Part shown: one piece after another, positions 1 through 64,000 of the stretch
Layout: the number at the start of each line of letters is the position of its first letter
Numbering within the stretch: the first letter of the stretch is position 1
Assembly (NCBI RefSeq): GCF_000619805.1
Contig: NZ_JHUV01000010.1
Coordinates: forward strand, 184,579 to 248,578
Direction: 5' to 3'
DNA from: Sulfurihydrogenibium subterraneum DSM 15120
GTDB lineage: Bacteria; Aquificota; Aquificia; Aquificales; Hydrogenothermaceae
DNA length: 64,000 nt
Translations under genes and position numbers: made by a program
The notes under the pieces: generated by a model
What the model was told of the DNA's origin: nothing
Database searches by the model: none
What the model saw: only the letters and a program-made list of their open reading frames with translations

Positions 1-239
1 TTTCTAAGTGTTGCCAATTTGTTTTTATCTTTAAAAGAAATTACTTGGTTTTCTACAATTACTTCTCCTTTTGTAGGACTATCTAAAAGTCCAAGTATGT
101 AAAGTAGCGTACTTTTCCCAGACCCTGATGGTCCTATTATACTTAAAAACTCTCCTTTATTTACAGAAAGGTTTATGTTTTTTAATATCTTTTCTTGACC
201 TATTACTTTTTCTATGTTTTTAACTGATAGAATCTCCAT
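1..239 (-). CDS. ABC transporter ATP-binding protein, 3'-truncated by window edge
   Basis: Only the first 79 codons lie in the window; the gene runs off the left edge. The visible part has the Walker A motif GPSGSGKST at residues 36-44 and an N-terminus typical of the LolD/MacB class of small ATPases. Its ATG overlaps the stop of the upstream permease gene (TGATG), so the two are translationally coupled. Together with that permease and the membrane-fusion protein at 1491-2609 it should power export or lipoprotein release across the inner membrane. The substrate cannot be read from the sequence. Confidence 0.9.
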   Translation of the reverse strand, partial: MEILSVKNIEKVIGQEKILKNINLSVNKGEFLSIIGPSGSGKSTLLYILGLLDSPTKGEVIVENQVISFKDKNKLATLR

Positions 240-1489
240 CAACCACTCCTGAATATATCAACAGGATTTAGTTTTGATGCTTTGTAAGAAGGATAAAAAG
301 ATGCTAAAACAGAAAAAGTTAAAGAAAAGAAAAAGCCATAGATAAAATAAACAACACTTCTGTCTAATATAAAACCTTTTGCCCTAACTAACCCTTCTAC
401 TTCTATTTTAATAGAAGACAACCACTCTTGGATGCTGTAGCCTAAAACACTACCGATAAAATAACCAAAAAGTCCAACTATAAATCCTTGATAAACGAAA
501 ATTTTTATAATATCTTTCTCTTCGTACCCTACAGCTTTTAAAATTGCTATATCTTTTTTCTTTTCCATAACTGTCATCATTATTATGTTAAATATTCCAA
601 AAGCAGAAACAACCAATATTGCAAAAACTATCATATAGGTTATGTAATTTTGTATTTTAAAAAGTTGAAGGAAGTTTTTGTATGCGTACTGCCAACTTTC
701 TGTATAATAACCAGTTTCGATGTGTATTTTCTTTGCAAGTCTTTCAGCCATGTTTACGTCTTTTATTTTAAATATAAGCTCGTTAACTTCGTTGGGTTTT
801 TCTAATATAGCCTGAGCCGTTCTTAAATTTATATAAACTCTTGTTTGGTCTAAGCTTGTTATACCTGACTCAAAAAAATCAACTACTTTAAATATTTGAC
901 GATTGCCGTTAGGGGTTGTAAGTATAACTTTTTTTCTAATTTCGTTAACACCTAAGTCCTTTGCAAGAAGTTTACCAAGTATAACACCGTTTCTGTCTGA
1001 AAGTAAGTCATCTGATCTTTTATTTGTTATAAACTTGTCTATTACAGAAGCTTTTCTCTCTAAGATAGGGTCTATTCCTATTAAACTGCCAGCTTTTTCT
1101 ATAGTTCCGTATCTTACTATCACTTGACTTGTAAGGTGGGGGGCTACGCCTAATATATTACTATCTGAGCTGTACTTTTCTATTATGTGTTTGTAGTCTG
1201 TTATTTTGTCTTTTTCTTCTTTAGGTTTGTAGCCGTAAACTTTTGCGATGGTATCTTTACCAAAGAAAAGTTTTACTATTTCTTGGGGGTTGTTATCTGG
1301 TTTTACTTTTAAGGTAATATGGGCGTTTAGGTCTATTGCTTGTTCTATAAAGTACTTTTGAAAACCGTTCATTAAAGATGCCATAACTATAAAGGCTGCA
1401 ACTCCTATAGAAACGCCCATTATTGATACAAAGGTCTGTCTTTTTCTTTCAAACATAAGTTTTATCGATAGAAAAATTACATGATACAT
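239..1489 (-). CDS. FtsX-type ABC transporter permease (LolC/LolE/MacB-like)
   Basis: A 416-residue inner-membrane permease. It has one hydrophobic segment near residues 20-42, a large periplasmic domain (about 45-280), then three hydrophobic segments (about 283-310, 330-358, 380-408) forming an FtsX domain. This is the LolC/E and MacB topology. The ATPase is a separate downstream gene, as in Lol systems, but an HlyD-like adaptor sits one base upstream, as in MacAB systems. The adaptor makes export through an outer-membrane channel more likely than lipoprotein sorting; that is inference. Confidence 0.88.
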   Translation of the reverse strand: MYHVIFLSIKLMFERKRQTFVSIMGVSIGVAAFIVMASLMNGFQKYFIEQAIDLNAHITLKVKPDNNPQEIVKLFFGKDTIAKVYGYKPKEEKDKITDYKHIIEKYSSDSNILGVAPHLTSQVIVRYGTIEKAGSLIGIDPILERKASVIDKFITNKRSDDLLSDRNGVILGKLLAKDLGVNEIRKKVILTTPNGNRQIFKVVDFFESGITSLDQTRVYINLRTAQAILEKPNEVNELIFKIKDVNMAERLAKKIHIETGYYTESWQYAYKNFLQLFKIQNYITYMIVFAILVVSAFGIFNIIMMTVMEKKKDIAILKAVGYEEKDIIKIFVYQGFIVGLFGYFIGSVLGYSIQEWLSSIKIEVEGLVRAKGFILDRSVVYFIYGFFFSLTFSVLASFYPSYKASKLNPVDIFRSG

Positions 1490-1490
1490 T

Positions 1491-2609
1491 TTATTTTCCG
1501 ATAACCAGCGTATCGCCTTCTTTCAATCCACTTAAAACTTTTACATATCCGTTATAATCTTCACTTTCTGTCTGTATGGCTACTTCTTTTACTTTACTTC
1601 CTTGAAGAATTTTAACTTTACCTTCTGAAATAAACTCTTTTGGTATGAAAATACCTTCTTCTTTTGATAGAATTATGTTTCCTTCTACTGTCATATTTAC
1701 AACAATTGGTAGGTCATAATTAACATCTGCTTTAACTTTAACAGTCCTTGAGTTTCTGTCTGATTGGAGATCTATAGTTTTTATCTTTCCTGTAAAAACT
1801 TTGTCTGGGTATGAGTCTAACTTAATTAAAACTTCCATACTTTCCTTTATTTTTGGAATGTACTCTTCATCAACAAGTAAAACTGTTTCTATTTTGTTTG
1901 GATTTCCTATAGAGACTATCTGGTTAGATTGAGTCATAGAGTTTACGTAATCTCCCACGTTTAAAAATTTTCTTAAAACTTTACCATCAGTAGGAGATTT
2001 TACTATGTACTTATCAAGCTCTTTTTCGAGTGAGCTTTTTTTTGCAGATAGACTTTTTAGCTGAAAGTTAAGGTCTTGAATGGTGTCTTTATAAAATTCA
2101 ACCTGTTTTTTATAGTCTTTCTCTGCAACTTCTAAGTTTTTTGAAACTTCATCAAACTGTTCTTTTGATATAAGACCTTTTTCAAAGAGAGCTTTTCTTC
2201 TTTCGTAAATTTTTTTTGCATTTTCGTAAACCTGTTTTTTTATCTCTATCTGAGCTTGGTTCTCTTTTTGAAAAGCTGAGTTTTCTAAAAGTTTTTCTTT
2301 TATAGAAGATATTTGATAGTCTATGTCTTTTATGTTTTCAAAGATGGTTTGGTTTGATATTTTAGCTATCGGCTGACCTTTTTTTACAGTATCTCCTTCT
2401 TTTACATAAAGTTTTTCAACATACCCTGATACTTCTGACTTTACTACCACTAAATCTGATGTATCTATGTACCCAGATGCATAGATAGATTTAACTACTT
2501 GTCTTTTTTCTACTTTATAGGTTTGATAGCTATTATTTTTCTTATAAAAAAACAAACCTGTTAGTAATAAAGCTAATACAATGCCGAGGATTACTAGTTT
2601 TTTAACCAT
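1491..2609 (-). CDS. Membrane-fusion (HlyD/MacA-like) efflux adaptor
   Basis: A 372-residue periplasmic adaptor anchored by an N-terminal hydrophobic segment (about residues 4-22). Then come half of a lipoyl-like domain, a long alpha-helical hairpin rich in Lys/Glu/Gln (about 80-195), the second lipoyl half and beta-barrel domains, the order known for HlyD/MacA proteins. The start overlaps the stop of the deaminase gene by 8 nt and its stop lies one base before the permease start. In known systems such proteins bridge an inner-membrane ABC permease and a TolC-type channel. No TolC gene is visible in this window. Confidence 0.9.
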   Translation of the reverse strand: MVKKLVILGIVLALLLTGLFFYKKNNSYQTYKVEKRQVVKSIYASGYIDTSDLVVVKSEVSGYVEKLYVKEGDTVKKGQPIAKISNQTIFENIKDIDYQISSIKEKLLENSAFQKENQAQIEIKKQVYENAKKIYERRKALFEKGLISKEQFDEVSKNLEVAEKDYKKQVEFYKDTIQDLNFQLKSLSAKKSSLEKELDKYIVKSPTDGKVLRKFLNVGDYVNSMTQSNQIVSIGNPNKIETVLLVDEEYIPKIKESMEVLIKLDSYPDKVFTGKIKTIDLQSDRNSRTVKVKADVNYDLPIVVNMTVEGNIILSKEEGIFIPKEFISEGKVKILQGSKVKEVAIQTESEDYNGYVKVLSGLKEGDTLVIGK

Positions 2610-3903
2610 TTATTATTTTTTCTCTCCATTTTTTAGCTATGTATAATACTTTATCTTTTTCTACTGTTTGAACTACTTTATTTTTCATTACAACCTTTCC
2701 GTTTATTATTACAGTGTTAACATCTAAACCTTTACCAGAGTAGATTATTTGAGTGTATGGGTCAAAAAGAGGTTGTAAGTGAGGCTGATTTACATCTATA
2801 ACAATAATATCTGCATCTTTTCCTACTTCTATACTTCCAATTCTATCTTCCATTAGTATTGCTTTTGCTGCTTGTCTTGTAATCATTGCTAAAACTTGTT
2901 TTGCAGGTAAGACTGTAGGATTGAGATTATAACCTTTATGAAGTTTTGCAGCTGTAGATGCTTCTCCTATCAAGTCTAAATCATCGTTTGAAGCTGTTCC
3001 ATCTGTTCCAAGGGATACAACTATCTCCTTTTCTAACATTTTAGGAACTGGTGCTATTCCTGATGCAAGTTTTAGATTACTTTCTGGACAGTGGGCTATC
3101 TTTACTTTCTTTTCTGATAGAATTTCTATCTCTTCTTCTGTAGGGTGAACCATATGGGCAGCTAAGACTCTTTCGTTTAAAACACCTATACTATTTAGAT
3201 GTTTAACTGGTGTGTTTCCATATCTGTTTTTTATATCTTCTACTTCATTAATAGTCTCTGAGACGTGAATGTGATATAAAACGTTGTAATCTAAAGCAAC
3301 TTCCATAGCTTTTGTTAGAGTGTTTGGACTACAAGTGTAAGGTGCGTGAGGTCCAATGGCAGGAAATACATTATTATCATTTCTGTATTGTATTATAAAA
3401 TCTTTTGTTTTTTGTATTCCTTCTTCTGGAGTTTTTGCTGCTGGTGTTGGAAAGTCAAGTATCCCCGTTGTTAAAACAGCTTTCATACCTGCTTCTTTCA
3501 CAGACTGGGCAACTGCATCTTCATAAAAATACATATCTACAAAACAAGTTATTCCGTTTCTAATCATCTCATAACAAGCCAAATCTGTCCCATCTTTTAC
3601 AAACTCATAACTGACGTACTTTCCTTCTACTGGCCATATGTACTGCTCAAGCCACACTTTTAAAGGATTATCACTTCCGTATCCTCTAAGTAATGTCATA
3701 GCTGCGTGGGTATGGGTGTTTATCAATCCCGGTAAAACAACGTTAGAATTTAGGTCTATTACTTCTTTAGCTTCAAACTCTGACTTTCCTTCTCCTACTT
3801 CTGCAATTTTTCCATCTTTTATGACTATATAGCCATTTTTATACTCTGTAAAGTTTTCATCCATCGTTAAAATGTAGCAGTTTTTTAAAACCAAATCAAA
3901 CAT
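2602..3903 (-). CDS. mtaD: 5-methylthioadenosine/S-adenosylhomocysteine deaminase family amidohydrolase
   Basis: A 433-residue cytoplasmic metal-dependent amidohydrolase. The metal-binding HxH lies at His64/His66 (NTHTHAAMT), with later conserved blocks HIHVSE, AHMVHPTEEE and GTDGTASNDDLDL supplying the remaining metal ligands and the catalytic Asp. The family deaminates S-adenosylhomocysteine, methylthioadenosine or adenosine; close relatives deaminate aminodeoxyfutalosine in menaquinone synthesis. Without a search I favour the MTA/SAH activity but cannot exclude the second. It overlaps both neighbours by 8 nt, so it is embedded in the long minus-strand operon. Confidence 0.88.
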   Translation of the reverse strand: MFDLVLKNCYILTMDENFTEYKNGYIVIKDGKIAEVGEGKSEFEAKEVIDLNSNVVLPGLINTHTHAAMTLLRGYGSDNPLKVWLEQYIWPVEGKYVSYEFVKDGTDLACYEMIRNGITCFVDMYFYEDAVAQSVKEAGMKAVLTTGILDFPTPAAKTPEEGIQKTKDFIIQYRNDNNVFPAIGPHAPYTCSPNTLTKAMEVALDYNVLYHIHVSETINEVEDIKNRYGNTPVKHLNSIGVLNERVLAAHMVHPTEEEIEILSEKKVKIAHCPESNLKLASGIAPVPKMLEKEIVVSLGTDGTASNDDLDLIGEASTAAKLHKGYNLNPTVLPAKQVLAMITRQAAKAILMEDRIGSIEVGKDADIIVIDVNQPHLQPLFDPYTQIIYSGKGLDVNTVIINGKVVMKNKVVQTVEKDKVLYIAKKWREKIING

Positions 3904-4231
3904 TCTCTTCCTCCTGAATAAACTCTTTTAAAAATTCGTAAAGTTCTTGGCTTGGTTGTAAATCAACATAGTAAGTTCCATCTTCGTGCTCTATTCTTAA
4001 TGTTTTTCCATCATCTTTAAAAAAGATGTTTGTAAGTCCTTTTGAAAAGTACCACTCAAGCTCTTGGGTTAGCGATTTCATATAAAGGGTAAATCCTCCC
4101 GGTCTTTTTGCTACTTTTGTTAGGACAACGGGAGCTTTGTTAACCCAATCTTCTTCTTCCCACTCAAAAGTGTTAACATCTGTTGCTATACCTTTTAAAT
4201 TAAACTCCTTCTCTATCCAGCTCATCCTCAC
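3896..4231 (-). CDS. Conserved-looking small protein of unknown function
   Basis: A 111-residue soluble, acidic protein that I do not recognise. It has several Trp residues near the N-terminus (WIEKEF, FEWEEEDW), a basic stretch VLTKVAKRPGG near residue 40, and an acidic C-terminus. No signal peptide or membrane segment is seen. It overlaps the LAGLIDADG-like gene by 4 nt (ATGA) and the deaminase by 8 nt, so it is very probably translated. Its place between those genes gives no clear functional hint. Confidence 0.75.
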   Translation of the reverse strand: MRMSWIEKEFNLKGIATDVNTFEWEEEDWVNKAPVVLTKVAKRPGGFTLYMKSLTQELEWYFSKGLTNIFFKDDGKTLRIEHEDGTYYVDLQPSQELYEFLKEFIQEEENV

Positions 4232-4653
4232 TCCTCTACAAATTTTCTTACAGAGCTCTTTCCGTGTTTTACCTTAGTGTTTTTAAAATCTTTTACCACT
4301 TCTTTTAATATTTTCTTTTTTCTTTCCTTTTCATATTGGTTTGAAAATTTTATCTCAAATAATTTTAAAACATTTTCAATCTCTTCTTTGCTTGAGAGTG
4401 TGTAATCCTTTATTGTTTTTAAAAATTCTCTCGCTTTTTTATGGCTAAGTATTAGATAAACTCTTCTTTTATTTTTTCTTAAACTTCCTCCAAAGAGCTC
4501 CTTTACAGGTTCAAGTGCTTCTTGAGTTTTTGATTTTATTGTTATGTGAAGGTAAACTGATGTTTTAGACCTTGGGTCTTTTCTAAAAGAAATTTTTCCT
4601 CCACAGTCAAACAAACCAGCTACGTAATATAATATTTTTTCCTTTCCCTCCAT
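4228..4653 (-). CDS. LAGLIDADG-fold protein, catalytic acidic residue missing
   Basis: A 141-residue basic protein. Residues 10-19 (YVAGLFDCGG) align with the LAGLIDADG/AGFIDGEG helix of homing endonucleases. They are followed by the expected beta-strand pattern, a second element ITIKSKTQEAL with LFGG, and ILSHKKAREFLKTIKDY, the usual single-motif layout. The metal-binding Asp/Glu of the motif is Gly18 here, so nuclease activity is unlikely. The Lys/Arg-rich tail suggests nucleic-acid binding. It is neither an intein nor inside an intron: it is an ordinary operon gene starting directly after the ispG stop. Domestication as a DNA- or RNA-binding protein, as in WhiA, is inference. Confidence 0.75.
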   Translation of the reverse strand: MEGKEKILYYVAGLFDCGGKISFRKDPRSKTSVYLHITIKSKTQEALEPVKELFGGSLRKNKRRVYLILSHKKAREFLKTIKDYTLSSKEEIENVLKLFEIKFSNQYEKERKKKILKEVVKDFKNTKVKHGKSSVRKFVEE

Positions 4654-5715
4654 TTACTTTGTGTCCATATTAGATATTTCTTTTAGAAGCTCATCTACCA
4701 TCTCTTTTTCTGAAACTTTTCTTATTGGCTGACCGTTTTTAAAAAGTATTGCTGATTTATAACCACAGGCAAGCCCTATGTCAGCTTCTTTTGCTTCTCC
4801 TATTGCATTTACAACACAACCCATTATAGCAACTTTAAGAGGTTTATCTATACCAGAGAGTTTTTCTTCAACTTGTTTTACTACTTCAGGAAGATTAACT
4901 TCTATTCTTCCACATGTAGGACAGGAGACTATTTCAATACCTTTTCTTCTAAGCCCAAGTGATTGGAGTATTTGGTATGCAACTTTTACCTCTTCTTCTG
5001 GGTCGGCAGTTAAAGATACTCTTACAGTATCTCCAATCCCTAAGTAAAATAAGATTCCAAGACCTACAGCTGATTTTACAGAACCTCTGTCTTTTGGTCC
5101 TGCCTCTGTAATACCAACGTGAAGTGGAATATCTGTTTTTTCTGCAAAGATTTTATTTGCCTCTACATTTTGAAGAACGTCAGAACCTTTTATTGAGACT
5201 TTAAAGTTTGTAAATCCAACCTTTTCAAAAAATTCTGACCAATAAAGGGCACTTTCTGCTAAAGCTTCAGCAGATGGATAACCATATTTGTCTAACAGCC
5301 TTTTTTCTAATGAACCAGAGTTAACTCCAAGTCTTACGGCGATATTTCTTTTTTTACATTCTTGTAAAATCTCTTTTATCTTTTCTTCATCGTTTATGTT
5401 TCCTGGATTAAGTCTTATTCCGTGTATTCCACTTTCTAAAGATAGCATTGCTATTCTTGGGGAAAAGTGTATGTCTCCTATTACAGGAATAGGTGAGTTT
5501 TTGACTATCTCAGGAAGTGCTAAAGCATCTTCTTCTCTGGGGACTGCAACTCTTATTATCTCACATCCAGCTTTTGCTAATCTATGTATCTGATTTAAAG
5601 TAGCTTCTATGTCGTGGGTTTTTGTGTCAGTCATTGATTGGACGACTATAGGAGCTCCATCTCCTATTTTAACGTTTCCCACGAATACTGGTCTTGTTTT
5701 TCTTCTTTTAATCAA
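4654..5715 (-). CDS. ispG: (E)-4-hydroxy-3-methylbut-2-enyl-diphosphate synthase
   Basis: A 353-residue IspG/GcpE enzyme of the methylerythritol-phosphate pathway. It converts methylerythritol cyclodiphosphate to HMBPP using a [4Fe-4S] cluster. The N-terminal TIM-barrel begins with VQSMTDTKT, and the C-terminal part carries the cluster cysteines in SCPTCGR and MGCVVNAIGEAKEAD. The start is TTG, overlapping the TGA of the preceding transglycosylase gene (TTGA). It shares the operon with a polyprenyl synthase that uses the products of this pathway. Confidence 0.97.
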   Translation of the reverse strand: MIKRRKTRPVFVGNVKIGDGAPIVVQSMTDTKTHDIEATLNQIHRLAKAGCEIIRVAVPREEDALALPEIVKNSPIPVIGDIHFSPRIAMLSLESGIHGIRLNPGNINDEEKIKEILQECKKRNIAVRLGVNSGSLEKRLLDKYGYPSAEALAESALYWSEFFEKVGFTNFKVSIKGSDVLQNVEANKIFAEKTDIPLHVGITEAGPKDRGSVKSAVGLGILFYLGIGDTVRVSLTADPEEEVKVAYQILQSLGLRRKGIEIVSCPTCGRIEVNLPEVVKQVEEKLSGIDKPLKVAIMGCVVNAIGEAKEADIGLACGYKSAILFKNGQPIRKVSEKEMVDELLKEISNMDTK

Positions 5716-7013
5716 GGTATTATCAACTCCATTCCTACGGAAATTGTGTTATCTTCTAAATTATTCAATCTTTTTATCGTTTCAACATCTGTTCCATATC
5801 TTTTTGCAATACTGTAAAGAGTATCTCCAGGTCTAACAGTGTACTTTTTAATTTTATAACTTGCTTTTACAATTTCAGGTTTATCTTTATCTAACTCTAA
5901 AAGAGTAATAATGTTTTCTTGTTTATTTTCAGGTACGACTTTAGGATTTTCTTTTGGCTTTCTACTGGTAGCATAAATTCTTGGTGGTGGAGATGTTATA
6001 AATCTTCTATCAAAGCTTGCTGTATCTATTTTAGGTATATTTACGTTTATTCCTTCAAAGGCAGTATCTGTCTTTAAATGGGCGTTATAAAATTTAAGTA
6101 TATCATAATCTATATTTTTTTCTTTAGCTAAATCTAAAAGGTTAATCTCTCTATCAGCTGTAAAGTTTATAACGTCGTAAACGTTAAACTTTGTATCTAA
6201 ACCGTACTTTTCAGGGTTGTTTGCAATAAGAAGTATAGCGAAAAATCTTGGTACGTACTCCTTTGTTTCGTTAGGAAGGTAATCTTTTATATCTTTAAAA
6301 GTAATACCGTTATAAGCTTCAAGTCTCTTTGCGACACATTTTTCTCCACAGTTATACCCTGCAATAGCGAGCTCCCAGCTTCCAAACATACTATAAAGAG
6401 ATTTGAGATATTTTGCAGCTGCTACTGTAGATTTATAAGGGTCTCTTCTTTCATCTACAAACTCATCAATTCTAAGTCCAAATCTTTTTGCCGTAGATGG
6501 TATAAACTGCCATATTCCTGCTGCGTTAGAGGGAGAAGTAGCATAAGGATTAAAACCACTTTCAACAACTGCAAGGTAAGCCATCTCTGGTGGAAGTCCT
6601 TCTTGTATAAATATACTTTTAACCATAGGTAAAAAGTAGTTTGCTCGCTTTAAAGCATTTTCTGTAAAGGATTTCTTAGTAGTTGTAAAGTAATTTATAA
6701 AGTACTCTACATCTTCATCGTTTGGAATCTCTATACCAAGTATTTTAGCTTCTTGAGTTATATAGTTTTTATCACTTTCACTAAGTCCATACTTAACAGC
6801 TTCTATTATTGCTTTTGAATCAGAATAGTTAGTTTTATCTTCAATTGTAGGACTAATATTCTGTTTTACTTTAGGTGTATCAGAGGCTTTAGCTACAGAA
6901 TAATTTTTTTTATAAGGTAATTTAGTAGTTGTTTTTACCTCTCTAACTTGGACTGAACAGGAAGTTAAAATAAAACTCATTAATAATAAATATGCTAATA
7001 ATCTTAATTTCAT
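5712..7013 (-). CDS. mltD: Membrane-bound lytic murein transglycosylase (MltD-like) with LysM domain
   Basis: A 433-residue envelope lipoprotein: the signal peptide ends in lipobox ILTSC with Cys19 as the lipidation site. The lytic transglycosylase domain (about residues 105-235) contains the catalytic Glu in AVVESGFNP and the family blocks AAGIWQFIPSTAKRFGL and AIAGYNCG. A single C-terminal LysM repeat (about 388-431, YTVRPGDTLYSIAKRYG) binds peptidoglycan. E. coli MltD usually carries two LysM repeats; here I see one. The enzyme cleaves glycan strands to 1,6-anhydromuropeptides. Confidence 0.92.
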   Translation of the reverse strand: MKLRLLAYLLLMSFILTSCSVQVREVKTTTKLPYKKNYSVAKASDTPKVKQNISPTIEDKTNYSDSKAIIEAVKYGLSESDKNYITQEAKILGIEIPNDEDVEYFINYFTTTKKSFTENALKRANYFLPMVKSIFIQEGLPPEMAYLAVVESGFNPYATSPSNAAGIWQFIPSTAKRFGLRIDEFVDERRDPYKSTVAAAKYLKSLYSMFGSWELAIAGYNCGEKCVAKRLEAYNGITFKDIKDYLPNETKEYVPRFFAILLIANNPEKYGLDTKFNVYDVINFTADREINLLDLAKEKNIDYDILKFYNAHLKTDTAFEGINVNIPKIDTASFDRRFITSPPPRIYATSRKPKENPKVVPENKQENIITLLELDKDKPEIVKASYKIKKYTVRPGDTLYSIAKRYGTDVETIKRLNNLEDNTISVGMELIIP

Positions 7014-7044
7014 AATCTATCCAAGTTAATAGAGTTTTATATAC

Positions 7045-7449
7045 TTATTCGTCAACAGAGGTAAAAACTTTACTACTTAACGCCTTCACCCTTTTATGAT
7101 CTTTTATTGAATTTGTGTTTTCGTCAATGTATACAAGGTCAACGTAGAAGTTCTCTAAATCTTTTTCGTTAACTGCCACATAGGAAGCTATTATTATTAT
7201 ATCGTTGTAATGTCCAAGTCTTGCAGCTGCACCGTTTAAAATACATTCTCCAGAGTATCTAACACCCGGAATAACGTAAGTAGAAAACCTTTGACCGTTA
7301 TTTACGTTATAGACCTCTATCTTTTCAAAAGGTACAAGGTTGGCAGCTTCCATAATCGCCTCGTCTAACGTTAAACTTCCTTCGTAATGAAGGTCAGCTC
7401 CTGTTATTTTTATTCTGTGTACTTTTGACTTTAGTAAAGTTCTATACAT
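7045..7449 (-). CDS. panD: Aspartate 1-decarboxylase, pyruvoyl-dependent
   Basis: A 134-residue proenzyme that makes beta-alanine for pantothenate and CoA. The self-cleavage site is Gly24-Ser25 ([11 protein letters not shown]), exactly as in the E. coli enzyme when translation starts at the ATG at 7449. That ATG has a strong AGGAGG at 7455-7460. An upstream in-frame ATG at 7491 would add 14 residues and lacks support. Further family blocks are [21 protein letters not shown] and DIIIIASY. The ribosome binding site overlaps the stop of the polyprenyl synthase gene. Confidence 0.96.
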
Positions 7450-7459
7450 GCATACCTCC

Positions 7460-8413
7460 TTAACTTTCTCTTTTAACAATGTAATATGCAAGGTTTACAA
7501 GGTCTTGTTTATCTTTATTATCAGGAAAGTCTTTTAAATTTTCAATGGCTTTTCTCACATAACTCTCTGCATCAGCTTTTGCCTTTTCTATTCCGCCGTA
7601 ATCCTCTACTATTTTTTTAGCTTTAAGAAGGCTTTCTACAGAAGGATTTTTATCAAGGATAACAGACTTAATAAAGTCTTTGTCTTCTTTGTTTAAAAAG
7701 TCTTTAATCACAAGAAGTGGATAAGTTATCTTTCCTTCTTTAAGGTCGTTCATCAAACTTTTACCTACTTTTTCTTCATCACCTTCATAATCAAGTATAT
7801 CATCTATTATTTGAAAAGCAACACCTAAGTTAATACCGTACTGATAGGCATTTTCTTTAAGGTCTTTATCATCGCTAACTAAAGCAGTTCCTACATAACA
7901 ACAGCTTCCAAATAAAACAGCAGTTTTTCCTAAAACTATCTTGTAGTAATCATCAAAAGAAGTATCAAAGTCAGCAATTTTTTTAAGCTCTAAAAGTTGT
8001 CCTTCCGCCATCTTCTTTACACTATCACTGACATTTTTAATCATATCTATATCACCATAGATAGAAAACAGATACAAAGCATTTGCATACATGTAATCAC
8101 CAACCAAGACAGTTGTATCGTTTCCAAAAACTCGGTTTGCCGTAGGTTTTCCTCTTCTTTTTTCAGACCCATCAACAACATCATCATGAAGTAAAGACGC
8201 AGTATGAAGATACTCTAAAGCAGCTGATAGGATGTAATCTTCTTCTTTGTTATATCCTCTTAACATACTTGCAAACTTTAAAACAAGGTAAGGTCTAACT
8301 CTTTTTCCACCGCCATCAAGTATGTATCCACCAACCTGCAAGATAAAGTTAACCGATGAATCTAAATACTTTCTTAAAGTGCTTTCTACTTTTTCTTTGT
8401 CAAAAACTATCAA
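7460..8413 (-). CDS. ispB: Trans-polyprenyl diphosphate synthase (octaprenyl/solanesyl-type)
   Basis: A 317-residue class I prenyl elongase. The two Asp-rich motifs are visible as [15 protein letters not shown] (first, near residue 80) and [11 protein letters not shown] (second, near 208), each binding diphosphate through Mg2+. It extends allylic diphosphate with IPP to a long all-trans chain, probably the quinone side chain. Chain length cannot be read with certainty. It sits between lnt and panD in the operon that also contains ispG. Confidence 0.92.
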
Positions 8414-8444
8414 TGCATTACTCCTGCTGAAAAGTCTAAATACA

Positions 8445-9986
8445 TTATAAATTATTTTTTATCTGAATTCTTTGAAGTAGCAAAAATGTTAATATAAAAG
8501 ATAAAACAAACCCAACATAAATGAATGTTTTATAAGTATTATAAAAACTTTTTCCAGAAGAAAGGTAAACTTTTTCTATTAAAACTCCTTCTGTGTAAAG
8601 AGGAAGAAAAGACTTTACAGTCCCAACAGGATTTATAACAGCTGATATTCCTGTGTTTGCAGCTCTGATAAGATATATGTTATTCTCTATTGCCCTTACT
8701 CTTGCCAATTCAAAATGTTGATAAGGAGCTGACGTTTTACCAAACCACCCATCGTTTGTAATGTTAACAATAACATTAGCTCCTTTGTTTACAAAGTTTG
8801 CCACAAAATCAGGAAATATAGACTCAAAACATATTAAAGATGCTATTTTCATATTGTTGTAAATCAGTAGTTTCTGACCTTCTCCTTTGCTAAAATCTAT
8901 CCCTTTAAGGTATGTAAATATACTTTCTAAGATGCTGTTTCTAAATGGCGTGTACTCTCCAAATGGAACCAGTTTAATCTTTGAGTAGTAATCTATGTAA
9001 AAACCATCTTTATCTATTAAAAACAGTGAGTTGTAAACCTTGTCTATATCACCATCCTCTTTGAGTAAAACGTTATCAAACCCTGACAAAATAGGAATTT
9101 TTATCAGGGAAAACTGCTCAAAAAAGTAATCCTTTAAAGAAGAGTTAATATAAGGAAAAAAAGGAAGAGCTGACTCAGGAAAAACTGCTATATCTGCACC
9201 TTTTTCTTTTGCCTGTTTTAAAAGTTGAATGTATCTGTCTATTATTTTTAGGTTAATCTCTCTAGTAGGTTTTAATTTCATTGACTCTTCAACGTTTCCC
9301 TGTAAAACAGCTATCTTGTAATACTTTCCACTGTCTGTATAACTGTTTATCCTGTGATTTCCCCATACAAACATCGCAGTAAAAAATACTACGTTAAAAA
9401 CATTTAGCACAACAAACCTGTAATCTTTCTTTGTAATCATTAAGTAAAAGCTTACAGAGAAAAATAAAACTAAGAAAGAAAGTCCGTAAATACTTGTGTA
9501 GTAAGTAATTTGAGCAACTGGATTTATGTAAGATAACATATAACCAAAAAGATTCCAGCTAAAACCATTAAAAGGAAAAAACTCTCTTAAAAATTCTAAA
9601 AAAACCCATACAAACGGCAGAAGGAAAAATCCATAAAAAGAATACTTTTGATAAACCTTTTTACCAATAAAAGAAAAAAGGACAAAAGTGTATAAAGAAT
9701 AGGCAAAAGAGAATATCAAAAATAAAACAGATGATACAATTAAATTAATACTACCGTAATAGCTAAGAGCAAAAACTATCCAGTAAAAAGAAAATATTGA
9801 AAATACAGTTCCAGCCACAAAAGAGTAGATTAAAATATCTTTTGTAGAGTGCCTTTCAAACAAGTAAAAAAGCAAAGAAAAACCTATTAAAAAAGAAAAT
9901 GGTATAAAAAAGTTTGGTAAGGACAAAGATAAAAAAAGTCCTGCTAATCCACTGATAAAAATATTTTTTAGTTTACTTTTTATCAC
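8445..9986 (-). CDS. lnt: Apolipoprotein N-acyltransferase
   Basis: A 513-residue inner-membrane enzyme that adds the third acyl chain to the N-terminal Cys of lipoproteins. Hydrophobic segments fill residues 10-205 and there is one near the C-terminus (about 485-507). Between them lies a nitrilase-type periplasmic domain with the Glu-Lys-Cys triad in FPESALPFF, KIKLVPFGEYTPFR and CFESIFPDF. The gene overlaps iclR by 4 nt. It fits a diderm cell with lipoproteins such as the MltD-like and HtrA-like proteins nearby. Confidence 0.95.
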   Translation of the reverse strand: MIKSKLKNIFISGLAGLFLSLSLPNFFIPFSFLIGFSLLFYLFERHSTKDILIYSFVAGTVFSIFSFYWIVFALSYYGSINLIVSSVLFLIFSFAYSLYTFVLFSFIGKKVYQKYSFYGFFLLPFVWVFLEFLREFFPFNGFSWNLFGYMLSYINPVAQITYYTSIYGLSFLVLFFSVSFYLMITKKDYRFVVLNVFNVVFFTAMFVWGNHRINSYTDSGKYYKIAVLQGNVEESMKLKPTREINLKIIDRYIQLLKQAKEKGADIAVFPESALPFFPYINSSLKDYFFEQFSLIKIPILSGFDNVLLKEDGDIDKVYNSLFLIDKDGFYIDYYSKIKLVPFGEYTPFRNSILESIFTYLKGIDFSKGEGQKLLIYNNMKIASLICFESIFPDFVANFVNKGANVIVNITNDGWFGKTSAPYQHFELARVRAIENNIYLIRAANTGISAVINPVGTVKSFLPLYTEGVLIEKVYLSSGKSFYNTYKTFIYVGFVLSFILTFLLLQRIQIKNNL

Positions 9987-10654
9987 GGAAGGACAATTTT
10001 ATTTATGTTGGTTATTTCTTTTGCAGTTTCAAGTAGGTAATGTTTAAATAAACCATCGTAGTTATTTTTGTTTAATCTTGATACAGGAGCTACGATAGAA
10101 AGCCCTGCAACAGGATGGTCAGACTCATCTCTTATAACCGTTCCTATTTCTACAACTTCTTTTTCAGTATCTTCAAAATCAACTTCAAATATATCAGTAA
10201 GCTCTTTTTTTGCTCTTAAAATAGCTTTTCCTGCAGCTGTAGTTAAAGCAGGATACCTTTTCCCTAGCCTTGACTTTGCTAAAACAGAAGATTTACTTTC
10301 TTTACTGTAGAAGTAGATAACATCGTTCTGGTGGAGCATAGATAGGTAAACAGTTTCATTTGTTTTATTCCTAAGATTCTTTATAAACTGTTTTGAGTGA
10401 TTTAAAATCGTCAGGTTTTTAATAAAAGAGTATCCTAAGTATAATGTTTTTACACCTAATCTATAATGACCTGTTTCTTCATCTTGCTCTATAAGTCCTT
10501 TCACTTCCAATGTAGCAAGTATTCTAAATACATTGTTTTTATTTAGTCCCAGTATATTACTCAGCTCTGTGACTCCTAAATCATCTTTTTCTTTTAAAGC
10601 CTCTAACAAATCTAACGCTTTTTCTATCGATTTTTTAGCTCCCTTTTGTTGCAT
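9983..10654 (-). CDS. IclR-family transcriptional regulator
   Basis: A 223-residue regulator, slightly shorter than the usual 240-280. The N-terminal winged helix (about 8-70: KALDLLEALKEKDDLGVTEL, then NVFRILATLEVKGLIEQDEE) is followed by the IclR effector-binding domain with RLGKRYPALTTAAGKAILR and AGLSIVAPVSR. The ligand is unknown. It is the first gene of the long minus-strand block and may regulate its own promoter; a perfect palindrome lies just upstream at 10690-10702. Confidence 0.93.
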   Translation of the reverse strand: MQQKGAKKSIEKALDLLEALKEKDDLGVTELSNILGLNKNNVFRILATLEVKGLIEQDEETGHYRLGVKTLYLGYSFIKNLTILNHSKQFIKNLRNKTNETVYLSMLHQNDVIYFYSKESKSSVLAKSRLGKRYPALTTAAGKAILRAKKELTDIFEVDFEDTEKEVVEIGTVIRDESDHPVAGLSIVAPVSRLNKNNYDGLFKHYLLETAKEITNINKIVLP

Positions 10655-10689
10655 AATTAAAATATACCTCTACCATTGTGATAAAATTA

Positions 10690-10702
10690 TTGTATCATAC
10701 AA
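10690..10702. promoter_or_regulatory. Candidate IclR operator: 13-bp palindrome
   Basis: TTGTATCATACAA is a perfect palindrome (TTGTAT-C-ATACAA) in the 68-bp gap between the divergent iclR and flgN-like genes. A looser TGATA-N9-TATCA at 10679-10697 overlaps it. IclR proteins commonly bind palindromes near their own promoter, so autoregulation is plausible but not shown. Confidence 0.35.
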
Positions 10703-10722
10703 GATTTGTAAAGGGTTAAGTT

Positions 10723-11082
10723 ATGGGAAAACAAGAGATTCAGGAACTTTTTGAAAAGTTAAAAGAGCTTCTTTTAATTGAAAAAGATTTAATAATAAAG
10801 GCTATAAATGACTCTCACTCTGTAGACAAACTAAATAAAATCGTGGAAGAGAAAAGAGAAATTTTATTTAAACTTGCAAACTACAACCCCGAAGATTTTA
10901 AAGGATTTGAAAAGATAATAAAAGAAATTCAAGAAATTTCAAAAAACAATATGGCTCTTACACAAGCAAACTTAAAGTTTATAGAGTCAGTATTTGACAG
11001 TATATTTGAAAATGCTGCAACTTACTCCACAGAAGGCGAGATAAAAAAACAGTCTTCAAGTATTATTAATAAAAAAGCTTAA
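10723..11082 (+). CDS. FlgN-like flagellar export chaperone
   Basis: A 119-residue, almost wholly helical, charged protein. The pattern fits FlgN: an N-terminal long helix with LLLIEKDLIIKAI, a Glu-rich centre VEEKREILFKL, a conserved-looking NNMALTQANLKFI, and the C-terminal YSTEGEIKKQSSSIINKKA typical of the FlgN tail. FlgN keeps the hook-filament junction proteins FlgK/FlgL export-competent. No flgK or flgL is next to it, so the call rests on pattern alone. It lies 11 nt before the dehydrogenase gene. Confidence 0.65.
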   Translation: MGKQEIQELFEKLKELLLIEKDLIIKAINDSHSVDKLNKIVEEKREILFKLANYNPEDFKGFEKIIKEIQEISKNNMALTQANLKFIESVFDSIFENAATYSTEGEIKKQSSSIINKKA

Positions 11083-11093
11083 AGGGGGCATTT

Positions 11094-12119
11094 ATGAGAG
11101 CTGCTTACTATGATAAGTTAGAAGGATATAAAGCTATAAAAATCGGAGAGTTTCCTACTCCAGAAATTAACGAAGACGAAGTTTTGGTAAACATAAAGGC
11201 ATTTTCATTAAACCATCTTGATGTGTGGGTTATGGAAGGAAAGTACCCTACAAACATACCACTACCTCACATATTTGCATCTGATGGATCTGGAATAGTT
11301 GCAAAAGTGGGAAAAAATGTAAAACATTTAAAGGAAGGAGATAGGGTAGTTATATTCTCTGGGCTGTCTTGTGGCGTTTGTGAAAAATGTCTATCAGGAA
11401 GAGATAACGAATGCAATAGTTTTAGACCACTTGGAGTTTTAGAAGATGGGGTTTCAGCAGAGTATGTAAAAGTTCCAGCTGTAAATGTTTTTAAAATTCC
11501 AGATAGTTTATCTTTTGAAAAAGCAAGCTGTATTCCCATTACCTATATAACTTCTTGGCATTCGTTAATAACAAGGGCTAAAATAAAACAGGGAGATATA
11601 ATTTTAATTCATGGTGGAGGAAGTGGTGTTGGAACGGCTCTAATCCAGATAGCTAAACTTTACAACGCAACAGTTATAACAACCGTAGGAGATGATTGGA
11701 AAGTAGAAAAGTGTAAAGAGATAGGAACTGACTTTGTTATCAATTACAACAAAGAAAATTTTGTAGAAAAAGTTAAAGAGTTTACAAATAATCAACTTTG
11801 TGATATTGTTGTAGACCACATCGGTGCAACAACATTCCCTCACTCTCTCTTATGTGCAAAAAGGGGAGGAAAAGTTATAACGTTTGGCTCAACAACAGGA
11901 GCTGACACTCAAATTAACTTAAGGTATGTTTTTGGTAAAAATCTTACGATTCACGGAGTATATATGGGTACAAAAGGAGAGTTTGCAGATATGTTAAAAC
12001 TCTTCCCTGACAAACTTGACCCAGTTATAGATTCTATATTTGATTTAGAAGATGTCCAAAAAGCCTATGAAAAACTTCTAAGTAGGCAGTTTTTCGGAAA
12101 AATCGTGGTAAGAGTATGA
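11094..12119 (+). CDS. Zinc-containing MDR alcohol dehydrogenase/quinone oxidoreductase family
   Basis: A 341-residue medium-chain dehydrogenase. The four-Cys structural zinc site is present (CGVCEKCLSGRDNEC, about residues 86-100), as is a Rossmann nucleotide motif GGGSGVGTALIQIAK (near 166). The catalytic-zinc Cys of true alcohol dehydrogenases is replaced (NHLDVWVMEG instead of a CHTD-type block), and the GHE block reads ASDGSG, so classic zinc catalysis is doubtful. It is closer to the zinc-binding quinone-oxidoreductase-like branch. The substrate is unknown. It overlaps znuC by 4 nt. Confidence 0.85.
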   Translation: MRAAYYDKLEGYKAIKIGEFPTPEINEDEVLVNIKAFSLNHLDVWVMEGKYPTNIPLPHIFASDGSGIVAKVGKNVKHLKEGDRVVIFSGLSCGVCEKCLSGRDNECNSFRPLGVLEDGVSAEYVKVPAVNVFKIPDSLSFEKASCIPITYITSWHSLITRAKIKQGDIILIHGGGSGVGTALIQIAKLYNATVITTVGDDWKVEKCKEIGTDFVINYNKENFVEKVKEFTNNQLCDIVVDHIGATTFPHSLLCAKRGGKVITFGSTTGADTQINLRYVFGKNLTIHGVYMGTKGEFADMLKLFPDKLDPVIDSIFDLEDVQKAYEKLLSRQFFGKIVVRV

Positions 12120-12880
12120 TAAAAATTGAAAATTTATATGTTGAAATAAACTCAAACGTTATACTTGAAGATATCTCTCTTGAGATAAAGAGAGGAGAGA
12201 TAGTTGCAATAGTAGGACCAAACGGTGGAGGTAAAACTACCCTTGTAAAGGTTATCTTAGGTTTTATAAAACCATCAAAAGGAGTTGTTTTAATTGAAGG
12301 AAAAACTCCACAAGAGTATGTAAAATCAGGTAAAGTTGGGTACCTTCCACAAAGGTCTAACTACGATAAAGACTTTCCAGTATCAGCTTTTGACGTTGTA
12401 ATGTTTGGTTTGATAAACTCAAAGTTAGACAGAAAAGAAAAAGAAAAAAAAGTTTTAGAGTATCTACAATATGTAGGAATGGAGGAGTTTAAAGACCGCC
12501 CTTTTGGAAAATTATCAGGAGGGCAGCAACAGAGGGTAATGATAGCAAGAGCTGTAATATCTGAGCCTGAGATACTTATTTTAGACGAGCCTGCTACAGG
12601 AGTTGACGTAGTAGCACAGGAGAGTTTTTATGAGTTTATAAAAAAATTAAACAAAGAAAAAGGAATAACAGTAATAATGGTTACCCACGATATAGGAGCT
12701 GTAGGGTCTTTTACAACTAAAGTGGTTGGTTTAAATAGAAAACTCCACTATCTTGGGGAGTATGTAAACTTTTTATCTAAAGAGTCTTTAGAAAAGCTGT
12801 ATGGCTCTGAAGTAAAGCTTCTTATCCACTCTCCCGAGTGTTTTACTTGTCAACATTTTAACATAGAGGTTAAACATTGA
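12116..12880 (+). CDS. znuC: Zinc/manganese-type ABC transporter, ATP-binding protein
   Basis: A 254-residue ATPase with Walker A GPNGGGKTT (near residue 34), Q-loop GYLPQRS, signature LSGGQQQRV and Walker B ILILDEPATG. The order and the ATGA coupling to a ZnuB-like permease identify the metal-chelate subgroup (Zn, Mn or Fe). The C-terminus carries Cys/His (HSPECFTCQHF), possibly metal-sensing. No periplasmic metal-binding protein gene is present nearby, so that subunit must be encoded elsewhere. Confidence 0.88.
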   Translation: MIKIENLYVEINSNVILEDISLEIKRGEIVAIVGPNGGGKTTLVKVILGFIKPSKGVVLIEGKTPQEYVKSGKVGYLPQRSNYDKDFPVSAFDVVMFGLINSKLDRKEKEKKVLEYLQYVGMEEFKDRPFGKLSGGQQQRVMIARAVISEPEILILDEPATGVDVVAQESFYEFIKKLNKEKGITVIMVTHDIGAVGSFTTKVVGLNRKLHYLGEYVNFLSKESLEKLYGSEVKLLIHSPECFTCQHFNIEVKH

Positions 12881-13686
12881 TTGAGCTTTTATCTATTCCT
12901 TTTATAAGAAATGCCATAGTTGGTGGTTTTTTAATTGCAGTTTTACTGTCTGTTTTATCTTTGTTTGTGTTTGTAAAAAGATGGTCTTTTATAAACATAG
13001 GTATATCCCATGCTGCATTTGGCGGTCTTGCCATAGGATTTTTCTTAGGCGTTAACCCTACAATAGTAGGAAGTATATTTGCTGTTTTAGTGGGAATTTT
13101 GATAGGATACATAAGTAAAAAAGGACAAGTGCATGAAGATGTTTCTATAGGTATTTTACTTTCTTTTTCTATGGCTCTTGGTGTTGTTGTGATGTCTTTT
13201 TCTAACAATTACAACTCTGACCTTTTTGCATTCTTATTTGGTAATATTTTGACTATATCGTCCGAAGATATTGTGATGATTTTTATATTTTCTGTAATTT
13301 CTTTGATATTTTTGTTTTACAACCTTGAAAAGTTAATGTATTGCTGTTTTGACGAAGACCTTGCCTACATAGGTGGGGTTAAAACTAACTTTTTATACTA
13401 CGGCGTTATAACAATAATAGCCATTGCAACGGTTTTATCGATTAAGTTGGTTGGGTCTATTCTTTCTTCTGCTATGATAATACTTCCTGCAGCTGTAGCA
13501 TCTCAACTGTTTTGGAGATACAAAAGTATAATATTAGCGTCTATCTCAATAAGCATAATAGTCGTTTTAGTAGGAATATTTTTATCCTTTGAGTATAATC
13601 TACCATCAGGGTCAACTATAGTTATTGTTTATTCTTTGATATTTTTTGTAGTGTTATTAGTAAAAAAATTATTTCAGATAAGTTAA
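12877..13686 (+). CDS. znuB: Zinc/manganese-type ABC transporter, permease
   Basis: A 269-residue inner-membrane permease with about eight hydrophobic segments. It shows the family blocks GISHAAFGGLAIGFFLG and SILSSAMIILPAAVASQL of the ZnuB/MntB/TroC group. It overlaps znuC by 4 nt, and its 3' end overlaps the convergent GTPase gene by 4 nt. The metal is not decided by sequence. Confidence 0.88.
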   Translation: MIELLSIPFIRNAIVGGFLIAVLLSVLSLFVFVKRWSFINIGISHAAFGGLAIGFFLGVNPTIVGSIFAVLVGILIGYISKKGQVHEDVSIGILLSFSMALGVVVMSFSNNYNSDLFAFLFGNILTISSEDIVMIFIFSVISLIFLFYNLEKLMYCCFDEDLAYIGGVKTNFLYYGVITIIAIATVLSIKLVGSILSSAMIILPAAVASQLFWRYKSIILASISISIIVVLVGIFLSFEYNLPSGSTIVIVYSLIFFVVLLVKKLFQIS

Positions 13687-14462
13687 AGCCAGTATGCTTT
13701 TATATGCCCTTTTATCCAGTCCCAGAGGATTTTTTTGGCCGTCCTGTCGTAGTCAACTTCACCACCTGATACTTTGTAGTTCAACTTTTTTCCTATTATT
13801 TCAAGGGTTTGTAGTGGGTCATTAGAGACTTTCACTTTGTAAGCTTCTTCCAGAGCTTCTTTTTTGTTTTGAAGTATTTTTTCAATCAGCTTCACAGCAA
13901 CATCTGCAGGGTAAGGTAGTTTATCTGGAATGTAAGACCCTTTTAATGCTAAATCTTCTTGATACTCAAGGGTTATTATTCCTGGAGTGTCTATCAAGTA
14001 TATGTTTTCATCTAATTTTATCAGCTTTTCTCCTACAGTCATTCCGGGTTTTGGAGAGGTAGTTGCCACTTTTTTCTTTTTTAAAGCGTTTATAACAGAA
14101 GACTTTCCTACGTTAGGATAGCCTAAAACTCCTACTTTTACTATCTGTTTCTCTTTAGCATACTCTTTTATCTTTTCTAACAGCTGATTAACACCAATGT
14201 TTTTATGAGCTGAAAATACTATTACTGGAAAATCTTTTTCTATTAAGCTTTTAGCCTGTTCTAAAAAGTCTTTTGGAACTAAATCAGATTTATTTAAAAC
14301 GATTATTAAATTTTTATTCCTTTCTTTTGCTAGAGACTCTACAACTGAATTTCTTGTAATAAGTGGTATTCTTGCATCAACAACCTCTAAGACTACATTA
14401 GACTCTTTTAAAACCTTTTTCGCTATACTTTTTTCCCTTAACCACTCTCTTGGCTTTTCCAC
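13683..14462 (-). CDS. rbgA: Circularly permuted ribosome-biogenesis GTPase (RbgA/YlqF-like)
   Basis: A 259-residue GTPase in which the motifs run G4-G1-G3: LIIVLNKSDLV comes first, then GYPNVGKSSVIN, then LIDTPGI. This permutation defines the YlqF/RbgA family, which acts in late 50S subunit assembly. The N-terminal VLEVVDARIPLITRN is also typical. The C-terminal helical domain (about 185-259) is present, so the protein is full length though somewhat shorter than the about 280 of Bacillus. Another YRG-type GTPase cannot be excluded. Confidence 0.88.
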   Translation of the reverse strand: MEKPREWLREKSIAKKVLKESNVVLEVVDARIPLITRNSVVESLAKERNKNLIIVLNKSDLVPKDFLEQAKSLIEKDFPVIVFSAHKNIGVNQLLEKIKEYAKEKQIVKVGVLGYPNVGKSSVINALKKKKVATTSPKPGMTVGEKLIKLDENIYLIDTPGIITLEYQEDLALKGSYIPDKLPYPADVAVKLIEKILQNKKEALEEAYKVKVSNDPLQTLEIIGKKLNYKVSGGEVDYDRTAKKILWDWIKGHIKAYWL

Positions 14463-14491
14463 TTCTTTAGTCTCCTAAAAAATTTTTAAAT

Positions 14492-15274
14492 TTATATATT
14501 TTTTAAGGTACCTTTAATATTCTTCTTTTCAAGATAGATAAGTATTCTATCGAGTATATTTTCTGGCTTTTTAAATGGTTTTTGTTTCCTTATCAATCCA
14601 GCTGCTAAAAAACCATACAAAGTTCTTTTTACGTCTAACTCTGTTTCCTGATAAAGTTTTTCTACAAATTCCTTATTTTGAGTGATGGAATTTAACTTTT
14701 CACTTTCAAGAACCCTTTCAAAATGAAGCTTCACTATAATGTCAGACACTTTGTTAGACCCATTTATAAGATTAAGTATATCTTTTTCCTTATCGTTTAA
14801 ATTTAGTTTTTTTAGTTTATCTTCATAATCAGGATTTTTCTCGTAAATTAAGTGTAAGTCCGTTATTTTTCTGTTGACTTCTTCAAGGGTTAAGTTTCTA
14901 GATAAAATGATTATTAGTTTAATAGATTCTATGTAAACAGGAATGTCTTCAGTGTATTTTATAAATCCAGAAGTTATTGAAAATTTCCCTTCTTTTAGTT
15001 CTAAAACTAAAGGTAAATAAGTAGATAAGTTCTTAAACAGGTCTTCCTTGGCTACTTTATCTCTTTTTAAAACAGTTTTGAAGTCTAAATCAAGGTATAG
15101 TAAAAAATTTCTTTTAACCTTTCTTATATAAACTGGATTTCCTTTGTAAAAGTATATTCCATAAGTTCCAATTTCTTTATTTTCAATTACCAATATGCAA
15201 TCTTTTTCTTCGGAGCTTATTATCTGAAGTATATCAACGAGATTAAATGTTATAAGATCTCCTGAACTTATCAT
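14492..15274 (-). CDS. DUF4388/PATAN-like N-terminal protein of unknown function
   Basis: A 260-residue soluble protein. The N-terminus (SGDLITFNLVDILQIISSEE, then GIYFYKGNPVYIRK) resembles DUF4388/PATAN domains, which occur in gliding and signal-transduction proteins. The C-terminal half has a winged-helix-like pattern (LNDKEKDILNLINGSNKVSDI, RTLYGFLAAGLIRK). I infer a regulatory or motility-related adaptor role but cannot name one. It lies 29 nt upstream of the rbgA-like gene. Confidence 0.6.
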   Translation of the reverse strand: MISSGDLITFNLVDILQIISSEEKDCILVIENKEIGTYGIYFYKGNPVYIRKVKRNFLLYLDLDFKTVLKRDKVAKEDLFKNLSTYLPLVLELKEGKFSITSGFIKYTEDIPVYIESIKLIIILSRNLTLEEVNRKITDLHLIYEKNPDYEDKLKKLNLNDKEKDILNLINGSNKVSDIIVKLHFERVLESEKLNSITQNKEFVEKLYQETELDVKRTLYGFLAAGLIRKQKPFKKPENILDRILIYLEKKNIKGTLKNI

Positions 15275-15403
15275 AATTTAACCACCTTGATTAATAGACT
15301 TTCTTAATTATTATAATCTAAACCAATTTCAAAAATCCTAAAAAGTGATATAATTTTGTAATAGGATATATTTTTTATAATTTCTATCCATAGAGGTGAT
15401 GAA

Positions 15404-16222
15404 ATGAGTTTTGGCTTTACAGAAGAGCAGATAAAAAGATACAGTAGACATATAATACTTCCAGAAGTTGGAGGTGTTGGACAGCAGAAACTTTTAAATG
15501 CTAAAGTTTTAGTGATAGGTGCTGGTGGTCTTGGCTCTCCGTCTATATACTACTTGGCAGCTGCAGGTGTTGGAACAATAGGAATAGTTGACTTTGACGT
15601 AGTAGATTTTTCTAACCTTCAAAGACAGATTCTCCACAACACTTCAAGAGTAGGAGTGCCAAAAGTAGAATCTGCAAAGATGACTGTTGAAGCTTTAAAT
15701 CCAGATGTAAAGGTTATAGCCTACAACCAAAAGATAACAAAAGAAAACGTTTTAGATATAGTTAAAGATTTTGATATAGTTTTAGATGGGTCAGATAACT
15801 TTCCTACAAGATTTTTAGTTAACGATGCATGTTATATGCTTGGAAAACCTCTTGTGTCAGCTGCAATACTCAGGTTTGAAGGACAGTTAACGGTATTTGA
15901 TTACAGAAATAAAGAAAGCTCTCCGTGTTATAGATGTCTTATCCCTGAACCACCACCTCCGGGGCTTGTACCATCATGTCAAGAAGCTGGTTTGCTTGGC
16001 GTAGTTGGAGGTATAATGGGAACATTACAAGCAAACGAAGCTCTAAAACTGATATTAGAAATTGGAGAGCCACTAATAGGAAAACTTTTAGTGTTTGATG
16101 CTTTAAAGACAGAGTTTAGAACCGTTAAATTTAGAAAAAATCCTAAGTGTGAACTTTGCGGTGAAAATCCAACTATAACAGAACTTATAGAGTACGACCA
16201 AGCTTGTGAAGTAAGATTTTAG
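15404..16222 (+). CDS. moeB: ThiF/MoeB/HesA family E1-like adenylyltransferase
   Basis: A 272-residue E1-like enzyme that adenylates the C-terminus of a ubiquitin-like sulfur carrier (MoaD or ThiS type). It starts with the family signature YSRHIILPEVGGVGQQKL and has the nucleotide-binding GAGGLGSPSIYYLAAAGVG and DFSNLQRQILH. Two CxxC zinc pairs lie at CYRCLIPEPPPPG and CELCG, and the active-site Cys is likely in PSCQEAG. No carrier protein gene is adjacent. Instead it heads a sulfur-relay operon, 9 nt before tusA. MoeB versus ThiF cannot be decided from sequence alone. Confidence 0.88.
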   Translation: MSFGFTEEQIKRYSRHIILPEVGGVGQQKLLNAKVLVIGAGGLGSPSIYYLAAAGVGTIGIVDFDVVDFSNLQRQILHNTSRVGVPKVESAKMTVEALNPDVKVIAYNQKITKENVLDIVKDFDIVLDGSDNFPTRFLVNDACYMLGKPLVSAAILRFEGQLTVFDYRNKESSPCYRCLIPEPPPPGLVPSCQEAGLLGVVGGIMGTLQANEALKLILEIGEPLIGKLLVFDALKTEFRTVKFRKNPKCELCGENPTITELIEYDQACEVRF

Positions 16223-16231
16223 AGGTGAAAG

Positions 16232-16465
16232 ATGCAGATAGATAGAGAGTTGGATTTAAAAGGTGAGGTTTGCCCTTTTACATTTGTAAAAAGTAAATTG
16301 ATAATGGAGCAGATGGAAAAAGGGCAGATTTTAAGAGTAATACTAGACTATAAACCTTCTGTTGAAAACGTGCCTAAAAGCATGGAGATGGAAGGTCAAA
16401 AAGTGTTAGCTGTAAATCAAATAGGTGATAACCTTTGGGAAGTAATAGTGAGAAAGGAAAAATGA
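16232..16465 (+). CDS. tusA: TusA/SirA-like sulfur carrier
   Basis: A 77-residue protein with the TusA hallmark LDLKGEVCPFTFVKSK, in which the Cys of the CP motif carries persulfide sulfur. TusA proteins pass sulfur from desulfurases or rhodaneses to DsrEFH/TusBCD partners, for tRNA thiolation or dissimilatory sulfur oxidation. Here the next three genes are exactly such partners. Its stop overlaps the ATG of the DsrE-like gene (ATGA). Confidence 0.9.
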   Translation: MQIDRELDLKGEVCPFTFVKSKLIMEQMEKGQILRVILDYKPSVENVPKSMEMEGQKVLAVNQIGDNLWEVIVRKEK

Positions 16466-16764
16466 AACTACTTATTGTAATGGCAAGTAATCCTTACTCA
16501 GCTGATTTTAACACTATGATTAAATTTGCAAAAGCTGGTATAAAAAGAAATGACAAAGTGTCTATATTTTTTATGGCTAATGGAACCTACTGCTTAAACC
16601 ACGATAAAGTCAAAGAGTTAGCTGATGACGGTGTAAAACTTTACTACTGTGCTCATAACGCAGAAGAAAGGAAAATAAATCCTCATTCATTTGCAGAAAG
16701 TAGCAGTATGTATGGGCTTTCAAAGTTGATAGGAGAATCTGATAAAGTTATAAATCTATCTTAG
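16462..16764 (+). CDS. DsrE/TusD-like sulfur-relay protein
   Basis: A 100-residue DsrE-fold protein when started at the ATG at 16462, which overlaps the tusA stop. An earlier in-frame start at 16435 would give nine unlikely extra residues. It begins KLLIVMASNPYSADF, and the likely persulfide Cys63 lies in LYYCAHNAEERKI, the position of the active Cys of DsrE/TusD. A second Cys lies at 44. In known complexes DsrE, DsrF and DsrH form a heterohexamer that receives sulfur from TusA. Confidence 0.82.
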   Translation: MKLLIVMASNPYSADFNTMIKFAKAGIKRNDKVSIFFMANGTYCLNHDKVKELADDGVKLYYCAHNAEERKINPHSFAESSSMYGLSKLIGESDKVINLS

Positions 16765-16771
16765 GTGTGTT

Positions 16772-17125
16772 ATGGCAAAGAAAAAAGTTGTATCTATTAT
16801 AAAGTCAAACCCTTTTGGGTGGAAAACGTTTGAAGCTTTAAGACAAGCCGTTGGCATGGCGTTAGACCATCAAGTAAGCGTTGTTTTTATGAGAGATGGA
16901 GTTTTTGCCCTTACAAACTGGAATTCAAACCTAATAGGAGTTCCTTCTTTTGACAAATCTATTGAAGCTCTGGGTATGTTAAACGCAAGGATTATTGTAA
17001 ACAAAGAGTGTCTGGGAGATAGAGGCATTACAAAACTAAAAGATTTTGGTGTAGAAATTGAGTTGCTGTCTAAAGACGATATATGCCAGATAATAAACGA
17101 GGCAGAGGTTGTAATTACATGGTAG
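16772..17125 (+). CDS. DsrF/TusC-like sulfur-relay protein
   Basis: A 117-residue DsrE-superfamily protein. HQVSVVFMRDGVFALTN matches the DsrF/TusC strand-turn region, and VNKECLGDRGITKL carries a Cys before an RG, as in relatives. The C-terminus EAEVVITW is typical of this family. It overlaps the following DsrH-like gene by 7 nt, so the three proteins are coupled and likely form one complex. Confidence 0.8.
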   Translation: MAKKKVVSIIKSNPFGWKTFEALRQAVGMALDHQVSVVFMRDGVFALTNWNSNLIGVPSFDKSIEALGMLNARIIVNKECLGDRGITKLKDFGVEIELLSKDDICQIINEAEVVITW

Positions 17126-17361
17126 ATACAGTTTATCTCATAAAAAAGCCTGCAGAATTTCCTATTGCAGATTTAATCTCTGATAATGATGTTTTAATAC
17201 TTATACAAGATGCGGTTTTAAGACAGCCATCTATATCTAACTGGTATGCCTGTAAGGAAGATGTTATTGCAAGAGGAATTAAAATTCCAGAAAATAAACT
17301 TTTAGATTATGAAGATATTCTCAATTTAATTGAAAAAGCAAATAAAGTAGTTGTATGGTAA
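17119..17361 (+). CDS. DsrH/TusB-like sulfur-relay protein
   Basis: An 80-residue protein started at the ATG at 17119 inside the end of the preceding gene; a longer frame from 17083 gives an unlikely N-terminus. [16 protein letters not shown] and [10 protein letters not shown] match the DsrH/TusB consensus (llliqDgV, then a Dl-x-aRG block). It completes an EFH-type set. It overlaps pdxA by 7 nt. Confidence 0.78.
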
Positions 17362-18344
17362 AAGTAGGCATATCCCTTGGAGACCCTTCTGGAATATCCC
17401 CTGAGATACTTATAAAGTCTTTAAATAAACTTCCTAAAAACAATGCTTACATAATCTATGGTGGAAAAAAAGTTTTAGATAAAACTGCAAAAAATTTAGG
17501 TTTAACTGCTAATTTTACATTAATTAACAGTCCTGAAGAAGTAAAAAAGTCTGGATACTATCTTATAAATCTTTTTGATGAAGACTTTCAAGCTGGAAGC
17601 CCATCTATTTTGTCAGGAAAAGCATCTGTAGTATTTTTAGAATCAGCTGTAAAAGACATTTTATATAATAAAACCGATGCACTGGTGACCCTGCCTATCT
17701 CAAAAAGGTGGATTATGGAAGCTGGATTTAAATACGCAGGGCATACTGACTATTTGGCAGAAGTCTCACAAGCAAAAGAGTATGTTATGGTATTGATGTG
17801 TAAAAAGATAAAAGTAGGACTGATTACAACCCACATACCTCTTAAAGATGTACCTAAAAGTATTACAACAGAAAAGATAGTCTCAAAAGTTAGACTTATA
17901 AATAAAGAGTTAAAAGAGAAGTTTGGCATAGAAAAACCAAAAATAGCGATAGTAGGTCTAAACCCTCACGCTTCTGATAACGGAAACATAGGAGATGAAG
18001 AAAATAGAATAATAATACCAGCAGTAAATCAGCTTCTTAATGAAGGAGTAGATATTACCTATCCTTTATCAGCTGACACTGGGTTTAATAGATATAAAGA
18101 GTTTGATTTTTATGTAGCAATGTACCACGACCAAGGTTTAATACCTTTAAAGTTGTTGTGTTTTAGAAAAGCCGTAAACATCACTTTTGGCTTAAACTTT
18201 ATTAGAACTTCTCCAGACCATGGAACAGGTTATGATATAGCTGGAAAAAACATAGCAGACCCTTCTTCTTTTATAGAAGCTGTTAAGTTAGCTGTTAAAC
18301 TTGCTTATAACACTCAAAGTAAAAATCATCTTCAAACCGTTTAA
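17355..18344 (+). CDS. pdxA: 4-hydroxythreonine-4-phosphate dehydrogenase
   Basis: A 329-residue NAD-dependent enzyme of the DXP-dependent pyridoxal phosphate pathway. It starts with [14 protein letters not shown] and holds the three metal-binding histidines in [19 protein letters not shown] and [12 protein letters not shown]. It is the last gene of the sulfur-relay operon, overlapping the DsrH-like gene by 7 nt. Its final 50 bases overlap the 3' end of the convergent ribD, so both proteins are specified on opposite strands there. Confidence 0.95.
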
Positions 18345-19395
18345 AATCTTCTACTTTAAGTTTTATACTTTCATTTATATCCTCTATTCCTAAACTACCA
18401 AAAGATGATATTCCGTCTTCTCCTACTATCTTTGGAGCTACAAAAAGAGAAATTTTATCCCAAAAACCTTCTTTAATAAAGGAAGTGATAACTTCTTTTC
18501 CTCCTTCAACCAGTAGATGAACTATTTGATTTTGATATAAAATCTCAAGAATGTCTTTGATTTTAAACTTACCGTTGTAAGTATTTAACGTAAATACTTT
18601 TACGTTAGGTTGTTTCGAAAGTATCTCCTTTTTATAAGGGTCAGCTTCTTTTGAAGTGATAACTATTGTGTCAGCTTCTTTATTGTAAATATTGTAATCT
18701 AAAGGAACTTTTAATTTACTATCTAATAAAACCCTTACAGGTTGTCTATCGGTTTTGACGTGTCTAACTGTTAAAGAAGGGTTATCAAGCAGTGCAGTAT
18801 TTGAGCCTACTAAAACAGCTGTTGCCTGATTTCTAAGTATGTGTGCGTATCTTCTTGACTCTTGGGAAGTTATCCACTTGGAGCTTCCTGTTTTAGTTGC
18901 TATTTTTCCATCTATCGTTTGAGCTACCTTTATATGAACAAAAGGTCTTTTTTGGGTTATGTATACAAAAAAGTCCTCATTTATTTTTTGTGCTTGTTTT
19001 TCTAACATTCCTACTACTACTTCTACACCTTTTTGTTTGAGGATTTCAACACCTTTTCCTGCAACTAACGGATTTGGGTCTAATGTAGCAACTACTACTT
19101 TACTTATACCTTCTTCTAATATAGCTTCTGTGCAAGGAGGAGTTTTGCCGTAATGACAGCAAGGTTCTAAACTTACAAACATTGTAGAACCTTTAAGGTC
19201 AAAACCCTTGGATTTAGCGTCTTTTATAGCCTCCCTTTCAGCGTGGGGCATTCCTGCTTTGTAATGAAAACCTTTTCCTATGATTTTGCCGTCTTTTACA
19301 ATAACAGCTCCAACGGTAGGATTTGGATGGGTATATCCTTTCCTCTCTTTTGCTAAATCTAATGCTATGTTCATATAGTGTTCTAAATTTTCCAT
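18295..19395 (-). CDS. ribD: Bifunctional riboflavin biosynthesis deaminase/reductase
   Basis: A 366-residue fusion. The N-terminal deaminase (about 1-145) has the zinc site MPHAEREAI and [12 protein letters not shown]. The C-terminal reductase (about 147-366) has [20 protein letters not shown] and [11 protein letters not shown]. It carries out the deamination and ribosyl reduction that follow GTP cyclohydrolase II in riboflavin synthesis. The 3' end overlaps pdxA by 50 nt on the opposite strand. No other rib gene is in the window. Confidence 0.96.
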
Positions 19396-19408
19396 AAATA
19401 GAATTTTA

Positions 19409-20536
19409 TCATAAAGATCTTATATCTTTATAATGAATGTTGTGTCCTCCGTCGTAAACTTGAGTTGGTCTAAAGAGTTTATTATTTCTGACATACTCTA
19501 TACAGTGGGATATCCAGCCAGGAACTCTTGCCATTGCAAATATAGTTGTATAAAAGTCTGAAGGTATTTCCATCTGAGAGTATAACACTCCTGAATAAAA
19601 GTCTATGTTTGTATAAATTTTTTTCTCTTCTAAGTATTCTAATGCTATTTTTTCAAAGATTTCAGCTTTTTCTAAAAGAGGCGTAGATTTTTCTTTCTGA
19701 AGCTTTTCTAAAAGGTATTTCATTATTTTTGCTCTTGGGTCATAAGTTTTGTAGATTCTATGTCCAAAGCCCATAATTTTATCTTTATTTTTCAACTTCT
19801 CTTTTATATACTCTCTTATTATTTTCTCATCGTTTGGAAGAGAAGATAACATTTTATATACTTCTTCATTTGCTCCACCGTGTAATCTTCCAGACAATGA
19901 ACCTACTGCAGAAGAAACACAGGCGTAAAGGTCTGCTAATGTTGAAACAACTACCATCGCTGTAAATGTAGATGCATTTATGGTATGCTCTGCATGTAAG
20001 ATTAAAGTTTTATCTAACGTTTGCCAATAAATTTTTTCTACAGGTTTACCCTTTAGCATATAAAGAAAATTTTCAGTGTAATAAAAATTTTTATTTGGAA
20101 AAACTATTTCTTTTCCTTCTTTTAATCTTTTTGAAAAAGCTATAACAACAGGAACTATCGCCATTATTCTTACAGTCTGTCTATACTTGTTTTCTTCTTT
20201 CATTATATCTGTATCTATGTCATCAAAAGCAAATACAGGAATTAAACTTTGTAATATTTTCATAGGATGTAAATTTTTTGGTAAAGACTTCAATATATCT
20301 AAAATTCTTTCAGAGTATTTCAGATTTTCTTTAATATCTAACTCAAACTTTAATAACTCCTTTTCATCAGGAATTTTTCCGAAGATAAGCAAGTATGACA
20401 CTTCTAAAAAGTTAGAGTTTTCTACCAACTCTTGTATTGGTATTCCTCTATATTCTAAAATACCATTTTCTCCATCTACGTAGCTTATACTTGACTTTAC
20501 AACTGGGATACCAGCCAATCCTTCATAAACTTGCAT
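19409..20536 (-). CDS. gltA: Citrate synthase
   Basis: A 375-residue citrate synthase from the ATG at 20536, which has AAGGTGAT upstream; a GTG at 20545 would overlap that site. The catalytic residues are in GRLHGGANEEV (His), FGHRIYKTYDPRA (His) and NIDFYSGVLY (Asp), followed by ISHCIEYVRNNKLFRP, where the Arg binds citrate. The size fits the small dimeric bacterial/archaeal type. A 2-methylcitrate synthase is possible. In an organism expected to run the reductive TCA cycle this enzyme is of interest because some citrate synthases work in reverse. Confidence 0.92.
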   Translation of the reverse strand: MQVYEGLAGIPVVKSSISYVDGENGILEYRGIPIQELVENSNFLEVSYLLIFGKIPDEKELLKFELDIKENLKYSERILDILKSLPKNLHPMKILQSLIPVFAFDDIDTDIMKEENKYRQTVRIMAIVPVVIAFSKRLKEGKEIVFPNKNFYYTENFLYMLKGKPVEKIYWQTLDKTLILHAEHTINASTFTAMVVVSTLADLYACVSSAVGSLSGRLHGGANEEVYKMLSSLPNDEKIIREYIKEKLKNKDKIMGFGHRIYKTYDPRAKIMKYLLEKLQKEKSTPLLEKAEIFEKIALEYLEEKKIYTNIDFYSGVLYSQMEIPSDFYTTIFAMARVPGWISHCIEYVRNNKLFRPTQVYDGGHNIHYKDIRSL

Positions 20537-20627
20537 TTTTATCACCTTTAATTTTGATTATTGTCATTAAAAAAATTTAAACAGAATATTAGAATTTAGC
20601 AAGAATAAACTTCAGGAGGTTTTTCAA

Positions 20628-21551
20628 ATGTTGTACCTAATAAGTTTAATTTTATCTCTATTTACTTTTTCATTGGCAGGTGAAAGGCTTTATACCATAT
20701 CACCGAAAGAAGCCCACAATCTTTTAAATAACAAAAATGTAGTATTTATTTACACAGAAGACAAAGAAACTTACAAAAAAGAACACATACCTTCATCTAT
20801 TAACATTGATAGTTTATCGTTGCAAGATATAGCGATAAAAAATAATGAAAAGCAAAAATGTAATTATTTACCACTTTGTCCTAAAACTGCAGAAAAAATT
20901 TTTTCAGAAAAAGGCTTAACACCTAACAATTTTTACATCATTTACTATGACGAACTTCCTAATAAAGCATCTTACTTATGGTTTTTACTTTACTCTATGG
21001 GTGTAGATGATAAAAACTTAAGAATATTAGATGGGGGATTTAAAGCTTGGAAAAATGAAAGACTGCCTACAGAGTCAGGAGATGAAAAACCAAGAAAAAA
21101 AGCAACATTTAAAGTAAAACCAAGGTACGAAGTAGTAGCATCTAAAGAAGAAGTTTTAAAACATGTAGAAAACTATCAAAAAGATATAGATGACAACATT
21201 TTACTTATAGATACACGAACATTTTTAGAATTTACAGGAAGGCAGGAAATGACAGATATAAAAAGGTCTGGACATATACCCGGTGCAAAGTTTGTGTACT
21301 GGAGATGGTTTGCAGGTAAAGATACCACTTATAGACCATTTGAAAAATTACAAGAAGATGTAAAGAAGCTTAACATAGACTTTAACAAGAAAATCATACT
21401 TTACTGCACTATAGGAAACAGGTCTTCTTTTGTTTTTATCCCTTTAAAAGCCTTAGGTGCTAAAAATCTAAAAATATACACTGGAAGTTGGTACGAATGG
21501 GGCAATGACGAAACCCTCCCTATAGAAAAAGAAAAATTTAGAGAACGCTAA
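20628..21551 (+). CDS. Secreted two-domain rhodanese (thiosulfate sulfurtransferase)
   Basis: A 307-residue protein with a signal peptide ending near residue 18 (SLFTFSLAG), so probably periplasmic. Two rhodanese domains are seen: an inactive N-terminal one (about 22-145) and a C-terminal one with the active-site loop ILYCTIGNRSS, where Cys takes the persulfide, and the end SWYEWGNDETLPIE typical of SseA/TST. It would move sulfane sulfur from thiosulfate to cyanide or a thiol acceptor. It has a strong AGGAGG. The stop codon lies inside the -35 of the flagellin promoter. Confidence 0.9.
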   Translation: MLYLISLILSLFTFSLAGERLYTISPKEAHNLLNNKNVVFIYTEDKETYKKEHIPSSINIDSLSLQDIAIKNNEKQKCNYLPLCPKTAEKIFSEKGLTPNNFYIIYYDELPNKASYLWFLLYSMGVDDKNLRILDGGFKAWKNERLPTESGDEKPRKKATFKVKPRYEVVASKEEVLKHVENYQKDIDDNILLIDTRTFLEFTGRQEMTDIKRSGHIPGAKFVYWRWFAGKDTTYRPFEKLQEDVKKLNIDFNKKIILYCTIGNRSSFVFIPLKALGAKNLKIYTGSWYEWGNDETLPIEKEKFRER

Positions 21552-21575
21552 AAAATTTTTAAAAACTTACGATAA
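21549..21575 (+). promoter_or_regulatory. Sigma-28 (FliA) promoter of the flagellin gene
   Basis: TAAAAAAT at 21549-21556, an 11-nt spacer, and TACGATAA at 21568-21575. The FliA consensus is TAAAGTTT-N11-GCCGATAA, so spacing is exact and the -10 core CGATAA is perfect. The flagellin ATG lies 35 nt downstream, behind TTAGGAGGT. Confidence 0.75.
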
Positions 21576-21609
21576 TAAAATTGAAAAAACTTTTAGGAGG
21601 TAAATAGAC

Positions 21610-22467
21610 ATGGCAATGAGAATTAATTACAATTACTCAGCAGACTTTACACTTGTAAACTTAAACAGAACAGAATCTGCGCTAAACAAATCACTTGAAA
21701 GACTATCAACAGGATTCAGAATCAACAGAGCAGCAGATGATGCAGCAGGTTACTTCATTTCAGACCAATTAAAGACTTATGCAATTTCATTAGCACAAGG
21801 AACAAGAAACGCTAACGACGGTATCAGCATAGCACAGATAGCTCAAGGTGCTCTAAAAGAAGTATACGACATACTAAATGACATTAAAGCAAAAGCAATT
21901 CAAGCATCAAACACATCTGACGACACTTCCAGAGGACAAATCCAACAAGACATTAACAACTTAGTAGATTCTATAGCTAAAATATTCAAAGATACAGAGT
22001 TTAACGGAATAAATTTATTTAGTGGTTCCAGCTCTACAACATTTACAATCCATTATGGTGGAAGAAAAGACCAAGAATTAGCAATAGTAACATCTCAGGC
22101 TACTGCAACTGCTGGAACATCAACTACAGCTGTATCTACAATTACAATAGGTTCTACTGGATACTGTATAGATGTAACTTCTCAAACTAAAGCAAATGCT
22201 ACAGTAAAAACAGTAGATGATTTAATCAAAGTTGTAGACGATATGGCAGCTAAGTTTGGTTCATACCAAATAGAGCTTGAAAAAATCATATCTAACAACG
22301 AAACATCAAGAGTAAATACACAAGAAGCAGAAAGCAGAATCAGAAACGTAGACATGGCTAACGAAATGGCTAACTTCACAAAGCTTCAAATCTTAATGCA
22401 GTCTGGTACTGCAATGCTCGCTCAAGCTAACGCTAAAAACCAACTTGTCCTACAGCTTTTAAGGTAA
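21610..22467 (+). CDS. fliC: Flagellin
   Basis: A 285-residue flagellin. The N-terminal D0/D1 region has LNRTESALNKSLERLSTGFR and INRAADDAAGYFISDQLK. The C-terminal D0/D1 region has SRIRNVDMANEMANFTKLQI and ends LLR. The central part (about 145-200), rich in Thr, Ser and Ala, is very short, so the surface D2/D3 domains are nearly absent, a minimal filament protein. It has a strong ribosome binding site, a sigma-28 promoter and a terminator right after the stop, consistent with high single-gene expression. Confidence 0.97.
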   Translation: MAMRINYNYSADFTLVNLNRTESALNKSLERLSTGFRINRAADDAAGYFISDQLKTYAISLAQGTRNANDGISIAQIAQGALKEVYDILNDIKAKAIQASNTSDDTSRGQIQQDINNLVDSIAKIFKDTEFNGINLFSGSSSTTFTIHYGGRKDQELAIVTSQATATAGTSTTAVSTITIGSTGYCIDVTSQTKANATVKTVDDLIKVVDDMAAKFGSYQIELEKIISNNETSRVNTQEAESRIRNVDMANEMANFTKLQILMQSGTAMLAQANAKNQLVLQLLR

Positions 22468-22474
22468 TATAATT

Positions 22475-22503
22475 AAATAGGGGGAGTAAGACTCCCCTAT
22501 TTT
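22475..22503 (+). terminator. Intrinsic terminator after flagellin
   Basis: GGGGAG (22481-22486) pairs with CTCCCC (22492-22497) across a TAAGA loop; A/T flanks extend the stem past a bulged G, and a short T run follows. It should end most fliC transcripts, with read-through into flaG. Confidence 0.7.
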
Positions 22504-22528
22504 AAAAACTGATAGCAGGTGAGTAGCC

Positions 22529-22924
22529 ATGAATATAAACGCATTAGATAAATTACCAGTGCAACTTCAAGATATCCAAATAAACTTACAACAAGCAGAG
22601 AAAACTCCTACTATTCAAGAAGACATTTCTCAAACAAAAACAGCAGTAGTAACTGATAATACTAAAAATTTAGAAAATTTAGTAAAAGAACAGTTAAAAA
22701 ACCCTGAGGAACTGAAAAAACTGATAGAAGAGCTCCAGAATAAGATAAGTTATCTAAATAAATCATTGAAAATAGAAATCGACAGAGAAATCAACGAGCC
22801 TATTATTAAAATAGTAGAAGTTGGAACTAATAAGGTAATAAGACAGATACCACCAGATTACATGATTAACATAATTAAAAACATAAACAAAATGTTAGGA
22901 GCTCTGTTTAACGAGAAAGTTTAA
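22529..22924 (+). CDS. flaG: FlaG family flagellar protein
   Basis: A 131-residue protein. The C-terminal half has the FlaG pattern: LNKSLKIEIDREINEPIIKI, then VIRQIPPDYMINIIKNI. The N-terminus is low-complexity and Gln/Thr-rich. FlaG is linked to filament length in other bacteria; its exact action is unclear. It lies between fliC and fliD as in many flagellar clusters. Confidence 0.88.
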   Translation: MNINALDKLPVQLQDIQINLQQAEKTPTIQEDISQTKTAVVTDNTKNLENLVKEQLKNPEELKKLIEELQNKISYLNKSLKIEIDREINEPIIKIVEVGTNKVIRQIPPDYMINIIKNINKMLGALFNEKV

Positions 22925-22945
22925 TTAAAAAAGGCGGTGATAATT

Positions 22946-24250
22946 ATGGCAGGAGAGTTGAGTGTAACAGGGTTAGTAGGTAATTTTGATATTAACTCTG
23001 TCTTACAACAGATACAAGCTATAAAAAGCCAGCAAATATTACTTCTTCAGCAAAAACAGCAAACTATATCAGCAAAAAAATCAGCTGTATCGGATATACA
23101 GAACATTTTAAAGAACATACAAAACACTGTTAACAACATCACAGACCCAAACATCGCTTATGCTAAGTCTATAGCTCTGTCTAATCCAAATGTAGCTACA
23201 GTATCTATTACAGACCCAACTCAAGTCCAAACTGGAACTTACTCTTTAACCGTTAACCAACTTGCACAGAATGACGTTTATGCAACTTCAACCGCAGTTT
23301 CAGATAAAAATGATCCTTTAGGTTTATCTTCTGGAACTTTAACAATCAGAATAAAAGGTGTTGATTACAACGTTGTGTATGACAATACATTCTCCTTGCA
23401 AGCATTAGCTGATGAAATAAATAGGACGGCACAAACCTATAACGGAGATTTTAGAGCTTCTGTTGTTAACGTAGGAACTCAATCAAACCCTCAGTATAAA
23501 CTGGTTATATCAGGAACAAAAACTGGACAGGAAAACGCTCTAACAATTTCAGATAGTGGTAATCTAATATCTACACTTGGATTAGACCATATAAAAACAG
23601 CTCAAGATGCTCAAATAAACTATGAAGGGTTAACTATTAACAGCTCAACAAATACCTTTACTAACATCCCTGGTCTATCTATAACAGTAAATCAGACTGG
23701 TAATACCACTATAACTGTGAATAAAGACTCTAAACCTATCACTGATGCTTTAAACAGTATAATAAACGGTTATAACAACCTTGTAAACACATTGAACAAA
23801 GAAACAGGTAAAGATGGAAGGTTAAGTGGTGAGTATTCCTTAAATATTATAAAAAGTGGATTATACAGGCAGTTAGAGCCCCTTTTGACAAACGGAGTTA
23901 TAAAGTATGACAGAACTAATGGAAATATATCACTAAATACCACAAAACTTCAAGATATGATAACAAATAATCCTAATGACCTTCAAGATATTCTAACTCA
24001 GGTAAAAGATAATGTTTACAACTATCTCAAAGATTATACTCAGACATCTGGAGTTATAGATACAAAACTAAAATCTTACGATAAACAGATAAACTCTATA
24101 CAGAGTATGATAGACCAGATAAACAAAAGAATACAAACAGAGATACAAACTCTTAAAAATCAATTTATATACATGCAAAATCTACAAGCTCAATATAACG
24201 ACATAAGCGCAAGAATACAGGCAACATTTGGTTTACAAACAAATAAATAG
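22946..24250 (+). CDS. fliD: Flagellar filament cap protein FliD
   Basis: A 434-residue cap protein starting at the ATG at 22946, with AGGCGGTGAT just upstream (a GTG at 22937 lies within this site). The N-terminus GLVGNFDINSVLQQIQAIKS and the coiled-coil N- and C-terminal arms are FliD-like, with Thr/Asn-rich domains between. It caps the filament tip and guides flagellin folding. fliS follows after 10 nt. Confidence 0.93.
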   Translation: MAGELSVTGLVGNFDINSVLQQIQAIKSQQILLLQQKQQTISAKKSAVSDIQNILKNIQNTVNNITDPNIAYAKSIALSNPNVATVSITDPTQVQTGTYSLTVNQLAQNDVYATSTAVSDKNDPLGLSSGTLTIRIKGVDYNVVYDNTFSLQALADEINRTAQTYNGDFRASVVNVGTQSNPQYKLVISGTKTGQENALTISDSGNLISTLGLDHIKTAQDAQINYEGLTINSSTNTFTNIPGLSITVNQTGNTTITVNKDSKPITDALNSIINGYNNLVNTLNKETGKDGRLSGEYSLNIIKSGLYRQLEPLLTNGVIKYDRTNGNISLNTTKLQDMITNNPNDLQDILTQVKDNVYNYLKDYTQTSGVIDTKLKSYDKQINSIQSMIDQINKRIQTEIQTLKNQFIYMQNLQAQYNDISARIQATFGLQTNK

Positions 24251-24260
24251 GAGAAAATAG

Positions 24261-24629
24261 ATGATTAATCCGTATCAAAGTTATATAAAGACAGAGTTAG
24301 ATTCTCTCCCTGTAGCTGGCATTATAGCAAAGGGTTATGACCGTATAATATTGGAGCTGAAAAGTGCTATAGAGAATATAGAAAAAAGAAACATTAAAGG
24401 TAAAATTGAAAACATCTCAAAAGCTATTGACTTACTTACTACACTTCGTTTAGGACTTGACTTTGAAAAAGGTGGAGAAATAGCAAGAAATTTAGAAGAT
24501 ATATACTCTTTTTGTGAAAGAGAGATACAACTAGCAAATCTAAAAAATGATGTAGAGAGATTACAAAATGTTATTAAAGTTTTAGATACTGTTAAAAGTG
24601 GGTGGGAAGAATTAGCAACCAAGTCTTAA
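24261..24629 (+). CDS. fliS: Flagellin export chaperone FliS
   Basis: A 122-residue helical protein with the FliS N-terminus NPYQSYIKTELDSL, a region KGYDRIILELKSAIENIEKR and the block AIDLLTTLRLGLDFEKGGEIA. FliS binds the flagellin C-terminus and prevents early polymerisation. Its 3' end overlaps the next gene by 28 nt. Confidence 0.92.
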   Translation: MINPYQSYIKTELDSLPVAGIIAKGYDRIILELKSAIENIEKRNIKGKIENISKAIDLLTTLRLGLDFEKGGEIARNLEDIYSFCEREIQLANLKNDVERLQNVIKVLDTVKSGWEELATKS

Positions 24630-24910
24630 AAGATCTTATTGATAAGATAGATAGATTAGTGTTAGAATCCCAAATCTCAGAAGAACCTTACTATCTCGAA
24701 GATTTAGGTAAGTTAGCAAATGAGATAGAATGTTATTTAAAAGATAATCCTTTAGACCAACATTCTGCACAAGTTATTTTAGAAAAAATAAACTTAATAA
24801 ACAGTATACTTCAAGAAAAATCAGACAAAATCATAAAAATCCTTAAAGATAAACAAAAAGAAGAGAAGTTAATCCAGCAGGCTTATAAACTTCTATCAGA
24901 CATAATCTAA
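24602..24910 (+). CDS. FliT-like small helical protein
   Basis: A 102-residue, Lys/Glu-rich helical protein. The likely start is GTG at 24602, inside the last 28 bases of fliS; no clear ribosome binding site precedes it, so translational coupling is likely. Position after fliS and size fit FliT, the FliD chaperone, but sequence similarity is too weak to prove it. Confidence 0.55.
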   Translation: MGRISNQVLKDLIDKIDRLVLESQISEEPYYLEDLGKLANEIECYLKDNPLDQHSAQVILEKINLINSILQEKSDKIIKILKDKQKEEKLIQQAYKLLSDII

Positions 24911-24957
24911 TTTTCTCCTATGGTAAAATAATTTAAAAATCTGGCGGAGGAAACTAC

Positions 24958-25494
24958 TTGAACAAATTAGAGCAGATTTTTGAAAGGATTTTATGGGAAT
25001 CAAGGCTAATAGTTGTATTTTCTGTTATAGCTTCAATTTTGGCATCTTTTACATTAGTTGTAATAGGAACTTACGACATTTTACTTATTTTTAAAGAACT
25101 TTTTCACGCTTTTTCAGACCAAGAAGTATACGAACAGTTTCATAAAGATGCAATTACTCACATTATAAGTGCGATAGATGCATATTTAATATCCACAGTT
25201 TTACTTATTTTTGGAATAGGACTTTATGAGCTTTTTGTAAGTAAAATTGACTACGCAGAAAAAGATACAAGGTCTTCTAAAATATTAATTGTACACTCGT
25301 TAGACCAGCTTAAAGACAAATTAGCTAAAGTAATAGTTATGGTTTTAATCGTTACGTTTTTTAAACACGCGGTTAAATACAGTTATGAAGAAGTATTAAA
25401 CTTGCTATATCTTGGAATTGGAATATTTTTAATAGCGTTGGCTATATACTTATTAGCTAAATCCCACGAAGCTCAAAAAAGTGAGGAGCATTAA
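24958..25494 (+). CDS. UPF0114 (YqhA) family membrane protein
   Basis: A 178-residue inner-membrane protein with three or four hydrophobic segments (about 17-42, 75-100, 120-140, 148-168). The N-terminus FERILWESRLIVVFSVIASI is the family signature. The start is TTG at 24958 with GGAGG seven bases upstream. The function of the family is unknown. It lies 2 nt before copA. Confidence 0.8.
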   Translation: MNKLEQIFERILWESRLIVVFSVIASILASFTLVVIGTYDILLIFKELFHAFSDQEVYEQFHKDAITHIISAIDAYLISTVLLIFGIGLYELFVSKIDYAEKDTRSSKILIVHSLDQLKDKLAKVIVMVLIVTFFKHAVKYSYEEVLNLLYLGIGIFLIALAIYLLAKSHEAQKSEEH

Positions 25495-25496
25495 AT

Positions 25497-25844
25497 ATGA
25501 AAGATTTAACTGTTTTACTGACTTCTCTAACTATAATATCAGGGATAAGCTGGTTTTTTTTCTCAAAAGATAAAAAGAAAGAAGAGGAAAATCAAGAATC
25601 AGGAGAATTAGAAAAGCTTGAAGTTAACATATCTGGAATGCATTGTGCTGGATGTGCAGCTGGAATAGAAGCTACTTTAAAATTAGTCAGTGGGATAAAA
25701 TCTGCTACCGTTAACTTTGCTACTTCTAAGGGAGAATTTCTATACGACCCATCAAAGATAAAAAAAGAACAGATAATAGAAAAAATAAAAGAGTTAGGAT
25801 ACGATGCATCTCTTGATTTAGAAAGCTTTGAAAAAAAAAGTTAG
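25497..25844 (+). CDS. Short frame product: membrane-anchored HMA copper-binding domain
   Basis: If no frameshift occurs, translation ends at TAG 25842-25844 and yields 115 residues. These are one N-terminal membrane segment (about 4-22), a charged linker and a complete HMA domain with Cys50/Cys53. E. coli makes a soluble CopA(Z) chaperone from copA by programmed frameshifting; this product would be a tethered analogue. Whether it accumulates is not known. Confidence 0.5.
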   Translation: MKDLTVLLTSLTIISGISWFFFSKDKKKEEENQESGELEKLEVNISGMHCAGCAAGIEATLKLVSGIKSATVNFATSKGEFLYDPSKIKKEQIIEKIKELGYDASLDLESFEKKS

Positions 25845-27754
25845 AAGAGATTTCATCTCTTAAAAAAAGAGTTTTAATTTCTATTCCTCTCTTTGTAATT
25901 GTAGTTTTATCTATGTTTTTCCACTTCTCTTTTTCAAATTATATACAATTTCTGTTAGCTTCTATTATACAGTTTTATGGTGGTTATGAATTTTATAAAT
26001 CCTCTTTAAAGTCTTTAAAAAATAGAATAGCTGATATGAACCTTCTTATTACTATTGGTACTTTTTCTGCGTACTTTTACTCTGTAGCTGTTTTGTTTTT
26101 TAAGGATTTGTTTCCAGCTGAAATGAGACATCTTTACTTTGAGGGATCTTCTGCTATTATTACATTTGTTTTAATCGGTAGATATTTGGAGCTGAAAACA
26201 AGGCAGTCTGCAACAGAGTTTATGAAAAAACTGTTATCTTTAAAACCAGATAAAGCAATAAAATTGGTAGATGGAAAAGAAGAGGTTGTAGATGCTATAT
26301 CTATTAAAAAAGATGATATCGTAATAGTAAGACCTGGAGATAAGATACCTGTTGACGCAGTTATTATAGAAGGACAGACTGAGGTTGACCAATCTGTTTT
26401 AACAGGAGAGTCTAAACTTGTTTATAAAAAGATAGGAGATACAGTTTTAAGTGGAAGTATAAATAAATCTGGACTGATTAAGATAAAAGCTATAAAAGAT
26501 GCAAAGGACAGTGTTTTAAATCAGATAATAAAACTGCTGTTAGATGCCCAGTCTAAAAAACCACAGATAGGTAAACTTGCAGATAGAATAACTACTTACT
26601 TTGTCCCTGCTGTTTTAATTATATCAATTATAGTTTTTGATATTTGGTACTTTTTAGGTTATCCACTTAACTTTTCTTTAACAGCTGCAATTTCTGTTTT
26701 AGTTATAGCCTGTCCATGTGCTTTAGGGCTTGCAACTCCTATAACCATTGTAAACGTTGTTGGAAGAGGTGCAAAAGAAGGGCTTCTTTTTAAAGAACCT
26801 GAAGTTATAGAAAAATCAGAAAAAATAGATTATGTAATCTTTGACAAAACAGGAACATTAACAGAAGGAAGAATGAAAGTAGAAGACTACATAGTCAAAG
26901 ACTTTCTACCTGTGTTTGTATCTTTAGAAAAAGGTATAAACCATCCCGTTGCTCAAAGTATTTTACAGTTCCCAGTAGAGTATGTAGATATTGAAGATAA
27001 ACAGATAGTAATTGGTAAAGGTGTTGTGGGAGTTTACAAAGGTAGTAAAGTTATTATGTGTAATAAAAAATTTTTAGAGGAGATGAACATTCAATTAGAA
27101 AAAGAATTTGAAGAATTTTACTTAAAAAATAAAGAAAAAGGAAATACAGTTATATTTGGCGTTTTAGATGGTAAAGTTTACGGAGCTTTTTCAATATCTG
27201 ATAGTATAAGACCAGAAAGTAAAGAAGTTGTAGAAAAATTAAAAAACAAAGGCATAAAAGTTGTAATGCTGACTGGGGACAATCAAAAGGTTGCAGAAAA
27301 AGTAGCTAAAGAAGTAGGTATTGAAGAGTTTTATTATGATTTAACTCCACTTGACAAGTATAACTTTATAAAAGACTTAAAAGAGAAAGGCTTTATTGTT
27401 GTATTTGTAGGAGATGGAATCAACGACGCTCCATCTATGGTAGAAAGTGATATAGGAATTGCAGTTGAGACAGCTTCAGATTTAGCAAAAGAATCAGGAA
27501 GTATAATACTACTAAAAAGTGATTTAAGAGGCGTAATAAAAGCTATAAACTTATGTCAAAAAGGCTTAAAAACTATAAAACAAAATCTTTTCTGGGCATA
27601 CATTTACAACATAATAGGCATTCCTATAGCTGGAGGATTGTTATATCCATTTTTTGGCATTCTTTTAAACCCAATGTATGCAGGACTTGCAATGAGTTTT
27701 AGCTCTATAACGGTAGTCCTAAACGCTTTAAAATTAAGATACATCTATATCTAA
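25497..27754 (+). CDS. copA: Copper-translocating P1B-type ATPase, two frames joined by a -1 shift at A9
   Basis: Reading frame one (25497-25844) gives an N-terminal hydrophobic segment (about 4-22) and an HMA domain with GMHCAGC (Cys50, Cys53). Frame two, open upstream of its first ATG (25913) back to the A run at 25831-25839, encodes the rest. It has transmembrane helices, the phosphatase loop TGESKL, membrane motif ACPCALGLATP, phosphorylation motif FDKTGTLTEG and hinge GDGINDAP. A -1 shift (or one extra A) joins them as a 752-residue protein, a normal CopA length. The 613-residue frame alone would lack most of the first helix after the HMA domain. Programmed shifting, a real mutation or a sequence error are the three options; the hairpin next to the run favours the first. 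Confidence 0.85.
25831..25861 (+). promoter_or_regulatory. Candidate programmed frameshift site: A9 plus hairpin
   Basis: Nine A residues at 25831-25839 place the zero-frame codons AAA AAA after an A, a -1 slippery heptamer A AAA AAA. Five bases later AAGAGAT (25845-25851) and ATCTCTT (25855-25861) form a perfect 7-bp stem with a TTC loop, in the spacing range of known stimulators. The zero-frame stop TAG lies in the spacer. Transcriptional slippage to A10 would give the same joined product. Confidence 0.6.
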
Positions 27755-27771
27755 TGATAAAAATCATTTTT
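27753..27771 (+). terminator. Weak AT-rich hairpin after copA
   Basis: AATGAT (27753-27758) and ATCATT (27763-27768) pair around AAAA, followed by three T. It begins at the copA stop codon. The stem is short and AT-rich, so it may be a weak terminator or a protein-binding palindrome. Confidence 0.35.
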
Positions 27772-27797
27772 GACATAGATTTTTCTATGTATATTCT
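27770..27797 (+). promoter_or_regulatory. Candidate promoter of the U32 peptidase gene with internal palindrome
   Basis: TTGACA at 27770-27775, 16 nt, then TATTCT at 27792-27797. Within the spacer CATAGA-TTTT-TCTATG (27774-27789) is a perfect inverted repeat touching the -35, a plausible operator. The TTG start lies 28 nt downstream of the -10. Confidence 0.45.
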
Positions 27798-27825
27798 TTG
27801 AAAAAATAAAGTGGAGGTAATAGCT

Positions 27826-29058
27826 TTGAATAAACCTGAAATTTTAGCGCCTGTAGGACATTACGAAGGACTGGCAGCTGTTATAAAAGCAGGTGCAGAT
27901 GCTATATACATGGGTGTAGGAAAGTTAAATCAGAGAGCTTTAAAAAGTGAGTTTGACATAAACGATGTAAAAGAGATAAGAAAGATAACTCAGGACAAAG
28001 GTGTAAAACAGTACATAGTTTTAAACTCCATTGTGTTTGAAGATGACCTTCCTTGGGTAAACGAAACCTTAGACCAGCTTAAAGAGATAGGTGTAGATGC
28101 TGTTATAGGCTGGGATATGGCTGTAATATCAGGGTCTATAAAGAGAGGTATTACTACTCACTTATCTACAATGGCTTCTGTATCAAACACTCAAGCAGCT
28201 AAGTTTTACGAAGAGTTAGGAGTAAAAAGAATAGTCCCTGCAAGAGAAGTAAAATTGCAAGGTTTATTGGAGCTGAAAGAAAAAACTAACCTTGAAATTG
28301 AGATTTTTGTTCACGGTGCAATGTGTATGGCCGTCTCTGGAAGATGTTTTTTAAGCCACGATGTATTTGAAACTTCTGGAAACAGAGGAGAGTGTTATCA
28401 GGTTTGCAGACATGAGTTTGAAGTAAAAATAACTTCAAAAAATACAGGAACAGACTTTATTCTTGGGTCTGACTATGTACTTTCTGCGAGAGACTTGGTT
28501 ACTCTTAACTTTGTAGATAAACTTATGTGGGCTGATAGCTGGAAGATAGAAGGTAGAAACAAAAACCCAGATTACGCATACCTTGTAACCTACTCTTACA
28601 GAGAGGCAAGGGACAGAATACTAAACGGAGAGTGGAACACAAAAGGTTATCAAGATTTATGGGATTTATTAGAAAGAGCATACCACAGACAGTGGGACAG
28701 TGGTTTTTACTTTGGGCAAGGACTATTTGGTCTAAACCAATCTGTAGCAAAAGAGAAAAAAGTGTACGTTGGAGAAATTATAAAGTACTATCCTAAGATA
28801 AGCGTTGCAGAAGTAAGAATAGTTAATAATCCAATGAAAGTAGGAGATACGATACATATAATCGGAAAAACAACAGGCGTAGTGAGACAGAAAGTAGAGT
28901 CAATGCAAATAGACAGAAAAAATATTGAAATAGCAGAAAGAGGAACTGTAGTAGGATTAAAAACCGTAGAAAGAGTTAGAGAAGGAGACAAAGTTTACTT
29001 AATAGTTGAAGTAGAAAACCCAATAGAAGAACACAAGAGAGAAAGTGTAAAAGCTTAA
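27826..29058 (+). CDS. Peptidase U32 family protein (TrhP/YegQ-like)
   Basis: A 410-residue protein. I place the start at TTG 27826, seven bases after GGAGGT; the upstream GTG at 27811 lies in that site. The family signature with clustered cysteines is complete: FVHGAMCMAVSGRCFLSHD, then NRGECYQVCRHEFE. The C-terminal beta-domain (about 320-400) is present. Characterised relatives hydroxylate tRNA uridine-34 or 23S rRNA using an iron-sulfur cluster and prephenate, despite the peptidase name. The 3' end overlaps the convergent GGDEF-EAL gene by 4 nt. Confidence 0.88.
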   Translation: MNKPEILAPVGHYEGLAAVIKAGADAIYMGVGKLNQRALKSEFDINDVKEIRKITQDKGVKQYIVLNSIVFEDDLPWVNETLDQLKEIGVDAVIGWDMAVISGSIKRGITTHLSTMASVSNTQAAKFYEELGVKRIVPAREVKLQGLLELKEKTNLEIEIFVHGAMCMAVSGRCFLSHDVFETSGNRGECYQVCRHEFEVKITSKNTGTDFILGSDYVLSARDLVTLNFVDKLMWADSWKIEGRNKNPDYAYLVTYSYREARDRILNGEWNTKGYQDLWDLLERAYHRQWDSGFYFGQGLFGLNQSVAKEKKVYVGEIIKYYPKISVAEVRIVNNPMKVGDTIHIIGKTTGVVRQKVESMQIDRKNIEIAERGTVVGLKTVERVREGDKVYLIVEVENPIEEHKRESVKA

Positions 29059-31574
29059 TCTATGTACGGTGTTGGCTTACCAAAATAGTATCCTTGCAGG
29101 TAGTCAACACCGAGTTTTTTCAAAATTTCATACTCCTCTTTTTTCTCTACCATTTCTGCAAGTACTTTTATATTTTTGTGTTTTGTTATTTTTATGATAC
29201 TTTCAATTATGACTTGATCATCTATATCTTTATCTATATCACTAATTAGAGAACCATCTAATTTTACAAGATCTATAGGAAAATGTTTTAAATATATAAA
29301 GTTGGAATAACCTGCACCAAAATCATCTATTGCAAAATTAAAACCAAGAGTTTTTCCATATCTTATATAATCCTTGAGGGTTGTTAAATCAGATAAAGCT
29401 TCCTCTTCTGTTACTTCTAAGAATATGTTTTTAGGTTTAATGTGATAGTAATTTAAAAGTAAAGAAAGATCATCTAAATTGCTTATTTTTTCAAAAAACT
29501 CTTTAGACATGTTAAAAAAGATTAAAATATTTTTTTTATTTTTTTCAGAAATGTATCTAATAGCTTTTTCTTGAACTATTTTATCAATTTTTTCTAAAAC
29601 CTTGTACCTAATTGCTTCCGTAATAAATTTATATGCCGGCAAATATTTTTCTTCTTCCGGAATATATATTCTTGCTAAAACTTCGTAACCAACTACTTCT
29701 AAAGTGTCTGACTTTATTATAGGTTGGAAAAATGGAACTATCCTATCTTCTTTTATAGCTGATACTAATATATTTTTTGATTCAAATTCACTTGATATTA
29801 AATTTTCTATCTCATCTTTAGTTAAAAATTCAACTCTATTTTTACCTTCTTTTTTTGCTTTGTATAAACCAAGATCTGCTGCTTTTAGTAAAAGTTGAAA
29901 ATCATAACCGTGTAAATTTGTGTTTGCAATTCCTATACTAACAGTTAGAGAAATTTTTGTGTCGTCATTTATAACAAGTGAAGATTGTTCTATATTTTTT
30001 CTTATCTTCTCTGATGCTTTTAATGATCCATCAAGTGATGTCTCAGGCATTATCACCAAAAATTCTTCTCCTCCGTATCTTCCGATTATATCGGTTGATC
30101 TTATAGAATTTTTTAAAATATCAACCATATGTAAGAGAACCAGATCCCCGGCATCATGTCCAAAAGAGTCATTAATGATTTTAAAATCATCTATATCTAT
30201 TAATGCAATAGAAAGAGGTCTATTAAACCTTTTAGCCCTTGAAATCTCCTTTTCTAAATCCATCATTAATTTTCTTCTGTTTGGTATTTTTGTTAAAAAG
30301 TCTAAAGTAGCAAGATTATAAATGTTTATTGTATAAACAAAGTTTGATAAAATAACATCCAGATACTGTATATCTTCTTCTTTCAATTTTTCTTTTGAAA
30401 ATCCTACAAAAATTAAAGAAAGATCATCATCAACCTTCTTTTTTATGTAAAGTATAAATTTATTATTATAAATTTCTAAAAATTTCTCTTCGTTATTTAA
30501 TTTTTCTATAACTTGGTTTACATCTATTAAAATTTCTTTTTTTTCTGCATTCTCCGAATAAAGAATATCATTTTTTGAAAATTTAGATACTGAAATTAAA
30601 ACAGAGCCTTCTAAGTTTAGTATTCTATCTATTCTGTTTAAAGTGTAATGTGCAAATTTACTAAAATTATTTGATATTGATATCATTTTTGTTACGGTTT
30701 CAAAAATCAATTTAAACTTATGATTAGATTTAACTATATTTTTTCTAAAATCTTCTAATAAAGAAGAAACCCCTGCAAGTTCATCGCTTCCAAAGTGTTG
30801 CAGAGAAAACTTAACTTTTTCTAAGCCTTTTTCATTTATTTCTTCTAATTTATATGTTAGAAAAATCAAAGGAAATAGTACAATTCTTCTTACAGCGAAA
30901 AAAGATATTAATAAAATGAATACAAAACTTGTAGAAAAAATTATTGAATCTTTAAAAACTTTAACTAAAGTCATTTTTAAAACAGTCTCATTTTTAATAC
31001 ATCCAACAAGATAAAAATCAGCATTATCGTATTTTTTACTGCTACAGATTTCATCAGTTGGAAGGGTTTTTGATATGTAAAAAACAGGATTATAAATAGA
31101 CACTATTCCTGCTTTTGACATTATTATATCGTAAAGCATTTTCTCGTCTATACCTATTAAGTAATATTTTTCTTTAAACTTAGCAAAATAGTATATAATC
31201 CCATTTTCATAATAATATCTAAATGGTTTATTTATTGATTCATCTATCTCATTGAAAATTCTTATTTTAGGGTCTGATTTTACCTCGCTAATTAAGTTAT
31301 TTCTTAACATTTTCTCTATTTTTTCAGTAAAAATCTCTAATTTTTGTTGGCTTAGGTTTTGCCTTATTGTAGTTGCAAGGTCAATGTGTTTTTTTGTGTC
31401 TTCATAGCCTTCTTTAATATGATAGTACGATAAAATTCCGAATGAGATTAATGTAGAAATAGTAAACAAAGTTAAAAACATTAATGTTATTTTAGTAGCA
31501 AAAGACCTTACCTTTAAAACATTTTCAACAAAATAATTTATTCTAAAGCAAAATTTACTTTCTTTTAATTTCAT
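29055..31574 (-). CDS. Membrane GGDEF-EAL cyclic-di-GMP protein
   Basis: An 839-residue protein with two membrane segments (about 28-50 and 210-232) enclosing a periplasmic sensor region, then a HAMP-like segment, a coiled linker, a GGDEF domain (about 420-580) and an EAL domain (about 600-835). The cyclase motif RYGGEEF is intact, with an RxxD inhibitory site five residues before it (RSTD). The EAL motif reads EVL, but the Glu and other catalytic blocks remain (NMSKEF, LEVTEE, IDDFGAGYS, VKLDG, AEMVE, LQGYYFGKP). Both cyclase and phosphodiesterase activity are therefore possible. It may link surroundings to motility. Confidence 0.92.
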   Translation of the reverse strand: MKLKESKFCFRINYFVENVLKVRSFATKITLMFLTLFTISTLISFGILSYYHIKEGYEDTKKHIDLATTIRQNLSQQKLEIFTEKIEKMLRNNLISEVKSDPKIRIFNEIDESINKPFRYYYENGIIYYFAKFKEKYYLIGIDEKMLYDIIMSKAGIVSIYNPVFYISKTLPTDEICSSKKYDNADFYLVGCIKNETVLKMTLVKVFKDSIIFSTSFVFILLISFFAVRRIVLFPLIFLTYKLEEINEKGLEKVKFSLQHFGSDELAGVSSLLEDFRKNIVKSNHKFKLIFETVTKMISISNNFSKFAHYTLNRIDRILNLEGSVLISVSKFSKNDILYSENAEKKEILIDVNQVIEKLNNEEKFLEIYNNKFILYIKKKVDDDLSLIFVGFSKEKLKEEDIQYLDVILSNFVYTINIYNLATLDFLTKIPNRRKLMMDLEKEISRAKRFNRPLSIALIDIDDFKIINDSFGHDAGDLVLLHMVDILKNSIRSTDIIGRYGGEEFLVIMPETSLDGSLKASEKIRKNIEQSSLVINDDTKISLTVSIGIANTNLHGYDFQLLLKAADLGLYKAKKEGKNRVEFLTKDEIENLISSEFESKNILVSAIKEDRIVPFFQPIIKSDTLEVVGYEVLARIYIPEEEKYLPAYKFITEAIRYKVLEKIDKIVQEKAIRYISEKNKKNILIFFNMSKEFFEKISNLDDLSLLLNYYHIKPKNIFLEVTEEEALSDLTTLKDYIRYGKTLGFNFAIDDFGAGYSNFIYLKHFPIDLVKLDGSLISDIDKDIDDQVIIESIIKITKHKNIKVLAEMVEKKEEYEILKKLGVDYLQGYYFGKPTPYID

Positions 31575-31583
31575 TTATTCTTC

Positions 31584-31787
31584 TTACTCTTTACTCCTAT
31601 AAAAGTTATACTTTAAATTTTTAAACCAAACTATAGCCTCTTCTTTTGTATCAAATTGCTTTGACTTTAAAGGCTGTGGATAGTTAGTGTAAAAAAGCCA
31701 ACAGTATTTACCATTTTCTTCTATCAACTTTACCCCTGCCACATTATTTAAAAGTATATACACATTATCGTCAATTTCTTGAAACAT
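31584..31787 (-). CDS. Small hypothetical protein
   Basis: A 67-residue soluble protein, unrecognised. It is rich in aromatic residues (YCWLFYTNYPQP) and has a charged C-terminus. It lies 1 nt after the preceding small membrane-protein gene and 9 nt before the GGDEF-EAL gene, which supports translation as part of that operon. Confidence 0.55.
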   Translation of the reverse strand: MFQEIDDNVYILLNNVAGVKLIEENGKYCWLFYTNYPQPLKSKQFDTKEEAIVWFKNLKYNFYRSKE

Positions 31788-31788
31788 T

Positions 31789-32016
31789 TTAACCTTCCTC
31801 TTTCATATTTTTTAACTCCTTTTGTTTCTTCATAAACCATCTTACAGAAGATACAATTAGTATTATTAATGCTATGGTTCCAGCTATGAGTTTTGCTTTT
31901 TCCATATCCATATCAAGAATCCTAAACATACTAAACCACATAAACACGTAAGTTAGATACAGACCGTATAGCAGTAAAGCAACCGAAAACGCTTCCCAGA
32001 TAATTTTTCCTATCAT
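31789..32016 (-). CDS. Small two-helix membrane protein
   Basis: A 75-residue protein with two hydrophobic segments (about 8-32 and 43-62) and a basic tail (KKQKELKNMKEEG). Its ATG is preceded by AGAGGTG. It is first in the three-gene minus-strand unit ending in the GGDEF-EAL gene. The family is unknown; a small accessory to the membrane signalling protein is possible but unproven. Confidence 0.6.
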   Translation of the reverse strand: MIGKIIWEAFSVALLLYGLYLTYVFMWFSMFRILDMDMEKAKLIAGTIALIILIVSSVRWFMKKQKELKNMKEEG

Positions 32017-32085
32017 AAAAACACCTCTTTAATTTAATTTATGTGGTATATATTTTATTTCATTTTAAACAAAGAGGTTTTAGTA

Positions 32086-33198
32086 ATGTTATTTTATATT
32101 GTGTTTTTTTCTCTATACGCTTATATGTACTTTTACTTTATTTATAAACTAAAAAAAGCTTTCAATGTAAAAGTATTAAAATTTTATCTAATATCTCCAC
32201 TGTTTATACTTTCTCCGTACTTTTACAGAATGTATGACAAAGCTGGATATGATTTTTATTACTTATCTCTTTTTATCTTAATTTTGATGGGTTTTATAAT
32301 ACTGTTTTTTATCTACTTTGCCTTAATTGATTTTTACCACATCTTAATAAGAATCTTCAATAAGATTTTTGGTATAAATCCTTTACCTTCTATAAGAAAT
32401 AACATTAGTTTTGTTTTTGTCTTACTTTTAACAATCTCATCTTTAGCATACGGATACTATGAGACACTAAATCCAAAAATTTACAGATTTGTAATTTACT
32501 CAAACAAAATTAAAAAAGATATTAAAATTCTTCACATATCAGACCTTCATCTTAACCAAGTTATGAGAGAAGATAAAATAAAACTTGTTTTAGATGTTTA
32601 CAACAAAGAAAAACCAGATATGGTTATATCTACTGGAGACCTTGTAGATGGTAAGGTTTCTTACAGAAAGTCCTACATAGAACTTCAAAAAAGTATGAAT
32701 CCACCACTTGGTAAGTATGCCATACTTGGAAATCACGAGTATTATACAGATATAAACGATGCTGTAAAATTCCATATTCTATCTAAATTTCAGCTCCTTA
32801 GAAATGAAACTGTATCTATTGATAATGTTAATGTTGCAATTATTGGTGTAGATGATATAGATGGTGTAAGGCTTGGGTACATTGCAGAGTACCCAGAAAA
32901 AGACTTGTTTAAAGGATTAGATAAAACAAAGTTTGTAATATTCCTTAAACATCAACCAAAGTTAGATAAAAATTTAATAGGAGAGTTTGATTTAATGCTA
33001 TCAGGACATACTCACGGAGGAGTTTTATTCCCTGTTAGATACATTTTAAGAAAGATTTTTATAGCTGATTTTGGATTTGTCAATATAGGAGGTAGTTATG
33101 TATTCGTAAGTAGAGGTGTTGGAACAGGGGGTCCTCCAATTAGGATAGGTTGCCCACCAGATGTAGCTGTATTTGAGATTAAAAAGCCCCCGAGGTAA
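32086..33198 (+). CDS. Membrane-anchored metallophosphoesterase (YkuE/YaeI-like)
   Basis: A 370-residue protein from the ATG at 32086, which has AAAGAGG eight bases upstream; an ATG at 32041 has no such site. About four hydrophobic segments fill residues 1-130. Then comes a calcineurin-like domain with LHISDLHLNQ, STGDLVDG, LGNHEYY, LKHQPKLD and LSGHTHGG, all metal-binding blocks present. Relatives hydrolyse phosphodiesters such as UDP-diacylglucosamine or lipids; the substrate here is unknown. Confidence 0.88.
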   Translation: MLFYIVFFSLYAYMYFYFIYKLKKAFNVKVLKFYLISPLFILSPYFYRMYDKAGYDFYYLSLFILILMGFIILFFIYFALIDFYHILIRIFNKIFGINPLPSIRNNISFVFVLLLTISSLAYGYYETLNPKIYRFVIYSNKIKKDIKILHISDLHLNQVMREDKIKLVLDVYNKEKPDMVISTGDLVDGKVSYRKSYIELQKSMNPPLGKYAILGNHEYYTDINDAVKFHILSKFQLLRNETVSIDNVNVAIIGVDDIDGVRLGYIAEYPEKDLFKGLDKTKFVIFLKHQPKLDKNLIGEFDLMLSGHTHGGVLFPVRYILRKIFIADFGFVNIGGSYVFVSRGVGTGGPPIRIGCPPDVAVFEIKKPPR

Positions 33199-33224
33199 TA
33201 TCCCCGGGAGAGGAGGTTAGTATC

Positions 33225-33266
33225 ATGAGAAAATGCAAATATAATTATATATTAATTTTTGAATAG
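33225..33266 (+). other. Micro-ORF with strong ribosome binding site (13 codons)
   Basis: AGGAGG at 33211-33216 is followed, eight bases on, by an ATG and the peptide MRKCKYNYILIFE before TAG. The sequence before the ATG resembles that of the small membrane-protein gene at 43715 (AGGAGG, then a spacer ending TATC before ATG). It could be a leader peptide, a small toxin, or the start of a decayed gene. Confidence 0.3.
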
Positions 33267-33355
33267 TAGGCAAACATAAAGAAAAAGTTGAATTTAAACA
33301 AAAAAATCTTATCTTTATTTATTGAATAAAAATAAAATCTCTGAGGAGGGAAAAG

Positions 33356-33394
33356 ATGGCAACAAAGAAAATTGAAATGGTACAAAGAATATAA
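33356..33394 (+). other. Micro-ORF with strong ribosome binding site (12 codons)
   Basis: GAGGAGGG ends a few bases before an ATG at 33356 and the peptide MATKKIEMVQRI, then TAA. A near-consensus ribosome binding site for only 12 codons is unusual. The rest of the 33199-33430 gap is AT-rich and I see nothing else in it except the terminator at its right end. Confidence 0.3.
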
Positions 33395-33422
33395 TTTCAT
33401 TTAAATTTGAATAACGATTATA

Positions 33423-33444
33423 AAGAGGGCTTAAAAGCCCTCTT
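33423..33444 (-). terminator. Terminator hairpin overlapping the end of the PPP phosphatase gene
   Basis: AAGAGGGCTT and AAGCCCTCTT form a perfect 10-bp inverted repeat separated by AA. The stop codon of the minus-strand gene lies in its middle, so the last codons are part of the hairpin. Downstream on the minus strand only a short T-rich stretch follows. Confidence 0.6.
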
Positions 33445-34183
33445 CATCGAAAGAGTAATACTGCTTTTTAGCTTTTACGAATATAAACTCTTTAGCTGCA
33501 GGATTGTAAGCTGTAAGCTTACTTCCTAATACACAACCTGTATCTATACCATAGCAAAGATTGTTTATGTAAGGTTCATCGTAAACTACATGACCGTATA
33601 TAATCTTTGGACTATCTGAGGTTAAACGTCTTTCTTTTGTCCAGTCTAAACGCTCTGGAAAGCCTTTTTCTGTATATCTACCAGTAGTTTGCCCGTATAA
33701 AACAAAACTTTTTACTTTTTCATCGGTTCTACCTATATATTCGTCTTTTATACCTGCGTGGCATACAACTACGTTCTTATTTATCAATATGTAAAGTGGT
33801 AAATTTTCATAGTAAGATATGACTTCTTGGCGTAATTTTTCTCTTTCTTCTTCTGAAAGTTTTAAAAACTCGTTGATAGTTTTTTGCATACCAAAAGATA
33901 TTTTTACTTTATTTCCTTTTAAATATCTGTAAAATTTATCAAGATGATTACTTTTGACTTCGTAAAATCTTTTCTCTTTATATAGGTTTATACAGTATTC
34001 AAGAGTTTTTAAATTATAATCTCCTCTGTCTATCGTGTCTCCAACAGAAAATATGATTAAATCTTTTCCGTACTTTTTTTCAGCAACGCTAACAAGCTCA
34101 TAAAACTCATCATAACAACCATGTATATCACCAACCACTATGTATGGTTTATCTATACTTAGATTTAAGTAAAACTCTTTCAT
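33431..34183 (-). CDS. PPP-family serine/threonine phosphatase-like protein
   Basis: A 250-residue soluble phosphatase of the PrpA/ApaH class. Motifs: VVGDIHGCYDEFYEL and FSVGDTIDRGDYN are intact. The third motif, normally GNHE, reads SNHL, keeping the metal-binding Asn and catalytic His but losing Gly and Glu. VVCHAGIKDEY and KIIYGHVVYDEP supply later His ligands. The substrate could be a phosphoprotein or a diadenosine polyphosphate. It overlaps glnE by 4 nt. Confidence 0.82.
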   Translation of the reverse strand: MKEFYLNLSIDKPYIVVGDIHGCYDEFYELVSVAEKKYGKDLIIFSVGDTIDRGDYNLKTLEYCINLYKEKRFYEVKSNHLDKFYRYLKGNKVKISFGMQKTINEFLKLSEEEREKLRQEVISYYENLPLYILINKNVVVCHAGIKDEYIGRTDEKVKSFVLYGQTTGRYTEKGFPERLDWTKERRLTSDSPKIIYGHVVYDEPYINNLCYGIDTGCVLGSKLTAYNPAAKEFIFVKAKKQYYSFDEEGF

Positions 34184-36888
34184 TTAAAATACCTATAAAA
34201 ATGGGTTCTTATTCTTTCTTTTGTTTCTTTTAATCTATTCCAGAATGTTTTTGTGTCTAAATCAAAGGTATCTGCAATTCTACCTGTTATGGTATCGTCT
34301 TTTGTAAATTTAGAGGTTGATAAACCTTTTACAAGTCTAAGTCTTGTCTCTATCTCTCTTAAAAAGATGTAATCATCAACAACATCTGGGTCAAAATCTA
34401 ATAAACCTTCTAATATACCTGTTCTTCTGTCTTTATTTTCAAGGTAAAAAAGTTGAACCATAAACTCTATATCTGCTATTCCACCTTTTCCTAATTTTAT
34501 ATCTAACACATTTTCTGTTTCTTTTGTTATACCTTCTAACTTTAATCTCATATCAAGAACTTCTTCTTTAAAAGACTTATCTACATCTCTACTGAATAAA
34601 AACTCTTTTATTAAATCCTCAAACTCGTTTTTTATCTCCTTATCTCCAGCTATAAATCTTGATTTTGTCCACGCTAAGACTTCCCAGACTCTTGCCTCTT
34701 TTGAAAAGTACTTTTTGTAAAAATCTACAGTTGGAGACAGCTCTCCAGCTTTTCCATAAGGTCTCAATCTAAGGTCTATCTGATACAGCTGTCCTTCTTT
34801 TGTGTACTTTGTTAAATCTTGGACTATTTTTTGAGGGATTTTTGAGTATTTCAACTTTGCATCTTCATCTTTAAAAACAAAAATTAAGTCTAAGTCTGAA
34901 CCTATATTCATCTCCTTACTTCCAAGTTTTCCAAGTCCAAAAATAGCAAACTCCTTACCTTCGTTTATAGTATAGAGCTGATTTATTATAAAGTCAGCAA
35001 GGTTTGTAATTATGTTGTTTAACTTTTTTAATCTTGATACAGGGCTGTTTAATCTTATTCGTGCAAAGTAGTCTAAAGCTCCTAAAACTTCTACAATTTT
35101 TTTTAGTTTTTTAAGTCTTTCTACTGGGTCTTCTATTTTAAGTATTTCTAACTCTTTTAAAAAATCTTTTTCGTTTATAAGTGGTTTTCCTGAAGAAAAT
35201 GCCATATCTATAATCTCTGTATCTTTTGATATTATATTTGTTATGTAGTCTGAGGTTTTTACGATTTGCAGTATAAAATCTATTAGTTTTGACTTGCTTT
35301 CTAAAGCAGTTAAAAATATTCTGTAGATATTTCCTTCTATAAAAAGTTTGTTTAAATTAATGATAAATCCTTCTTTGTCAGGAGATTCTTTTATTTCTTT
35401 TTCAAGTTTGGGAATATACTCAAAAAGCAAGTTTTTTTCTTTTTCTGATAAAAGTAGATACTCAGGATTGTTAAATATCTCTAAAATAACATTTAACGCC
35501 CATTTTCCATCTCTAAATCCAAGCTGTTTTAGATACTCTACAGCTTCTTCTTCGTTTTGTTTTGTCATTATGTAAGTTTGTAAAGGAGTGTAATGTTTTT
35601 CTTCTTTTCCTGCTATCTTATCAAATATTGATTTAACGTTTTTTCTGTGATTGTTAAAAACGTTTAAAAACTCTTGAGTATCTGAAAAATCAAACTTGTT
35701 AGCATACTCATCTGCATATTTTAAGTTAAAAATCTGAGTTTGAGTGCAGTTTTTAAGCTGTATAACGTGTTCTAAATTCCTTAAAAATATGTAAGCAGTT
35801 TCTAATTTATCAGCATCTTCTTCTGGTAAAATTCCATACTCTTTTAGTTTTCTAAGTGCTTTAACAGTCTCTCTTTCCCTTAAATCAGGGTTTTGTCCAC
35901 CATGTAGAAGCTGAAATATTTGGACTGTAAACTCTATCTCCCTTATTCCACCTTCACATTTTTTTATATCTATTTCATCAGCTTTTTTGGATTTTGCAGA
36001 TTCTTCTATAAGTTTTTTCATGTTAAAAATCTCATCTATTAAGTCTTTACTAAGACTTTTTCTGTAAACAAAGGGCGTTATGATAGATAAAAACTCTTTT
36101 GATACACTTTCATCTCCAGCTGCGTGTCTTGCTTTTATCAACATATGTCTCTCCCAAGTTCTACCTACTGACCAGTAGTAGCTTTCTATAAACGGAATGC
36201 TGTAAGCAAGAAGTCCTTTTTTACCTTCAGGGCGAAGGTCTAAATCTACGTTCCAAGCTACACCTTCAAAATTTCTCTTTGTAAGGTAAATATTTACGTC
36301 TGTAAAAACTTTAATAAAAAACTCTCTGTTTGATATTCCTTTTTCCGTTTTCCCTTCTTCTGAGTATATATACATTACATCAACGTCAGAATAGTAGTTT
36401 AAATCTGTTCCTCCGTGTTTTCCCAGTGCTATTACAGACCCACCTGCAATCTTTCCTATGGCTTCATCTACAGGTTGTCCATATTTTTCTGAATGTTTTT
36501 TGTAAGCTCTTCTGTATGCTACTTCAAAGCAAGCATCTGCAAGATAAGAATACTCTTCTGTCAACTTTATAAGGTGATGTTTTTTGTGTATGTCTTTTGC
36601 TACTATTCTGCTAAAATGTTTCATTTTAAAACGAGTTAGCTGTGCTATAAAATCTTCATCTTTTTCAATATTCAAAAGTTTAAGAGCTTCCTCTATTAAC
36701 TTGTCTCTACCAAGTAGTGGCTGATTTAAACTTTCTTCTATGTAAAAAAGTTCTTCAGGATGTCTAAATAAAAAATCTGCTATACAAGAAGAAAAGTAAG
36801 ATAACTTACTAAGGAGCTGTTTTTGATTTAGATTTAGACTATCTAAAAAATCTTTTTTTAATGTTTCAAATTTAAATAAATTACTCAT
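34180..36888 (-). CDS. glnE: Glutamine synthetase adenylyltransferase/deadenylase
   Basis: A 902-residue bifunctional enzyme with two nucleotidyltransferase domains. The N-terminal one has KHGGTDLNYYSDVDVMYIY (near residue 155) and removes AMP. The C-terminal one has GSKEMNIGSDLDLIFVF (near 655) and adds AMP to glutamine synthetase. Helical regulatory segments follow each, with repeated blocks GGIREIEFTVQ and GGIADIEFMVQ. Length is close to the usual about 940. It would tune nitrogen assimilation with a PII protein not seen here. Confidence 0.95.
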   Translation of the reverse strand: MSNLFKFETLKKDFLDSLNLNQKQLLSKLSYFSSCIADFLFRHPEELFYIEESLNQPLLGRDKLIEEALKLLNIEKDEDFIAQLTRFKMKHFSRIVAKDIHKKHHLIKLTEEYSYLADACFEVAYRRAYKKHSEKYGQPVDEAIGKIAGGSVIALGKHGGTDLNYYSDVDVMYIYSEEGKTEKGISNREFFIKVFTDVNIYLTKRNFEGVAWNVDLDLRPEGKKGLLAYSIPFIESYYWSVGRTWERHMLIKARHAAGDESVSKEFLSIITPFVYRKSLSKDLIDEIFNMKKLIEESAKSKKADEIDIKKCEGGIREIEFTVQIFQLLHGGQNPDLRERETVKALRKLKEYGILPEEDADKLETAYIFLRNLEHVIQLKNCTQTQIFNLKYADEYANKFDFSDTQEFLNVFNNHRKNVKSIFDKIAGKEEKHYTPLQTYIMTKQNEEEAVEYLKQLGFRDGKWALNVILEIFNNPEYLLLSEKEKNLLFEYIPKLEKEIKESPDKEGFIINLNKLFIEGNIYRIFLTALESKSKLIDFILQIVKTSDYITNIISKDTEIIDMAFSSGKPLINEKDFLKELEILKIEDPVERLKKLKKIVEVLGALDYFARIRLNSPVSRLKKLNNIITNLADFIINQLYTINEGKEFAIFGLGKLGSKEMNIGSDLDLIFVFKDEDAKLKYSKIPQKIVQDLTKYTKEGQLYQIDLRLRPYGKAGELSPTVDFYKKYFSKEARVWEVLAWTKSRFIAGDKEIKNEFEDLIKEFLFSRDVDKSFKEEVLDMRLKLEGITKETENVLDIKLGKGGIADIEFMVQLFYLENKDRRTGILEGLLDFDPDVVDDYIFLREIETRLRLVKGLSTSKFTKDDTITGRIADTFDLDTKTFWNRLKETKERIRTHFYRYFK

Positions 36889-36951
36889 ATTCTAACTCCA
36901 AATTGTGATATATAATATTTTATAACTTTTTTGGGGGTTTAACGGTTATAT

Positions 36952-37992
36952 ATGGACAGTGATGTTTTAAGGTATAGATTAAAGCTCCTTATCTTAACTG
37001 TTATCCTGCTTTCAGTTTTATCATCTTGTGAAAGGAAAAAAGAAAAGGACGTTTACGAAAGACTTCAAGAGAGAGTAGAAGGTATAATAAAAAATACAAC
37101 TCCTTCTATAGTTACAATATTTACAAAGCCAAAACAAAACCAACAAATTTTATTTAAAGATTTAGAAGACGAGTCTGTAGGTTCTGGATTTGTTTTTAGA
37201 AAAACTCAAACACATCTTTATATAGCAACAAATGCTCACGTTATAGAAAAAGCTAATCAAGTCTTTGTAAGATTCTATAACGAAAGAGTTATGAAAGCTG
37301 AAGTTATAGGAATTGACAATCCTACAGATATAGCAGTTTTAAAGGTAAAGTTGAACCATCTAAACAAAAACGTAAAACCTCTATACTTTGAAAATATAGA
37401 AAACGTAAAACCTGGCATGTTTGTGTTAGCTGCAGGTAGCCCTTACAATTTAGGACATACCTACACATTTGGTATAGTATCAGCATTAGATAGAGAGGTA
37501 GGTATATCTGAGATTGAAGGGTACATTCAGACAGATGCTGCAATAAATCCAGGAGACTCTGGAGGACCTCTTTTAAACTTAGATGGAAAAGTGGTAGGTA
37601 TGAATATAGCAACTGTTCAATCCGGACAGGGACTTGGCTTTGCAATACCTTCTGACGTTGTAAACGATGTTGTAAATCAGCTTATAAAGTATGGTAAAGT
37701 TTCAAGAGGATATATAGGGATAACAGTGGCAGATTTATCAGAAGAGTTAAAAGAAAAAATGGATATGGATAATGGTGTTATAGTTTTAAAGGTGAAAAAG
37801 AAAAGTCCTGCTGATGATGCTGGAATAAAAGAAGGGGATATAATAACAAAATTTAACGGAAACTTAATAAGAAATTCAAGAGATTTTAGGAAAATGTTTA
37901 GAAAAGTTAAACCGGGAGATATGATAGAGCTTGAAGTAATATCAAATAAAAATACAAAAACTATAACAGTTATTGCCCAAGAAAAAAGTTAG
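36952..37992 (+). CDS. HtrA/DegQ-like serine protease, probable lipoprotein
   Basis: A 346-residue trypsin-like protease with catalytic His in ATNAHVIE, Asp in NPTDIAVLKV and Ser in NPGDSGGPLL, then one PDZ domain (about 255-340). The N-terminal signal ends in VLSSC (Cys near residue 25), a lipobox. It is therefore likely anchored in the envelope rather than free as in DegP, and has one PDZ as in DegS. The gene precedes the sigma-factor gene by 55 nt. Confidence 0.9.
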   Translation: MDSDVLRYRLKLLILTVILLSVLSSCERKKEKDVYERLQERVEGIIKNTTPSIVTIFTKPKQNQQILFKDLEDESVGSGFVFRKTQTHLYIATNAHVIEKANQVFVRFYNERVMKAEVIGIDNPTDIAVLKVKLNHLNKNVKPLYFENIENVKPGMFVLAAGSPYNLGHTYTFGIVSALDREVGISEIEGYIQTDAAINPGDSGGPLLNLDGKVVGMNIATVQSGQGLGFAIPSDVVNDVVNQLIKYGKVSRGYIGITVADLSEELKEKMDMDNGVIVLKVKKKSPADDAGIKEGDIITKFNGNLIRNSRDFRKMFRKVKPGDMIELEVISNKNTKTITVIAQEKS

Positions 37993-37993
37993 C

Positions 37994-38034
37994 GGTTGAC
38001 AACCACAGGATAAAAGGTTAACATAAGATAACCT
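37994..38034 (+). promoter_or_regulatory. Sigma-factor gene promoter with two overlapping palindromes
   Basis: TTGACA (37996-38001), 17 nt, then TAACAT (38019-38024). The -35 lies inside the perfect palindrome GGTTGACAACC (37994-38004). The -10 lies between AGGTTA (38015-38020) and TAACCT (38029-38034). Four half-sites GGTTRWC result, two per palindrome, an arrangement expected of a repressor operator. It sits in the 55-bp gap between htrA and the sigma gene. Confidence 0.6.
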
Positions 38035-38047
38035 CATAAAGGGGGAT

Positions 38048-38908
38048 ATGATGAGAAAATTTAACTATGAAGAAGGTGTTGAATATTACATAAAGTCAAT
38101 ATACAAAATCCCTCTTTTAACCCCGCAGGAAGAGAAGGAAACACTTGAAAAGATTCAATTAGGGGACAAGGAAGCGTTTAAAAAACTTGTTCTTTCAAAT
38201 TTAAGGTTTGTAATAAACGTAGCCAAAAGATATGCAGGTTATGGCATTCCACTTCAAGACTTAATTTCTGCTGGAAATATAGGTTTAATAGAAGCTGCTA
38301 AAAGATTTGACCCTTCAAAAGGTGTTAGGTTTATATCTTACGCTATATGGTGGATAAAACAGTCTATTATAAACACAATAAGCCACGAAGGTGATATAAT
38401 TAAAAAACCAAGTAAAGTTCAGAATTTATATCAAAAAATCAGTAATGCTTACTTTTATCTAAAAGACTCTCTAAACAGAGAGCCAAGTGTAGAAGAAATC
38501 CATTCTTTTCTTTTAAGAGAAGGAATAGAAATAGAGAAGGATACTATTGAAAGTTATCTTTTTTTTAATCAGTACTTTGTTAGTTTAGATGAACCTATTA
38601 TAAGCTCAGATGAAGACATTTATTTATCAGATACTATCTCAAAATCAGGAACTGAAGAGATAGAGAAAAAATTAGTAGATGAAGATATTTTAAAATCTAT
38701 AGATGATCTTTTGGAAACACTTTCTCCAAGAGAAAGACAGATAGTGATACACAGGTTTGGTTTGTATGGAAAAGAACCTAAAACATTAAAAGAAGTGGGA
38801 GATATAGTCGGCATATCAAGGGAAAGAGTAAGACAGATAGAGATAAGACTTTTAAAGAAACTAAGAAAGTTAGCTACAAAAAAGAAAATAGAAGATTTAA
38901 TCAGATAA
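38048..38908 (+). CDS. Group-2 sigma-70 family RNA polymerase sigma factor
   Basis: A 286-residue sigma factor lacking region 1.1. Region 1.2 (YYIKSIYKIPLLTPQEE), region 2 (NLRFVINVAKRYAGYGIP, DLISAGNIGLIEAAKRFD, RFISYAIWWIKQSI), region 3 and region 4 (LSPRERQIVIHRFGL, GISRERVRQIEIRLLKKLR) are all visible. Residue count and layout match RpoS-like or other non-essential sigma-70 proteins, not FliA. Translation starts at ATG 38048 or 38051 after GGGGG. The 3' end overlaps hisC by 8 nt. Confidence 0.92.
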   Translation: MMRKFNYEEGVEYYIKSIYKIPLLTPQEEKETLEKIQLGDKEAFKKLVLSNLRFVINVAKRYAGYGIPLQDLISAGNIGLIEAAKRFDPSKGVRFISYAIWWIKQSIINTISHEGDIIKKPSKVQNLYQKISNAYFYLKDSLNREPSVEEIHSFLLREGIEIEKDTIESYLFFNQYFVSLDEPIISSDEDIYLSDTISKSGTEEIEKKLVDEDILKSIDDLLETLSPRERQIVIHRFGLYGKEPKTLKEVGDIVGISRERVRQIEIRLLKKLRKLATKKKIEDLIR

Positions 38909-39962
38909 ATACATCTTTCATAGCTTTTATAAATTCATCGTTTTCTTCTTTTTTGCCAATAGATACCCTTATACAGTTTTCCATTTTAGGTAGATGGGAC
39001 ATATTTCTTGTAAGAACGCCTCGTTTTATAAGCTCTTGGTGAGTTTTGTTTGCATCTGGAGTTTTCATCAGGAAAAAGTTAGCATCAGAAGGGTAAACCT
39101 TAACAGCTGATATTTTTGATATCTCATTCATAACCCTCTCTCTTTCCTGTTTTACAGATGTAATTTGATTTTTCAGCTCTTGCCTTCCTTCTGTTAAGAC
39201 TATTCTACCTATAACTTGCGTAGGAAAGGTGATGTTAAAAGGAAGTCTTGCCTTATCTATAGCAGAGGCTACTTCTTTTTTTCCTATTAAATAGCCAAGT
39301 CTTATGGAAGCAAGTCCAACCTTCGACATAGTCCTTAAAACTACAACATTGTCATATTCTAAAGCCTGTTTTAAAAAGTTTTCTTTATCAGAAAAGTGTA
39401 TGTAAGCTTCATCTATAACAGTAAAAATACCTTTTTCAATTACTTTCATAATTAAATTTCTGTCAAAGCTGTTTCCCGTTGGATTGTTTGGAGATGCAAA
39501 AAATGCGATGTGGGGGTTTTGTTTTAGAGCTTCTTCTATACCTTCTTCTGTAAGTTGAAAATTATCATCTAAGAAGAACTCAGCTTTTGGTCTTCCTACA
39601 ACATCACTTGAGACTTGATACATAGGAAAGGTAGGAACTGGATACATTACTGGATTTTTTAAATCTCCTATCACTGTTATCAAAAGATGTATAAGCTCGT
39701 CTGACCCATTTCCTAAAACAAGGTTTTCAGGGGATACATTTTCTCCTTCTTCAGAAGATATAAAGTCGGAAAGAGCCTCTTTTAACTCTTTTGCGTGAGG
39801 GTCAGGATACCTTTGAAAGTTTATTTTTATAATCTCTTCTTTTATTCTTTCTTTTAGTTTATCAGATAAATCAAAAGGGCTTTCGTTTGAAGATAGCTTT
39901 ACTTTGCAAGGTGTTGTCTCAGTTTTGTATGCTTTTAAATTTTCTAACCTTTTTAAATACAT
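38901..39962 (-). CDS. hisC: Histidinol-phosphate aminotransferase
   Basis: A 353-residue fold-type I PLP enzyme. KLSSNESPFDLSDKLKE opens the protein. GNGSDELIHLLITV, FASPNNPTGNSFD, IDEAYIHF and the PLP lysine in RTMSKVGLASIRLGYL follow, and the C-terminal Arg is in CIRVSIGKKEEN. It transfers an amino group in histidine synthesis; related phosphate aminotransferases share the motifs. It is 3 nt downstream of secF in a unit with secDF. Confidence 0.93.
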   Translation of the reverse strand: MYLKRLENLKAYKTETTPCKVKLSSNESPFDLSDKLKERIKEEIIKINFQRYPDPHAKELKEALSDFISSEEGENVSPENLVLGNGSDELIHLLITVIGDLKNPVMYPVPTFPMYQVSSDVVGRPKAEFFLDDNFQLTEEGIEEALKQNPHIAFFASPNNPTGNSFDRNLIMKVIEKGIFTVIDEAYIHFSDKENFLKQALEYDNVVVLRTMSKVGLASIRLGYLIGKKEVASAIDKARLPFNITFPTQVIGRIVLTEGRQELKNQITSVKQERERVMNEISKISAVKVYPSDANFFLMKTPDANKTHQELIKRGVLTRNMSHLPKMENCIRVSIGKKEENDEFIKAMKDVFI

Positions 39963-39965
39963 CTT

Positions 39966-40892
39966 TTACACTCCTGACACCTGTTCTTTTTTAACTCTTG
40001 ACCTAAGTAGATTTTCAACATCTAATATTAAAGGAGCTGCAACGTATATTGAAGAGTAAGTTCCAAAGATAACTCCTATAAAAATAGCCAAAGCAAAACT
40101 GTTTAAAGATTCTCCTCCAAAAAAGTACATTGCTAAAACAGAAAGTATTACTGTTCCTGAAGTTATTATAGTTCTTCCTAAGTTCTCGTTTATACTTCTA
40201 TTGATAATACTCTCTAAATTTTTCTTTCCTCTTTGTTGTATGTTTTCCCTTATTCTGTCAAAAACTATTATCGTATCATTTAAAGAGTATCCTAAAACTG
40301 TCAATATAGCTGCTATGACTGTTAAATCTATCTCTCTACCAAGTAAAGAAAAAATTCCAAGGGTTATTATAGCGTCGTGGAAAAGAGGTATAACACCTGC
40401 TATTGCAAATAAAGGTTCATATCTATATCCTACAAAAAGCAGTATTCCAATAAAAACAAATATCATAGAGTAAATTGAAGCTTTTGCCATCTCACTACCA
40501 ACTAAAGCATCTATAAACTCAATTTTTCTTATTTCGTACTGACCTTTATACTTAGTATCAAGTGCTTTTTTTACACTTTCTACTATAGTAGAAGAGCTTC
40601 CTTTCTTTATAGGAACTCTTATCTCGATTTCTTTTTTTTCTGTTCCTACTTCTTGAATTACTGCATCGTCAAGGTTTACATCTTTTAAAAGAGGTCTTAC
40701 ATCAGATATTTTTATAGGTTGGTTAAATTTTATCTGGATAGAGGTTCCACCTGTAAAATCAAGTCCAAGATTAAATCCTTTTGTAAAGAATAAAGTTAAA
40801 CTCATAACTAACAATAAAAAAGAAAATAGGTAGCCTAACTTTCTAATCTTTAGAAAATCTATGTTTGGAGCTTCAACTAAAAAGTTTCTCAT
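39966..40892 (-). CDS. secF: Protein translocase subunit SecF
   Basis: A 308-residue membrane protein with six predicted helices and a first periplasmic domain. FNLGLDFTGGTSIQIKF, RKIEFIDALVG and AAILTVLGYSLNDTIIVFDR with IRENIQ are family blocks. SecF with SecD uses the proton gradient to help export after SecA. The genes are separate and adjacent, 11 nt apart. Confidence 0.96.
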   Translation of the reverse strand: MRNFLVEAPNIDFLKIRKLGYLFSFLLLVMSLTLFFTKGFNLGLDFTGGTSIQIKFNQPIKISDVRPLLKDVNLDDAVIQEVGTEKKEIEIRVPIKKGSSSTIVESVKKALDTKYKGQYEIRKIEFIDALVGSEMAKASIYSMIFVFIGILLFVGYRYEPLFAIAGVIPLFHDAIITLGIFSLLGREIDLTVIAAILTVLGYSLNDTIIVFDRIRENIQQRGKKNLESIINRSINENLGRTIITSGTVILSVLAMYFFGGESLNSFALAIFIGVIFGTYSSIYVAAPLILDVENLLRSRVKKEQVSGV

Positions 40893-40903
40893 TATTTATC
40901 TCC

Positions 40904-42448
40904 TTATATAGCATATTTAAAGTATTTTCTACCACCGATTGTAAAGTCAAGCATCATCTTAGTTAAAAACACAGCTGTAAAGAGGTTTATAAATGTCCCT
41001 AATGATAAAGTTGCGGCAAAACCTTTTAAAGGTGCATTTCCAAACTCTAAAAGGGCAAGAGCTGCTATTATAACTGTAATGTGAGAATCAAAGACAGCTC
41101 TAAAACCTCTTTTAAAACCTTCTTCTAATGCAACTCTCAGAGTTTTTCCTTTGTGTAGCTCCTCCTTTATTCTTTCAAAAATTACAACGTTTCCGTCAAC
41201 TCCCATACCGATGTTTAGAATAATTCCAGCAATACCAGGTAGTGTTAAGGTAATATCAAACAGTAGCATAGTAACCCAAAGTAGCATTAGGTTAAAGATT
41301 AAAGCAATTACAGCTATAAAACCTGATAAAGCATATCTGTATATCATAAAAAGACCAACTAGTGTAAATGAAACTATACCTGCCATTAAAGTTTTGTCTA
41401 TAGACTCTTTTCCTAATGTTGGACCAATAACACTTTCCTCTACTATACTAACAGGTGCTGGTAGGGCTCCTGCTCTTAAAACTACTGCAAGGTCGTTTGC
41501 TTCCTCTGTGGTAAATCTTCCAGTTATCTGCCCTGAAGATGTTATTCTTGACCTTATAACAGGAGCTGACATTACTTTACCGTCAAGGACTATGGCAAGT
41601 CTTTTACCTATCATCTTTTGAGTTGCTTCTCCAAAAATCTCAGCTCCTTCTGAAGTGAGTTCAAAGTTAACAGCAGGGTTTCCTCCTTGATCTAATGCAG
41701 TTCTTGCATCTTTTAACATCGCTCCAGTTATAACAGGCGTCTTTTTAACTAAAAACCACTCTTTCACAGATTGACCGTTAACAATCTCCTCTTGACCTTC
41801 AAGAAGCTCTAAGTCTTCTGGAATACCGTTTGGATACTTTTTAAGAAGCTCTTCTTTTGAATATGCAGAGTCTACAACTTCTTTTAGCTCAAGCTGAGCG
41901 GTTTTTCCTATTATTGCTTTGGCTCTTTCTAAGTCTATTACTCCTGGTATCTCTACCAATACTCTATCTTTTCCTTTCTGTGCTATGTTAGCAGATAAAG
42001 TTCCAAACTGGTCTATTCTGTTTCTTAATGTTTCTACAGCTTGTTTCATTGTTTGAGTTTTTATTCTATTTAGCTCCCAGTCTGTAAATTTAACAGTTAA
42101 GGTATCCTCTGAACTTTCAACTGTTAGTTGAGGAAATTCTTTCTTTAGGATTTCTTTTGCTTTATCTATTTTTGTAGGGTCTAAAAGGACGATTTTTAAA
42201 CTGTCGTTTTCTGATTTTGAACTTAAAAGTTCTATGTTGTTTTCTTTAAATTTTTTTTCTATATCCTTAGCCACATTTAAGTACTGGTCTTTTATCACTT
42301 TGTCTATATCTACTTTAAGGGTTATACTTACCCCACCTTGCAGGTCTAAACCAAGTTTAGGCGATTTAGTCATCATAATATAAATAGACCCAGCTAAAAC
42401 TAAAAAGATTACTAAAAGTTTTATTTTCGCATCAAGTTTCAAACTCAA
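40904..42448 (-). CDS. secD: Protein translocase subunit SecD
   Basis: A 514-residue membrane protein. SPKLGLDLQGGVSITLKV marks the N-terminus, followed by a large periplasmic domain with LRNRIDQFG and GRFTTEEANDLAVVLRAGALPAPVSI. Five C-terminal helices include GIAGIILNIGMGVDGNVVIF. Length is typical of the shorter thermophile SecD proteins. It is the partner of SecF downstream. Confidence 0.96.
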   Translation of the reverse strand: MSLKLDAKIKLLVIFLVLAGSIYIMMTKSPKLGLDLQGGVSITLKVDIDKVIKDQYLNVAKDIEKKFKENNIELLSSKSENDSLKIVLLDPTKIDKAKEILKKEFPQLTVESSEDTLTVKFTDWELNRIKTQTMKQAVETLRNRIDQFGTLSANIAQKGKDRVLVEIPGVIDLERAKAIIGKTAQLELKEVVDSAYSKEELLKKYPNGIPEDLELLEGQEEIVNGQSVKEWFLVKKTPVITGAMLKDARTALDQGGNPAVNFELTSEGAEIFGEATQKMIGKRLAIVLDGKVMSAPVIRSRITSSGQITGRFTTEEANDLAVVLRAGALPAPVSIVEESVIGPTLGKESIDKTLMAGIVSFTLVGLFMIYRYALSGFIAVIALIFNLMLLWVTMLLFDITLTLPGIAGIILNIGMGVDGNVVIFERIKEELHKGKTLRVALEEGFKRGFRAVFDSHITVIIAALALLEFGNAPLKGFAATLSLGTFINLFTAVFLTKMMLDFTIGGRKYFKYAI

Positions 42449-42470
42449 TCTCCTATTTTTTGATAATTTA

Positions 42471-42977
42471 TTATTCTATCATAGATAGAGTTTTACCCGT
42501 AAAGTAAACTATAGTCAGGACTATAGACATTATTAAAATATGTTCAAATATTGCTTTATATGGATTTTCAGACCTTTCAATCGCAATTTTAAAACTGTAA
42601 ATAGAAACTAAAAATATTCCCCAAATTATACTTATTAAAATTGCTATGTTTAAATTAAATAACAAAATTGGTAAGATAAAGCTAACTGTAATTATAAACT
42701 TAGATAAAAAAGTAGATAAGGTTGCAATCCAAATATGCTTTGATGATTTTGTTGTATCTGATTCCTCAGATAAATGAATTCCTAAAGCGTCAGATACTGA
42801 ATCTGCTATTGCTATAGAGAGTATTCCACTTATAACCACAAATTTACTTTCCGTTGTAGCATATAAGCCTATTATCATTCCAAGGGTTGTTATTACTCCA
42901 GATGTTAATCCAAAACCAAAACCCTTAAAGATTGCTAACTTCAAAATTATCTCCAAAATGCTATAATACATAATCAT
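42471..42977 (-). CDS. VIT1/CCC1-like membrane protein
   Basis: A 168-residue protein with about five hydrophobic segments. KGFGFGLTSGVITTLGMIIG and VISGILSIAIADSVSDALGIHLSE resemble the first two helices of VIT/CCC1 iron-manganese transporters. The usual ligand-rich loop is reduced to a short acidic/Ser stretch (SEESDTTKSSK). A transport role for Fe or Mn is inference. It lies 22 nt upstream of secD and is divergent from upp with only 21 nt between. Confidence 0.6.
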   Translation of the reverse strand: MIMYYSILEIILKLAIFKGFGFGLTSGVITTLGMIIGLYATTESKFVVISGILSIAIADSVSDALGIHLSEESDTTKSSKHIWIATLSTFLSKFIITVSFILPILLFNLNIAILISIIWGIFLVSIYSFKIAIERSENPYKAIFEHILIMSIVLTIVYFTGKTLSMIE

Positions 42978-42998
42978 AACAAATTTTACGGAGTTGTA

Positions 42999-43622
42999 AT
43001 GGAAAACGTTTTTTTTGTTGGCAATTCTATCTTACAAAATTCCCTTACTAAAATAAGGGATAAAAATTTAAAACCATCTTTGGTAAGGAAGCATTTATCA
43101 ATTATTGGAAAAATTTTACTAATAGAAGCCTTAAAAATTGAAGATATTAAATTAAAACAGGTAGAAACTTGGTTTACAATGGATAATTTTCCCGTTATAA
43201 ACGAAGATGATTATGTAATAGTTCCAATCTTGAGAGCAGGATTGCCTATGATGGAAGGCTGTTTAGAAATATTAGAAGATGCTAAAGTTGGTTTTCTTGC
43301 AATTAAGAGAGATGAAGAAACTTTAGAAAGTAAAGTCTATTACGAAAGACTTCCAGATTTAAAAGATAAAAAAGTTATCATAACAGACCCAATGATAGCA
43401 ACAGGAGGATCCCTTATAAAAGCCATAGAAATAATAAAGTCCAAAAATCCCAAAAAAATAATTTCTCTTAACGTTATAGCATCAAAAGAAGGAATAAAAA
43501 AAGTATCTAAGTTTAAAGATGTTCTTTTTTACATAGGAGCTGTAGACCCTATCCTTAACGATAAAGGTTATATAGTTCCTGGAATAGGAGACGCAGGGGA
43601 TAGGTGTTTTAATACTTTATGA
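42999..43622 (+). CDS. upp: Uracil phosphoribosyltransferase
   Basis: A 207-residue enzyme that salvages uracil to UMP with PRPP. Blocks seen are IVPILRAGLPMMEG, the PRPP loop ITDPMIATGGSLIKAIE and the uracil-binding C-terminus YIVPGIGDAGDRCFNTL. The start ATG at 42999 is preceded by ACGGAG. Confidence 0.95.
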   Translation: MENVFFVGNSILQNSLTKIRDKNLKPSLVRKHLSIIGKILLIEALKIEDIKLKQVETWFTMDNFPVINEDDYVIVPILRAGLPMMEGCLEILEDAKVGFLAIKRDEETLESKVYYERLPDLKDKKVIITDPMIATGGSLIKAIEIIKSKNPKKIISLNVIASKEGIKKVSKFKDVLFYIGAVDPILNDKGYIVPGIGDAGDRCFNTL

Positions 43623-43652
43623 TTATAAACATATTCTAAATTCTTTATATAT

Positions 43653-43681
43653 TTGCAATTTTTTCAAAAAGAATCTATTTT
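43653..43681 (+). promoter_or_regulatory. Promoter of the small membrane-protein gene
   Basis: TTGCAA (43653-43658), a 17-nt spacer and TATTTT (43676-43681), lying between upp and the gene at 43715. With the terminator at 43940-43990 it defines a one-gene transcript. Confidence 0.4.
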
Positions 43682-43714
43682 TATACAAAAAATCCTTTTT
43701 AGGAGGTATGTATC

Positions 43715-43921
43715 ATGGAACTTTATGTTTTGTTTTTAATTCTTTTTACTTTAGGTATGGTTGCTTACGTTGTCTACTTTGTTAAAAAATCAAAAGAAGA
43801 GTTATCTGGAAAAGTTGAAGAAATTTCTTGTAAGATTGATCCACTTGTTCAGAAAATTAGCGGCGAAAAGTATGTATGTAAAGATGATGCTATAGAAATT
43901 CAAACAGAGGAAAAGAAATAA
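43715..43921 (+). CDS. Small single-span membrane protein
   Basis: A 68-residue protein with one hydrophobic segment (about residues 3-23), then a Lys/Glu-rich tail holding two Cys (EEISCKID, EKYVCKDD). It has a strong AGGAGG eight bases before the ATG, its own promoter-like sequence and a strong terminator, signs of high independent expression. The family is not recognised. Confidence 0.7.
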   Translation: MELYVLFLILFTLGMVAYVVYFVKKSKEELSGKVEEISCKIDPLVQKISGEKYVCKDDAIEIQTEEKK

Positions 43922-43939
43922 CTATTATGTCTTTTTACT

Positions 43940-43990
43940 CTATCATTGAAAGGTTGTTTTATTTGCCTTTCGATGATAGGTTTCTTTTTT
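43940..43990 (+). terminator. Strong intrinsic terminator
   Basis: A 14-bp stem (43940-43953 with 43966-43979, one G-T pair) and a 12-nt loop are followed by TTTCTTTTTT. It ends the small membrane-protein transcript. The minus-strand kinase gene stops at its edge. Confidence 0.85.
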
Positions 43991-45182
43991 AACTTAACTC
44001 AATTATGAAAGTATTTAAGTTATCTTGTATTTCTGCCTTTATTTTCCAGCCATACTTTCTACAGATATTTTTTACAATAGAAAGACCTAAACCTAAACCT
44101 TCTGTTGTGCCTGAAATGTCCTCTCTGTAAAACTTTTCAAAAATCTTTTTTATGTCTTTAATAGGTTTGCCAGTATTTGATATTGAGATTTTATCTCTTG
44201 ATACTTTTATTATTATCTGCCCGTTTTTTACATTATATTTGATTGCGTTATCTATTAGGTTTGTAAAGCACACGTCCATATCTATTTTTTTTGCTTTTAC
44301 TATTAAGTCTTCTTCTTTCTGGATTTGATAAGTTATTTGCTTTTCTTTTATCTTTAGTTCAAATTTTTTAAGAATGTCTTCAATTAAATTAGGCACGTTT
44401 ATATCTTCTAACTCTTCTGCAGAAATCTCTCTTAAAGCATCAACATTTGAGACTATACTTTTGATGTAATCTAAATTTTTTTCAATTTGTTTTAGATTAT
44501 TTTCTATGTTCTGGAAATTTTTTTGTTTCATAATGTAAAGATTTGTATTTATTACGGATATAGGCGTTTTCAAGTCATGAGATATAATGCTTAAAGTATT
44601 CTCTAAATTGTTTTTTTGCTGTTTTATAGGTTCAAGAAGTCTTCCTGACACAGAAAAGGCTAAAAATCCAGACAGTAAAATAACCGCTATTGAAGATAGT
44701 ATTATAGAGTTTCTCAGCTTCTTAAGGTCTTCTTTAACCTTGTCTATGTTCTGTCCTATTACTATGTAGTATTCTTTTGATGATTTATGAAAATAACTTA
44801 TTTGATAAAAACTTCCAATTACTTTGGTTCCTACGGCTGTATCTAAATTTGTTTTGTTAAAGTTGGAAAAATTATAGCTTATTCCATTTAAGTTATTTAT
44901 ACATAACTTTTTTTCTGTCTCAAATATGTACACGCATAAAAACGTTCCTTCTTCTAAGTTTGTCTGTAAAACTTTCTTAAAATCATCGTCTAAACTTGGT
45001 AAAATTTCAAAAAGTTTACTTTTTAACTTATCTTCTATCTCAACAAACTTTTGATTTTCATATATTAAGTAGATGGAAAAGGAAAGCATAAAAACGATTA
45101 TAGATGATATAAGTATAAGAAAAAATGTTATTTTTATTCTTATTTTGTCTACTTCGTCTAATTTGCTAAAAAAATCAATCAA
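43989..45182 (-). CDS. Membrane sensor histidine kinase
   Basis: A 397-residue kinase. Two membrane segments (about 14-38 and 157-178) enclose a periplasmic sensor domain. The H-box ISHDLKTPIS (His near 206), N-box NLIDNAIKYN and G-box TEGLGLGLSIVKNI are present. It phosphorylates the response regulator encoded just upstream, overlapping by 8 nt. The signal is unknown. Confidence 0.93.
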   Translation of the reverse strand: MIDFFSKLDEVDKIRIKITFFLILISSIIVFMLSFSIYLIYENQKFVEIEDKLKSKLFEILPSLDDDFKKVLQTNLEEGTFLCVYIFETEKKLCINNLNGISYNFSNFNKTNLDTAVGTKVIGSFYQISYFHKSSKEYYIVIGQNIDKVKEDLKKLRNSIILSSIAVILLSGFLAFSVSGRLLEPIKQQKNNLENTLSIISHDLKTPISVINTNLYIMKQKNFQNIENNLKQIEKNLDYIKSIVSNVDALREISAEELEDINVPNLIEDILKKFELKIKEKQITYQIQKEEDLIVKAKKIDMDVCFTNLIDNAIKYNVKNGQIIIKVSRDKISISNTGKPIKDIKKIFEKFYREDISGTTEGLGLGLSIVKNICRKYGWKIKAEIQDNLNTFIIELS

Positions 45183-45834
45183 TTCTGTAGCCTACTCCAG
45201 ATATGGTTTTTATTATTTTCTTTTCTGGGTCAATCAGTTTCCTTAGAAGTTTCATATTTGATCTAAGTGTTTCATTTGTTGGTATTTCTGTTATTTCCCA
45301 ACATTTTCCGTATAGCATTTCGTAAGTTACAACTCTACCTCTGTTTCTTAAAAGTTGTTCTAAAATACAGAAAAGTTTTGGAGTTAAATCAATTTCTTGC
45401 CCATTTTTCTTAACTTTTCTTGAAGATAGGTCTATCTCTAAATCATCTATCTTTACTATGTCTGTTTTTTCAGAAAAAGACCTTCTTACTACTGCCTTTA
45501 TTCTTGCAAGAAGCTCTTCTACTTCAAAAGGTTTTGTTATGTAATCATCAGCTCCCAGTTCTAAGCCTTTTACTTTATCTTTTAGTTGGTCTTTTGCGGT
45601 AAGCATTATAACTGGCGTTTTTATGCCCTTTTCTCTTAGGATTTTCAGTAAAGCAAAACCATCAATATCTGGAAGCATAACATCAAGGATTATGACGTCA
45701 TAGTATGAGTTTTGTAAAAAGTTTAGAGCTTCATCGGCATCAAAAGCTCCATCTACTATATAACTGTTAAGCTCTAAAATCTCTTTTAAAGAGGCGTTTA
45801 ATCCTATGTTGTCTTCCACTAAAAGAACCTTCAT
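45175..45834 (-). CDS. OmpR-family response regulator
   Basis: A 219-residue regulator. The receiver domain (1-115) has acidic pocket VEDN, phosphoacceptor Asp in VIILDVMLPDIDGFA, VIMLTAKDQ and KPFEVEELLARI. The winged-helix domain (about 125-219) has VKKNGQEIDLTPKLFCILEQ. It is the first gene of the two-gene unit with the kinase, 5 nt after the stop of the A-adding-type gene. Confidence 0.95.
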   Translation of the reverse strand: MKVLLVEDNIGLNASLKEILELNSYIVDGAFDADEALNFLQNSYYDVIILDVMLPDIDGFALLKILREKGIKTPVIMLTAKDQLKDKVKGLELGADDYITKPFEVEELLARIKAVVRRSFSEKTDIVKIDDLEIDLSSRKVKKNGQEIDLTPKLFCILEQLLRNRGRVVTYEMLYGKCWEITEIPTNETLRSNMKLLRKLIDPEKKIIKTISGVGYRID

Positions 45835-45839
45835 ACTTG

Positions 45840-48371
45840 TTAAACCTCTTTTAAATATTTTTTCTTAATATAAGATAAAGCCATTTCTTTACTTTCAAAA
45901 TAGTCATTTAAATATTTTACAAAAACATCTTCTAATATTGTTTTAAACTCAGGAGAAGGCTTTAATCCAAGTTTTATAAGCTCCTCTCCTTTTATTAATG
46001 GATTTTTTTCTTTTTTTAGTAAGTCTATGATTACCTTAAATTTTTCACTGTCTAAAAATGATGTTAAAGCTGGTAAAAACTCCCTGTTGAAAGACTTTAA
46101 TGTTTTATATATAGTGTACCTGTCCTGAGATTCTTCTATAGTTTTAAAAGCCGATAAAAATTCATTTAAGTATTTAGCTTCTTTGTCAAAGTGGTACTTT
46201 TTCAGCAGATTGTAAGCTATCTCTTCAGGATAGTTTGATAAAAGTGCATAAATGTAGTTAGAAGAAGGGAAATTTATGTTCAGCAGCTCCTTAAAAATTA
46301 AAAAGTTGTCTTGAAGTTTAACAAGTATTTTTTCTTTTTCTCTGTCTAAAGTTATTCCAAATAGTTTGTATAGAACTTTGTACTTATCCATTATTTTAAG
46401 TATGTCTAAAACTTTTTCTTCTTTAAAAGTAAGGTTTAACTCTAAGTTTATTCTTCCTGTAGGTGCAAAGTTTAGAAGGTCTTTTTCTACTGCGTGTTTT
46501 AAAAGATTTTCTGTTTTATTTTCTAACTTAAATCCAAGTCTTCCAGCAAACCTTAAAGCTCTTAAAATTCTTATAGGATCTTCTACAAAACTAAGTGTAT
46601 GTAGTATCCTAATTCTTTTTTCTTTTATATCTACTAAACCGTTAAAGTAATCTATAAGTTTTCCAAAGTTTGAGTAAGTTATCTCTATTGCCAGTGTATT
46701 TATTGTAAAGTCTCTTCTGTAAAGGTCTTGAAAAAGGTCTGCTTTTTCTACCTTTGGGTATGATCCTGGTGAGTCGTACTCTTCTTTTCTTGCTGTTGCA
46801 AAGTCAAGTTTTAAACCGCTTGGAAAAACCATATTTCCTGTCATAAACTCTGGATAAACGTGATAAGTTAAGTTATTTTCTTTTGCATATTTTTTTATAA
46901 GCTCTACTGCAGAACCTTCCACTATTATATCTATATCTAAATTCTGTTTTCCTAAGACTATATCCCTTACAACGCCCCCTATTATAAAAGACCTATATCC
47001 TAACTTTTCTGAAAACTTTCCTATCTCTTTTAGTAAATCCAACACATATTTTGGAAAAAATCTTTTTAATCTCTCTGAGTAATTAACTGTTTTAACTTTT
47101 GAAGGTAAGTTAAATAAAGGCTTGTCTTCGTTTAAGCCTGCCAAAGTCTTTATAACATTTTTTTTGTATATAACTCCTTTGTAAAATCCTTTTTCTACAA
47201 CTGGAAAAATTCCTATATCGTAGTTTGATACAACTTTAAGAAGCTGTAGAAAAGTTATGCTGGGACTTACAGTTATAAGCTCTTGTGCAAATGTAATTGC
47301 TTTTTCATTTTTTAAGCCGTGTTTTATAGCGTTGTTTACCGTCTTGTCTGTAAGGATTCCTGCATACTTTCCTGACTGTAAAACAACTACATACTTGAAC
47401 CTATTTATAATTGACTTTACTTGGCTTAAACTTAAATCTGATTCTACAACAGGAAGGTCGTTTTTTATAAATTGGGATACTGGTTTGTCTTTACCTGTGA
47501 TTAAGTACGTTAAAAAGTTTTTTATCTCGCCATAGTCAAAGCCTACAAGAGTGGTAGAAGCTGCAAAAGGATGTCCTCCCCCGTCAAGTTGAAACATTAT
47601 TTTATTCACGTCTATATCTTTATCTTTTGACCTTGCTATGATGGTTTTTTTTGATTTTTGATTTACTACTAAAAAGTATGCATCAGCTTCTTCAAAAGGT
47701 CTTACGTACTTTAAAATCCAAGCAGTATCTTTGTTATACTTTTTAACAAGGTAGGATATTAAAACCTTTTTATTCTCCACAGGTAGGGCTTCAACATTTT
47801 TTATAATCTCTCTCAGTGCTTCTGTATCTTCTAACTCAAAAGTATCAGAAACAATGTATTTTAACTTAATTAAATCCAGTCCAACATTTAAAAGGTAACT
47901 GTAAGCCTTTAAATCTTTATTGGTAGTTCCTAAAAATTTAAATCCTCCAGTATCTTCGTATATTCCTAAAGCTAAGATTGTAGCATCTTCTTTGTCTATT
48001 TTTATCTTTTGCTTTTTTAACTTTTTTACGATAACAGAGGATAAAGAGCCAGTTTTGTAAAGATGGATTTTAACATTTTTTCTTTTTAAGTTTTTATTTG
48101 GGTGGTGGTCAAAGATTTCTATTGGAATGTCTAAATCTGGGATATTTTGACTGTCAACTATAAAAGCTTTATTTACTTTTGAAAAATCTACATCTTGTTT
48201 TTTTAAAACTTTATTTTTAACCTTTTCTTGAAAAATATCTAAAGTTTTTCTTACTTTATAATCATAACTGTTTGGAAGAAGTATGTAAGTATCTGGGGAA
48301 AGTAGCGTCAAACCGTAAGCAGATGAAAAAGCGTCTAAGTCTGACCCTTCATCTAAAATTACAACTTGCAA
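45840..48371 (-). CDS. DHH/CBS/poly(A)-polymerase-type tRNA nucleotidyltransferase (A-adding type)
   Basis: An 843-residue fusion. The N-terminal DHH phosphoesterase region has SDLDAF and DHHPN (Asp88-His90) and a DHHA1-like GGGHPFAAS. Two CBS domains (about 312-430) follow, then a class II nucleotidyltransferase head with IIGGVVRDIVLGKQNLDIDI and RRDFTINTLAIE, and a helical RNA-binding tail. The same architecture is known for the Aquifex enzyme that adds only the terminal A of CCA, with a separate CC-adding enzyme. The start is TTG at 48371 with TAGGAGAT upstream. It is divergent from a tRNA gene that lacks an encoded CCA. Confidence 0.9.
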   Translation of the reverse strand: MQVVILDEGSDLDAFSSAYGLTLLSPDTYILLPNSYDYKVRKTLDIFQEKVKNKVLKKQDVDFSKVNKAFIVDSQNIPDLDIPIEIFDHHPNKNLKRKNVKIHLYKTGSLSSVIVKKLKKQKIKIDKEDATILALGIYEDTGGFKFLGTTNKDLKAYSYLLNVGLDLIKLKYIVSDTFELEDTEALREIIKNVEALPVENKKVLISYLVKKYNKDTAWILKYVRPFEEADAYFLVVNQKSKKTIIARSKDKDIDVNKIMFQLDGGGHPFAASTTLVGFDYGEIKNFLTYLITGKDKPVSQFIKNDLPVVESDLSLSQVKSIINRFKYVVVLQSGKYAGILTDKTVNNAIKHGLKNEKAITFAQELITVSPSITFLQLLKVVSNYDIGIFPVVEKGFYKGVIYKKNVIKTLAGLNEDKPLFNLPSKVKTVNYSERLKRFFPKYVLDLLKEIGKFSEKLGYRSFIIGGVVRDIVLGKQNLDIDIIVEGSAVELIKKYAKENNLTYHVYPEFMTGNMVFPSGLKLDFATARKEEYDSPGSYPKVEKADLFQDLYRRDFTINTLAIEITYSNFGKLIDYFNGLVDIKEKRIRILHTLSFVEDPIRILRALRFAGRLGFKLENKTENLLKHAVEKDLLNFAPTGRINLELNLTFKEEKVLDILKIMDKYKVLYKLFGITLDREKEKILVKLQDNFLIFKELLNINFPSSNYIYALLSNYPEEIAYNLLKKYHFDKEAKYLNEFLSAFKTIEESQDRYTIYKTLKSFNREFLPALTSFLDSEKFKVIIDLLKKEKNPLIKGEELIKLGLKPSPEFKTILEDVFVKYLNDYFESKEMALSYIKKKYLKEV

Positions 48372-48394
48372 ATTAATCTCCTAAGGTATATAAT
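48366..48394 (+). promoter_or_regulatory. Promoter of tRNA-Leu
   Basis: TTGCAA (48366-48371), exactly 17 nt, then a perfect TATAAT (48389-48394). The tRNA begins at 48410. The -35 hexamer covers the TTG start codon of the divergent nucleotidyltransferase gene. Confidence 0.7.
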
Positions 48395-48409
48395 ATTTAT
48401 CTATTCAAT

Positions 48410-48493
48410 GCCCAGGTGGCGAAACTGGCAGACGCGCTGTCTTGAGGGGACAGTGCCCGCAAGGGCGTGTGGGTTCAAATCCCACCCTGGGCA
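48410..48493 (+). tRNA. tRNA-Leu (anticodon GAG)
   Basis: An 84-nt class II tRNA. The acceptor arms GCCCAGG and CCTGGGC pair fully, with A as discriminator. The anticodon stem CTGTC/GACAG encloses loop TTGAGGG, giving anticodon GAG for CUC/CUU leucine codons. A long variable arm (TGCCCGCAAGGGCG) and T-arm GTGGG-TTCAAAT-CCCAC complete the fold. The 3' CCA is not encoded (TTT follows), so it must be added after transcription. Confidence 0.97.
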
Positions 48494-48502
48494 TTTTCAA
48501 AC

Positions 48503-49828
48503 TCACTCTCCAGCTACTGTTAACCCTTCAACAACTACAGAAGGACTTCCTACATTACCGTAAAATTTCAAATCATTTCCTACAAGGACAGCATTTTTAA
48601 GTATATCTAAAAAGTTTCCTGCTATTGTTATACCTCTTACAGATTTTAAAACTTCTCCTTTGTGGTATACAATGCCAGAAGCTCCCAAAGAAAACTCTCC
48701 TGATATTGGGTCAGCTGTGTGTAATCCCATAAGGTCTATTATGTATAAAACTTCATCAGCTTGGTTTAAAAATTCTGTTATACTGTCTTGCCCTGCTTCT
48801 ATGTAAAAGTTTGTAATATCAACACTTGGAAGTGTTCTAAAATCTTTTCTTACAGCGTTTCCTGTAGAAGATTGTCCTGTTTTTTTAGCTGTGTATAGAT
48901 TGTGTAAAAATCCTTTAAATACACCATTTTCAACTAAAACATTTTTTCTTTTTACTACACCTTCTCCATCGTAAGAAGATGAGTATAAACCTTTTGGATA
49001 TCTTCCGTTGTCAACTATACTTATTTTTTGGCTGGCGATTTTTTCGTCTATTTTATCTTTAAATAGTGTTTTTCCTTTTATCAGTGCATCACCTGTAAAG
49101 GCGTAAGAGAAAGTAGATAACAGCTCTGTCATTGCGTGAGGTGCAAGTAAAATAGTCATTTTTTTCGTTGGAATAGTAGTTGCATTTAGTAAAGAAGTTG
49201 AATGGAATACAGCTTCTGAGGCTATCTCTTCTAAGTTTAAATCTCCTAAAAATCTTGTAGAGTTATAACTCCAAGCTATCTGTGAATCTCCGTTGTCTAC
49301 CGCAACAGCTGAAACCATAGCGGTGTAGTAAGTTCCTTTTTCCTCTATTTTTATACCATTGGAGTTGATTAAAGTTTTGTAAACGATGTTTTCTATAAAT
49401 GTGGAGCTTCTTACTGCCTTTATTCTTTTATCTTTTAGCTTTACTAACTTTTCCAATTCTATTGCCTTTTCTACCTTTTCTTCAAAAGGCAGGTTTACCG
49501 CTAATGTATCAAAATACTCTACTTTTTCTGTCTCTTGGAGTTTGTCAAGTAGATAGTTTCCTTCATCAGAAGATGTGATTTGAGACAGCTGTTTTGCTGA
49601 TTCTATCGCTTCTTCTATAGCTTGGTCTTTAAATGAGGTAGAGTAGGCAAAACCTTGAGAGCCTCCATTTAAAACTCTGATACTAAAACCGCTGTCTTCT
49701 GCAGAAGATACTTTTTCTAACTTAAAGTCGTTTGACTCTGCTTTTAACTTTTTATTTTTTAAGTAAAAAATCTCCCACTGATAACCTTTTAACTTCTTTT
49801 CTGCTATATCTACAACTTTTTCAATCAT
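48503..49828 (-). CDS. pmbA: TldE/PmbA-like metalloprotease-family protein
   Basis: A 441-residue protein of the TldD/PmbA family. The N-terminal ESNDFKLEKVSSAEDSGFSI and GSQGFAYSTSF, and the C-terminal LYTAKKTGQSSTGNA, fit the PmbA (TldE) branch, which lacks the HExxxH-type metal motif of TldD. TldD-TldE pairs cleave unstructured peptides. No tldD is nearby. The 3' end lies 9 nt from the convergent tRNA gene. Confidence 0.88.
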   Translation of the reverse strand: MIEKVVDIAEKKLKGYQWEIFYLKNKKLKAESNDFKLEKVSSAEDSGFSIRVLNGGSQGFAYSTSFKDQAIEEAIESAKQLSQITSSDEGNYLLDKLQETEKVEYFDTLAVNLPFEEKVEKAIELEKLVKLKDKRIKAVRSSTFIENIVYKTLINSNGIKIEEKGTYYTAMVSAVAVDNGDSQIAWSYNSTRFLGDLNLEEIASEAVFHSTSLLNATTIPTKKMTILLAPHAMTELLSTFSYAFTGDALIKGKTLFKDKIDEKIASQKISIVDNGRYPKGLYSSSYDGEGVVKRKNVLVENGVFKGFLHNLYTAKKTGQSSTGNAVRKDFRTLPSVDITNFYIEAGQDSITEFLNQADEVLYIIDLMGLHTADPISGEFSLGASGIVYHKGEVLKSVRGITIAGNFLDILKNAVLVGNDLKFYGNVGSPSVVVEGLTVAGE

Positions 49829-49832
49829 ACTT

Positions 49833-50225
49833 TTACCTCATCTTTTGTTTTAACTCTTTTGGAATTTTTATAACTCTTCTTGAATCTCTGTCTATACAGC
49901 AGTGTTTTGTCTGACCTTTTGCACATAGTGTATCGTTTACATAAACTTGATAATCAAACTTAAAAAAGTAATTGTCAGAATCTGATAATGAAAACTTTAT
50001 ATTGATAATATCTCCAAATTTAACAGGTTTTAAATACTCTACATTTAAAGACAGTAAGACAACATCTACGTTTAACTCTTCTCTAAGTTTTGGATAAGGA
50101 AATCCTATCTGGTCTAAATAATAGCCACGTGCTTCTTCAAAGTATCGGGGGTAGTTTGAGTGGTGAACTACCCCTTGAGCATCAGTTTCATAAAAGTTAA
50201 TCTTACGAATATAATTAAATATCAT
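49833..50225 (-). CDS. YbgC-like acyl-CoA thioesterase (hot-dog fold)
   Basis: A 130-residue 4HBT thioesterase. The motif FYETDAQGVVHHSNYPRYFEEAR contains the catalytic Asp and the YbgC-type HxxY arrangement. It overlaps the acidic hypothetical gene by 4 nt and precedes pmbA by 4 nt. The acyl substrate is unknown. Confidence 0.88.
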   Translation of the reverse strand: MIFNYIRKINFYETDAQGVVHHSNYPRYFEEARGYYLDQIGFPYPKLREELNVDVVLLSLNVEYLKPVKFGDIINIKFSLSDSDNYFFKFDYQVYVNDTLCAKGQTKHCCIDRDSRRVIKIPKELKQKMR

Positions 50226-50638
50226 TCCTCAAAAAACTCTTCTTCTCCTAAAAGGACTTCTGCGGTTCTTTTACAACCTTCTATAAATCCAAGAGTAAGG
50301 TCATCAAGTTGGATAGTCATACTTGGAACTTGGTCGTAGTTTTTGTTTTCAAAATCTTTTTCAGAAATAAATGCTATAGAAAAAGAGGATTTGTCTATTA
50401 TAGAATCCCAAGACTCTCCATAAGGAAGAGTAAAGAATATCTCACTGTCTCCTATGTAAACTGTCATTAAGATGTATAACTCTTCATCTTCTTCGTCGTA
50501 ATCAACGTCAACGTCTAACTCTACATTTTCACTTTGACTTTCAACAAGAGAGAGAAGGTGTTTGTCTGGTTCTACAAGTACAACAATTTCTCCTTCTTCT
50601 GTTTCTAAAATCTCATAAGGGTGATAGATGTTCTCCAT
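50222..50638 (-). CDS. Acidic hypothetical protein
   Basis: A 138-residue, strongly acidic soluble protein that I do not recognise (for example DVDVDYDEEDEELY and the end LLGEEEFFEE). It overlaps the thioesterase gene by 4 nt and follows the phosphohexomutase gene by 15 nt, so it is likely expressed. Confidence 0.65.
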   Translation of the reverse strand: MENIYHPYEILETEEGEIVVLVEPDKHLLSLVESQSENVELDVDVDYDEEDEELYILMTVYIGDSEIFFTLPYGESWDSIIDKSSFSIAFISEKDFENKNYDQVPSMTIQLDDLTLGFIEGCKRTAEVLLGEEEFFEE

Positions 50639-50653
50639 TTCTAAACTCCTTTA

Positions 50654-52024
50654 TTAAATTAGTTTTTTTGCCTCGTTTATTAATTTTTCTGTTGTTTTTA
50701 ATGAAGGTGTTTCTGCGTATATTCTTAAAACAGGCTCAGTTCCAGAAGCTCTAAGTAGTAGCCAGCTGTCATCTTCAAAAATCAGTTTTACTCCATCGGT
50801 TGTATCTTTTTCTTTCACTCTTAGTCCTGCAAACTCTTTTACATCTTTTTCTTTGAAAGATTTTACTAAATCTAAGCCTTGGCTACCTTCTACTTTTAAG
50901 TCTTCTCTTTTGTAGTGTGCTTCTCCAAACTCTTTAAAAAGGTCTTTTATAATTTCGTTTAATGGTTTTCCATACAGCATTAACATCTCTAACATAAGCA
51001 TTCCTGAGAGTACACCGTCTCTTTCTGGTATGTGAAATCCAAATCCGTATCCTCCTGATTCTTCTCCACCAAAAGCAACGGTTTCTTTTAACATAATATC
51101 AGCTACGTATTTGAATCCTACAGGAGTTTTGTGTATTTTTAAACCTTCTTTTTGAGCTATTCTGTCTGCTAAATAGGTGGTTGATACTGTTTTTACTATG
51201 CTACCTTTAAACTTTCTGTTCCTAACAGTATGTAAAAGTAAAAGAGCGTATAAAATCTGGGTGCTTACAAACTCTCCCGTTTCTGATACTATTCCTACCC
51301 TGTCAGAGTCTCCGTCGTTTGCTATTCCTAAGTCTGATTCTAAGGCTATGACTTTTGCTTTTAGTAAAGATAGGTTTTTATCTATAGGCTCTGGATGGTG
51401 TCCTCCAAAGTATGGGTCTTTAAAGTGGTTTATCTGGATAACATCTATAAAAGTATCTTCTAATAGTCTGTTGTATAAACCTATTGAAGTTGCAAACATT
51501 GGGTCGTGGATTACTTTTAACTCTTTTTGTTTGAATATAGAATAATCAAAGTAAGACTTTATTTTTTGTAGATAGTGGCTTGTAAGGTCTAAAAATTGAA
51601 AGTCTTTCTTTCCATTTAAAACAGCTGATTTTCCAAACCTGCTTTCAACGTCTTTTATTATATCTACAGTAGCAGGTCCTCCGTAGCTTCCTTTTATTTT
51701 ATATCCGTTGTATTTATAACCGTTGTGGGAAGCTGTAATCATAACTCCTTCGTCAGCTTCCAGAGATTTTACAGCGTAAGACAAGGCTGGCGTTGTGCAA
51801 TTTCCTTTTGATACAAACACTTCAAAACCGTTTGAAGAAAAAACTTCAGCAACGGATAAAGCAAAATCTTCAGACATAAATCTTGTATCATAACCTATAA
51901 CTACTTTTTTTCCACCCCTTTCTTTTAGAGAGTCTGCTTGAGCTTGAGCGATTTTTTCTACTATATCAAAAGTGTAATCCTGTCCTATTATAGCTCTATA
52001 ACCGTCAGTTCCAAACTTTATCAT
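50654..52024 (-). CDS. Phosphomannomutase/phosphoglucomutase family protein
   Basis: A 456-residue alpha-D-phosphohexomutase. The phosphoserine loop ITASHNGYKYNGYK, metal loop ANDGDSDRVGIV, sugar-specificity loop FGGEESGGYGF and phosphate loop RASGTEPVLRIY are all present, in order. It interconverts hexose 1- and 6-phosphates; glucose, mannose or glucosamine cannot be separated here. It supplies sugar precursors for envelope or storage polymers. Confidence 0.93.
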   Translation of the reverse strand: MIKFGTDGYRAIIGQDYTFDIVEKIAQAQADSLKERGGKKVVIGYDTRFMSEDFALSVAEVFSSNGFEVFVSKGNCTTPALSYAVKSLEADEGVMITASHNGYKYNGYKIKGSYGGPATVDIIKDVESRFGKSAVLNGKKDFQFLDLTSHYLQKIKSYFDYSIFKQKELKVIHDPMFATSIGLYNRLLEDTFIDVIQINHFKDPYFGGHHPEPIDKNLSLLKAKVIALESDLGIANDGDSDRVGIVSETGEFVSTQILYALLLLHTVRNRKFKGSIVKTVSTTYLADRIAQKEGLKIHKTPVGFKYVADIMLKETVAFGGEESGGYGFGFHIPERDGVLSGMLMLEMLMLYGKPLNEIIKDLFKEFGEAHYKREDLKVEGSQGLDLVKSFKEKDVKEFAGLRVKEKDTTDGVKLIFEDDSWLLLRASGTEPVLRIYAETPSLKTTEKLINEAKKLI

Positions 52025-52034
52025 ATTACTCCCT

Positions 52035-52541
52035 CTAAATTGTCTTTTTCTTTTGTTTTACAGAGTAGTATACATCATTAAGCAGTAGTTTTACAAGCTC
52101 AGCATAATCCTTTGCAAAGGTGTCAACTTCTTTATTTTCTATCATTACTCTCCACAAGTATGGATTGTTTCCAACTACTGCTGTTCCGTCTGGCAATGGA
52201 GATATGCTTAGGTTTACTATTACCAGAGGCACAACTGAAGGAGATAAAGTTTTAGCTTTTTCTATAAACTCTTTTGAGTATATTTGGACTAAGAAGTAAT
52301 TTTCTTCTACTACGATTTCTCTAAACTCAAATTTATTTTTTTGACAAACATTCTTTAGCTCGTTAAAGTACTCTTGGGGAGTTATCTTAGGGTAGGCATA
52401 CTCAATTAGAGCTTCCTGTCTTACTTTTCCAACTGAGAGCTGATAAACAAAAAGAAAGATAAAGATTAGAGTTGCAACTACTCCAAATCCAGTAAGGATT
52501 ATAAAAGGGTAGTTAAGTGTTTTTTTTGTCTGGGTTTCCAT
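52035..52541 (-). CDS. Single-span membrane protein of unknown function
   Basis: A 168-residue protein with one hydrophobic segment (about 11-33) and a soluble, probably periplasmic domain (about 40-160). The family is not recognised. It overlaps by 29 nt the 57-residue membrane-protein gene upstream and lies 10 nt before the phosphohexomutase gene. Confidence 0.65.
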   Translation of the reverse strand: METQTKKTLNYPFIILTGFGVVATLIFIFLFVYQLSVGKVRQEALIEYAYPKITPQEYFNELKNVCQKNKFEFREIVVEENYFLVQIYSKEFIEKAKTLSPSVVPLVIVNLSISPLPDGTAVVGNNPYLWRVMIENKEVDTFAKDYAELVKLLLNDVYYSVKQKKKTI

Positions 52542-52686
52542 TTTGTTCTTCCGTTTGTTTTTGTTTTTGCTTTTCTTCGTTATAGCTTGCCTTTATAGAC
52601 AGACCCCAAAGCAAACCTACAATAATAACCATCCAAGTGAAAAAGATAATACCTGCAAGCTCAAACCAGCTACTTTCTGTTTCCAT
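52513..52686 (-). CDS. 57-residue single-span membrane protein
   Basis: A short frame from ATG 52686 to TAA 52513. It has one Trp-rich hydrophobic segment (ELAGIIFFTWMVIIVGLLWG, about residues 9-28) and a very polar Gln/Lys tail (KQKQKQTEEQNG). The ribosome binding site is weak (TGGTG). Its end overlaps the next gene by 29 nt, and both N-termini lie in the membrane, suggesting a coupled pair. It resembles small accessory subunits of membrane complexes only in general form. Confidence 0.55.
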   Translation of the reverse strand: METESSWFELAGIIFFTWMVIIVGLLWGLSIKASYNEEKQKQKQTEEQNGNPDKKNT

Positions 52687-52780
52687 TTTATTACACCAGA
52701 TAGATTAATAATCTCTTATTTTATCATATTATAAAAAACTTTTTGATATAATTTTGCATTAATTTACAACAGGTTGGAAA

Positions 52781-53052
52781 ATGAAAATTATAAACGACTA
52801 TCTAAAAAAATTACAAAATAAGTTAGATACTGGATTATCTACAGAGCATACTTTTAGAGAGGATTTTTCTAATCTTTTGCAAAGTTTAATTAAAGACAGC
52901 TCCATAACTATTATAAACCCACCCAAAAATACATAAAAGACAGATATGGCAGAACTTTATCATTAGAAGAATTTACCCATTACAATAAAATAATAAACGC
53001 ACTTGTTAAAACAATAGAGATAATGGAAGAGATAGATTTAAGCTTAAGTTGA
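52781..53052 (+). pseudogene. Remnant of a Type IIG/ISP-like restriction-modification gene (N- and C-terminal stubs)
   Basis: 52781-52936 encodes 51 residues ending at TAA. YLKKLQNKLDTGLSTEHTFR and IINPPKN match the start of large N6-adenine methyltransferase/restriction fusions (usual form TG-x-STEH-x-R, later NEPK). In the +1-shifted frame, from about 52924 to the TGA at 53052, IKDRYGRTLSLEEFTHYNKI and ALVKTIEIMEEID match the extreme C-terminus of the same class. Several hundred central codons are missing. I infer one large internal deletion in a former defence gene. Confidence 0.65.
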
Positions 53053-53263
53053 AGTAATATTCTCTTCCGTTGTTTTTACTTCTTTTCTTTTTAAACGGTG
53101 TTTTAAATTTATAACTTTTCTCTTTTTTAAATACATATTTTGTAATATAGTAAGTTAAAGCTAAGACAGCAAGTAGAACAGAGACTCCTATGTAATCTAA
53201 AAACTTTAACTGTGGAGCTTTAATTATTATCTCTCTAAGGAAGTATCTATTTATATTTATCTT
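53006..53263 (-). pseudogene. Open frame without start codon, membrane-protein-like remnant
   Basis: An 85-codon minus-strand frame has no ATG, GTG or TTG before its hydrophobic segment (FLDYIGVSVLLAVLALTYYI), which is followed by a Lys-rich tail. Its last part runs antisense to the restriction-modification stub. It may be the end of a decayed membrane-protein gene. The rest of the 52687-53329 gap shows only AT-rich DNA and the terminator at 53299-53323. Confidence 0.25.
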
Positions 53264-53298
53264 TTAGACTCAACCTCTAACCTAAAAAATTAAAATTA

Positions 53299-53323
53299 AA
53301 AGGTGGGAATTAATCCCACCTTT
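53299..53323 (-). terminator. Intrinsic terminator of hsp20
   Basis: AAAGGTGGGA (53299-53308) and TCCCACCTTT (53314-53323) form a 10-bp stem with loop ATTAA. On the minus strand a T-rich tract follows directly. The hairpin begins 6 nt after the hsp20 stop. Confidence 0.85.
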
Positions 53324-53329
53324 CTTCTA

Positions 53330-53776
53330 TTATTTTACCTCAATTTTAACCTCTTTTTCAGAAGTAGCTTTTGGTAGAGTTAACTTTACAACTCCATCTT
53401 GATATTCTGCTTTTGCATCTTCTACTTTCACGTCTGCTGGAAGAGGTATAACTCTTTCAAACTTACCGTAGAATCTTTCGCTTCTGTAGTAGTTTTCTTC
53501 TTTCTTCTCTTCTTCTTTCTTAACTTCTCCTCTGATTACAACTGCGTTGTCTTTTACTTTTACTTCAATGTCCTCTTTCTTAGCACCTGGAACCTCTGCT
53601 TCTATTATGATGCTGTTATCCTTTTCATAAACATCTACTCTTGGTTTCCAAGCTACCACTTCTGTTGTAACTTCTTGAGGCACAAACTCTTTCAAAAACT
53701 TGTTAATCTCGTTTTCAATTCTTGCAAGCTCTCTTAATGGTGAGATTGCAAATGCTGGTATTAATCTTCTGTCCAT
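53330..53776 (-). CDS. Small heat-shock protein, Hsp20/alpha-crystallin family
   Basis: A 148-residue chaperone. The alpha-crystallin domain spans about 45-148: WKPRVDVYEKDNSIIIEAEV, VPGAKKEDIEVKVKDNAVVI, and YQDGVVKLTLPKA with the GVL-like signature near the end. A KEEEKKEE insert sits in the L57 loop. It holds unfolding proteins as an ATP-independent oligomer. AGGAGG precedes the ATG, and a strong promoter and terminator frame it as a single-gene unit. Confidence 0.95.
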   Translation of the reverse strand: MDRRLIPAFAISPLRELARIENEINKFLKEFVPQEVTTEVVAWKPRVDVYEKDNSIIIEAEVPGAKKEDIEVKVKDNAVVIRGEVKKEEEKKEENYYRSERFYGKFERVIPLPADVKVEDAKAEYQDGVVKLTLPKATSEKEVKIEVK

Positions 53777-53818
53777 GTCCCTTACCTCCTGTTAAATTTT
53801 TTAATTAATATCAATATA

Positions 53819-53847
53819 AATATATAACCTTACTCCACTTTTGTCAA
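53819..53847 (-). promoter_or_regulatory. Promoter of hsp20
   Basis: On the minus strand TTGACA (53847-53842), exactly 17 nt, then TATATT (53824-53819). It is a near-consensus housekeeping promoter. I see no CIRCE element in the gap. A TATAAT at 53915-53920 on the plus strand is a likely -10 for purL. Confidence 0.75.
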
Positions 53848-53954
53848 GGTTTTTTATAATAAAAAACTAAAGTTTAAAAACATAACCAACCTTAATATAA
53901 ATATCCGTTAATGTTATAATATTTGCAATACTTTTGTATGTATTGGAGAAAAAA

Positions 53955-56213
53955 ATGGAAGAAAGACTTTTAAAAGCTCACGGTTTAACATTAGAAGAAT
54001 ATAAAAGAATTTTACAGCTGATAGGTAGAGAGCCTAACGAAGTAGAGCTGGGCGTTTTTGGAGCTCTCTGGAGTGAACACTGTTCTTATAAATCTTCAAA
54101 ACCATTTTTAAAAGTTTTTCCTATACAAGCTCCTTGGGTTATTCAAGGTCCTGGTGAAAATGCTGGAGTAGTTGAGATAGACGATAAATATGCAGTTGCA
54201 TTTAAGATAGAGTCTCACAACCACCCTTCTTATATAGAGCCGTTCCACGGAGCTGCAACAGGTGTAGGTGGAATTATAAGAGATATTCTTTCAATGGGTG
54301 CAAGACCAATAGCTCTTTTTGACAGTTTAAGGTTTGGAGATATAAGAAAAGATGGTAGTAGAAAAGGAATAAAAGATACAAAACCAATAGTTAAAAGAGT
54401 AGTTGAGGGAATAGGATTTTACGGAAACTGTATAGGCGTTCCTACTGTAGGGGGAGAAGCTGTCTTTGATGAAGTTTACGCAGGAAATCCACTTGTAAAC
54501 GCTTTTTGTTTAGGCATTTTAGAAAAAGACAAGATGTTTAGGGCAAGAGCTACTAAATTAGGTCAGAAGATGGTTATGGTAGGATCTTCTACAGGAAGAG
54601 ATGGAATACACGGAGCAACTATGGCTTCTGCTGAGTTTAGCGAAGAAACAGAATCAAAAAGACCTAACGTTCAGATAGGAGACCCATTCTTTGGTAAAAG
54701 ATTAATAGAATGTACATTGGAAGTAATGGATAAAGGTTTAATAGAAGGCTGTCAGGACTTTGGAGCTGCAGGGCTAGCAGGTTCTACCTCAGAGTTTGGT
54801 GCTAAATCTAATATGGGCGTTAGAGTTTATCTTGAAAACGTTCCTTTAAGGGAAGAAGGTATGACTCCATACGAGATTCTTCTATCAGAGTCCCAAGAAA
54901 GAATGCTATACGCAGTAAACGAAGAAAATGTTGAAGAAGTTTTAAAAATAGCTAAAAAACATGGGCTTGAAGCAGCTGTAATCGGAGAGACAACAGATAC
55001 AGAAAGAATGGAAGTATTTTACAAAGGAGAAAAAGTTGCAGACTTGCCAATATCGGCCATTGTAGATGATGCTCCAGTTTACAACAGACCAAGAAAAGAA
55101 CCTTCATACCTACTAGAAGTAAAATCCTTTAATCAAGATACACTACCACAACCTGATTTATTAGAAGCTGTTAAAAAAGTTTTATCTTCTCCAACAGTAG
55201 CTAAAAAATCTTGGATTTACTCCCAGTATGACCACGAAGTAGGGACTAATACTGTGTTTAAACCTGGACACGATGCAGCAGTTTTAAGGTTAAAATGGGC
55301 TGTTAGACCAGAAGTAAAAACTCAGAAAGGTATTGCAATATCTTCTGATGGAAATGGAAAGTACGTATATTTAGAGCCTTACGAAGGTGGTAAAAGGGTT
55401 GTAGCGGAAGCTGTTAGAAATATATATATCACAGGGGCTAAACCACTTGCAATAACAGACTGTTTAAACTGGGGAAATCCTGAAAATCCTGAAATTATGT
55501 GGCAGTTTGAGCAGGCTACTAAAGGAATGGCTGATGCCTGCAAAACCTTAAACGTGCCTGTTATAAGTGGAAACGTATCTTTATATAACGAAACAGTTTT
55601 ATCAGATAAAAGAATAAACATATACCCAACTCCTATAGTCGTTGCAGTAGGAGTTTTAGACAAAGCGGAAGAAGCTATCCCATCTTTCTACGAAAAAGAA
55701 GGAGATTTAATAGCTTTAGTTGGAAAGGTTGACGAGAAACCAAACATAGCAGGAAGTGAATACTTACAGGAAGTTTTTGGCATAGTTGCTGGAGATATTG
55801 GAAAGATTGACTTACAAACAGAGTTAAAACTTATGGAGTTTATACACAAAGGTAAAACTTTAATAAAGTCAGCTCACGATGTATCAGACGGCGGTCTTAT
55901 AACTGCACTTTTAGAGTCTGCTTTTAAAGAAGAACAGACTTTAGGATTAGATATTGACCTACAAACATCTTACAGACCAGACTTTGAACTTTTTGACCAG
56001 CTTAGATCTATAGTTGTAATATCGTTTGAAGAAAAAGATTTAGAAAAATTACAAACATTAGCAAAAGAAATAGGCATAGGTTTTAAAGTTGTAGGAAAAA
56101 TTAGACAGGAAGATAAACTAACAGTTAAAATAAACGATAAAGAAGTTATAAACACATCTATAACTGATCTTAGGAAACTTTATGAAAACAGTTTAGGAGA
56201 GTTATTAAAATAA
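53955..56213 (+). CDS. purL: Phosphoribosylformylglycinamidine synthase subunit PurL
   Basis: A 752-residue small-type PurL from the ATG at 53955, which has TTGGAG seven bases upstream; an ATG at 53934 adds seven residues without such a site. Blocks: GALWSEHCSYKSSKPFL, FKIESHNHPSYIEPFHGAATG, QDFGAAGLAGSTSEFG and SAHDVSDGGLITALLES. It makes FGAM with PurQ and PurS, which are encoded elsewhere. It begins a plus-strand run of overlapping genes. Confidence 0.96.
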   Translation: MEERLLKAHGLTLEEYKRILQLIGREPNEVELGVFGALWSEHCSYKSSKPFLKVFPIQAPWVIQGPGENAGVVEIDDKYAVAFKIESHNHPSYIEPFHGAATGVGGIIRDILSMGARPIALFDSLRFGDIRKDGSRKGIKDTKPIVKRVVEGIGFYGNCIGVPTVGGEAVFDEVYAGNPLVNAFCLGILEKDKMFRARATKLGQKMVMVGSSTGRDGIHGATMASAEFSEETESKRPNVQIGDPFFGKRLIECTLEVMDKGLIEGCQDFGAAGLAGSTSEFGAKSNMGVRVYLENVPLREEGMTPYEILLSESQERMLYAVNEENVEEVLKIAKKHGLEAAVIGETTDTERMEVFYKGEKVADLPISAIVDDAPVYNRPRKEPSYLLEVKSFNQDTLPQPDLLEAVKKVLSSPTVAKKSWIYSQYDHEVGTNTVFKPGHDAAVLRLKWAVRPEVKTQKGIAISSDGNGKYVYLEPYEGGKRVVAEAVRNIYITGAKPLAITDCLNWGNPENPEIMWQFEQATKGMADACKTLNVPVISGNVSLYNETVLSDKRINIYPTPIVVAVGVLDKAEEAIPSFYEKEGDLIALVGKVDEKPNIAGSEYLQEVFGIVAGDIGKIDLQTELKLMEFIHKGKTLIKSAHDVSDGGLITALLESAFKEEQTLGLDIDLQTSYRPDFELFDQLRSIVVISFEEKDLEKLQTLAKEIGIGFKVVGKIRQEDKLTVKINDKEVINTSITDLRKLYENSLGELLK

Positions 56214-57197
56214 ATGTCAGAACCAAGGATAAAACATTACTTAATAAATGAGAAGTACGAAGACCCGGGAATTGTTATAGAGATACCATCTCTTAACGAA
56301 TACTTACTTTTTGATATAGGAAACATATACAAGTTAGACAGAGATTTAGTAAGGCGGATAAACAAGATTTTTATAACCCATACCCACATGGACCACTTTA
56401 TTGGTTTTGACTTTATGTTAAGAAATAAACTAGGAAGACCTCAAACAGTTGAGATTTTTGGAATAGACCCACTATCTCACAACGTGTACTCAAAACTTCA
56501 AGGCTATACGTGGAATTTAGTTGAGTTTGAACCTGAGATAATTTTTAAAGTCAAATCCCTTAAAGAAGATTTATACGAGTACTACGAATTTAACATAAAA
56601 AGAAAGTTTGCAAAAGATTTTATAAAAGAAGAAAAAGCAGAAAATAACATAATCTACGAAAATGAACATTACAGGGTAAAGTACGCAGTTTTAGACCACA
56701 AAATAAAAGTTATGGGATACTCTTTTGAGTACAAAGATAAGCTTTATCTAAAAAAAGAAAAAGTCCAAGAGCTCCCATTAAAGGGAAAAGAGATAGGAGA
56801 GTTTAAGAACTGGCTTTCTGATGAGAAGAATAAAGGTAAAACTTATAAAATAGGAGATAAAGAGTACGACTATGATTACTTAAAACAAGAGTATAGCTAC
56901 ATTCAAAAAGGAATAAAAATATCATACATTACAGACGTTTTATACAGTCCTAAAAACAGAAAAAAGATAGTTGAGCTTGTAAAAGACTCGGATTATCTTT
57001 ACTGTGAAGCTGTATTTTTAGAAAGAGATAAAGACCAAGCGGAGAAGGTTTACCACTTGACTACTACCCAAACAGCTGAGATTGCAAACACTGCAAATGT
57101 AAAAAACCTTATAGTGTTTCACTTTTCCAGAAGGTATGGCAAAAATAAAGATTTAGTTTTAGATGAGATAAGAAAGTACTTTCCTAATGTTTCGTAA
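56214..57197 (+). CDS. RNase Z-like metallo-beta-lactamase fold protein
   Basis: A 327-residue protein with FITHTHMDHFIGFDF (metal motif HxHxDH near residue 54), later metal ligands in ITDV and VFHFSRRYGKNKD, an RNase Z-like final block. A long charged insert lies in the centre (about 110-210). tRNA 3' processing is the likely role and would precede CCA addition. The canonical flexible arm is not obvious, so another nuclease role is possible. ATG follows the purL TAA without a gap. Confidence 0.75.
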   Translation: MSEPRIKHYLINEKYEDPGIVIEIPSLNEYLLFDIGNIYKLDRDLVRRINKIFITHTHMDHFIGFDFMLRNKLGRPQTVEIFGIDPLSHNVYSKLQGYTWNLVEFEPEIIFKVKSLKEDLYEYYEFNIKRKFAKDFIKEEKAENNIIYENEHYRVKYAVLDHKIKVMGYSFEYKDKLYLKKEKVQELPLKGKEIGEFKNWLSDEKNKGKTYKIGDKEYDYDYLKQEYSYIQKGIKISYITDVLYSPKNRKKIVELVKDSDYLYCEAVFLERDKDQAEKVYHLTTTQTAEIANTANVKNLIVFHFSRRYGKNKDLVLDEIRKYFPNVS

Positions 57198-58173
57198 TTT
57201 TTTATACCCTTTTAGTTTAATATACGGTAGTTTAGCTTTTTTAAGAAGATTTTTATATGAAAAAAATATTTTAAAGAAAAGACAGCTCCCAAAAAAAGTT
57301 ATATCCGTAGGCAATCTATCTGTTGGTGGAAGTGGTAAAACACCCCTAACCATAGAAATTGCCCACTATCTAAAATCAAAAGGTCTAAATCCTGTAATAC
57401 TTTCAAGAGGTTATAAAAGAAAAAGTAAAGAACCAATTTTATTCTGTGATAAAAACAAAGATTGGAAAGCGTGCGGAGATGAACCTTTTTTAATGGTAAA
57501 AAAAGGACTTAAAGTAGTCATAGGTAAAGATAGATACAAGTCTGGATTGGAGTATTTAAAAAAATACCCTGTAGATGTTTTCATACTTGACGATGGATTT
57601 CAACACTTTCAGCTCCACAGAGACTTAAATATTCTATTGATAGATGCAACAAAACCTTTCTGGGAAGACAGATTACTACCAGCAGGCAATTTAAGAGAGC
57701 CAAAAAGTTTTTACAAATTTGCAGACTGCTTTGTTGTAAACAGATTCAGTCAAGTAAAAGAAAAAGAGGAGTTTTTAAGTATTTTAAAAACATACAATAA
57801 ACCTTTTTTTATAACTCAAGAGAGCTTCCCGCATCTTATTGATACACAAGGAAACTACAAAGAACTCTCTTACTTAAAAGACAAATCTGTGATTGTTTTT
57901 TCAGGACTTGGAAATAATAAACAGTTTTTTGTAGCTTTAGAGAATCTGTCAAAAGAGTATGGATTTTTTATAGAAAGGTTTATTTCACTACCAGACCATT
58001 ACGATTATGAAGAGTTTAAAGTAGATACGGATAAAACATATCTAACAACAGAAAAAGATATAATAAAATTACCTAAATTTAAAAATGTTTTAGCCTTAAG
58101 TTATAAGTTAACTTTACCGAAAGAGTTTTATAACTTTATGGAAGAAATGCTATGGAAACAAAAAACCCATTAG
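57187..58173 (+). CDS. lpxK: Tetraacyldisaccharide 4'-kinase
   Basis: A 328-residue inner-membrane-associated kinase that phosphorylates the lipid A precursor. The P-loop VGNLSVGGSGKTPLTIEIAH is in the usual place (near 40-60), followed by LSRGYKRKSKEP, GDEPFLM and VFILDDGFQHFQLHRDLNIL. It shows that the cell makes lipid A and so has an outer membrane. It overlaps the upstream gene by 11 nt and scpA by 22 nt. Confidence 0.95.
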   Translation: MFRNFLYPFSLIYGSLAFLRRFLYEKNILKKRQLPKKVISVGNLSVGGSGKTPLTIEIAHYLKSKGLNPVILSRGYKRKSKEPILFCDKNKDWKACGDEPFLMVKKGLKVVIGKDRYKSGLEYLKKYPVDVFILDDGFQHFQLHRDLNILLIDATKPFWEDRLLPAGNLREPKSFYKFADCFVVNRFSQVKEKEEFLSILKTYNKPFFITQESFPHLIDTQGNYKELSYLKDKSVIVFSGLGNNKQFFVALENLSKEYGFFIERFISLPDHYDYEEFKVDTDKTYLTTEKDIIKLPKFKNVLALSYKLTLPKEFYNFMEEMLWKQKTH

Positions 58174-58766
58174 ATGTAATCTTAAAACTTGTTTTAAAAG
58201 GTGAGATAGACCCTTGGAACATAGACATTACAGTTTTGGCAGATAAGTTTTTACAAGAAATTAAAAATATGTACATTCCAGATTTAATAACAGCTTCTAA
58301 AGTTTTAGTCGTTGCAGCTTTACTACTGAAGATGAAAGCAGAAACCTTAGACCAGCAAGAAGAAAATCAAAATGTTAGCAGAAAAAGATTATTTGGTATA
58401 AAAAGATTTTATACAATAGAAGAGATAGCCCATATCCTTAAAGAGTATGTATCACCGCCAATAGAAACAAAACCTAAAAAAGAAAGAAAGCCATACGAAA
58501 GAAAAAACTCAGTAAAAAAACAAAATACATTTGATTATAAACTTGCAAAAGCAGTTTTAGAAGATGCAATAAAGTACTTAGAAGAAGAGTTAAAACAGGT
58601 TGAAGAAGTAATAAAATTTTCCCAGCTTAATTATCCAAACAAACCTCAAGCATTTGTAGCCCTTTTATTTTTAAATCACGATAATAAAATCAATCTTTAT
58701 CAAGAAGAACCTTACGAAGAAATTTACATAGAGCCAGTCCAAGTGTATAATTATACTTATGATTAG
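58152..58766 (+). CDS. scpA: Segregation and condensation protein A
   Basis: A 204-residue kleisin. The N-terminal NPLDVILKLVLKGEIDPWNI and the helix FLQEIKNMYIPDLITASKVL with VVAALLLKMKAETL fit ScpA. The C-terminal winged region is shorter than in Bacillus. ScpA joins SMC heads with ScpB; neither smc nor scpB is in the window. It starts inside lpxK (22 nt) and overlaps corA by 8 nt. Confidence 0.88.
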   Translation: METKNPLDVILKLVLKGEIDPWNIDITVLADKFLQEIKNMYIPDLITASKVLVVAALLLKMKAETLDQQEENQNVSRKRLFGIKRFYTIEEIAHILKEYVSPPIETKPKKERKPYERKNSVKKQNTFDYKLAKAVLEDAIKYLEEELKQVEEVIKFSQLNYPNKPQAFVALLFLNHDNKINLYQEEPYEEIYIEPVQVYNYTYD

Positions 58767-59712
58767 AATCTTTTATAAAGAAGGCTTAATTATTCGGTCT
58801 TACCAGTGCAAAGATTTAAAGCCTATTGAAGATAAATCTCCGCTTCTTTGGATAGATATTTATAACCCTTCGCAAGAAGAAATAAACTGGGTAGTAGAAA
58901 ACTTTAAAGTAGAGTTTCCATCTATTCAAGAAAGGGAAGACATAGAGATAAGTTCAAGATACTGGGAAGAAGAAGACAGTATAACGATAAACACTTTTTT
59001 TCTTATAAGAGATGGAGAAAACGCATTTAATGAAACAGTCTCATTTATCATAAAAGATAATTTTATAATAACTGTTAGATACAGAGAGTTAAAAACCTTT
59101 AGTGAGTTTGCAAGAAGACTTATGACAAATCCCAGTGTATATAAAACAGGCTATCACGTTTTTTCTTCTATTTTGGAGATAAAGATAGCGTCAGACTCTG
59201 ACGTTTTAGAAAATGTATCTAAAGAGATATCAAAGTTAGGAAAGGTAGTTTCATCTGGAAATCTTGATGTAACAGAAACGGTTTTTGAGTCAATCTCTTA
59301 CTATGAAGATTTAAATATGACTATAAGAGAGTCTTTAATTGACAAACAGAGGGTTTTATCATCTATACTAAAAAGCTATAAACTTCCTTCAGACGTAAGG
59401 GAAGAGATAAGGATACTTATAAAAGACGTAAACTCACTTATAGATTATACAAAGTTTAACTTTGAGAGGTTAAACTATTTACAAAACACATTTTTGGGAC
59501 TTTTAAATATAGAACAGAACAAAGTTATAAAGATATTTACAGTTATTACAACTATTTTTATTCCACCTACATTAATAGCAAGTATATATGGAATGAACTT
59601 TGAGAACATACCTGAGCTTCACTGGAAGTATGGTTATTATTTCTCTCTACTTTTGATGGTTTTAACTGCAACAGTGCCATTATACTTCTTTAAAAAGAGA
59701 GGTTGGCTATGA
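58759..59712 (+). CDS. corA: CorA family divalent metal transporter
   Basis: A 317-residue channel. A soluble N-terminal domain and long stalk helix (about 215-255) are followed by two C-terminal membrane segments. The signature YGMNFENIPEL lies between them (near 279), and the basic end FKKRGWL is typical. Mg2+ is the usual ion; Co2+ or Ni2+ may pass. Confidence 0.95.
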   Translation: MIRIFYKEGLIIRSYQCKDLKPIEDKSPLLWIDIYNPSQEEINWVVENFKVEFPSIQEREDIEISSRYWEEEDSITINTFFLIRDGENAFNETVSFIIKDNFIITVRYRELKTFSEFARRLMTNPSVYKTGYHVFSSILEIKIASDSDVLENVSKEISKLGKVVSSGNLDVTETVFESISYYEDLNMTIRESLIDKQRVLSSILKSYKLPSDVREEIRILIKDVNSLIDYTKFNFERLNYLQNTFLGLLNIEQNKVIKIFTVITTIFIPPTLIASIYGMNFENIPELHWKYGYYFSLLLMVLTATVPLYFFKKRGWL

Positions 59713-60242
59713 TTAAATTAAAACTTATGCTACTTTTCTTAGCAACGTTAATATTTTCATTTTTAATTATTTTAGGTTTATCAGTGATTAACTTTGTTTA
59801 TAAAAATGAAATCATAACAGAGAAAGCAGACTTTTTTAAGGCGGTTTGGGTTGTAATATCTACCACTTTATACAGTAGTGCTATCATTTTTATACTAAGA
59901 ATAAAGGAAAAACAGGCAGGAATTGTAGAAAAGTTTATAGAAGAAGAAAAGCAAAAAGCAAAAAATCTTTACACAGAAAAGGATTTTATTATAAACAGAA
60001 GAATAACGTTAGCTTATGGAATAACACTTTTATTTTTATTCTTTGCTGTCTTAGTATCTGAGCTTTTAAGCTTTTTCTTTGATGAAGGTTTGCTATCTCC
60101 TGTCCAGCTTGCTTTTCATACTTCAGCTTTTATTGGCTATGTTGCTACATTTAGATACGTTTATAAAAATCAAGACTACATAGAATATAAAAGTAGAGAC
60201 TTTATAAAAAAGCAAGTAAAGGAAGATGAGTCTATTTCTTAA
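59709..60242 (+). CDS. Four-helix membrane protein of unknown function
   Basis: A 177-residue protein from the ATG at 59709, overlapping the corA stop (ATGA). Four hydrophobic segments (about 5-28, 42-60, 98-120, 128-152) are linked by a charged helix (EEEKQKAKNLYTEKD). The family is not recognised. Tight coupling to corA hints at an accessory role. The 3' end overlaps the convergent deacetylase gene by 11 nt. Confidence 0.65.
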   Translation: MIKLKLMLLFLATLIFSFLIILGLSVINFVYKNEIITEKADFFKAVWVVISTTLYSSAIIFILRIKEKQAGIVEKFIEEEKQKAKNLYTEKDFIINRRITLAYGITLLFLFFAVLVSELLSFFFDEGLLSPVQLAFHTSAFIGYVATFRYVYKNQDYIEYKSRDFIKKQVKEDESIS

Positions 60243-61266
60243 ATTTAGCCTTTCCTAAAACTGCTAAAAAACTTGTAAAGTCTTTTGCAATAGCAAATCT
60301 TGGAATTTTGTGTAAATCTGTATTTTCTTTAATACTCTTTTTTTCTGTCGTAAAAGCAGTATCAAAAAAGTTTTTTGTTATCTCTACCAAAGTCTCATCG
60401 TAATGTCCAAATGGATAAGCAAAATGTCTTATTTTTATACCAAGTAAATTTTTAAGTTCTTCTTTTGATTGTTTTAACTCTTTATAAACTCTGTTTTTTC
60501 TTTCTTCTTTAGATTCTGTCTCTACTAAACTGCTAAAATTTTCTTTTAGTCTTTGTTTTAAAAGCTCTTTCCAGTTTTTTTGTTTGAAAAAGGATTTATC
60601 CAAAGATTTTATGTACTCTTTAACTTCTTTTTTTAAGAAAGACCTTTCTACCGCAAGGTTGTTTAAAGATGGAAAGATTGGAAAACCAAGTTGAGGCTCT
60701 TCTTCGTAAGCATACAGGAAGCTCCAGTGTCCGTTTTTTCCATCGTAAAAATCTATAACCTCATCCGAGTAGAAAACTCTACTGTGGATAGAAGCATGAC
60801 CTCCAATATCAAACACATCACTCATCTGTTTTAACTCTTGCACTGTTAAAAAATCTTGACTATATCCATATCTTAGATACTCTGAGTTAGCATCTGCCAT
60901 AGTTTTAGCTTGGTGGAGCTGATTAAAACTTACTTTTCCTTCCCAGTAATCAAAAAGAGTAGGTCTTACAGTGTCTTTTTTTATAAGCCTTGATACTATT
61001 GGAAAAATAGTAGCTTTTAAACCGTGTTTCTTTAAAATAGGGTAGGCATATACAAAGTTATCTGCATAACCATCGTCAAAAGTGATAGCTACAGAAGGTT
61101 TATCTGGAGTTTTTCCAGATTTGATATAATCGTAAACGTCGTCAAGGGTTATAATATTGTAGAAAGATTTTAGTATTTTAACTTCTCTTTCAAAAGTTTT
61201 GTAGTAAACGTCAAATCCCCATCTTGGAAGGATTTTGTGGTAATAAATTACAAACAGCTCAGCCAT
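60232..61266 (-). CDS. Polysaccharide deacetylase family protein
   Basis: A 344-residue carbohydrate esterase-4 type protein. VAITFDDGYADNFVYAYPIL is the first NodB motif with its Asp pair, and GGHASIHS gives the zinc His pair. FAYPFGHYDETL resembles a later motif. No signal peptide is visible, so it may act on cytoplasmic or lipid-linked sugars. It overlaps the glycosyltransferase gene by 8 nt; together they suggest envelope polysaccharide synthesis. Confidence 0.88.
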   Translation of the reverse strand: MAELFVIYYHKILPRWGFDVYYKTFEREVKILKSFYNIITLDDVYDYIKSGKTPDKPSVAITFDDGYADNFVYAYPILKKHGLKATIFPIVSRLIKKDTVRPTLFDYWEGKVSFNQLHQAKTMADANSEYLRYGYSQDFLTVQELKQMSDVFDIGGHASIHSRVFYSDEVIDFYDGKNGHWSFLYAYEEEPQLGFPIFPSLNNLAVERSFLKKEVKEYIKSLDKSFFKQKNWKELLKQRLKENFSSLVETESKEERKNRVYKELKQSKEELKNLLGIKIRHFAYPFGHYDETLVEITKNFFDTAFTTEKKSIKENTDLHKIPRFAIAKDFTSFLAVLGKAKFKK

Positions 61267-62356
61267 TGGTAAGCTCTTTAAAAAGTTTTATGTACTTTTG
61301 CGCTGTATTCTCAATAGAGTAGTTTGTGGCAGTTTCAACAGCTCTTTTTGATATAGTTTCATATTCTTGTGAAGATAGGTTTAACATTCTTTCCATCTTT
61401 TTTCCCAATCCTTCTACATCTCCTACTTCTACGGCAAAACCGTTATAACCGTCTTTTAAATACTCTCCTATTCCTCCAGCTAAGGTTGACAGACAAACTT
61501 TTCCTGTCGCCATAGCTTGAAGCAATGCTCCTGCAATACCTTCTAAGTTTGAAGATAAAACAAAATAATCACTTGCATTAAGTAAATCTGGAACATCATT
61601 TCTAAATCCAAGTCCTAACACTTTATCTTTTACTCCAAACTTTTCTGCATACTCTAAAGCATACTTTTCAGTATCTAAACCAACAAGTAAAAGTAAACAG
61701 TTATCACATTTTAACATAGAAAATGCCTGTATTAACTTATCCTGTGCTTTTACTTGTAGTTGCCAGTTTGCTACGTTTATAAATATTTTGTAATCTTTTG
61801 GTAGGTTTAGCTTTTCTCTTAGTTTTAACTTTTCTTCTGGAAGAGGTTTAAACCTTTCTAAATCTATACCGCTTTCAATAACTACAAGTTTTTCAGGGAA
61901 AAAGTTATTTTCTTTTAACAAATCTGCCACTTGCTTTGAAACTACTACAATTTTATCAGCTTTTGAATACTTTAGATGTTTTGAGATAAAAGAAGGCACT
62001 CTTCCAGACCTTCTTACAGCTATTAGTTTTGGTTTTTGTTTTAAAAAAAGATAAGCTATATTTACATAATCCATAGCTTTTGGTGAATTTGCAACGACTA
62101 TGTCAAAATTATTATTTTTTATTATCTCTATTAATCTTTTGTAGTTAAACCATCTATATCTTGCATTTGGTTTGTTTTCTTCAAAAAAGTGTATTGGAAT
62201 ATTGTAAGGTTTTAATTTTTCTATCATCTGAGTATATTCAAAGTTAAGGGCTATATGGACATCTATACCTAACTTTTTCAGCTCCCTTGTAGTTAGGTAA
62301 ACCTGCTCCTTTGTCCCACCCCAGCCTGTTCCGTCAACAACTTGTAAAACTTTCAA
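61259..62356 (-). CDS. Glycosyltransferase family 4 (GT-B fold)
   Basis: A 365-residue glycosyltransferase. The N-terminus DGTGWGGTKEQVYLTTREL resembles GT4 donor/acceptor loops. The C-terminal half has VVIESGIDLERFKP, LGFRNDVPDLLNASDYFVL and SSNLEGIAGALLQAMATGK, with the EX7E-like element. The donor sugar is unknown. It is coupled to the deacetylase downstream. Confidence 0.9.
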   Translation of the reverse strand: MKVLQVVDGTGWGGTKEQVYLTTRELKKLGIDVHIALNFEYTQMIEKLKPYNIPIHFFEENKPNARYRWFNYKRLIEIIKNNNFDIVVANSPKAMDYVNIAYLFLKQKPKLIAVRRSGRVPSFISKHLKYSKADKIVVVSKQVADLLKENNFFPEKLVVIESGIDLERFKPLPEEKLKLREKLNLPKDYKIFINVANWQLQVKAQDKLIQAFSMLKCDNCLLLLVGLDTEKYALEYAEKFGVKDKVLGLGFRNDVPDLLNASDYFVLSSNLEGIAGALLQAMATGKVCLSTLAGGIGEYLKDGYNGFAVEVGDVEGLGKKMERMLNLSSQEYETISKRAVETATNYSIENTAQKYIKLFKELTNG

Positions 62357-62363
62357 CTTATGC

Positions 62364-62655
62364 TTACTCTACCACTATATCGTTTAAAGTATTTGCAAAT
62401 ATAACTTTTTTCTGTATTTCTTTTAATCTGTTAACGTCAGATATAGTATTTAACTTATCTTTAAAATCATTTGGAACTGAACCAAATTTTAACTCCACTG
62501 TATAGAGTATACTTTCTCTTAAACCTTCAATAATACCTCTTTGTAGTCCTTCCATCTTCCATTTTTCTGTTAGTGTCATCATTTTTTCTTCACCTCCTAT
62601 CTCTTCCCATCACCATCTTAAAAAACAAGTCGTTAGGTTGTTTTTCTATAGACAA
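62364..62655 (-). pseudogene. Remnant of an Rpn/PD-(D/E)XK transposase-nuclease (N- and C-terminal stubs)
   Basis: From TTG 62655 a 21-residue frame reads SIEKQPNDLFFKMVM, like the start of Rpn-family recombination-promoting nucleases. In another frame WEEIGGEEK leads into the frame 62364-62582, with MMTLTEKWKMEGLQRGIIEG and ILYTVELKFGSVPND, the standard Rpn C-terminus. The nuclease core (about 200 residues) is missing. The apparent AGGAGGTGA before ATG 62582 is former coding sequence, not a designed ribosome binding site, though it could work as one. Confidence 0.65.
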
Positions 62656-62666
62656 CTTTTTACCTT

Positions 62667-63839
62667 TTAGTAATTTTTTACGTAATCTCTGTACTCTTGG
62701 ATTCTATTTTTTATTTCAATCCAGTTGTCGTTGCCAAACTTTTCAAGTATTTCTCTTGCAAGAACAAAAGCAAGCATACTTTCCGCTACAACTGCAGCTG
62801 CTGGGACTGCTGTAATATCAGATCTTTCTTTTGCAGCATCAAAAGGCTCTTTAGTTATTACGTTTACAGACTTTAAAGACTTTTGTCTCATTAATGTAGG
62901 AATAGGTTTCATAGCAGCTCTTACTATTATAGGCATTCCATTTGTCATACCACCTTCAAGTCCACCAGCTCTGTTTGTCTCCCTGTAAAATCCTCTTTCT
63001 TTATCCCAGAATATCTCATCGTGGGCGTTGTATCCAGTTGTATATGCAAGGTTAAAACCTTCACCTATTTCTACACCTTTAATCGCCTGAATACTCATTA
63101 TAGCCTGTGCAATGATACCGTCTAATCTTCTGTCCCACTGAGAGTAGCTTCCAAGTCCTACTGGAACGTTTAAAGCGTATACTTCAAAAACACCTCCTAA
63201 ACTCTCTCCTTCTTCTTTCATTTTGTCTATGTATTCTTTAAATTCTTCATCTTTCCCTAAAACAGGTATTCTAACTTCTGATTTTTCTGCATTTTCAAAT
63301 CTTTCTTCGTAGGATAGGTTTTTTATATCTTTTTTATCTATCTTTTTTTCTCCTATAGATAAAACGTAGCTACCTATTTTTATTCCTATATCTTCAAGTA
63401 GGATTTTACACAGAGCTCCTACTGCTACTCTTGTAGTAGTCTCTCTTGCAGAAGCTCTCTCTAAGACGTTTCTAAGGTCATAAAAACCGTATTTTATACC
63501 TCCAACAAGGTCTGCGTGTCCAGGTCTTGGTTCCAAAATCTGTTTTTTATCTGTAGGCTGTCCTTCTATTGACATAATATCTGTCCAGTTTTCCCAGTCT
63601 TTGTTTTTTATCATAAGGGTTATAGGAGTTCCCAGTGTTATACCAAACCTTACACCTGATAGAATCTCTACAGTATCCTTTTCTATTTTCATTCTACCGC
63701 CACGACCGTACCCTTTTTGCCTTCTTGCAAGTTCGTGGTTTATTCTATCTGAAGACACTTTAACGTTTGATGGATAACCTTCCACTATTGCAGTTAAGGC
63801 TGGTCCGTGAGATTCTCCAGCATTTAAAAATCTAAGCAT
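62667..63839 (-). CDS. aroC: Chorismate synthase
   Basis: A 390-residue FMN-dependent enzyme converting EPSP to chorismate. Signatures: FLNAGESHGPALTAIVEGYP, RPGHADLVGGIKYGFYDLRN, ERASARETTTRVAVGA and a C-terminal RSDITAVPAAAVVAES. Length is typical. The ATG at 63839 is preceded by GGAGGTAT. No other aro gene is in the window. Confidence 0.97.
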   Translation of the reverse strand: MLRFLNAGESHGPALTAIVEGYPSNVKVSSDRINHELARRQKGYGRGGRMKIEKDTVEILSGVRFGITLGTPITLMIKNKDWENWTDIMSIEGQPTDKKQILEPRPGHADLVGGIKYGFYDLRNVLERASARETTTRVAVGALCKILLEDIGIKIGSYVLSIGEKKIDKKDIKNLSYEERFENAEKSEVRIPVLGKDEEFKEYIDKMKEEGESLGGVFEVYALNVPVGLGSYSQWDRRLDGIIAQAIMSIQAIKGVEIGEGFNLAYTTGYNAHDEIFWDKERGFYRETNRAGGLEGGMTNGMPIIVRAAMKPIPTLMRQKSLKSVNVITKEPFDAAKERSDITAVPAAAVVAESMLAFVLAREILEKFGNDNWIEIKNRIQEYRDYVKNY

Positions 63840-63938
63840 AATACCTCCGATTAAGTATAGAGTATAGCTATATTATAGCAAGGTTTTATATTTATTGATA
63901 GCAAATGTATAAGTTCTATACATCGTGAACACCTACAC

Positions 63939-64000
63939 CTAAAAAATTTTATCACATTTTTTAAGCATGTCTGCAGGAGTTTTATATCCTAAAGAACAAT
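63939..64000 (-). mobile_element. C-terminus of an IS30-like transposase, partial
   Basis: The minus strand from the window edge reads CSLGYKTPADMLKKCDKIF before TAG. This fits the conserved end of IS30-family transposases (a RPRK-x-LGYKTP type block). Only 19 codons are visible. TGTATA-N5-TATACA at 63907-63923 lies just beyond the stop and may mark the element end. The 63840-63938 interval holds nothing else I can name. Confidence 0.55.

Follow-up and report, generated by a model that had tools for sequence, protein, structure and literature searches.

A run of nine adenines splits copA in the Hydrogenothermaceae and may yield both a copper pump and a short HMA protein with a predicted membrane anchor by slippage

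In E. coli, the zero frame of the copper ATPase gene copA encodes the long pump and a -1 shift yields the 70-residue protein CopA(Z), a finding of Meydan 2017 that was confirmed by Drees 2017, as recounted in passages of PMC9548414 and PMC5009743. The same organism is described in a passage of PMC5009743 as being without a separate copper chaperone gene. In dnaX of Thermus thermophilus, according to extracts of PMC5009743 and PMC1088944, transcriptional slippage takes place at a run of nine As (A9). Here we describe a copA gene of Sulfurihydrogenibium subterraneum and its family, the Hydrogenothermaceae, in which two reading frames meet at such a run. On the evidence of sequence comparison, programmed slippage at A9, most likely by RNA polymerase, would probably give a short HMA protein with a predicted anchor in addition to the full pump.

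The window, i.e. the whole stretch of 64,000 nucleotides that was analysed, sits on a contig of the 1.61-Mb genome. In it, the two frames of copA meet at A9 (25831-25839, forward strand), the zero frame encoding a predicted membrane anchor and an HMA domain and the -1 frame encoding the ATPase (Table 1). An earlier sequence-only reading had let the HMA frame end at the TAG at 25842 and had found the ATPase frame open back to the run, and these coordinates were confirmed. The ATPase frame is open from the TGA at 25829-25831 to a stop ending at 27754; because it is closed upstream at this TGA, the overlap of the frames is confined to A9 and the zero-frame stop. A conceptual -1 shift at the run joins 114 zero-frame residues to 638 residues in -1, giving the single CopA of 752 residues that had been proposed. 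A UPF0114 membrane-protein gene (24958-25494) ends two bases upstream of copA, and a relative occurs in the examined upstream stretch of 14 of the 31 copA loci described below.

Table 1. Features of the copA locus, with positions in the window.
Feature	Position	Strand	Basis or remark
GAGGAG, Shine-Dalgarno-like site of the copA start	25483..25488	+	sequence
Zero-frame ORF, predicted membrane anchor and HMA domain, 115 aa	25497..25844	+	short product
Predicted N-terminal transmembrane helix, residues 2-22	25500..25562	+	hydropathy at 31/31 loci; AlphaFold2 helix, pLDDT ~60
HMA domain with GMHCAGC metal-binding motif, Cys 50 and Cys 53	25623..25805	+	PF00403; Foldseek matches
Upstream TGA that limits the ATPase frame; A9 begins with its third base	25829..25831	+	
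A9 run, predicted slippage site; zero frame reads GAA AAA AAA AGT, G on both sides	25831..25839	+	
Copper P-type ATPase, -1 frame, 638 aa	25838..27754	+	TIGR01511
Zero-frame stop TAG, end of the short product	25842..25844	+	
7-bp hairpin; not conserved, probably outside the system	25845..25861	+	found in 1/31 loci
First ATG in the ATPase frame, ~24 codons after the run, within the hydrophobic segment assigned to the first helix	25913..25915	+	

The ATPase scores 578.3 bits against TIGR01511 (cut-off 397), which places it among the copper-translocating P-type ATPases, and it is also similar to solved CopA chains. The genome holds a second gene of the copper-ATPase family (L046, G000:C16:2745-4532), which reaches 470 bits against the same cut-off of 397, is open over 717 codons and had no HMA match in the genome search. 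Because of this second gene, copper export may not depend on the split copA alone.

We searched 41 Hydrogenothermaceae genomes, HMA search included, and found both copA pieces in 31 of them, which span eight of the ten genera listed for the family. In 30 of these 31 species copA is split into two frames at A9. Each of the 30 loci carries exactly GAAAAAAAAAG, with the run flanked by G and set in one codon phase, GAA AAA AAA AGN. Run lengths over the 31 loci were nine (30 loci) and eight (one locus), and ten As occurred at none. The ATPase is open in the -1 frame at 29 of the 30 A9 loci, at one of them (L073) only to the contig end, and at the thirtieth (L044) it is open for 40 codons before other damage sets in. 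This last locus (G030:C37), with an intact A9 and many stops in the ATPase, comes from a genome listed at 55% completeness and may be a pseudogene or reflect poor assembly. The sole copA with eight As (L068, G003:C196) continues its ATPase in +1 over 199 codons, at which point the examined stretch ends; because its genome is listed with 7% contamination and about 320 contigs, the A8 may be either a real change or an assembly error.

Relatives with ten As and a single open frame were looked for, and one intact copA frame was found at 0/31 loci. The split is also seen in genomes of one or two contigs (G034, G036, G016 and G019). A pseudogene or a sequencing error was rejected on the grounds that none of the 31 loci, those in few-contig genomes included, has one intact frame; the split copA is not a sequencing error. 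No copA N-terminus was found in 10 of the 41 genomes. Nine of these ten have no HMA match, several of the nine being incomplete, and G011 and G026 carry the C-terminal piece of a close ATPase; the tenth (G004) has two HMA matches, in frames of 102 and 181 codons. One locus with a C-terminal piece only (L045) was left out of all tables, L002-L005, whose contigs equal those of L019, L022, L023 and L027 in length, were treated as repeats of these and counted once, and the codon statistics refer to 29 loci, with L044 (damaged ATPase) and L068 (A8) left out. Locus counts are not independent, because the species share kinship.

For comparison, 11 loci from outside the family were examined, four of which (L008, L011, L013 and L015) are without the N-terminal part of the ATPase and two (L007 and L014) without an HMA match. 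All five with a detected HMA (L006, L009, L010, L012 and L054) are HMA-ATPase fusions in frame, and on this basis a frameshifted copA was rejected for the outside loci examined. Since these five outside copper ATPases are fused, the split copA looks, from its sequence distribution, to be derived.

The short product had been suggested to carry an N-terminal membrane anchor, and the prediction extends to the family: hydropathy places an anchor at 31/31 loci, the hydrophobic segment mostly ending in ISWFFF or IGWFFF, and the HMA motif is present at all 31 as well. A search of 5.8 billion proteins returned 72 short homologues, 71 of which end in EKKS or EKKR plus at most five residues, matching the prediction from A9. 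An alignment of 26 of these 72 showed S10, I17, W19, F20 and F21 to be invariant. The AlphaFold2 model from these 26 homologues consists of a helix at residues 2-22 (pLDDT about 60) followed by a ferredoxin-like HMA fold (pLDDT about 90), and Foldseek matched the HMA model to CopZ (6ff2) and to the metal-binding domains of CopA and ATP7B. The HMA domain scores 66.3 bits with PF00403 (residues 43-103), and the NCBIfam cut-offs for CopZ were missed, the best CopZ model giving 61.5 against 95 bits. By the positive-inside rule, the HMA domain is expected on the cytosolic side. In the window's genome the copA HMA is the sole one detected and, since exactly one HMA was found in 29 of the 32 family genomes having any HMA match, the short product is, as far as domain searches tell, the one candidate for an HMA-type chaperone in most of these genomes.

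The run is conserved codon by codon. In the codon alignment, GAA, AAA, AAA and AAG are each invariant at 29/29 loci, whereas among the control columns uniform AAA was found in 0/6 other invariant Lys columns and uniform GAA in 0/4 invariant Glu columns; with a looser control (at least 22 Lys per column), three other columns of 22-27 Lys each are all AAA. Parsimony on the protein tree (total length 7.2) assigned zero third-position changes to the four run codons, 4-7 to each of the other nine Glu columns (at least 25 Glu) and 1-8 to 18 of the other 19 Lys columns, with zero in the remaining one. Compared with the control columns, the invariant run codons therefore speak for selection, beyond inheritance alone. 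For the Lys that follows the run, AAG is used at 29/29 loci, the fraction of AAG being at most 0.44 in all 30 other Lys columns, and this constant AAG caps the run at nine. Within an otherwise variable linker, E-K-K-K shows no variation, and therefore the two As that lie outside the ribosomal heptamer are kept as well; the flanking Glu and Lys may be kept for protein reasons.

The zero-frame stop, whose conservation in relatives the sequence-only reading had counted as a check on its proposal, is indeed kept within three codons at all 29 intact loci. It follows one (25 loci), two (three loci) or three (one locus) sense codons past AAA AAA, and the chance of so close a zero-frame stop at a single locus is 0.22 for at most one codon and 0.40 for at most three. 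The next Leu is encoded by TTA or CTA in 24 of 25 cases, the highest share of 33 Leu columns (next 0.86), and this column shows one change on the tree, the second lowest of 25 columns; TTA or CTA at this position thereby preserves the stop of the zero frame. With a residue other than Leu, or with the single CTC, that stop is still at most three codons away. A +1-frame stop lies within nine codons after the run at 29/29 loci (single-locus chance 0.57).

The ATPase could in principle be translated alone, by reinitiation or from an internal start, as the second of two ordinary overlapping genes; the frames do meet at the run, and databases list the short piece as a separate protein. We regard this as very improbable. 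Over the first ten codons that follow the run, the ATPase frame contains no ATG, GTG or TTG at any of the 30 loci other than L068, and at 29 of these 30 the first one lies at least 18 codons past it. The exception, L027, has a TTG at codon 11, at the very beginning of the first hydrophobic helix, which puts the first such codon at least 11 codons past the run at 30/30 loci. The other starts fall in or after the first helix, so that most of them would cut or lose it. No start position is common to all 30 ATPase frames, and an independent ATPase start was rejected for want of a conserved start codon (ATG, GTG or TTG). Moreover, overlapping genes would leave the invariant A9 codons unexplained.

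A run of nine As also splits a second gene of this genome. One of its 18 A9 runs ends a 299-codon frame with a poly(A)-polymerase head and RNA-binding domains; this poly(A)-polymerase/tRNA-nucleotidyltransferase-like gene (L164:278-1707, G000:C10:72877 onward) lies outside the window. Matches at E <= 1e-20 occur in 39 of the 41 family genomes, a few being perhaps paralogues, and 30 loci were examined. A9 with the C-terminal part in -1 is present at 24 of them; three have A10 in frame and three are fused without such a run. At these 24 loci a T precedes A9, whose first A is the last base of its codon. The unshifted product would be the catalytic head alone. The gene may be a second recoded one. 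Its state changes between species, whereas an in-frame copA was seen at 0/31 loci; A10 can therefore arise and persist in the family, which makes this gene an internal control for the 0/31 of copA. It is conceivable, if somewhat short of an even bet, that nine-A runs are a lineage-wide recoding element, with polymerase slippage setting the product ratio of at least two unrelated genes, copA and the poly(A)-polymerase/tRNA-nucleotidyltransferase gene. For dnaX, which had matches in 41 genomes, the 30 loci examined (L084-L113) carry A-runs of 7-9 at shifting positions, some of them A9 near the C-terminus; as no A-run is conserved, A9 recoding shared with dnaX was rejected.

Homopolymers mutate easily, the second gene is A10 and in frame at 3/30 loci and one copA has A8, all of which would suit a phase-variable gene, its DNA toggled by replication slippage between A9 (off) and A10 (on). 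We nevertheless give phase variation hardly any credence for copA. No on/off variation in length was seen among the 31 species, none of which has A10, and all but one of the 72 short homologues end as A9 predicts. In addition, no close fused relative was found among the 5.8 billion proteins, searched for proteins of 0.55-1.75 times 752 residues that bear the anchor-HMA part. The search gave 12 longer matches. The first is 39% identical over 70% of the anchor-HMA part, and the highest identity, 58%, extends over 50% of it; by this measure none of the 12 is a close relative.

In AT-rich genomes, poly(A) tracts are known to allow rescue of a frozen frameshift by low-level slippage, and copA might be such a frameshift, with a useless short protein. 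The second A9 gene could be a case of this kind, and the explanation overlaps either slippage mechanism, so that its odds and theirs are not exclusive. For copA we consider it improbable: the HMA motif and the anchor are kept at 31/31 loci, the stop is kept by codon choice, and the copA HMA is the only HMA detected in the genome. A10 has never been seen for copA, yet it is present for the second gene.

A hairpin with a perfect 7-bp stem (25845-25861) had been put forward as part of the signal. It is real in the window, where about 0.02 such stems are expected per 20 start positions, but it is not kept in relatives, being absent at the other 30 copA loci. Because the window itself is the only one of 31 loci to have it, the hairpin is unsupported as a signal and was rejected as a stimulator. 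Hence the proposal of the sequence-only reading is supported as to the frame switch at A9, which held family-wide (30/31), and unsupported as to the hairpin. In pseudoknot-free folding, the 60 nt downstream of A9 came out slightly more stable on average than mononucleotide shuffles (mean z -1.16, with 7/31 below -2), and their structures differ; no conserved downstream stem was found after A9 among the 31 loci. Nor was an SD-like stimulator found upstream of the run, the mean duplex energy there being weaker (-1.45) than elsewhere in coding positions of the same genes (-2.36). In E. coli copA, recoding involves a downstream stimulatory RNA structure, for which no conserved counterpart was found at the 31 loci.

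On both strands of the 1.61-Mb genome, 18 A9 runs stand against 316 A8 runs (ratio 0.057), while for shorter runs in the window the ratios of successive lengths fall only from 0.55 to 0.23. As described in an extract of PMC1088944, nine As are slippage-prone and eight are not, and replication slippage may add to the deficit of A9. Of the 18 A9 runs, ten sit well within one open frame, 18 or more codons from either end, although one of the ten (L114) may precede its gene's start; A9 is therefore tolerated in ordinary genes.

Ribosomes could also generate both products, through a -1 frameshift on A AAA AAA of the kind that E. coli copA and dnaX employ. This is a serious rival, if the less likely one. 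The heptamer is in register at 30/30 A9 loci, so that each would allow a ribosomal -1 shift, and tRNA-Lys(UUU) is the only Lys tRNA among all 33 tRNA matches in the genome, which would permit ribosomal slippage. Thermus, by comparison, has two lysine tRNAs according to a passage of PMC5009743, and passages of PMC9548414 and PMC5009743 describe ribosomal frameshifting for E. coli copA. We favour RNA polymerase, since conservation spans nine As and the G cap and thus exceeds the seven positions of the heptamer, since there is neither a conserved stem nor an SD-like site, since A9 is sharply rarer than shorter runs, and since nine As also interrupt an unrelated second gene, where the run has a different codon phase and different neighbouring bases. 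Polymerase slippage is therefore probably the better mechanism.

Under polymerase slippage, faithfully copied A9 transcripts would be read to the TAG two bases past the run and specify the 115-residue HMA protein with its predicted anchor, the equivalent of a CopZ encoded within copA itself. Addition of one A by RNA polymerase would create A10 transcripts, and these would encode the 752-residue CopA, in which anchor and HMA domain precede the ATPase. If no slippage took place, the short protein would be the sole product. We infer that slippage occurs, that RNA polymerase is its agent and that both products work. The preference for polymerase slippage, together with a polarity that is probably opposite to that of E. 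coli copA, concerns points on which the earlier reading had not decided.

Among the literature matches listed (titles and abstract beginnings), none describes an A9-split copA, and the main text of Antonov 2013 (PMC3711429) contains no words beginning ATPase, copper or nucleotidyltransferase. If the proposal is true, two distant lineages would have come to the same solution, a pump and a chaperone from one copper gene, with different slippage signals and opposite polarity, and in the family the small protein would, by prediction, be attached to the membrane next to the pump. A full-length version of the family's pump was not found among 5.8 billion proteins. The run, held at nine and G-capped family-wide, would offer a natural test of the limits of A-run slippage in vivo.

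The closest described system is E. coli copA, in which, as is proposed for the family, a frame switch lets a single copper ATPase gene supply both a pump and a short protein of HMA type, as far as the passages cited at the outset describe it. The polarity is reversed, however: in the family the zero frame encodes the short product and the long pump would need the shift. Family copA further differs in its A9 site, in having no conserved stem and in the predicted anchor on the short product, and the single HMA per genome parallels the situation of E. coli, which the passage of PMC5009743 describes as lacking a chaperone gene. The short product resembles CopZ chaperones in its HMA fold and CxxC motif and differs from them in being encoded as the 5' part of copA and in its N-terminal predicted helix. 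Thermus dnaX, as those extracts describe it, shares the run of nine As and has stops near it in the other frames; family copA has such stops too, at distances that chance would often give at one locus. Thermus dnaX is a different gene, in which slippage leads to the shorter product, whereas in family copA slippage would be needed for the longer one. In this last respect family copA is like mxiE of Shigella flexneri, where, according to an extract of PMC1088944, slippage is also needed for the longer protein, although the run there consists of Us and the gene is unrelated.
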